A stretch of DNA of 23,522 nucleotides, taken from positions 1 to 23,522 of the IMG/VR virus record IMGVR_UViG_3300030085_002705. One strand, written 5' to 3'. Position numbers and translations under genes: made by a program. The notes beneath the pieces were generated by a model. It saw nothing but the letters and a program-made list of their open reading frames with translations. It made no database searches and was not told the origin of the DNA. The DNA comes from a virus. Shown piece after piece: positions 1 through 23,522 of the stretch. Every line of letters begins with the position of its first letter. Position 1 is the first letter of the stretch.

Positions 1-1238
1 GAATACACTTCTACAAAAACGCCTATCGCGCCCTCGTCGGTAACAGAGCCAGCAGTCCCTCTTAAAAGGTTTAGCGCTCCCGTGCTACTTCCATCAGCCA
101 ACACGTTTTGACTGGCGTGGTCTATTTTAGCGCTTAAGTCGTCTTTTATTTGAACCAAGACGACTTTGTATGTCCCGCCAGTGTCGGCAGTATATCCCAA
201 CACAATCGAGTATTCCGATGCAGCGTCTACGTCGTTCAAGCATTTTAACATTATGCCATTAGGTACACCGGTTGTGACCTTGTTGAATGGCGCAAAATAA
301 ACGTTTGTCGTTGTTGTTAAAGTAGTCGCTGACCGAGAAAGGGTGGCCCCACTAGCTGTTAAGTACGATACGGTTATTGAGTTAGCGCTAGGTGTTTTGT
401 ACGCAATAACAATGGCGTCTGAATGCGTTACGCCTAAGAATTTGTCTATCTGAAAAACAGGGTAGCTTGTCCCAATTTTAATTTGCGTAGTCGTCCCAGT
501 TTGAAACAAGTTAGACTCGGAAGATACGGCAGCGGCGGTCGTAATGCTTGTGCAATTTACCGAACGATATCTTAAATGGTTTTCTGAGCCGTCGCGTTCC
601 TGGTAGACAATAAAAACATAGTTTCCAATAACAGCGCATTGCGGCTGGGCCTGCTTATAAAGCGTCGTCGTGTCGGCAGCAGTTCCGCCCCCACCTGGCC
701 CGTCAATAACAATCGCAGTGCTGCTTATTTCAGTTGTTTCGATAAGACGAGCACCGCTGGCAATGTGCTCAATGTCTACGAACGTTTTGTAGTCGCTTCC
801 TTGAAACTCGTACTCTTCCCAAACGTAAACACGGACGCCGTTTTTTTCAGCAATTTGACAGTTGCCTTGACGCTTGTCTGTTTGGACATTCTTAAACTCG
901 TTCTTAACCGTACAAGGAACGTAGGTGCCGCGATCAAGCAAGCCTTGGCCGTTGTCGCCCTCTTTAATCCAAGAGTATAAATTTTTGCCGTCTAAAATTA
1001 ACGTTTCGTCGCCGTATTGCGATATCGCAACGCCCGAAGAAATATCACCCCCACCAAACTTTGTAATGGTAGCATTGGTGTCATGCACAAAACCGCCACG
1101 CTTAACCAACTGGCCCTTTTTTCCAAAGTCCATATTTCTTAAAGCCGACAACCCATCAGGAGTCCGAGTGGAGTCTGAAGACTTTTCGTCAATGCCTTTA
1201 AGCATCGCAAATGAAAGTGTTTTCTTTTCTAGTGCCAT
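1..1238 (-). CDS. Large virion protein, N-terminal part (stopper / DNA-stabilisation-like)
   Basis: The frame stays open from the ATG at 1238 to the left edge, so only about 412 N-terminal residues are visible and the C-terminus is missing. The ATG overlaps the stop codon of the upstream gene (TAATG), which shows translational coupling and fixes the start. Residues 13-50 contain a GIDEKSSD...TPDGLSALRN pattern followed by KKGQLVKRGGF. This is the style of N-terminus seen in phage packaged-DNA stabilisation, stopper or tail-hub proteins (G-D-x-K-x-D...L-x-N...G-x-L-x-KR-x-G-[FY]). The rest is rich in Thr, Ser, Gly and beta-type sequence, which fits a beta-rich virion protein. Its place just after the head-tail adaptor supports a connector or tail role. 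The P22 gp10-like assignment is inference; a tail tubular or hub protein is equally possible. Confidence 0.6.
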   Translation of the reverse strand, partial: MALEKKTLSFAMLKGIDEKSSDSTRTPDGLSALRNMDFGKKGQLVKRGGFVHDTNATITKFGGGDISSGVAISQYGDETLILDGKNLYSWIKEGDNGQGLLDRGTYVPCTVKNEFKNVQTDKRQGNCQIAEKNGVRVYVWEEYEFQGSDYKTFVDIEHIASGARLIETTEISSTAIVIDGPGGGGTAADTTTLYKQAQPQCAVIGNYVFIVYQERDGSENHLRYRSVNCTSITTAAAVSSESNLFQTGTTTQIKIGTSYPVFQIDKFLGVTHSDAIVIAYKTPSANSITVSYLTASGATLSRSATTLTTTTNVYFAPFNKVTTGVPNGIMLKCLNDVDAASEYSIVLGYTADTGGTYKVVLVQIKDDLSAKIDHASQNVLADGSSTGALNLLRGTAGSVTDEGAIGVFVEVY

Positions 1239-1552
1239 TAAAACACCCACAAGGAAGCTGTGCAGGCAACCCTTCCCGCTGTAAGCGCAAGGAACTGAGC
1301 CTTGTTATTGTTTTCAGTAGTGTCTACCGCTATGTTTGTACTAGCATTGATGGAGACAACAATATACCCACGGTAAGCCCTTCCCAAACCGTGGTGAATA
1401 TTGCGCGTCGTATTTGACGCAAACTCAATGTCCTCAATCAAGCGTCCATCAAGCAGTCCCGAGCTTTGTAAGTCCTTTGCAAACTGCTCAATCTTATCTT
1501 GTACCCGAGTAAGTGGGTAATCGTTTGTTCTGTAGCGCTCAAACTGAATCAT
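1238..1552 (-). CDS. Small virion-module protein with HGLGR motif
   Basis: This 104-residue protein lies 2 bp after the adaptor stop codon and shares its own stop with the next start (TAATG). Residues about 50-67 read TRNIHHGLGRAYRGYIVV, and the protein ends in SLWVF. The combination of HGLGR, a following RGYIVV strand and a terminal LWVF recurs in small proteins of unknown function in the structural modules of tailed phages. I infer it is a virion or tail-assembly component because it sits between adaptor and stopper-like genes. No catalytic motif, signal peptide or membrane segment is visible. The Shine-Dalgarno site is weak, so translation probably relies on coupling. Confidence 0.75.
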   Translation of the reverse strand: MIQFERYRTNDYPLTRVQDKIEQFAKDLQSSGLLDGRLIEDIEFASNTTRNIHHGLGRAYRGYIVVSINASTNIAVDTTENNNKAQFLALTAGRVACTASLWVF

Positions 1553-1554
1553 GA

Positions 1555-2262
1555 CTACACCAAATTAACGTAATCGTCTAAGTAAGACGTAGTGCCTACT
1601 TCAACATCTGTAATTGCGTAAGACTCACCAGCATCGCGCTTGCCTGCTGCCTGCTCAATCCGTTCAAGTTGCTGCTGCTTCTGTACGAGTAGCACCTGAA
1701 CGTCTGATTCTTCTTTCTGAAGGCATTTAATAGCCGCATCTATAATAACGTACTCTTCGTAGCCTTTAGCCACTTGTGGAGCCACGGCAACAATTTCTTC
1801 GTCGGTAGCGGTTGCGCTGAAATAAGTGGGCTCTGGAATAAAGTGCAAAGTAGCAGTGCCCGAAACTGTGGGGTTGGGGATAAATTTAATTTTAGAGCCC
1901 TGAACATGATAAAGCGTATTTGTTATTAAAGAAGAAACAATTCCAGGCGAGTTGTACATAGCCCGTTCCTGAAAGTGATACGGTCTTAATCTGTAATTAA
2001 CCCCACCAACGTTAAGGTCTACGCCTAAAGCCTTGTAGAAGGTTGACGGCAGGTCAAAACTCCCCGTACCGGGAAGCTCGTAAGTAGTTGAAGTTACATA
2101 GTAATCTTCAAATTTAGTGACTAGAATGTCGTGGATTTCCGCCATTGCGACGTTAATATAATCAACAACCTCAGTATCAGAGACAAAGGTAGAGCCCACC
2201 ATATCCGCACGTCGGCGAACCCCGGTAATTAAGTTGGCCAACGTCAGGGTATTGTTCGGCAT
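1555..2262 (-). CDS. Head-tail adaptor / connector protein
   Basis: This 235-residue protein starts at an ATG preceded by a G-rich site (GGGGGGATAGGT). Its N-terminal 50 residues are helical (TLANLITGVRRRAD...VVDYINVAMAEIHDIL), as in gp4/gp6-type adaptors that form the dodecameric ring below the portal. A central beta-rich part follows (residues about 60-150). The last third contains a helical QKQQQLERI segment near residues 190-200. Size, fold pattern and position after the capsid genes agree with a head completion adaptor. It is the first gene after a minus-strand terminator, so its expression may be lower than that of the capsid genes. The adaptor family call rests on pattern and context, not on an alignment. 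Confidence 0.72.
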   Translation of the reverse strand: MPNNTLTLANLITGVRRRADMVGSTFVSDTEVVDYINVAMAEIHDILVTKFEDYYVTSTTYELPGTGSFDLPSTFYKALGVDLNVGGVNYRLRPYHFQERAMYNSPGIVSSLITNTLYHVQGSKIKFIPNPTVSGTATLHFIPEPTYFSATATDEEIVAVAPQVAKGYEEYVIIDAAIKCLQKEESDVQVLLVQKQQQLERIEQAAGKRDAGESYAITDVEVGTTSYLDDYVNLV

Positions 2263-2275
2263 ACCTATCCCCCCA

Positions 2276-2305
2276 AAGGAAAAGCGGGGGCACGTAGCCC
2301 CCGCT
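2276..2305 (-). terminator. Intrinsic terminator between capsid and tail-connector genes
   Basis: AGCGGGGGC (2283-2291) pairs perfectly with GCCCCCGCT (2297-2305) around a 5-nt loop. Read on the minus strand the stem is followed by TTTTCC. It lies 3 bp after the stop of the 60-residue gene and about 20 bp before the adaptor start, with the adaptor Shine-Dalgarno site right after the short T run. It would act as a partial terminator or attenuator. Confidence 0.75.
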
Positions 2306-2308
2306 CAA

Positions 2309-2491
2309 TTAGTCCATCATGCTTGCCAAGTCGGACATCGCGCTGACCACCGCATCGGCATCATTATCTTGGATGGCCTTGAGGAATTTCTCCCCTGCCT
2401 CCTTCTTCATCAAGCCATTATCATCCTCTTCTGGGCCATTCTTTTTGGCCTTTTCAAGAATCATAAGGGCAAGATTACCTTTGCCTTTCAT
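2309..2491 (-). CDS. Small helical protein of unknown function, virion module
   Basis: The product is a 60-residue, strongly helical, highly charged protein. The C-terminal half (EKFLKAIQDNDADAVVSAM) looks like small proteins often found beside phage capsid genes, with a KFLKAI-x-x-x-DADAV-type helix pair. An AGGAG site 7 nt before the ATG supports the start. It is the last gene before the 2276-2305 terminator, so it belongs to the capsid transcript. No enzymatic motif is seen and I cannot name a function. Confidence 0.72.
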   Translation of the reverse strand: MKGKGNLALMILEKAKKNGPEEDDNGLMKKEAGEKFLKAIQDNDADAVVSAMSDLASMMD

Positions 2492-2504
2492 GGCAAGCTC
2501 CTAG

Positions 2505-2879
2505 TTAGGTCACACTGCTGTTTTTCAGGAATGCAATAAATTGAATTTCCTGGTCGTTGTCACTGTCGCCAGTAACATCGTCGTCAGAGTGGTCATTACA
2601 GACAAACGACAGTGTTTTTGCACCATTTACATCGTGCGCTGTGCATTCAATGTATCGCTCAGGGCCACCGGTTCCGATAACATGAGCATCACAGTACAAA
2701 AGGTCACTGTATTTATCATCAAGTGTTACTGTAAAAACACCAGAGCTAATGTTGGAGCATGTGAAGCCAGTGCCTTCAGATACCCCTGTCATTGTGCCGT
2801 TAGTAAACGCAATGCGCCCACCAATAATAACGACGGCACGCTCTAGCGCCTTTACTGCTTTAAAATCTCTACTCGCCAT
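2505..2879 (-). CDS. Putative virion protein, capsid-linked (possible decoration protein)
   Basis: This 124-residue protein follows the major capsid gene by 28 bp, with GGAG upstream of the ATG. It begins with a short helix (DFKAVKALERAVVIIGGRI) and continues as beta strands, including a GVFTVTLDDKYSDLLYCDAHV stretch of a type I associate with small structural proteins of tailed phages. It ends with an acidic segment (DHSDDDVTGDSDNDQE) and a hydrophobic strand. A role in capsid decoration is plausible because it sits directly after the capsid gene, but this is only inference. There is no signal peptide or membrane segment. Confidence 0.72.
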   Translation of the reverse strand: MASRDFKAVKALERAVVIIGGRIAFTNGTMTGVSEGTGFTCSNISSGVFTVTLDDKYSDLLYCDAHVIGTGGPERYIECTAHDVNGAKTLSFVCNDHSDDDVTGDSDNDQEIQFIAFLKNSSVT

Positions 2880-2907
2880 AACTCAATCTCCCTTCAGTGA
2901 GTCCGAA

Positions 2908-4146
2908 TTATAGTGCAACGCGGCAGTTGTACCCTGGAGCGTTACAGGCGATGTTTCCGTAGTAGCCGAGGCGTACTTCGTAAGCATCTGCTGCGCTTTC
3001 GCGGAGCATACGGTTGTTATCAAGGTCCAAGAACATCGGAGCTTCACCCAAAGTGTTAAGGCTCCAAGTGTCCATCTGAAGCATCCAGGCAACGTTTGGC
3101 TGACAGTTTTGGTCAGGAACAATTTGGATAGTTCCGCGTGGACCACGAAGCGAGATAGCGGAGAATCCGATATCAACATCGCGAGCTTTTGCTTCGCTAT
3201 AAACAACTTTTGAACCAAGAGCTTTTTCAAGGTTTGAGAAGGTTGCAAAATCAACAAAGCAGTGAGTTGGGTTTCCGCCTTCACGGGCAACCAAAGAAGC
3301 GCCACCAATAAGAGCTTCTTCAATTGGAAGAGCCGAACCATCGAAGCGATTACCGCCCAAACGAGTTACATCTGCCGTTCGGTCAACGCCGAAGAATGCA
3401 GTTGCGCCTGGGGCCGATGCGGGGCACCACCCTTCAAGACCCGTCACCTTTAAGGCACTGGAGCCGCCATTCTGAGCATCACCCTTTTGGAAAAGGTGGT
3501 CACCACTAGCAACATCGGCGTGCGTGTTGACGGTTAAGGTAATAGTACCTGCACCACGGTCAATCGCCGAAATAACACCAGTGTTTCCAGAGGTCGTGAA
3601 GTTTCCGCGAATTGCACCTGTAGCACTAGATGCAACGTTTAGGCTCATGCCGACTTCAAAATTAGTAATGTCTTCAGCATTGCTAAGAGTAAGAACCGCT
3701 GCGCCAGTGCCGGGGTCAGAACCCAGGGTGCCGATAGAGCCTGAGCCGTCGCGGTACATCGCAATAGCAAGAGAGCGAGTCAGTGAGTGCAAAGCGCCGT
3801 CAATTTCCATTGTGGCATATCGCAAGAAAGCATCGCTATCTCGCTCAGTCGCCTTGATGGACTCGCCGGTAATACTTGCGAAAGAATAATCTTTTACCCG
3901 TGTCAGCACGTATTGCTTTAGGGCAGATGTCGATGTTTCAGCCTGACCGGTCGCAAAAGTTGCACTTCGGCGCTGCGGGTTAGAGTAAAGCAAAGGAATC
4001 GGCATATTCTCGCCGCCGAACTTTGTATATTTCGGCATCATCGCGAGAAGCGGATTGTCTTTGTAAACCATGTTTTGAACACGGAGTGGTTTATAGTGCT
4101 CTTTAAGAGCTTCGGTTACTGTACCTACGTCGAGTGGACTTGCCAT
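2908..4146 (-). CDS. Major capsid protein
   Basis: The product has 412 residues, typical for a phage coat protein. The N-terminal DNPLLAMMPKYTKFGG (residues 30-45) followed by MPIPLLYSNPQRRSATF resembles the start of several phage coat proteins, where this part contacts the scaffold or forms the N-arm. A middle insertion (about residues 150-230) is rich in Gly, Ala and Thr, and the C-terminus returns to mixed alpha/beta sequence (DVDIGFSAISLRGPRGTIQIV). It lies immediately downstream of the acidic coiled-coil scaffold gene, the usual scaffold-capsid order. GGAG precedes the ATG. An HK97-type fold is expected from family knowledge but was not tested. A 152-residue ORF inside it in another frame is a shadow. 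Confidence 0.88.
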   Translation of the reverse strand: MASPLDVGTVTEALKEHYKPLRVQNMVYKDNPLLAMMPKYTKFGGENMPIPLLYSNPQRRSATFATGQAETSTSALKQYVLTRVKDYSFASITGESIKATERDSDAFLRYATMEIDGALHSLTRSLAIAMYRDGSGSIGTLGSDPGTGAAVLTLSNAEDITNFEVGMSLNVASSATGAIRGNFTTSGNTGVISAIDRGAGTITLTVNTHADVASGDHLFQKGDAQNGGSSALKVTGLEGWCPASAPGATAFFGVDRTADVTRLGGNRFDGSALPIEEALIGGASLVAREGGNPTHCFVDFATFSNLEKALGSKVVYSEAKARDVDIGFSAISLRGPRGTIQIVPDQNCQPNVAWMLQMDTWSLNTLGEAPMFLDLDNNRMLRESAADAYEVRLGYYGNIACNAPGYNCRVAL

Positions 4147-4161
4147 TTTATAACTCCAAAA

Positions 4162-5046
4162 TTAGGGCGTATCACCCCATTTGATCATAGCAGCGACACG
4201 TTCGAGAGACTTTTCCTTGCTCTCTAACACGTTGCCGGATGTTTCAGTCTTTTTAGCAACGTCATCATTGCTAAGTGTTTTCACCCGTTTCACTGCTTGC
4301 TCGGCGGCTTCTGGAGTCTCTGACTCTTCGCGTGGTTTATCTAACTCACGAAATCTCTCTTGTAGCTTTTTGCTACCTAAGTAACGCTCGGCTTCCGCCA
4401 TAAAGTGGTCCTCAACGAGCTGCGCTGCGTGCCCATACTCCATGACTTCTTTCGTTGTGTTGTAATGCTGCTGCATCACTTCACCAACAAGAGAATAGGC
4501 GTTATGGTGCTGCACCATCTCGTAGGTATTACTATCGTCTACGAAATTCTTAATGTTGTCAATCAATTGTGTGTGGGCAGCCTTTATCTGATACTGCTCA
4601 GTTTCTTCGCGCTGCTTCTTGTAGATATCTTCTATCTTCTGAATGCGCTCTTGAAGCAGCTCATTTTGCCGACGCAACTTTTGCTCTTCAGTGGGGTTGC
4701 CCTCATTGATGACTTGCTGCGTTAATTCGTCATAGTTAATCCCCAGCTCACCCAAGAGCTTTGCGGGGTTTTCTTTTGCTAATCGTTGCAAGTCAGCTAA
4801 CCGAGTTGCCCCTGATTCATACTGCTCTTTCTGTTTAGCAAAGTTAGCAATCTCTTGCTCTTTTTGACGAATAGCTCGCTCTTTTCGAGCTAACGCTGCA
4901 AACTGCCTAGAAAAGTCAGGGCGCTCGGGCTCTGGTGGGGCCTCGGGCGCTTCTGGAGATTCTACCGATTCTTCGGCAACATCTTCCATTAGTTCCTGAC
5001 TTGGCGCTTCTTCAGCAGCCGCTTCCTGCACAACTTCTTCTGACAT
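4162..5046 (-). CDS. Capsid scaffolding protein
   Basis: This 294-residue protein has an acidic, Pro/Ala/Glu-rich N-terminus (residues 1-45) followed by long charged helices with coiled-coil character (about 50-165: KERAIRQKEQEIANFAKQKE and QNELLQERIQKIEDIYKKQR). The C-terminus is basic and helical and ends in KSLERVAAMIKWGDTP; such helix-turn-helix tails bind the coat protein in other phage scaffolds. It lies between portal and major capsid genes, the standard place for a scaffold. AGAGGT precedes the ATG. No protease motif is visible, so it appears to be a separate scaffold and not a protease-scaffold fusion. It should act inside the procapsid and leave during maturation. Confidence 0.85.
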   Translation of the reverse strand: MSEEVVQEAAAEEAPSQELMEDVAEESVESPEAPEAPPEPERPDFSRQFAALARKERAIRQKEQEIANFAKQKEQYESGATRLADLQRLAKENPAKLLGELGINYDELTQQVINEGNPTEEQKLRRQNELLQERIQKIEDIYKKQREETEQYQIKAAHTQLIDNIKNFVDDSNTYEMVQHHNAYSLVGEVMQQHYNTTKEVMEYGHAAQLVEDHFMAEAERYLGSKKLQERFRELDKPREESETPEAAEQAVKRVKTLSNDDVAKKTETSGNVLESKEKSLERVAAMIKWGDTP

Positions 5047-5063
5047 ACTAACCTCTTGCGTTG

Positions 5064-6911
5064 TTACGCTGTTGGGATGGGCGCTGCCGCAGCTTCTGCC
5101 GCAGCTACCTCATCTGGCATTGCTGCCGGGGGTGCTCCTTGTTGGGGAGCGTCTGGTCCCGGCCCCATAGCCCCCATCGGCATTGGTGCAGGCTGCTGCG
5201 CCGCTGCTTGCATCTTCGCAAGCATACCAATGGAGTCTTCGATAAATCGTCTAAATAAATCCAACCGAACTTCAGGAACTTGGTTAATTTTGGCCCGCAA
5301 GTAAGCAGACTGCATCATTCCGATACCCATAGATAAGTTCATGTACGGTTCTGGCGATTGGTAAATTCCTTTATCCAGAATACGTTCGATAATCATGTTA
5401 AACAGCTCTTGTGACGCCGTTGCCATGCTGTTTACAGACTCTAGGTCAGGATAGTCGAGCAGTGCTTTGGCTTCTTGCTGTGAAATCATTCCAGCTTGCA
5501 ACATCTCGATAACCTTTTGAAGCTTTGCCGCAGGCGTTGTAGGCAAAAGTGATGTTGGGTAAACCTTCATCACATACTCATCGCGGTCTAAATCGATGTC
5601 TGACCACTTAATCTTTTCGATATCGTCGTCACCATGACTAATAACCTCAAACTCGTCGCCTCGTTCAGATACCTCGCGAGCTATATCGACCATTTGCGCT
5701 GCTGCGTCTAAAAATAGCTGCTCATACGCTTTTGCAACCATTAAAAACCGCTCAGACTCAATGTCTTGAAACTCTCGAAGCGCAACGCCCGATTCAAGGC
5801 CGGCTGGCTTCTTTGCACCCGCTGCAAGCTGACTTACACCCGCAATTTCGTATGCGCGGTTAAACAAGCGGTCTAAATGCGTAAAAATTTCACCAGAAAC
5901 GGTTTTTGGAACAAAAAACTGCGGCGGGGTGCCCGCATATTCAATTACACCCCAAATTTCGTTGTTTATGTGCGCTTTTGAGATTTTAGAGCCACTTTCA
6001 ACAAAAACCTTTGGTGTTGCGAGGTGCATTTGCTGTTGGATGTTCCGCAGCAAGCGATTTATCTCAACCTGGATGCCTGTGAGCTGTTCTGCGAGCCCTT
6101 GGCCCCAAAAACCGAGTAATCGGTTCGTCCAACGAATAAAAGCAAACGGAAACTCATCGCGCTCCCATGAATCGTCCATAAGAGTTGCATTTTCTATCGT
6201 AATAACGTGGCGACCGTCTTTTGCGCCCTTTGAACTCGGAAGATGCCAAGCCTCAATGCACTCTACCTGCTCGCTTGCCTTGTAGATACTGTCATTGTCT
6301 TCTACTGGCGACGCATCGCGAATTTCGTCAGCAAACTCAGGAAAAAGCGATGCAAGAACCTGCTTATCCACAATCTTTCGTTGAAACATCTGTCTTGGGT
6401 TGCCATAGCGAGCCTCTAAGTCATCAACCACAATCTCGTCAGGAAATACACGCTCGCATGTAATTTCACCGTCATGCTCAAAAATTTTCATGACACCAGT
6501 GCCAAAAACACAGGCGTCTAGAAATACCCTTGGTGCAACTTCGTAAATCTTGGACCCGTAGAACTGGCCTGCTGTAAACTTCGTCAGACTTTTAGCTTTT
6601 CGCTGCATTGCCCAATCGCCGCCAGTTGTTAGGTAAGTGGCCATAGGTTTAGCCTTAGCGACTCGTGCGGTAACGGTGTCACACATGGATTGAATGATGT
6701 TTAGTGTGACTCGGTTTTTTGCGCTCGTCTTGGCTCGCTGGACCAAGTTACCGCTTCCCAAATCGCGATAACTAATGTTGCCGTAAAGACGTGCGTGGTT
6801 GATGTTGTTTGTCGAGTGGTAACCTTGGTTATCCGTTAGATGCTCAACTACCTCAAAGACAAGATCGTGAGGTTCTGTTTGTTCGCTCCACCAATACCCT
6901 AGCTTTTTCAT
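5064..6911 (-). CDS. Portal protein
   Basis: This 615-residue protein lies between the terminase and scaffold genes and has the length and composition of podovirus-type portals. The N-terminus (LYGNISYRDLGSGNLVQRAK...TLNIIQSMCDTVTARVAKAK) and the middle part (RWTNRLLGFWGQGLAEQLTG, then EINRLLRNIQQQMHLATPKV) match the usual portal pattern of wing and stem. The segment VSQLAAGAKKPAGLESGVALREFQDIESERF at about 375-405 is typical of portals that form the twelve-subunit DNA channel. The C-terminal 45 residues are Ala/Pro/Met/Gly-rich and probably disordered. GGGGAG lies 8 nt before the ATG. Confidence 0.88.
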   Translation of the reverse strand: MKKLGYWWSEQTEPHDLVFEVVEHLTDNQGYHSTNNINHARLYGNISYRDLGSGNLVQRAKTSAKNRVTLNIIQSMCDTVTARVAKAKPMATYLTTGGDWAMQRKAKSLTKFTAGQFYGSKIYEVAPRVFLDACVFGTGVMKIFEHDGEITCERVFPDEIVVDDLEARYGNPRQMFQRKIVDKQVLASLFPEFADEIRDASPVEDNDSIYKASEQVECIEAWHLPSSKGAKDGRHVITIENATLMDDSWERDEFPFAFIRWTNRLLGFWGQGLAEQLTGIQVEINRLLRNIQQQMHLATPKVFVESGSKISKAHINNEIWGVIEYAGTPPQFFVPKTVSGEIFTHLDRLFNRAYEIAGVSQLAAGAKKPAGLESGVALREFQDIESERFLMVAKAYEQLFLDAAAQMVDIAREVSERGDEFEVISHGDDDIEKIKWSDIDLDRDEYVMKVYPTSLLPTTPAAKLQKVIEMLQAGMISQQEAKALLDYPDLESVNSMATASQELFNMIIERILDKGIYQSPEPYMNLSMGIGMMQSAYLRAKINQVPEVRLDLFRRFIEDSIGMLAKMQAAAQQPAPMPMGAMGPGPDAPQQGAPPAAMPDEVAAAEAAAAPIPTA

Positions 6912-6929
6912 TTTGAAACTCCCCGCAGA

Positions 6930-7136
6930 TTACCCACCTGCTGAATAAAATAAATCTTCAAAGTATTGCTCATCTTCGGAAAGACTCTTTGTGCTCGACG
7001 TTTCAGGCATCACTTGCACCTGAGCGCGTCGAATCTGAGGCTTATCCCATAGCTCTACTTCGATATCACCGACTCTTAGCCGCTTTAAACCATGCTTTTT
7101 AGCGGCTTCTATTATTTCTTCTAGTTCAGTGTCCAT
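6930..7136 (-). CDS. Small protein of unknown function between terminase and portal
   Basis: The preferred start is the ATG at 7136, giving 68 residues. A GTG at 7148 lies in frame, but neither start has a strong Shine-Dalgarno site. The gene overlaps the end of TerL by 16 bp, so it is probably translated by coupling. The sequence has an acidic helix (ELEEIIEAAKKHGLKRLRVG) followed by a strand pair (DIEVELW) and an acidic C-terminal tail. Small genes with this LEEIIEAAKKHGLKRLRVGDIEVE style occur between terminase and portal in other phages, but I know of no assigned function. A head-assembly accessory role is a guess from position. Confidence 0.7.
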   Translation of the reverse strand: MDTELEEIIEAAKKHGLKRLRVGDIEVELWDKPQIRRAQVQVMPETSSTKSLSEDEQYFEDLFYSAGG

Positions 7137-8584
7137 TGACTTTCCCACCAGGCTTCGCCGTCTTTATCCTCAATGCCCTGCTCCACACCGTCCCAGATTT
7201 CGTTTTCTAAAGCAGCATAATACTCAGGAGTTCCTTCCCTTGGTGCAATAGCTTGCGGCTTGTACGTGTAATGCTTGCTTTCACGCCACGCATATAAACA
7301 CGCATCAGCGAGGTGATTCTCAAAACGCGAATCTTCTTTTTTCCTGTCCTCGTCCCACTGGAGTAAATCCCACTCATCTAGTATCTCGCATCCTTCAAAG
7401 ACCTTCACAAAACCGCAGTGTAGGTCAGAGTTCATTAGTTCAATATAGGACGCTTTGTTTCGTTTCTCCGCTGCTCGAACCGGTAGCTCGTAGCGAAAGC
7501 GAAATTCCTCGACAATAGATTTACCCAAGCCCCCTGTATCGGCGACCATGATATTGAAATCATACTGCGAATCAAGTTCTTTAATTTTTTCGGCTATCTG
7601 CGCCGGTATCATTTTTGTCTCTTTGTAGCACTCGACGATATAAAAGTCGGGCAACTCAGGGCAGTAGGCACCGATAACGAAAGCTGTGGCATCCTCATAA
7701 CCTAAATCTATACCCAGGATAAAATCAAAGTCATGCTCGTGATGCGGTATCTCGGTGTAGAAGTTCTTGTCTTTGGTGTACTTGTAAATCAAAGAATCGT
7801 TCGAGCGAATCCACTTGCCTCGCCACTCACGCAAATAAACAGGGTGGTTTTCATCCCAGTGCTTTTGCTTCATCCGGCGCTTAAGCCACTGTTCTGCGTG
7901 CGGAATATGGGGGTTTTCCATAATCGTCCAATGATGATTACTGTACCCTTGCGCTGGGTCGGTAGAAGCACGGAAGAACATACCCGAACAAGCTGCGTTG
8001 GGTGTCCCAATCATTGCCATTGTACCGTTGTGGTCAATCAGCGCCGGTTCAAGAACTTCTTCCACCAGCTCTTCAAGATGGCGTCCGAAACTTGCGGCTT
8101 CGTCAAGAATAACCAAGTGGTAAGCAGAACCCCGCAACTTATCAATATCAGCTTCATCGTTTGCACCTGTCAGAACAATCTGACTCCGGTTTGGCAACGT
8201 AGCAATAAGTTCGGAGTTATTAAAGTGCATCCCGATATGGTACTTACGGTTGGCCCGTTTAAGCTCCATCCACATAAGACGCTTGGCGCTGTTTCGCGTC
8301 AGGGCAATATAGGCCGAAATGCTGTCGGGGTTTCGAGATGCTGTTTCAATAAGATAATAGCAGGCCGCGTAAGTTTTGCCTGCACGCCGGGAGCACAGCG
8401 CGGTCTTAAAAGAAGCAGGGTCATTAATGAACGCAATCTGCTGCTCAAACAAGTCTTCCTGCCACCGATAAGTCCGGTCTTTGGCAGTACCCTTATCCTC
8501 TTGCAAGGCTTCAGGGTCGCCAAAACGCTTGATGTACTCCCGAACTACTGCACGGGCGTCATGCTTGGGCGATGATTTCCCCAT
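7121..8584 (-). CDS. terL: Terminase large subunit (ATPase-nuclease)
   Basis: This 487-residue protein is the DNA-packaging motor. The ATPase domain has Walker A CSRRAGKT at 64-71, Walker B LVILDEA at 157-163 (D161, E162) and the coupling motif MIGTP at 191-195. The nuclease domain has the three acidic groups of the RNase H-like fold: GIDLG (D293), VADTGG (D349) and HLADAC (D427). Length and motif spacing are normal, so it should be active. It cuts concatemeric DNA and pumps it through the portal. A 280-residue ORF on the opposite strand inside this gene is a shadow. The gene overlaps its upstream neighbour by 26 bp. Confidence 0.96.
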   Translation of the reverse strand: MGKSSPKHDARAVVREYIKRFGDPEALQEDKGTAKDRTYRWQEDLFEQQIAFINDPASFKTALCSRRAGKTYAACYYLIETASRNPDSISAYIALTRNSAKRLMWMELKRANRKYHIGMHFNNSELIATLPNRSQIVLTGANDEADIDKLRGSAYHLVILDEAASFGRHLEELVEEVLEPALIDHNGTMAMIGTPNAACSGMFFRASTDPAQGYSNHHWTIMENPHIPHAEQWLKRRMKQKHWDENHPVYLREWRGKWIRSNDSLIYKYTKDKNFYTEIPHHEHDFDFILGIDLGYEDATAFVIGAYCPELPDFYIVECYKETKMIPAQIAEKIKELDSQYDFNIMVADTGGLGKSIVEEFRFRYELPVRAAEKRNKASYIELMNSDLHCGFVKVFEGCEILDEWDLLQWDEDRKKEDSRFENHLADACLYAWRESKHYTYKPQAIAPREGTPEYYAALENEIWDGVEQGIEDKDGEAWWESQWTLN

Positions 8585-8834
8585 TGCTCTTTGCCTTTAC
8601 AGTCCTTGGTTTCCGCGTCGTTTTCTTCTTTGGCTCTTCAATAACTTCGAGGTGCGAAATAGACGACATCGGCAGATATATTGTACCGTGTCTTTCATGA
8701 ACCACGATAAGGCCATTTTTGTCCGGCCCCCACTTCAGGGTAAACGCCTGGTGGTTTGGTGCCTTTAGATTGATTGCAATCTTGTCAAACACTGGGCGGC
8801 AGTCATGTTTTAGCGTAAATCCTACAATTTCCAT
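8559..8834 (-). CDS. Hypothetical protein in packaging module
   Basis: This 91-residue protein is beta-rich in its first two thirds (FTLKWGPDKNGLIVVHERHG, then TIYLPMSSISHLEVIEE) and ends in a basic Lys/Arg/Pro stretch (KKKTTRKPRTVKAKS). The basic tail could bind nucleic acid or an acidic partner, but nothing identifies a family. Its start overlaps the end of the GNAT gene by 13 bp and its end overlaps TerL by 26 bp. Such tight packing argues it is translated as part of the terminase group. The site before the ATG is a weak AGGATGGA. Confidence 0.7.
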   Translation of the reverse strand: MEIVGFTLKHDCRPVFDKIAINLKAPNHQAFTLKWGPDKNGLIVVHERHGTIYLPMSSISHLEVIEEPKKKTTRKPRTVKAKSNGEIIAQA

Positions 8835-9331
8835 TTTCCATCCTCAAACTTATCTACCCCGTTAGTTTCTCGAACCTGTGGGACATAGAAAAGATTATAC
8901 CTATCGCGGAGAGATTTATACACATAACCCTTATGGCTACAGACAATCGGCTCCCCCTGACGGTGTTCAAAGTACCTAAGTAGCAAACTTGCGAGCCCTA
9001 AACGCCGAAAAGCATCCTTAACATAGCAGTAATGCACTAAAAGAGGCCCTGTTTTGGTCCTAATTCCGCACATCCACGCAAAAATCTGATTAGGGTCGTC
9101 ATCCATCACCGCCATAACGGTAACCGATTTCTCCATAAGATTTCTTATGATTTTTCGGTGGCTTTTATACAAGATACCCCGGTGCTGGTCTTTGTTTTGG
9201 TCAGCGTAGCTTCGCAACCAAGTGCTATACACCAAAGAAGCATCAGAAGGGCTTGCTAGGCGAACAAGCACCGGAAGTTTGTCGTTATCCTTTAGCGGAT
9301 TGTAGGCAAGGGTCGCATACGGCGTGGTCAT
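8822..9331 (-). CDS. GNAT-like N-acetyltransferase
   Basis: The 169-residue protein has the layout of a GNAT fold: VLVRLASPSDASLVYSTWLR at 21-40 (strand 1 and helix 1), VTVMAVMDD at 70-78, and the central strand LLVHYCYVKDAFRRLGLASL at 97-116. The RRLGLA part (109-114) matches the acetyl-CoA pyrophosphate loop (R/Q-x-x-G-x-G/A). It starts within the stop of the upstream gene (ATGA), so it is coupled to the candidate TerS gene. GNAT-like genes near the terminase occur in a number of phages, and their substrate is unknown. It could modify a host or phage protein or a small molecule. I see no second domain. Confidence 0.75.
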   Translation of the reverse strand: MTTPYATLAYNPLKDNDKLPVLVRLASPSDASLVYSTWLRSYADQNKDQHRGILYKSHRKIIRNLMEKSVTVMAVMDDDPNQIFAWMCGIRTKTGPLLVHYCYVKDAFRRLGLASLLLRYFEHRQGEPIVCSHKGYVYKSLRDRYNLFYVPQVRETNGVDKFEDGKWKL

Positions 9332-9774
9332 TTAGATTTTCCCTTTAATTTCTTGTAGGCGATGTCGGCTAGACGCTTAAGCTCGTCATCAGACATCTGC
9401 TCAAGCTGATTCTGCTCCCGAATCCCGTGCTCAAGATTTGCCAGTTGGCAAATGCTGCGGGTCAACTGCCCGAAGTGCTGAGAATCGACCTTATCCATCC
9501 CGCCACCCGACACAGTTTGTCGCATCAGCCGGCGAGTCTCCGCATCGATGATGGTGTACATATTTTCCATCATAGAATGCAGGCTCGGCAAAATACTAAC
9601 ATCGATTAGCTCATTGGCGTCTCGATTGATCTCTACAAAGGCACCTTCGGCTTCGATGTCTCGGTCGGCCTGCGCCAGTAGCTCTTCGCGCTCTTGTTTT
9701 CCAGCGGCACCTTTAGAGGCGGCTTTTTCGTACCGGACTTGGAGTTTTCCGGCGTTGTATATTTTCCTGCTCAT
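9328..9774 (-). CDS. Candidate terminase small subunit
   Basis: This 148-residue protein lies upstream of TerL with two genes between. It is almost wholly helical and charged. The N-terminus is basic (KIYNAGKLQVRYEKAASKGA), the middle is acidic, and the C-terminal part reads QLEQMSDDELKRLADIAYKK. Size, helical content, DNA-binding-like N-terminus and place at the head of the packaging operon fit a small terminase, which recognises phage DNA and regulates TerL. The canonical helix-turn-helix is not obvious, so the call is from context. GGAG lies 6 nt before the ATG. An unrelated DNA-binding protein is the main alternative. Confidence 0.55.
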   Translation of the reverse strand: MSRKIYNAGKLQVRYEKAASKGAAGKQEREELLAQADRDIEAEGAFVEINRDANELIDVSILPSLHSMMENMYTIIDAETRRLMRQTVSGGGMDKVDSQHFGQLTRSICQLANLEHGIREQNQLEQMSDDELKRLADIAYKKLKGKSK

Positions 9775-9822
9775 TATGCACTCCTGTGCTCGTCTCCCGA
9801 AGGAGCACCAAAAGGTGGTGCG

Positions 9823-9903
9823 ATGTTGGGACCAGGCAGTGGAGTTACACGGACCTGGCTTGGGGGTAGTTTGCAGGTACTACAACCCAACACCGCAGTG
9901 TAA
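9823..9903 (+). CDS. Possible 26-residue peptide antisense to the late operon
   Basis: An ATG at 9823 follows AAAGGTGG with a 4-nt spacer, a good Shine-Dalgarno site on the plus strand. The frame encodes MLGPGSGVTRTWLGGSLQVL plus six residues and stops at 9903. It is the only such ORF in the 166-bp gap between two minus-strand genes. The frame is also open upstream inside the TerS antisense strand, so chance is quite possible. No plus-strand promoter is evident. I give it low confidence. Confidence 0.25.
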   Translation: MLGPGSGVTRTWLGGSLQVLQPNTAV

Positions 9904-9904
9904 T

Positions 9905-9949
9905 CCTAAAAGATTTTTAGGGGTCGGCACAAGGACTATATTAGCCGAC
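9905..9949 (-). terminator. Weak terminator-like hairpins after the first late gene
   Basis: Two hairpins lie just after the stop of the 251-residue gene on the minus strand. GTCGGC (9923-9928) pairs with GCCGAC (9944-9949), and CCTAAAA (9905-9911) pairs with TTTTAGG (9915-9921). Neither is followed by a clear T tract, so any termination would be partial. Confidence 0.35.
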
Positions 9950-10696
9950 AGTTCCTGACATAAAGAGCGTGTAGTCTTGAGCTGAGGTAACAACAGTTTT
10001 TGAGTTTGCGCCGGTAAAGCCAGCGGCAATAACAAGCTCGTAGGCTTGAACGTTGCCTTTAATTTTAGCCAGCTGCCCCGGCAAAGAAACAATGCCGCCG
10101 GCAGGCACAAACATATTGTCCAAAGAAAAGAACTGAATACCAATGGTTCCGCTGTCATCCGTTTCATTTGTTCCGAAAGCAGAGGACGAAATAGTTACAC
10201 GGTCGGTGCCGCTTACAGCGGTCGAAAAATCGCTAATCCTAGCCAGATCGTTGTTGTTGGCGGATTTAGCGCCGTAGACATTGAGGTAATTGGAGCCTTT
10301 GCTGCCACCGTCAATGTAATCACCTTTTTTAAAGCCATCAGCTACGGGTGTCGTAATTTGGTTGTTACTAGCAAACACGCAGTTTCCAATAGTCGTGCCA
10401 CTAAGGTCAGCGATTAATCGGTAATATTGAATCAACATTTCATTGTCCGAGCGGTTATGGAGAATGAAGGTGTTGACCGTGGTCAGGCCCTGAAGGGACA
10501 GGTTGTAATAATCGTATGCGTTGTAAAGGGTGCTGGTGGACCCGACTGAGGTATTCGCTTCAAGCCGACCATCAACACGAACAACTTTTTCATCGGTCTG
10601 GGTCTGGGTCGCGTTCTTTAAGGACACATGGGGGTCCGAGTGGTCAGACGAGCGGCTGGATAAAGCTGAGACAATGGTTTTGACATATTCGGCCAT
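9941..10696 (-). CDS. Unknown protein, first gene of the late operon, likely virion component
   Basis: The start is the ATG at 10696 (MAEYVKTIV), because AAAGGGGA lies 6 nt before it; a TTG at 10714 would place the start inside that site. The product has 251 residues. It is rich in Ser, Thr, Asn and Gly with beta-type sequence (YDYYNLSLQGLTTVNTFILH, VPAGGIVSLPGQLAKIKG, NVQAYELVIAAGF). No helix-rich or catalytic part is visible. Such a composition fits a beta-structured virion protein such as a head decoration, fibre-like or tail component. It lies directly after the best minus-strand promoter in the window, so it should be made in quantity. I do not recognise the family. Confidence 0.78.
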   Translation of the reverse strand: MAEYVKTIVSALSSRSSDHSDPHVSLKNATQTQTDEKVVRVDGRLEANTSVGSTSTLYNAYDYYNLSLQGLTTVNTFILHNRSDNEMLIQYYRLIADLSGTTIGNCVFASNNQITTPVADGFKKGDYIDGGSKGSNYLNVYGAKSANNNDLARISDFSTAVSGTDRVTISSSAFGTNETDDSGTIGIQFFSLDNMFVPAGGIVSLPGQLAKIKGNVQAYELVIAAGFTGANSKTVVTSAQDYTLFMSGTVG

Positions 10697-10716
10697 GAGG
10701 TTCCCCTTTGGCAAAA

Positions 10717-10745
10717 AGAATATTCTTAGGACAAGAAAAACACAA
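10717..10745 (-). promoter_or_regulatory. Sigma70-like promoter for the late operon
   Basis: On the minus strand TTGTGT (10740-10745) is separated by 17 bp from TATTCT (10717-10722). The start codon of the first late gene is at 10696. The -10 box lies in a perfect 12-bp palindrome AAGAATATTCTT (10716-10727), which could be an operator over the promoter. This is the only good promoter seen upstream of the structural genes. Confidence 0.55.
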
Positions 10746-10817
10746 GGATTCTATTTTTGACGCAGTGAGTCGGAACTGAATTTGGGGCGAGTGAGAGTGA
10801 GGGTATTTAAGCCCAAC

Positions 10818-10847
10818 GGGGGGAACGGCTCCGGGGGTCGGGTAGGG
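10818..10847 (+). other. G-quadruplex motif
   Basis: Four G tracts lie on the plus strand: 10818-10823 (6 G), 10833-10837 (5 G), 10840-10842 and 10845-10847 (3 G each), with loops of 9, 2 and 2 nt. They fall between the late promoter and the two operators, so the folded form would lie in the leader-proximal part of the control region. Confidence 0.55.
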
Positions 10848-10857
10848 TCAAAATAAA

Positions 10858-10903
10858 CTGAATGCCGCTTCAGTGTATTTTTATTTACTGAATGACGATT
10901 CAG
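10858..10903. promoter_or_regulatory. Pair of palindromic operators CTGAATGNCGNTTCAG
   Basis: CTGAATGCCGCTTCAG (10858-10873) and CTGAATGACGATTCAG (10888-10903) are two 16-bp inverted repeats with 14 of 16 bases identical. Their centres are exactly 30 bp apart, close to three helical turns, so dimers would bind the same DNA face and could cooperate. A further half-site (ACTGAAT) occurs near 10776. They lie between the late and early promoters, which is where a repressor of a divergent switch would bind. The binding protein is unknown. Confidence 0.6.
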
Positions 10904-10915
10904 CGAACGGCCGCT

Positions 10916-10945
10916 CGCGCGCGGGCGCGCGTACGCGCGCGCGTG
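10916..10945. repeat. Alternating GC tract with 16-bp palindrome
   Basis: Positions 10925-10945 alternate purine and pyrimidine without a break, and 10925-10940 (GCGCGCGTACGCGCGC) is a perfect palindrome. The flanking 10916-10924 is also nearly pure C and G. Such DNA readily forms Z-DNA or a cruciform under negative supercoiling. It lies about 20 bp before the early promoter. Confidence 0.6.
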
Positions 10946-10963
10946 ATTTCTTGCGCTTATTTA

Positions 10964-10998
10964 TTGACGTTGATATCAATATAGTGTACGGATAGGTA
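10964..10998 (+). promoter_or_regulatory. Early promoter region with TTGATATCAA palindrome
   Basis: TTGACG (10964-10969) lies 17 bp before TACGGA (10987-10992), a poor -10 box; TATAGT at 10980 is a better match but its spacing is too short. The perfect palindrome TTGATATCAA (10970-10979) sits in the spacer. TTGACG is 31 bp from the AGCTAAC leader, against 30 bp at the minus-strand promoter near 20690, which supports a common promoter design. Confidence 0.45.
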
Positions 10999-11026
10999 AG
11001 AGCTAACTTTTAACAAGGACCGTCAC

Positions 11027-11482
11027 ATGAAGAAAGTATCCTGTCACCGCAACTTGAACCTTGCAAAGCGCAATCCGCGCAAGTTCGTTTGGATTCTCGG
11101 CAAGTCACCTAACAAAAGCGGTGATTTCGCACCTACCACGAAGCCTAAGAAGATAGCCGAAGTACACGACGGTGCATTTATGCTCAAGAATGCAGTGTTG
11201 CACGTCAATATGAACGGTGCTCGCAAGATTAACAGCGGTGCTCACCGTGAGGTCTGCGCCTATGCTCGCGGTGTCCTTGTTCCTAACGTATCGCCCCGCA
11301 CTGACGGTCGCCGGATCACTATCAATATGATCCAACGCGGTAAGGCCGACAAGATTACCGGAGGTATCGGACGCGGTGAATCACAGTTTGTTTTCGCTGA
11401 TACTCGCGAGCCTTGCCCAACTGTAGGCTTGACTATTTACGCCGATAGCACGGGGATGTACTTGGTAGGAGGTCAATCATGA
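11027..11482 (+). CDS. First early gene, basic protein of unknown function
   Basis: This 151-residue protein follows the leader GAGCTAACTTTTAACAAGGA with AAGGA 7 nt before the ATG. It has a Lys/Arg-rich N-terminus (MKKVSCHRNLNLAKRNPRKF), a mixed alpha/beta middle and Gly-rich strands at the end. There is no membrane segment or known motif. It is the gene nearest the early promoter and forms a two-gene unit that ends in a strong terminator, which suggests strong, early and separately controlled expression. Early first genes of phages often act on host transcription or defence, but that is only a possibility here. A tandem ATGA overlap links it to the next gene. Confidence 0.78.
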   Translation: MKKVSCHRNLNLAKRNPRKFVWILGKSPNKSGDFAPTTKPKKIAEVHDGAFMLKNAVLHVNMNGARKINSGAHREVCAYARGVLVPNVSPRTDGRRITINMIQRGKADKITGGIGRGESQFVFADTREPCPTVGLTIYADSTGMYLVGGQS

Positions 11483-11619
11483 GACCAAAGGTAGGGCAAA
11501 CAATTGACCATCATATTTTAGGCGAGTGCGTGATTATTGCTGTTCATGACTTTGGGACGCTAGACGTTGAAGACAGCTTAGGCAACTGCTACCGAGTCAC
11601 CGGACTAGACTTTATTTAG
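11479..11619 (+). CDS. Very small early protein of unknown function
   Basis: This 46-residue ORF starts inside the stop of the upstream gene (ATGA) and has TAGGAGG 7 nt before the ATG, a strong site. The protein is mostly short beta-like segments (HHILGECVIIAVHDFGTLDV) and ends YRVTGLDFI. Strands such as GECVIIAVHDFGTLDVEDSL could form a small beta barrel, but I do not recognise it. It ends 21 bp before the terminator, so the two genes form one unit. Confidence 0.7.
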   Translation: MRPKVGQTIDHHILGECVIIAVHDFGTLDVEDSLGNCYRVTGLDFI

Positions 11620-11640
11620 ACCGAATCGCCTACCCTATCG

Positions 11641-11669
11641 AGCCCCGGCATTGACCGGGGCTTTTTTTT
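11641..11669 (+). terminator. Strong intrinsic terminator
   Basis: AGCCCCGG (11641-11648) pairs perfectly with CCGGGGCT (11655-11662) around a 6-nt loop and is followed by seven T residues. It ends the 11027-11619 unit and isolates it from the next early operon. Confidence 0.92.
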
Positions 11670-11675
11670 GCCTTC

Positions 11676-11820
11676 ATTCAGGACCTATCCGCGAGCCTGG
11701 TTTTTCTTTCCGGTTTTTCGCAACTCATTCAGGACTTCATTTTCGGGTATTCGGGACCGTATTCGGGACCTGTGCCCTATTTTCTTGCCAGTTGTGCGTT
11801 ATTCAGGATGTATTCGGGAT
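11676..11820 (+). repeat. Six direct repeats ATTC[AG]GGA[CT]
   Basis: Copies begin at 11676, 11727, 11749, 11761, 11801 and 11812. Four of the six are preceded by T. Two pairs are spaced 12 and 11 bp apart, about one helical turn, as in iterons. The partial TTCGGGT at 11742 adds a seventh weak copy. Confidence 0.65.
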
Positions 11821-12003
11821 AGTAAAGGCCACTTGAGAGCATAAACGGTCACTCGTTTTAAAGTATACTCCCAAGCGACCCAATAACGTTACCCCCACTT
11901 TCACCTTATAAAGCACCATTCGTCAAGCGGATGAAGATAAATGAACCTATGATCCTAATGAACCACCTCACCAAACTATTTTTTTATATACCGTCTGGCG
12001 CTC

Positions 12004-12090
12004 TAAGTGCCTGATATTGTGTCTTATAAGAATTTCAAATGTTTAAAGTAAGAATATTAAACATTCACAATCATAAGTGCCTGATATCGT
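12004..12090 (+). repeat. 17-bp direct repeats flanking an inverted repeat
   Basis: TAAGTGCCTGATATTGT (12004-12020) and TAAGTGCCTGATATCGT (12074-12090) differ at one base and lie exactly 70 bp apart. Between them AATGTTTAA (12038-12046) is inverted as TTAAACATT (12057-12065), within AT-rich DNA that also holds the palindrome CTTATAAG (12023-12030). The arrangement resembles a replication initiator binding region with an unwinding element. Confidence 0.65.
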
Positions 12091-12111
12091 TTAGAAAGTG
12101 CCCTTAAAACC

Positions 12112-12179
12112 TATCTACATCGCCGATCATTATCTTCATTCGTTCATTTTTTCGCTATTTCTATCTACATTATCTACAT
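12112..12179 (+). repeat. TATCTACAT direct repeats
   Basis: Exact copies start at 12112, 12162 and 12171, the last two in tandem. TATCTTCAT at 12131 is a near copy. They differ in sequence from the repeats upstream, so this region has at least three unrelated repeat families. Confidence 0.6.
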
Positions 12180-12186
12180 TATTTAC

Positions 12187-12221
12187 TTGATACGTCTATC
12201 AACAACTGATACGAGTATCAA
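12187..12221 (+). promoter_or_regulatory. Putative early promoter and two operator-like palindromes
   Basis: TTGATACGTCTATCAA (12187-12202) and TGATACGAGTATCA (12207-12220) are adjacent inverted repeats. TTGATA at 12187 has a 17-bp spacing to TACGAG at 12210, a weak -10 box. The region immediately precedes the GAGCTAAC leader of the second early operon. Both repeats overlap the promoter elements, so a repressor or activator bound here would control the operon. Confidence 0.45.
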
Positions 12222-12251
12222 TACGAGCTAACTTTAACCAAGGATACTTCA

Positions 12252-12545
12252 ATGCAACCAACTAACCGCGCTACCGTCTGGAGTCGCAATGCTTATTCAC
12301 TGTGGGTAGTCGAGCGCTCTTACCCTGTTCAGTTCCTTAAAACACTGGACCTCCCCGATCGCCCTGGCGTTATTAAGATGCATAACGATCGCTTTTATTC
12401 GTGGTTGCCCGAGGGAATCGACGCTAACGGCGAATCACAAGACGGCTGGATATCTTGCCAGACGTGCCGGACCTTAAATCCCCTTGAGGATCATATCTGT
12501 CAGGGATGTGGTGATCTTATTCAGCCTGAAATGGATTGGGGCTAA
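12252..12545 (+). CDS. Small early protein with C-terminal zinc ribbon
   Basis: The 97-residue protein has a C-terminal treble-type metal site: C69-x2-C72-x10-C83-x2-C86, with the wording CQTCRTLN...CQGCG. This is a four-cysteine zinc ribbon. The first 60 residues are unrelated to any family I know (LWVVERSYPVQFLKTLDL). Zinc ribbons bind nucleic acid or protein, so an adaptor or regulatory role is possible. It is the first gene of the second early operon, with AAGGA 7 nt before the ATG and the shared GAGCTAAC leader. Confidence 0.8.
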   Translation: MQPTNRATVWSRNAYSLWVVERSYPVQFLKTLDLPDRPGVIKMHNDRFYSWLPEGIDANGESQDGWISCQTCRTLNPLEDHICQGCGDLIQPEMDWG

Positions 12546-12591
12546 TACAATGCTTACATATCGAGCTAACAACTTAAACAAGGACATTAAC

Positions 12592-13284
12592 ATGATTAAC
12601 ATCGACTCCAACTACTTTGATTGCACTTCACTTGATACCGAGAAATTCTTGGAAGCGACACTAGGCGACCCAATCGAGCTAGACTCCCCCTTGATGGAAA
12701 CCTTCGGACTAGAACCAGGTGATTGGCTATCTAATTGTGAAGACGGACTTGCGAAGCTTATCGGGTGCTTAGAGGGTCAACCCTACCTGGCGCAAGGGCA
12801 ACTCGGTAACACGTACAACCATGAACAACAGCTGAGCGCCGATTTTGCGTGGCAAGTTTTCGCGCCGCATGACTGCGCCGATTATGTTTGGGCGGACGAT
12901 ATCTATGTAGCAATCGAGCCCCATTTAGGCGGCGACCCTCGGGGCAATTATGGCGCTTGGAGACTCTACAAGGTCGACAGCTTAGGCGAGTCCGGTTTTT
13001 ATGATCAAGTGGTGGGCTGGCACTGTGAACCCTTGCGAAGCTTTACCGAATGGAACTCAACTCGGGTTGATATCAAGTTTCAGTTATTCTTCGATTCTTA
13101 CTTGGAATCAGTCGAGCAAATTAACGAGCAAGCGTCGCCGGGTTATTCTCATTATCCCGCTGGCATTGTTGACGAACTCTTAGAGAATTCTCCGGAATAC
13201 TCACCGGAGCTGAGCTGTTTTGTTGGTGTGCTTAAGTGTGGTGGGCTGGTTAAGCTCTATCCCTACTCCAACCTACCCTACTAA
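12592..13284 (+). CDS. Early protein of unknown function, acidic and Tyr/Trp-rich
   Basis: The start is the ATG at 12592 because AAGGAC lies 6 nt before it in a new copy of the GAGCTAAC leader; upstream in-frame starts lack such a site. The protein has 230 residues, is strongly acidic and contains many Trp and Tyr (AWQVFAPHDCADYVWADDIY, GAWRLYKVDS). No membrane segment or catalytic motif is obvious. An acidic early phage protein can mimic DNA or bind a host factor, but there is no direct sign of this. The leader between it and the zinc-ribbon gene suggests a separate translation or transcription start. Confidence 0.8.
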   Translation: MINIDSNYFDCTSLDTEKFLEATLGDPIELDSPLMETFGLEPGDWLSNCEDGLAKLIGCLEGQPYLAQGQLGNTYNHEQQLSADFAWQVFAPHDCADYVWADDIYVAIEPHLGGDPRGNYGAWRLYKVDSLGESGFYDQVVGWHCEPLRSFTEWNSTRVDIKFQLFFDSYLESVEQINEQASPGYSHYPAGIVDELLENSPEYSPELSCFVGVLKCGGLVKLYPYSNLPY

Positions 13285-13307
13285 GTTTTCCGTGTTGTGT
13301 GTTGCTA

Positions 13308-13337
13308 GGCTACCTCGGAGTCGTGCCCGGGGTAGCC
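13308..13337 (+). other. Intercistronic hairpin 1
   Basis: GGCTACCTCGG (13308-13318) pairs with CCGGGGTAGCC (13327-13337), 11 pairs with one G-U, around an 8-nt loop. No T tract follows, so it is not a standard terminator. It lies 40 bp before the start of the next gene. Confidence 0.6.
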
Positions 13338-13376
13338 AATGGAGCTTATGACACTCCCACTAACAAGGACAAAACC

Positions 13377-13571
13377 ATGACCTACAAAATTATTCGATTC
13401 AGGTTCAAGGGTTCAAACCGCGTCATCAAACGCGGGTTGACACTTGAGGAAGCCCAAGCCCACTGCCAGCGGCCCGATACGCGGCAAGCTGTAACCAAAG
13501 TACACCCTGATGGGTCAACAACTGAACACGTCGAATGGTTCGACGGGTACGAAAGCGAGGTAAAATCATGA
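13377..13571 (+). CDS. Small protein of the LTLEEAQAHC family
   Basis: The start is the ATG at 13377, preceded by TAACAAGGACAAAACC; the earlier in-frame start overlaps hairpin 1 and has no site. The product has 64 residues and contains RVIKRGLTLEEAQAHCQRPD, matching a common small phage and plasmid protein family with GLTLEEAQAHC-x-DPET. The usual DPET is replaced by RPDT here. Its function is unknown. Its stop overlaps the next start (ATGA). Confidence 0.85.
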   Translation: MTYKIIRFRFKGSNRVIKRGLTLEEAQAHCQRPDTRQAVTKVHPDGSTTEHVEWFDGYESEVKS

Positions 13572-13729
13572 CACGTAGCTCTGTAATTTCTTTCATCAAA
13601 ATCAGACTTCAATCACTTGTCGCCGAATACGCGGGTCAAGGTCAACTAGACCCGTGGACCGTCAACCGCCTGGACGAATTGTACAGAGTCCTTGCTGTAC
13701 ATAATGCTCTCGGTGCTCAAGAAGGTTGA
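13568..13729 (+). CDS. Very small protein of unknown function
   Basis: This 53-residue ORF begins in the stop of the preceding gene (ATGA) with an AGG-type site upstream. It is mostly helical (SSVISFIKIRLQSLVAEYAG, then WTVNRLDELYRVLAVHNALG) and has no motif I recognise. Coupled translation supports it as a real gene. The hairpin at 13739 starts 9 bp after its stop. Confidence 0.65.
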   Translation: MTRSSVISFIKIRLQSLVAEYAGQGQLDPWTVNRLDELYRVLAVHNALGAQEG

Positions 13730-13738
13730 CCCCATAAA

Positions 13739-13772
13739 GTCCGGCTCGGGTTGTAGCTCGCCCGGGCCGGAC
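13739..13772 (+). other. Intercistronic hairpin 2
   Basis: GTCCGGCTCGGG (13739-13750) pairs with CCCGGGCCGGAC (13761-13772), 12 pairs with one G-U, around a 10-nt loop. It has no T tract. It lies 33 bp before the next start codon and repeats the architecture of hairpin 1 (7 pairs, a U-G pair, then CGG). Confidence 0.65.
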
Positions 13773-13805
13773 CATTATCGGGTTTACTCAAACAAGGACA
13801 ACACT

Positions 13806-14198
13806 ATGTACGACTTAAAAAAACAGGTTACTGTTTCATTCACTTATTCAAAAACAACTCACGAATCAGCTGAGCACGGTGATTTTTCTGACACTGGGTT
13901 TTATCTTCACCCGTGGGAATATTCGACCCGGGACAAGGAGACGCTGGCGGATATCAAGAAAAATCCAGGCGATTATGAGGTGACCGATGACCTCGAATCA
14001 ATTCTGGACACTTGCCGCAATCTTGGAATTTACGAATGTAGTTCAAGCGAGGTCCATTCAGGTTGTTGGTTTTCAAGCCACCCTGAAACAACCGACTGGG
14101 CAACCGGTGAAGATAGGACGCTATCCGTCCACATTCAGGGCGAGCTGTCCGAGGATATCAATTTCTTGAACTGGTTTAAATCGCAACTCCAAAACTAA
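13806..14198 (+). CDS. Early protein of unknown function
   Basis: The start is the ATG at 13806, preceded by AACAAGGACAACACT. The product has 130 residues and alternates acidic and aromatic stretches (GFYLHPWEYSTRDKETLADI, CSSSEVHSGCWFSSHPETTD). It has four Cys residues but no clear metal motif. I see no membrane segment. The gene has no close look-alike that I can name. It ends 13 bp before the next start. Confidence 0.75.
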   Translation: MYDLKKQVTVSFTYSKTTHESAEHGDFSDTGFYLHPWEYSTRDKETLADIKKNPGDYEVTDDLESILDTCRNLGIYECSSSEVHSGCWFSSHPETTDWATGEDRTLSVHIQGELSEDINFLNWFKSQLQN

Positions 14199-14211
14199 CA
14201 AGGGCAACACC

Positions 14212-14394
14212 ATGACACCCCAAGAAATTTTAGAAACAAATCCTATCTTAAAAAGCCCCGACCTCGGTTCGGGTCTAGCACGCTGGCAGAAGATTAGGGA
14301 CGCGGTGGAAGCCGCCCACCCTAACCTCAACCCTATGCGTCAGGCTGAAATCATCGGAAAGGTTATCGAGCGGTTGGAGGGCTCGGGTCAATGA
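14212..14394 (+). CDS. Small helical protein of unknown function
   Basis: This 60-residue ORF has AAGGG 8 nt before its ATG in the shared CTAACAAGG leader. The sequence is helical (GLARWQKIRDAVEAAHPNLN, MRQAEIIGKVIERLEGSG). No family is recognised. Its stop overlaps the next start by 4 bp (ATGA). Confidence 0.7.
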   Translation: MTPQEILETNPILKSPDLGSGLARWQKIRDAVEAAHPNLNPMRQAEIIGKVIERLEGSGQ

Positions 14395-14708
14395 CAAAGA
14401 AAATAGAACTACATTCATTCACGCGGGTCCCAAAAAAGGATCCGATGTTAAGCCACATTGAAAACATCACCAAAAATCCGCCAGCTCGCGAGGCGCTAGA
14501 AGGTCGAACCATTGTTCGGGTCAGGTATCAGACTGACGAGGAATTGCTTACGTTCAACTGGACCTGCCGCGCTCTGGTGCTTGAGTTCGACGACGGGTCG
14601 CACGTCGTCCTAAGTTGCGACGCCGCAGGCAATGGACCTGGAGCATTGTTTTACTTTAACGGGCGCGAGCGGGACAAGTTCGGGTCAATCATGAAGGTGG
14701 AAAAATGA
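14391..14708 (+). CDS. Early protein of unknown function
   Basis: This 105-residue protein starts within the previous stop codon. It has a basic N-terminus and then strands such as LEGRTIVRVRYQTDEELLTF and ALVLEFDDGSHVVLSCDAAG, giving a mostly beta fold. The C-terminus is basic. Short overlaps (4 bp) with neighbours on both sides show a tightly coupled set of genes. I cannot assign a role. Confidence 0.72.
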   Translation: MTKKIELHSFTRVPKKDPMLSHIENITKNPPAREALEGRTIVRVRYQTDEELLTFNWTCRALVLEFDDGSHVVLSCDAAGNGPGALFYFNGRERDKFGSIMKVEK

Positions 14709-14890
14709 AAGGCAGAAAACGACGCGGAACAACAACAATAACGCACCCCGAGTATGGCGACGTCGAGTGGATTGACACCAACGATTCGGGTACTCGGATT
14801 CAGATTAGATATTGGAGCCCGTCAGATGGGGGGTTTGTTAAGCAATGGGTTGATTGGACCCTACCAAAGAAAGAGGTAAGTAATGTTTGA
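14705..14890 (+). CDS. Small basic protein of unknown function
   Basis: The ORF has 61 residues, starts in the previous stop codon and has AGGTGG 9 nt upstream of its ATG. The N-terminus is very basic (MKGRKRRGTTTITH) and the rest is strand-rich with four Trp residues (EWIDTNDSGTRIQIRYW). The family is unknown. It overlaps the next gene by 8 bp. Confidence 0.7.
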   Translation: MKGRKRRGTTTITHPEYGDVEWIDTNDSGTRIQIRYWSPSDGGFVKQWVDWTLPKKEVSNV

Positions 14891-15146
14891 ACCAGATGAC
14901 GGTAAAGCGGGCAGAATGTGGAGACATAAGCTTGTGGATACTTTTGCAAAACATCTCGAACATCAAATGGATCATATGCATAATGACTGGATAAGCAATG
15001 AACCCAGCGACAATGATGTAGTGGAGATGGCGGCGCTTTGTGTGATTGCCATTAGTCAAATCGAGATTGCAACTAAGATAACTTCAATAGAAAAAATTCT
15101 TATGGACTTTAAAGAAAAAGGTAACCAACCAAAGAAAGAGAGCTAA
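14883..15146 (+). CDS. Small protein of unknown function, His/Met-rich start
   Basis: The product has 87 residues. The middle of its first half is rich in His and Met (KHLEHQMDHMHNDW), which could bind metal. A helical segment (VVEMAALCVIAISQIEIATK) follows that is hydrophobic but too mixed for a clear membrane helix. The gene overlaps the previous one by 8 bp and ends 3 bp before the next start, where GAGCTAAC forms the last codons and spacer. Function unknown. Confidence 0.72.
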   Translation: MFEPDDGKAGRMWRHKLVDTFAKHLEHQMDHMHNDWISNEPSDNDVVEMAALCVIAISQIEIATKITSIEKILMDFKEKGNQPKKES

Positions 15147-15149
15147 CCA

Positions 15150-15476
15150 ATGAAACCAAGAAAATGTAGCCGGTGTGGTTTATATGGCCACAACAAAGCA
15201 ACATGCAAAAAGACTGACGCGCAAATCGCAGAAGAAAAAAGACTTCGCGAAATTCGCCAGGAAAAGTTTGACGAGTTTTTAGAGAAACAGCGCACCGACC
15301 AGCTTTGGGCGCTCGTTGCGCTGGTCAATTCCGTTGCATCTCAAGCTGACATCCCCGCCTACCTCGAACTTGATGGAACCGGTGTCGTTTTTTTAGAGAT
15401 GATGGACATTGAGCTGGAGGGTGCTGACGCAGTACACGCGCTCATAGGTGCGCTGGCGTCAGCAAAATATGTCTAA
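15150..15476 (+). CDS. CCHC zinc-knuckle protein
   Basis: The 108-residue protein opens with CSRCGLYGHNKATC, an exact CX2CX4HX4C zinc knuckle (C6, C9, H14, C19) of the type that binds single-stranded RNA or DNA. A charged helix follows (AEEKRLREIRQEKFDEFLEK), then a mixed second half (VVFLEMMDIELEGADAVHAL). The knuckle suggests nucleic-acid binding, perhaps in replication or RNA handling, because the next gene encodes the helicase. The rest is not recognised. Confidence 0.82.
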   Translation: MKPRKCSRCGLYGHNKATCKKTDAQIAEEKRLREIRQEKFDEFLEKQRTDQLWALVALVNSVASQADIPAYLELDGTGVVFLEMMDIELEGADAVHALIGALASAKYV

Positions 15477-15592
15477 CGAAATCAGGCCCGGTTAAAATTC
15501 TCGCCAAGCATTATTTACGGCAAGGCGAAATTCGGGTAGCTTCGTAATTCAATTTCAATGGGGGGCTGCGCGGCCCTGGGGATACAATTTAA

Positions 15593-16990
15593 ATGAATGA
15601 GCTAACCACCTGTGTCGAGGAATATCTACAACATCACACACCCGAGTTCGGGTCAGATCCCATCCTAGCAAGAATGCTGCTTGATGCGCTCGTGTCGTCT
15701 TCACCTGAAGGACGCGCCGTGTCAAGCGATGGGAGCCTGTACATTTTCGACGGCGCTGTCTGGAATCGGGTCGAACACAACGACCTAATCTCGATGGCAC
15801 TGCTCTTTGATGGGCTCTGGTTGCCCGGAGACAAGCCAAAACGACTGACTGTAGGCTTGGCTAAGGCACAAGCAGTAGCGAACACTGTACTGCTAATTCA
15901 CGAGATTAAGAAGGACAAGTTTTTCAACAAGGTCTTACCTGGCGTTGCAGATAAAAACGGGTTCTGGGTTATCGATGAGTTTGGTGCAGAGATGCTCGAA
16001 CACTCGCCAGACAACCTCTGTACTTGGGCATACGATTTTGAGATTGACCCAAAAGCAGAGCCCGTAAAGTGGCTGAACTTCTTGCGCTCACTTTGGCGCG
16101 ATGACGACGACAAAGATTCAAAGATAGCTGCTATTCAAGAGTGGCTCGGGTGTTGCCTTACGGGTAAGAGCACGGCATACAGTCGGTGCTTACTGCTTGT
16201 CGGAAAGGGCGGCAACGGTAAGTCTGTGTTGATGGACGCGGTATCATCTCTCTGGCCAGATGACCGGGTTACGAGCGCCAGCCCAAAGCGGTGGGACCAC
16301 GACTATACGCTCGCAACTCTTCGGGACTCGTCGCTGAATATCTGTGCAGAGCTGCCGGAGTACAACGCGCTTGAGTCGAGCGATATGTTTAAGAGCGTCA
16401 TCGCGGGCGATAGATGTTCGGGTCGTCTTCCTTACCAGCCGCCGTTTTCGTTTATCCCTCGGGCTGGTCACATCTTCTCGGCAAACAATCTGCCATCAAT
16501 CGGGTCAGGTGATTACTCTGATGGCTTCTTTAGACGATTTCTCATTATGGAATTTAACCGCTCCTTTACAAACGACTATGCTCTTGAGCGCAGAAGCCAG
16601 GAGGAGATTCTTGGCGAGTTAAAAGAAGAGCAGGCTGCGATAGTGCACTGGGCACTTGAAGGTGCGGCTAGGCTCCTTCGTCACAGTGCGTTTACTTTGC
16701 CCGAGTCTCATCGTGAGACAATCGCACAATGGCACGCTGACAGTGACCCGGTTAAAGACTTTACCCTGGCTTGCTGCTCGACAGGAGAGAGTTCTTTGTC
16801 GGACTTGTTTCAGGACTTTAAGACGTTTTGTTCTGCGACAGGCCGCCGCTATGGTTCTTCTCGTGGGATGGCTAAACGTTTGCGGCTTTTGGGATACAAG
16901 GGAACACGCCGCTCCACTGGCACGTACTTTAACATACAAGCTAAGTTACGCGCCGAGTGGAGCGACTGCCCCATCTCAGACCCGTTCTAG
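15593..16990 (+). CDS. SF3/D5-type replicative helicase
   Basis: The 465-residue protein has a D5-like N-terminal part (residues about 60-190) and a superfamily 3 ATPase. Walker A is GKGGNGKS (204-211), the Walker B-like strand is LNICAELPE (248-256), motif C is HIFSANNLP (293-301) and the arginine region is FFRRF (312-316). It unwinds DNA at the replication fork and probably forms a hexamer. Relatives in P4-like elements carry a primase on the same chain; no primase motif is present here, and a separate prim-pol is encoded at 18972-18184. Its 3' end overlaps the HTH gene on the other strand by 15 bp. The upstream site GGGGA is 10 nt away. Confidence 0.9.
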   Translation: MNELTTCVEEYLQHHTPEFGSDPILARMLLDALVSSSPEGRAVSSDGSLYIFDGAVWNRVEHNDLISMALLFDGLWLPGDKPKRLTVGLAKAQAVANTVLLIHEIKKDKFFNKVLPGVADKNGFWVIDEFGAEMLEHSPDNLCTWAYDFEIDPKAEPVKWLNFLRSLWRDDDDKDSKIAAIQEWLGCCLTGKSTAYSRCLLLVGKGGNGKSVLMDAVSSLWPDDRVTSASPKRWDHDYTLATLRDSSLNICAELPEYNALESSDMFKSVIAGDRCSGRLPYQPPFSFIPRAGHIFSANNLPSIGSGDYSDGFFRRFLIMEFNRSFTNDYALERRSQEEILGELKEEQAAIVHWALEGAARLLRHSAFTLPESHRETIAQWHADSDPVKDFTLACCSTGESSLSDLFQDFKTFCSATGRRYGSSRGMAKRLRLLGYKGTRRSTGTYFNIQAKLRAEWSDCPISDPF

Positions 16991-17191
16991 CCAAGAGCGG
17001 CAAGGGATATCGCAGGCTTCTTCAAACTTAACAGCAAGTGTTAGTCCGGGTTTAAACCGGCCCGCAATTAATCGGCATAAGTGTTCGGGTGACACGTCGA
17101 GCATAAGGCTCAAGTCATACTGGCTTTTATCGTTATCTTGCATCCATCGACGCAAGCGCTTCACCCCTTTATTCGCTGGTCTTTTTTGCAT
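16976..17191 (-). CDS. Small XRE-type helix-turn-helix regulator
   Basis: The start is the ATG at 17191, with AAAGG 8 nt before it. The product has 71 residues. Residues about 24-63 (QYDLSLMLDVSPEHLCRLIA then KPGLTLAVKFEEACDIP) form a Cro/cI-like DNA-binding domain of five helices. There is no C-terminal dimerisation domain, as in small Cro proteins. It is the last gene of the leftward replication operon and overlaps the nuclease gene by 23 bp. It is the best candidate for a protein that binds the palindromes near 10865, 10895 or 12187-12220, but no direct link is visible. Confidence 0.82.
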   Translation of the reverse strand: MQKRPANKGVKRLRRWMQDNDKSQYDLSLMLDVSPEHLCRLIAGRFKPGLTLAVKFEEACDIPCRSWLERV

Positions 17192-17696
17192 AACCCAACC
17201 TTTCAATTAATTCTTTTGCTTCCACAAAACCATGGCAGACCGCCGTGTACCAACCGCGCTCTGCCAACGATTTCAACCAATGCTTTTGCGCTTCGCTTAC
17301 TCTGCCGCCTTTCTGCCGCTTGAGTTCAATCGCGCAACCATTATATCTCGTTTCTTCCCCGTCCTCGATGAGCGTACAGTGATCGAAGACCAAGCAGTCA
17401 CATACCCCCGCCTTAAGTCCTTCGGCACGCAACCTTGCTCCTCTGATTTGGGCACGCTTTCCATATCCGCCGTGCCCCTCGTTTGGTACGTGGCACCACA
17501 AGAGCTTGAGCCCGTCGAGGTATTTTGCCAGTTGGACTTGCTCATCTCGTTCGAGCGGTACGTCTGGCTTTGCTCGCTTTTTCTTTTTCGGACCTGCACT
17601 TTTCCACGCTTCATCAAACCCCCCTGCATCTTTTTGTTTTTTCCGGTAAAAGTTACCAATGGCTCTTTGTATTCTTTCTTTATGCTCATTCGACAT
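17169..17696 (-). CDS. VRR-NUC domain nuclease
   Basis: The start is the ATG at 17696, with GGAGG 5 nt upstream. The product has 175 residues. The basic N-terminus (KKKKRAKPD) precedes a VRR-NUC core: LERDEQVQLAKYL at 48-60, LKAGVCDCLVF at 94-104 (D100), AIELKRQKGGRVSEAQKHWL at 122-141 (E124, K126, Q137). These are the acidic, ExK and Q positions of the PD-(D/E)XK superfamily. The usual Pro before Asp (GVPD) is Cys here. VRR-NUC proteins cut branched or other DNA structures and phage copies lie in replication modules, as here. It should act in recombination or junction processing. Confidence 0.88.
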   Translation of the reverse strand: MSNEHKERIQRAIGNFYRKKQKDAGGFDEAWKSAGPKKKKRAKPDVPLERDEQVQLAKYLDGLKLLWCHVPNEGHGGYGKRAQIRGARLRAEGLKAGVCDCLVFDHCTLIEDGEETRYNGCAIELKRQKGGRVSEAQKHWLKSLAERGWYTAVCHGFVEAKELIERLGYAKKTSE

Positions 17697-17742
17697 TGAC
17701 GCCTCCGACAATTCAGTCCATAGTGAACTTAATCTCGGCTAC

Positions 17743-17766
17743 GTCCTTGTTGTCGAAGGTTAGCTC
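17743..17766 (-). promoter_or_regulatory. Copy of the GAGCTAAC-ACAAGGAC leader on the minus strand
   Basis: On the minus strand GAGCTAAC is followed after 8 nt by ACAAGGAC. This is the early leader seen on the plus strand. It directly follows the hairpin at 17768-17799 but the nearest long gene starts at 17696 with its own Shine-Dalgarno site, so this copy has no gene at normal distance. Only tiny frames follow it. Confidence 0.5.
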
Positions 17767-17767
17767 G

Positions 17768-17802
17768 AAGCGGCTAAGGCGTAAAAACCTTAGCCGCTTT
17801 TT
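17768..17802 (+). terminator. Terminator facing the rightward early operon
   Basis: AAGCGGCTAAGG (17768-17779) pairs perfectly with CCTTAGCCGCTT (17788-17799) around an 8-nt loop, and five T residues occur at 17798-17802 on the plus strand. It therefore stops plus-strand transcripts coming from the helicase gene. On the minus strand it lies right after a stop codon but has no good T run, so it is weaker in that direction. Confidence 0.78.
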
Positions 17803-17804
17803 CT

Positions 17805-18173
17805 CTAATACTTGCCAGTACCATCATAATACCTGTGACACGGCTCGTAGGGTGGCTCGTCTGGCTCAACAAAGTTCTCCTTTGCTTTTTCTGCCATCTC
17901 ATTTTGCCACTCACCGACTTCGCACATATCGCCCTCTTTGGCGTATGCCTCGACAGCTTCCGCCATCTTCTTACCGATTTCAGTGTAGTCTATTTTCTTG
18001 TTATCAATTAGGGCCTGCCCAATTGACCTAAGAACGGTGTCGCATACCTCGATGATATCTTCATCTTCGACAAGGTAATCCATGTCTCTTAATCGCCACG
18101 CTGTCCATTCTTCATCTGTTGGCTCTGGTCCGTCATCATAATCTGGTGGGCTTAAAGGTGGCTCTCCTGCCAT
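17805..18173 (-). CDS. Acidic protein of unknown function
   Basis: The start is the ATG at 18173, with AAGGAG 6 nt upstream. The product has 122 residues and is very acidic: a Pro/Glu/Asp N-terminus (PPLSPPDYDDGPEPTDEEW), a helical middle (LVEDEDIIEVCDTVLRSIGQ and TEIGKKMAEAVEAYAKEGD) and an acidic C-terminus (VEPDEPPYEPCHRYYDGTGK). No family is recognised. It lies between the primase and nuclease genes, so a replication accessory role is possible. Confidence 0.75.
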   Translation of the reverse strand: MAGEPPLSPPDYDDGPEPTDEEWTAWRLRDMDYLVEDEDIIEVCDTVLRSIGQALIDNKKIDYTEIGKKMAEAVEAYAKEGDMCEVGEWQNEMAEKAKENFVEPDEPPYEPCHRYYDGTGKY

Positions 18174-18183
18174 AACTAACTCC

Positions 18184-18972
18184 TTAGTGGTAACGTGAAA
18201 TAGACCAAACAATCTTTTCCACTTCTGTCCTGCCTAGCGGCGGTCGGCACTTGTTCTCATTTATTGCTAAGAGCATCGCAGAAACCTCATCAACTGTGTG
18301 CCCTCGTTTAAAGAGCTTGCCGCATAAGCTGGTGAGTGCGTTGTTCCTATATTCGTCAATGATTGGCAGGTCGTCAAAATTCCCTGATTCGATAGCAGGC
18401 ATTGGCACCGATGGTGCTCTTGGCTTTTCTTCAGTGACAATCTTGTGTAGCCACTGGGGAAACTTTTGCAGCTTAAACTTTGTAGGGCACCGGTCGAATG
18501 CATACCGCTTGCCTGACACATGCAGAGATGGGGGCAGAATAACGTGCCCACCTTGCGAGCGAATGTCGAGCCCGGGCTTAAAGCCAACCAAGTTCTTCAC
18601 CTTTACGCCCTGGAAAAATAAATGCCACCCACCGCCACCAGTGCGTGCTCTAGGGGTTTTTCGTAAGTATGCGGCCCTATCGTTGTCCAGCAGCTCTTCT
18701 AGGCTCTGGCGGCCTTTCTCGCCGTCCACATCGAGTACCGTGATGCTGCCGCAAGCAAGAGCGAGATTGTAGTTAGGATTGTCGGCAAACCACTCCTTGA
18801 CCTGCTCAGGGTCAAGGGTGGCATCTTTCCAACCCCGCCTTGTTGCGGGGTGCTTGCCGATTGATGAGCACTCTGGTCCATGGCGGCATGTGCAGACCGC
18901 ACCTTTTTGGACCCCATGCGCCGGAAACACAGGCCAGCCATTGCGCGTAAACCAGAGTGCCCACTCAAGCAT
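18184..18972 (-). CDS. Prim-pol type DNA primase
   Basis: The start is the ATG at 18972, which overlaps the previous stop (TGATG); a GTG at 18975 is an alternative. The product has 262 residues. The N-terminal prim-pol domain shows a Cys/His site (CTCRHGPEC...GKHP at 28-42), the metal-binding VLDVDG (D81, D83), GGGGWHLFF (H117), and LDIRSQGGHVILPPS at 135-149. A C-terminal PriCT-like part (NALTSLCGKLFKRGHTVDEV and RPPLGRTEVEKIVWSI) follows. It makes primers for replication, and some relatives also polymerise. It lacks a helicase, which is supplied by the gene at 15593. Confidence 0.9.
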   Translation of the reverse strand: MLEWALWFTRNGWPVFPAHGVQKGAVCTCRHGPECSSIGKHPATRRGWKDATLDPEQVKEWFADNPNYNLALACGSITVLDVDGEKGRQSLEELLDNDRAAYLRKTPRARTGGGGWHLFFQGVKVKNLVGFKPGLDIRSQGGHVILPPSLHVSGKRYAFDRCPTKFKLQKFPQWLHKIVTEEKPRAPSVPMPAIESGNFDDLPIIDEYRNNALTSLCGKLFKRGHTVDEVSAMLLAINENKCRPPLGRTEVEKIVWSISRYH

Positions 18973-19742
18973 CACTCTGCTCCAGCCATCTCGTCACCGG
19001 GAGGAGGTGGCAGATCGTCGGAGCAGGCGACCAATGGCTCAAGGCCCTTTGGTGGCATACCGGCTGAAACAAGCTGGAATGCTGCTCGAAGTTTGCTTGC
19101 GGCTTCCTCGTCAAAGTCAGAAGCCTTCTTGATTTCTAAGTAAGCAAGAACACGGTCGGGCTCAATCTTGTACTCCGCAAAAGAGTCAGCAGCCTTCTTG
19201 AAGTGTTTGCGGTTAGTAGCCGCACTGCGCTTCTTTGGTGGCGGCTCAAGGACAGCCTTTGCCTCTGGCGTTGGCGCAACCTGCTCGATTGCTCGGCTTG
19301 GGATTGTTGCCAGCTCTGACTCGTCTAGCATACCTAGCCCGCATATCGAAAGTGTCAGCCGGCGCTTTGCCTTAGTGATTGCCTTCATCCTATCGTTGAC
19401 ACCATCCATGCCCTTGCGCATAGGCACAACTGCGATGTCTTCATCGGTTCTTCCGTCAGGCGTCGTGCCTCTAGCATGAACCATAATCATCCCGTCCTGC
19501 ACTTCGTTCTGCAATATCTCGATACTGATACCGTGAACTTTGCGAAGCTGGTCAGCACAACCTTTTGTTGCGTAGAGCTTAAGCTGCCCATTCAAGCGGA
19601 TATACTGAAAGGGCTGCGTCATTGGGTTAAGACCCATGTTCTCGCAAAGCTTCTTCAAGAAAGCCAGTCGAGCCTCTGGCTGCAAAGCGCCGAGGTCATT
19701 GTTTACGAGCGCTAATTCTGCTGCTTGAACCATGTCTGTCAT
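18972..19742 (-). CDS. Candidate single-strand annealing recombinase
   Basis: The 256-residue protein belongs to a phage family with the wording LCENMGLNPMTQPFQYIRLN (32-51), KLYATKGCADQLRK (55-68) and MKAITKAKRRLTLSICGLG (119-137). A Pro/Lys-rich linker and an acidic C-terminal tail (DDLPPPPGDEMAGAE) follow; acidic tails occur in single-strand binding and annealing proteins. It lies next to a YqaJ exonuclease, the usual partner of RecT/Redbeta-type proteins. I therefore call it an annealing protein, though members of this family are often only called hypothetical. It would anneal strands made by the exonuclease. Confidence 0.62.
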   Translation of the reverse strand: MTDMVQAAELALVNNDLGALQPEARLAFLKKLCENMGLNPMTQPFQYIRLNGQLKLYATKGCADQLRKVHGISIEILQNEVQDGMIMVHARGTTPDGRTDEDIAVVPMRKGMDGVNDRMKAITKAKRRLTLSICGLGMLDESELATIPSRAIEQVAPTPEAKAVLEPPPKKRSAATNRKHFKKAADSFAEYKIEPDRVLAYLEIKKASDFDEEAASKLRAAFQLVSAGMPPKGLEPLVACSDDLPPPPGDEMAGAE

Positions 19743-19743
19743 T

Positions 19744-20637
19744 TCATATCTCCAATGCTTTTAAGGATGATGACATACGACGCTTGCCGTTTTTGTCAGG
19801 GGAGAACGTAATCTTGGCACCGTCGCCAAAGTCAATGCCGCGATACTCGCCGGTTGCTTCACGCAATTGATTTTGAAGCAGCGAAATACGCGTCTTGTTT
19901 GCTTTCTCAATCTTCTTAAGCTGTGCCAGCTCCTCGGCATAGGCACGCTCGTCAAGTGACGCTTCTCTCAAGTTCTCGCTCTTCATGGCAATCTTTGCAA
20001 GATGGCGAGCACAAGCAGCAGACGCATCTGTCGGCGGAGCAATTCCTGTCTCAACATGGTCTTTCCAAAATGAAACAGCCGCATTCATCTGCTCGGCAAA
20101 GCGCGCAGGGTCTTCCTTGATCACATAGATTTTCGGAAACTCAGTAGGAAAGAACTGGACACTAAGAACACAGGCTGGAGCGCCCGTCATACCGCAGTGC
20201 CAAATACACTGGTCCTTATAGCCCTCGTGAACATCATCGGTCCACTCTTCCCCATAGTAGTCACGGTCAGCTCGATAGCCTGCCTTTGTCTCAATAGTGT
20301 ACAGAGGCTTGTGATGGCGTGTAGAAGGTACTGCGAAGCCATCGGCAGTGTCCCGAAGGTTCACACCGTCAACTTCCTTGTACACAGTCTTCCCTGGCTT
20401 GATGATGATATCGAAGCCCTGGCGTTGTAGCTTCATCTCGGTAAGCTTTAAAAACGACGACTCTAGCACCGTCGCAACTTCCATGTACTCAGCGTTGGCA
20501 AAGACCTCTTCCTCGTCGGTTACCTTTGAACCCCATACGTCGTACGGCCCCCTGTGGGTGCAAGTGCCCATAATGCTTTTAATCTCGGAGCTACCGATGC
20601 AAACCTTGCGAGGTAACCCTGGTAATGAACTTGTCAT
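19744..20637 (-). CDS. YqaJ-type recombination exonuclease
   Basis: The 297-residue protein has the lambda-exonuclease-like core: GSSEIKSIMG at 15-24, the helix ATVLESSFLKLTEMKLQRQG at 55-74, TADGFA (D99), IETKAG (E116, K118) and YKDQCIWHCGMTGA (Q143) at 140-153. These are the acidic D...ExK residues and the Q of the YqaJ family. The C-terminal region (about 220-290) adds a coiled helix (LAQLKKIEKANKTRISLLQN). It degrades one strand of double-stranded DNA to give single strands for the adjacent annealing protein. It is the first gene of the leftward operon, with AGGAG 6 nt before the ATG. Confidence 0.88.
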   Translation of the reverse strand: MTSSLPGLPRKVCIGSSEIKSIMGTCTHRGPYDVWGSKVTDEEEVFANAEYMEVATVLESSFLKLTEMKLQRQGFDIIIKPGKTVYKEVDGVNLRDTADGFAVPSTRHHKPLYTIETKAGYRADRDYYGEEWTDDVHEGYKDQCIWHCGMTGAPACVLSVQFFPTEFPKIYVIKEDPARFAEQMNAAVSFWKDHVETGIAPPTDASAACARHLAKIAMKSENLREASLDERAYAEELAQLKKIEKANKTRISLLQNQLREATGEYRGIDFGDGAKITFSPDKNGKRRMSSSLKALEI

Positions 20638-20643
20638 AAAAAT

Positions 20644-20695
20644 CTCCTAAAAGTTAGCTGTGCTTGATACTAAGCTCAAACAATGCTAACGTCAA
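20644..20695 (-). promoter_or_regulatory. Promoter and leader of the leftward replication operon
   Basis: On the minus strand TTGACG (20690-20695) is 17 bp from TAGTAT (20667-20672), a good sigma70-type promoter. The leader AGCTAACTTTTAGGAG (20644-20659) follows and supplies the Shine-Dalgarno site. A GTATCAA half-site overlaps the -10 box. On the plus strand TTGATA (20664) and TAACGT (20687), 17 bp apart, form a weaker facing promoter for the 20724 gene. Confidence 0.65.
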
Positions 20696-20723
20696 CTTTA
20701 TTTCACTTTTTGGAGAAGATACT

Positions 20724-20951
20724 ATGGGTAAGCAAAGATGGGAAAGAGTTGCAGCGATGTGGAAAAGCAAAAAGCCAGGAACTATGACAGGCCAAGCCGA
20801 AGGTCTGCTTGGTGTTATGCTTGGAGGTCGCCGCCTTGTTCTGCAAGAGAACGACAAGAAAGAAAGCGACGCGCACCCTGACTACATTATCAGCCTTGCG
20901 CCAAATGACGACGAGCAACCACAAAGCTCCGGCAGCTCTAACAGCTGGTGA
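20724..20951 (+). CDS. Small protein of unknown function
   Basis: The start is the ATG at 20724 with TTTGGAGA upstream; earlier in-frame starts lack a site. The product has 75 residues. The N-terminal half is basic and has a KKPGTMTGQAEGLLGVMLGG stretch, and the C-terminus is acidic and Ser-rich (PNDDEQPQSSGSSNSW), perhaps disordered. It is divergent from the exonuclease gene and probably starts a rightward unit. Function unknown. Confidence 0.75.
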   Translation: MGKQRWERVAAMWKSKKPGTMTGQAEGLLGVMLGGRRLVLQENDKKESDAHPDYIISLAPNDDEQPQSSGSSNSW

Positions 20952-21136
20952 TTGTAGGGCTTTTTGCTGCTGTCAGCCTTGCGCTCGCCTTTCTCCTGGG
21001 GTGGGCGCAAGCAGGCCCTACGAAACAAGACAGCAGCGTGTTAGAGTTTATCAGGGGGCAATATGAAGATAACGGCAGTCGTGCTGACTCTTATGCTGAC
21101 CCTGGCAATAGGATTGAAGATAAGAGCACGGGCTAA
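20948..21136 (+). CDS. Small membrane protein with N-terminal anchor
   Basis: A GTG start overlaps the previous stop (GTGA) and gives 62 residues. Residues 2-22 (IVGLFAAVSLALAFLLGWAQ) form a clear membrane helix or uncleaved signal anchor. The rest is hydrophilic and acidic (RGQYEDNGSRADSYADPGNR). There is no Cys and no lipobox, so it is not an Rz1-like lipoprotein. The last 74 bp overlap the next ORF in another frame. The Shine-Dalgarno site is weak. Confidence 0.6.
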   Translation: MIVGLFAAVSLALAFLLGWAQAGPTKQDSSVLEFIRGQYEDNGSRADSYADPGNRIEDKSTG

Positions 21137-21212
21137 AGAAAAAGAACTGTCTCGACGCATTGCGTCAGAACTAAATCGCGCAGGATTCTGGAATGAGGAT
21201 AGACGAGATTAG
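21063..21212 (+). CDS. Very small membrane protein overlapping its neighbour
   Basis: The ATG at 21063 follows AGGGGGCAAT, a plausible site, and encodes 49 residues. Residues 4-18 (TAVVLTLMLTLAIGL) form a membrane helix followed by a strongly basic and charged tail (KIRARAKEKELSRRIASELN). The positive cluster right after the helix suggests the C-terminus stays in the cytoplasm. It overlaps the previous ORF by 74 bp in another frame and the next gene by 20 bp. A spanin or holin-like role is possible but unproven. Confidence 0.55.
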   Translation: MKITAVVLTLMLTLAIGLKIRARAKEKELSRRIASELNRAGFWNEDRRD

Positions 21213-22089
21213 GGAAAGTGGGCGACCACTTGTAGTGAGCGTAAGCGGTGGCAAAGATAGCACGGCAGTCATTCTGTATTTAAAAGAACAAGAAATAGAG
21301 AAGACTAACCCTGTCCACTATGTGTTTGCAGACACAGGCTGGGAGCATCCTGAAGTCTACTCGTATTTAAACGAAGTGGTTAATCCGCTCTGCAACGGCA
21401 AGCTTAACAGGGTGCAATCAAAGAAGTACCCTGGGGGCATGGCTGACCTTGCAAAAGGTAAGGGTATGTTTGCCAGTCGGCAATACCGCTTCTGTACGTC
21501 CGAGCTAAAGGTTGTGCCTATCATCGAGTTCTTGGAGCAGTTTGATAACCCTATCAACGTGGTCGGGATTAGGGCGCAGGAGTCTTTCCGGCGAAGCAAG
21601 ATGGATGAGTGGGATGAGGGAGGACCGATGAATGTCTCTACCTGGCGACCCCTTATTGACTGGATTGTGGACGACGTAATCGGGATACACACTCGACACA
21701 GTATTGCGCCGTGCAGTCTTTACTTGCGCGACGAATTACCGGCCTCGCGAGTCGGGTGCTTCCCGTGTCTCCATAGCCGAAAGGCTGAGATACGCGCTGT
21801 CGCAGAAGACCCCTTCGGTCAGCAGCGACTGGTTCAAATAAGAAGCCTTGAGAAAGAGCTTGGCGACGCAGCGCAAGCCCGTAACCCCGAGAATGCGCGG
21901 CCTACCTTCTTTCAAAGCAGAGAGGCTGGCGAATCCTATTGGCCTATCGACGAGGTAATTGCTTGGTCCAAAACTTCGTGGGGTGGAAAACAGATAGAAC
22001 TATTTACGCCGCGTGATGAAAACGCTCGCGGCTGTATGCTATGGGGGCTTTGTGACATGCCTGACAAAGACGGCGAGTTTAGTGCCTAG
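21193..22089 (+). CDS. PAPS-reductase-family PP-loop enzyme
   Basis: The 298-residue protein has the PP-loop SGGKDST (18-24), DTGWEHP (47-53), RFCTSELK (99-106, C101), GIRAQES (125-131) and a Cys group (C174, C189, C192 in GCFPC) that may bind zinc or an iron-sulphur cluster. PP-loop enzymes of this family bind ATP or an adenylated sulphur donor. Host members reduce PAPS, and a related branch (DndC) takes part in DNA phosphorothioation. Phage copies are common and their substrate is mostly unknown. No dnd partner genes are visible, so I cannot choose between sulphur metabolism and nucleotide or tRNA modification. It starts in the upstream ORF with AGGA as site. Confidence 0.87.
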   Translation: MRIDEIRESGRPLVVSVSGGKDSTAVILYLKEQEIEKTNPVHYVFADTGWEHPEVYSYLNEVVNPLCNGKLNRVQSKKYPGGMADLAKGKGMFASRQYRFCTSELKVVPIIEFLEQFDNPINVVGIRAQESFRRSKMDEWDEGGPMNVSTWRPLIDWIVDDVIGIHTRHSIAPCSLYLRDELPASRVGCFPCLHSRKAEIRAVAEDPFGQQRLVQIRSLEKELGDAAQARNPENARPTFFQSREAGESYWPIDEVIAWSKTSWGGKQIELFTPRDENARGCMLWGLCDMPDKDGEFSA

Positions 22090-22119
22090 ACCTGACCTCG
22101 ATTAACTGGTAGAAAATAC

Positions 22120-22195
22120 TGCCTCGCTCGATACAGCGTGAACGTTAGAAAATCCCTCAAGCAGATTAACTTACTTTACCTAGAGCGGGGCACCA
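22120..22195 (+). other. Long-range foldback ending in CCA between convergent genes
   Basis: TGCCTCGCTC (22120-22129) can pair with GAGCGGGGCA (22183-22192), ten pairs with one T-G, and the 3' arm is followed by CCA. The enclosed 53 nt contain a small AATC/GATT hairpin but no canonical D arm, anticodon arm or T arm. The gap 22090-22195 has no gene and no clear terminator. Confidence 0.35.
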
Positions 22196-22780
22196 CTACC
22201 ACCATTGGTCGAGCAGCGTGTAGGTAAAGCTCTTGAATCCTGTTAGCGTCACTTGCTTTCTAGCCAAGTCCATAAGACTATCGAAATCGGCACCACGCTT
22301 CAGCACCGTGCAGCCTGCTGACCATTTATCAACTTGCTGAGATTCTTGCTTGGATGCCCTATGGATATTGATACCGAAATAGCCTTCATCGACCTTGCCC
22401 CAAGCATCGACATTCTTGTCCCTGTTGGGATCACGCCAGACTTTAACCGGCCCCACTTGGGTCAGAGCTTCATACTGGCCGCGATGTTTACCGATTTCGT
22501 AGGCACCTCGATATTGGCCTGGACAGAGCACGGCAGTCCCCTTGGTGTTGGACGGGTTCATTAAATGGTAGAACCCTGGGTCGACGGTCGACGGCCAATA
22601 GTGTACTCGCCACTCCCCGTCCCACAGATAAGCGCACCCCGTCATATCGTCAAAGCGATTCGGCTGGCTGTTTTCTGGCTTGGCTCGAATTGAGAATAGA
22701 TTTAAATCGTAGTCGTATTTAGGGTTGTCGAATACTGCGTAACCCAAGGACTTAATATGCGCCAATGGTGGTGGGAGCAT
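22196..22780 (-). CDS. Putative peptidoglycan enzyme with L,D-transpeptidase-like motif
   Basis: The 194-residue protein has GYFGINIHRA (133-142, H140) followed by KWSAGCTVL (152-160, S154 and C157). The order His, then S-x-G-C about 14 residues later, resembles the YkuD L,D-transpeptidase site, and related phage proteins act on cell walls. It could be a lysis or murein-remodelling enzyme. No signal peptide is seen, so export would need a holin. The start overlaps the stop of the M23 gene (TAATG), which supports a joint role in cell-wall attack. I cannot show its bond specificity. Confidence 0.62.
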   Translation of the reverse strand: MLPPPLAHIKSLGYAVFDNPKYDYDLNLFSIRAKPENSQPNRFDDMTGCAYLWDGEWRVHYWPSTVDPGFYHLMNPSNTKGTAVLCPGQYRGAYEIGKHRGQYEALTQVGPVKVWRDPNRDKNVDAWGKVDEGYFGINIHRASKQESQQVDKWSAGCTVLKRGADFDSLMDLARKQVTLTGFKSFTYTLLDQWW

Positions 22781-23522
22781 TACATCGGTGCCAGCATCAT
22801 CTCTTCTGCCTGCTTATCGAGCATCTTGAGAGCTTGGGCGTAGTTGCCGGGTTTTTTGCCAGCAGGCAAGGAAGCGTACCACTCATTGTAAGACCCCTTA
22901 CCGTTCATCTTGTTGTTAAAGCGCTTCATAACTTTCGCCTCTGCGTCTTCTGTAGTGTAGAAGCGAGTGTCAGTTGTAGCCAACGTTCCATCGGAAGAGG
23001 CTTTTAAGAATTTTTCAAGGTCATGCACTACGTCATTTTTTGTTCCCATAATAGGGTACTTGCCTGTTTTGGGGTCGGGAAATCTTAACTCAGCATGAAG
23101 GTGCGGCCCTGTCCCGGCAGTACCGACTGCGCCGACCACTTGCCCCGGTGTCACCGTTGCGCCCACCTTTAAAGGCGACTTTTTGTTCATGTGCATGTAC
23201 GTCACCTGAGCTTTGTTTTTGTACTGAATAGTTATGCTGTGCCCACCGCCACCGCGTGCTACCCAGCTTCGCACAACTTTACCATGTTGCATTGCCTTTA
23301 GGGGCGTACCTACTTTAGCTGCAAAGTCAGTTCCTTTGTGAAGCTTTTTCTTTTTAAGGGTGGGATGAACCCTTACCCCTACAGGGGAGCTTACCTCCCA
23401 AACACCGCCCTCGGGCGCATCGCCTAAAGGATGCAAGAAAGCGTCGGGATTGGCTTTAACTTCATTCTTTACTTCAGGCGTGGCTTTGACGGCCTTCTCT
23501 GCTTTTGGAGCTGCTGCAACTG
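22780..23522 (-). CDS. M23-family peptidase protein, C-terminal part
   Basis: The frame is open to the right edge, so the N-terminus is missing and 246 residues are visible. They begin with an Ala/Lys/Pro-rich linker (PKAEKAVKATPEVKNEVKA). The M23 (lysostaphin-type) domain has HKGTD (H61, D65 of the fragment), YMHM (H110) and GPHLHAELRF (H140, H142), the zinc-binding and catalytic residues. A helical C-terminus of about 80 residues follows. It should cut peptidoglycan cross-bridges. The linker and the likely larger size suggest a virion-associated wall hydrolase used at entry, but a lysis role is also possible. A TTG at 23436 could be a start only if the upstream frame is not used. Confidence 0.82.
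   Translation of the reverse strand, partial: VAAAPKAEKAVKATPEVKNEVKANPDAFLHPLGDAPEGGVWEVSSPVGVRVHPTLKKKKLHKGTDFAAKVGTPLKAMQHGKVVRSWVARGGGGHSITIQYKNKAQVTYMHMNKKSPLKVGATVTPGQVVGAVGTAGTGPHLHAELRFPDPKTGKYPIMGTKNDVVHDLEKFLKASSDGTLATTDTRFYTTEDAEAKVMKRFNNKMNGKGSYNEWYASLPAGKKPGNYAQALKMLDKQAEEMMLAPM

Follow-up and report, generated by a model that had tools for sequence, protein, structure and literature searches.

A candidate phage-encoded antisense RNA complementary to a leader word shared by the early genes of a phage group

Introduction

The CI RNA of P4 acts by transcription termination in one leader and, like lambda OOP and P22 sar, is a phage antisense RNA that controls phage genes, a trait that the RNA predicted here would share. 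OOP and sar each act on one overlapping gene (PMC12197685). The c4 RNA of P1/P7 is a structured, phage-encoded molecule of ~77 nt, one part of which occludes a ribosome site while another binds upstream and provides specificity; its described target is the ant mRNA, and RNase P releases it from a longer precursor (PMC5320573, PMC12197685). VpdS of phage VP882, a phage-encoded regulatory RNA, acts with Hfq on phage and host RNAs and affects the levels of both phage and host mRNAs; the description mentions no leader word common to phage early genes (PMC12197685).

Short words at gene starts are known from Cluster K mycobacteriophages, where SAS/ESAS elements occur in one orientation at many non-structural gene starts, often with a promoter that overlaps an inverted repeat upstream (PMC3203893, PMC11373665). 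The phage group studied here likewise carries an asymmetric, one-orientation repeat just upstream of many non-structural starts and, as in ESAS, a promoter with an overlapping inverted repeat (TTGAYR-N4-YRTCAA) upstream of a subset of them. However, consensus (GGGATAGGAGCCC in SAS, GAGCTAAC here) and hosts differ, a second class of sites lies 14-26 nt before the start codon, ahead of a separate Shine-Dalgarno sequence (SD), and a complementary small RNA is predicted, none having been described for SAS.

Sequences and relatives

The window, i.e. the whole stretch of DNA analysed, comprises the 23,522 bases of a linear virus record. Relatives were found via a putative recombinase (18972-19742, minus strand) and the gene at 11027. 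The 7-mer statistics of leaders are based on ~200 kb (the window and 11 related contigs), with genes called by a simple script and leader sites that have common ancestry and are phylogenetically not fully independent. A related second subclade includes G003, G008, L012-L015, L199 and L215-L217. No relative of the recombinase was found among 84,980 prokaryote genomes in a search for hosts, comparisons of terminase, capsid and recombinase turned up no close cultured phage in the records searched, and PHROG revealed no integrase among the genes searched. The window also encodes a phosphoadenosine phosphosulfate reductase-like gene (21193-22089, PHROG 424).

Results

A leader word at the starts of non-structural genes

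The preliminary description of the window had proposed that a repeated octamer leads early genes and recommended counting it against random expectation. This excess was borne out, with seven copies of GAGCTAAC in the window compared to 0.63 expected and a maximum of three in dinucleotide shuffles. An unbiased scan of all 7-mers within 45 nt upstream of predicted genes, in the window and the 11 related contigs, returned AGCTAAC as the most over-represented word (52 of its 93 copies vs 2.84 expected), enriched beyond every SD 7-mer. The genes downstream belong to 27 sequence families, and only few of 86 control contigs have comparably strong leader words of their own.

Distances from word to start codon are bimodal, and the 62 non-redundant sites divide into 23 of class I (0-3 nt) and 39 of class II (14-26 nt). 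In class I, e.g. AAGGAGCTAACC-ATG, the word overlaps SD and spacer; these sites are often operon-internal and sometimes include the stop codon of the preceding gene. Class II sites have a separate SD, e.g. AAGGAC or AGGAG, between word and start codon, and a TTGA[CT] box ~30-44 nt upstream in 24 of the 39. In promoter-type leaders the word mostly begins 7 nt past the -10 hexamer, so that the predicted mRNAs begin with GAGCUAAC; most of 25 such leaders place it where transcription is predicted to begin.

In G003 and G008 (~37 kb each), start-associated copies are confined to non-structural genes. The family of gene 12592 keeps its leader in the window, L005 and G002 despite mutually unrelated upstream DNA; in L005 the ortholog retains the leader behind DNA unrelated to that of the window. 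This persistence, together with an enrichment above any SD 7-mer, upholds the earlier view that the sharing exceeds what a ribosome site needs. The word hardly varies across sites, and single-substitution variants compatible with wobble pairing are modestly over-represented in leaders (11/110 vs 18/468, p=0.014).

The leaders in the window are given below, with the predicted binding of each to the small RNA described further on and its rank among 39 genes.

11000-11020, plus strand: leader GAGCTAAC...ACAAGGAC of gene 11027-11482; -18.9 kcal/mol, second
12225-12244, plus strand: leader GAGCTAACTTTAACCAAGGA of gene 12252-12545; -15.6 kcal/mol, third
12563-12585, plus strand: operon-internal leader GAGCTAACAACTTAAACAAGGAC of gene 12592-13284; -19.0 kcal/mol, first
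13361-13370, plus strand: short-form leader TAACAAGGAC of gene 13377-13571, which matches only the first part of the guide; -13.6 kcal/mol, fifth
13790-13799, plus strand: short-form leader AAACAAGGAC of gene 13806-14198; -10.1 kcal/mol, eighth
14196-14205, plus strand: short-form leader TAACAAGGGC of gene 14212-14394; -7.5 kcal/mol, tenth
15140-15147, plus strand: class I copy that overlaps both the SD and the stop codon, 2 nt ahead of gene 15150-15476; -14.7 kcal/mol, fourth
20653-20659, minus strand: AGCTAAC leader of the RecE-like exonuclease gene 19744-20637, promoter TTGACG-17-TAGTAT; -10.5 kcal/mol, sixth

As first described, GAGCTAAC occurs on the plus strand at 11000, 12225 and 12563, each time ahead of an AAGGA site and a start codon. 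The shorter form reported before three further genes is exact at 13361 (TAACAAGGAC), while AAACAAGGAC at 13790 and TAACAAGGGC at 14196 each contain one mismatch; a gene in L216/L217 that is 92% identical to the one at 13806 has a full AGCTAAC leader. The minus-strand site placed at 20644 is a real leader with a promoter, although it reads CAGCTAAC and lacks the G of the octamer. Three copies had been set aside as non-leaders, rightly for 4887 (antisense, inside the scaffold gene) and 15599 (just within the primase coding sequence, ATGAATGAGCTAACC), whereas 15140 is a leader that overlaps the ribosome site of gene 15150.

Several other features surround these sites. The small protein encoded at 15150-15476 has a CX2CX4HX4C zinc knuckle, rare in phages; its gene is duplicated in G002 and missing in G003. 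Next to it, 14883-15150 is a cassette site where relatives carry differing small genes separated by AAAGAGAGCTAACC-ATG junctions. A GC hairpin upstream of the primase (15545-15606) shows a compensatory difference between subclades (GGGC-TGCGCG-GCCC vs GCGC-TGCGCG-GCGC) and precedes the conserved start ATGAATGAGCTAACC, where the word is already part of the coding sequence.

Early promoters and a probable operator

Two leaders in the window are preceded by operator-like palindromes, and a small HTH protein is a candidate repressor:

10964-10979, plus strand: operator-like palindrome TTGACGTTGATATCAA, containing the -35 box of the 11000 leader
12187-12202, plus strand: operator-like palindrome TTGATACGTCTATCAA, upstream of the 12225 leader
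16976-17206, minus strand: small HTH_3 protein (Pfam HTH_3, E=2e-5), in all clade contigs covering the locus that were searched

The palindrome TTGAYR-N4-YRTCAA is probably an operator, given that the -35 box forms its first half and that the clade contains 50 such 16-mers compared to 0.6 expected in Markov-1 simulations. The HTH_3 protein would be the obvious candidate repressor for these TTGA-N8-TCAA sites. Further, a divergent control region between late (minus) and early (plus) genes at 10850-10950 contains CTGAATG/CATTCAG inverted repeats and a CGCGCG run. The long gap at 11620-12251 holds a cluster of ATTCAGGAC / ATTCGGGAC repeats (11665-11830) and the short repeats TCTACATTATCTACATTATT and AAGTGCCTGATAT; the cluster looks like the iterons of an origin or regulatory region.

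A conserved, predicted small RNA locus complementary to the word

The preliminary description had also listed a minus-strand leader at 17743. This one is not a leader: its octamer (17759-17766) lies ~62 nt from the next start codon and adjoins a plus-strand terminator, and the element at 17743-17766 is the complement of the guide of a predicted plus-strand small RNA.

17696-17724, plus strand: predicted small RNA promoter, -35 TTGACG (17696-17701), 17-nt spacer, -10 CATAGT (17719-17724)
17731-17802, plus strand: predicted small RNA of ~72 nt, aligned in 13-15 relatives, 5' end inferred from the -10 position
17743-17751, plus strand: guide part 1 GUCCUUGUU (anti-Shine-Dalgarno), complementary to leader AACAAGGAC
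17758-17766, plus strand: guide part 2, seed GGUUAGCUC, complementary to GAGCUAACC and identical in all relatives
17768-17802, plus strand: terminator hairpin AAGCGGCTAAGG-CGTAAAAA-CCTTAGCCGCTT with T run, its stem covarying among relatives

From ~17731 the plus strand reads AAUCUCGGCUACGUCCUUGUUGUCGAAGGUUAGCUCGAA, the hairpin GCGGCUAAGG-CGUAAAAA-CCUUAGCCGC and a U run, and the guide GUCCUUGUU...GGUUAGCUC complements the leader GAGCUAAC...AACAAGGAC in the correct antiparallel order. In the window, the promoter matches 9 of 12 positions and is the sole promoter-like site in 16900-18300, an interval for which chance alone predicts 1.4; only half of the operator is present there. The promoter position is conserved in relatives, with TTGACA inside a full operator palindrome and a -10 of TAAAAT, TAAGTT or TAAAGT. 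In the second subclade it reads TTGACA-18-TAAAAT or close to it, again within the full palindrome, and the RNA starts with UGUCCUUCAG, after which come a small stem-loop, GGUUGGGUUAGCUCGAA and the terminator.

Across ten sequences of the second subclade, pairing holds in all 170 cells of the two stems, with four pairs altered on both sides and a covariation score matched by none of 500 shuffles, while in slid controls the paired fraction drops to 23-62%. The plus strand contains four G.U cells and no A.C cells, thus it is the strand that keeps the structure, which names it as the transcribed one. By prediction, the locus thus combines the features of a trans-acting bacterial or phage small RNA: conserved structure, promoter, seed and intrinsic terminator.

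The locus is present in every relative covering that region. In IMG/VR, a pattern scan picked up 15 stretches, every one belonging to contigs of this group or to new members that only the pattern revealed; the matches listed by a loose promoter-plus-word scan of IMG/VR were mostly due to chance. A covariance model built from the RNA matches the window at 86 bits (by construction) and produced no hit at E<0.47 and nothing convincing in 62 control contigs. The RNA locus had no match in 50,697 phage records. Across ~270 loci, an unbiased screen looked for terminators that have the complement of a multi-copy leader word in front of them; it recovered the small RNA locus in many contigs and otherwise only L245 and L062.

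Predicted pairing with early leaders

Binding predictions allowed both partners to fold (accessibility-aware). The five best of the 39 window genes were those with the 12592, 11027, 12252, 15150 and 13377 leaders, followed by the exonuclease as sixth. Mean predicted binding in the window was -15.7 kcal/mol for motif leaders vs -4.9 for other genes; the motif-leader means of G003 and G008 were -16.5 and -16.8 compared to about -5.9 kcal/mol elsewhere. Shuffled guides reached only -5.0 to -6.3 on the same leaders (z = -4.9, -6.7 and -7.5 for window, G003 and G008). Duplex energies computed without accessibility or folding competition did not separate targets from other genes. The predicted cofold of the RNA with the 11027 leader consists of 12 bp (seed), a 3-nt bulge and 9 bp (part 1), and spans GAGCUAAC and AACAAGGAC.

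Most leaders of G003 and G008 are predicted to be bound more strongly by their own small RNA than by that of the other subclade, and pairing past the 7-mer is longer with the RNA of the own subclade (permutation p=0.004). G002 is an exception, with weaker binding and motif leaders on which the RNA of the other subclade scores better. The earlier suggestion that the leader marks a common mRNA element for a regulator is supported by a conserved candidate regulator complementary to both the word and the adjacent SD; this candidate would be an RNA and not a protein.

Discussion

The word, its placement, a conserved structured RNA gene and the complementarity between the two are established by sequence. 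We consider it likely that a phage-encoded antisense RNA shuts off the translation of early non-structural genes via the shared word. As the guide complements the word and the adjoining ribosome site, one RNA could silence the whole early gene set. Early non-structural genes would bear GAGCUAAC either at the predicted mRNA 5' end with a separate SD or overlapping the SD; the seed GGUUAGCUC would pair with the word and, in the subclade of the window, GUCCUUGUU with the SD AACAAGGAC, which would cover the ribosome site and block initiation. We infer that the RNA is transcribed, that it pairs with leaders in the cell, that this represses them, and when it does so; repression is preferred over activation based on the SD overlap. 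Moreover, the RNA promoter of the second subclade shares the operator palindrome of early promoters, hence the RNA is expected together with early transcripts. This common operator family suggests a delayed shut-off of early translation, in which the small RNA would appear alongside early transcripts and then shut them down, while late structural mRNAs, which lack the word, would stay unaffected.

Other readings of the word were weighed against this antisense mechanism. It might be a start-associated element read by the ribosome or by an RNA-binding protein of phage or host, the complementary RNA locus being incidental, which we regard as unlikely. Placement and orientation do resemble the mycobacteriophage SAS (PMC3203893), and the small CCHC zinc-knuckle gene 15150-15476 occurs in several relatives and itself bears the word. 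However, G003 lacks this gene even though its sequence covers the interval concerned and has at least ten leader copies; the zinc-knuckle protein was rejected as word reader, as G003 keeps the word without it. By chance, a complement beside one of 4-7 terminators should turn up 0.01-0.03 times per genome, whereas it is conserved throughout. A role in transcription, as the initial transcribed sequence of early promoters or as operator of an HTH repressor, is very unlikely: while TTGACV boxes lie 34-41 nt upstream of AGCTAAY and the promoter-type word mostly begins 7 nt after the -10, there is no upstream promoter at 22 of 23 class I and 15 of 39 class II non-redundant sites, orthologs keep the word behind unrelated upstream DNA, and the operator is distinct from the word, being a palindrome that covers the -35.

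Little credence can be given to the view that 17743-17766 is an ordinary minus-strand leader of the VRR-NUC gene and that no small RNA exists. The minus strand does read GAGCTAAC...ACAAGGAC and is preceded by a hairpin like some other leaders, but the VRR-NUC start codon is ~62-65 nt away in the window and G003, compared to 0-3 or 14-26 nt elsewhere. Further, T run and G.U pairs are compatible with the plus strand only, on which the second subclade has a correctly placed TTGACA-18-TAAAAT. Still more remote is the idea of a recombination boundary, i.e. short homology used by phage recombinases to swap early genes. Upstream of gene 12592, the homology between window and L005 does start at ATCGAGCTAAC, and an AAAGAGAGCTAACC-ATG junction is where different small genes are exchanged; however, 7-12 bp is short homology for such recombinases, and the two strict start distances, the SD overlap and the complementary RNA would be left unexplained.

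Among described systems, c4 is an analogue of the antisense RNA proposed here, since its RBS-occluding and upstream complementary regions are mirrored by the predicted 12 bp/bulge/9 bp duplex. Unlike c4, the RNA found here comes with a predicted promoter of its own, and its predicted targets number about ten or more. The c4 Rfam model gave no hit at the gathering threshold, relaxing the cutoff to E=5 added none for the window or the G003 locus, and no Rfam family matched. By analogy, the small RNA is c4-like in its predicted action and not a member of c4. In mycobacteriophage Anaya, the single inverted SAS site has no clear terminator alongside, so a small RNA is unsupported there.

Leader words also exist in other phage groups. 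The unrelated L040/L041 have their own word, CACTTAC, before SD and start, which is also found at the end of TTGACA promoters; an antisense stretch adjoining a terminator exists there, and no promoter was seen at that place. In L245 (15482), GGAGACA precedes several genes (7 of 8 copies are leader-like) and its complement TGTCTCC lies just ahead of a terminator hairpin, possibly a second example of such an RNA.

We consider it an even chance that the whole early regulon is under the control of one self-encoded small RNA, an RNA-based switch from early to late expression, and that other groups (e.g. L040/L041, L245, mycobacteriophages with SAS) may use matching RNAs. Each of c4, OOP and sar acts on a single gene; here the predicted targets are about ten or more leaders of early genes. 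If true, a virus would encode an RNA switch that acts across a regulon, and start-associated repeats in phages, a question open since 2011, would gain a testable mechanism.
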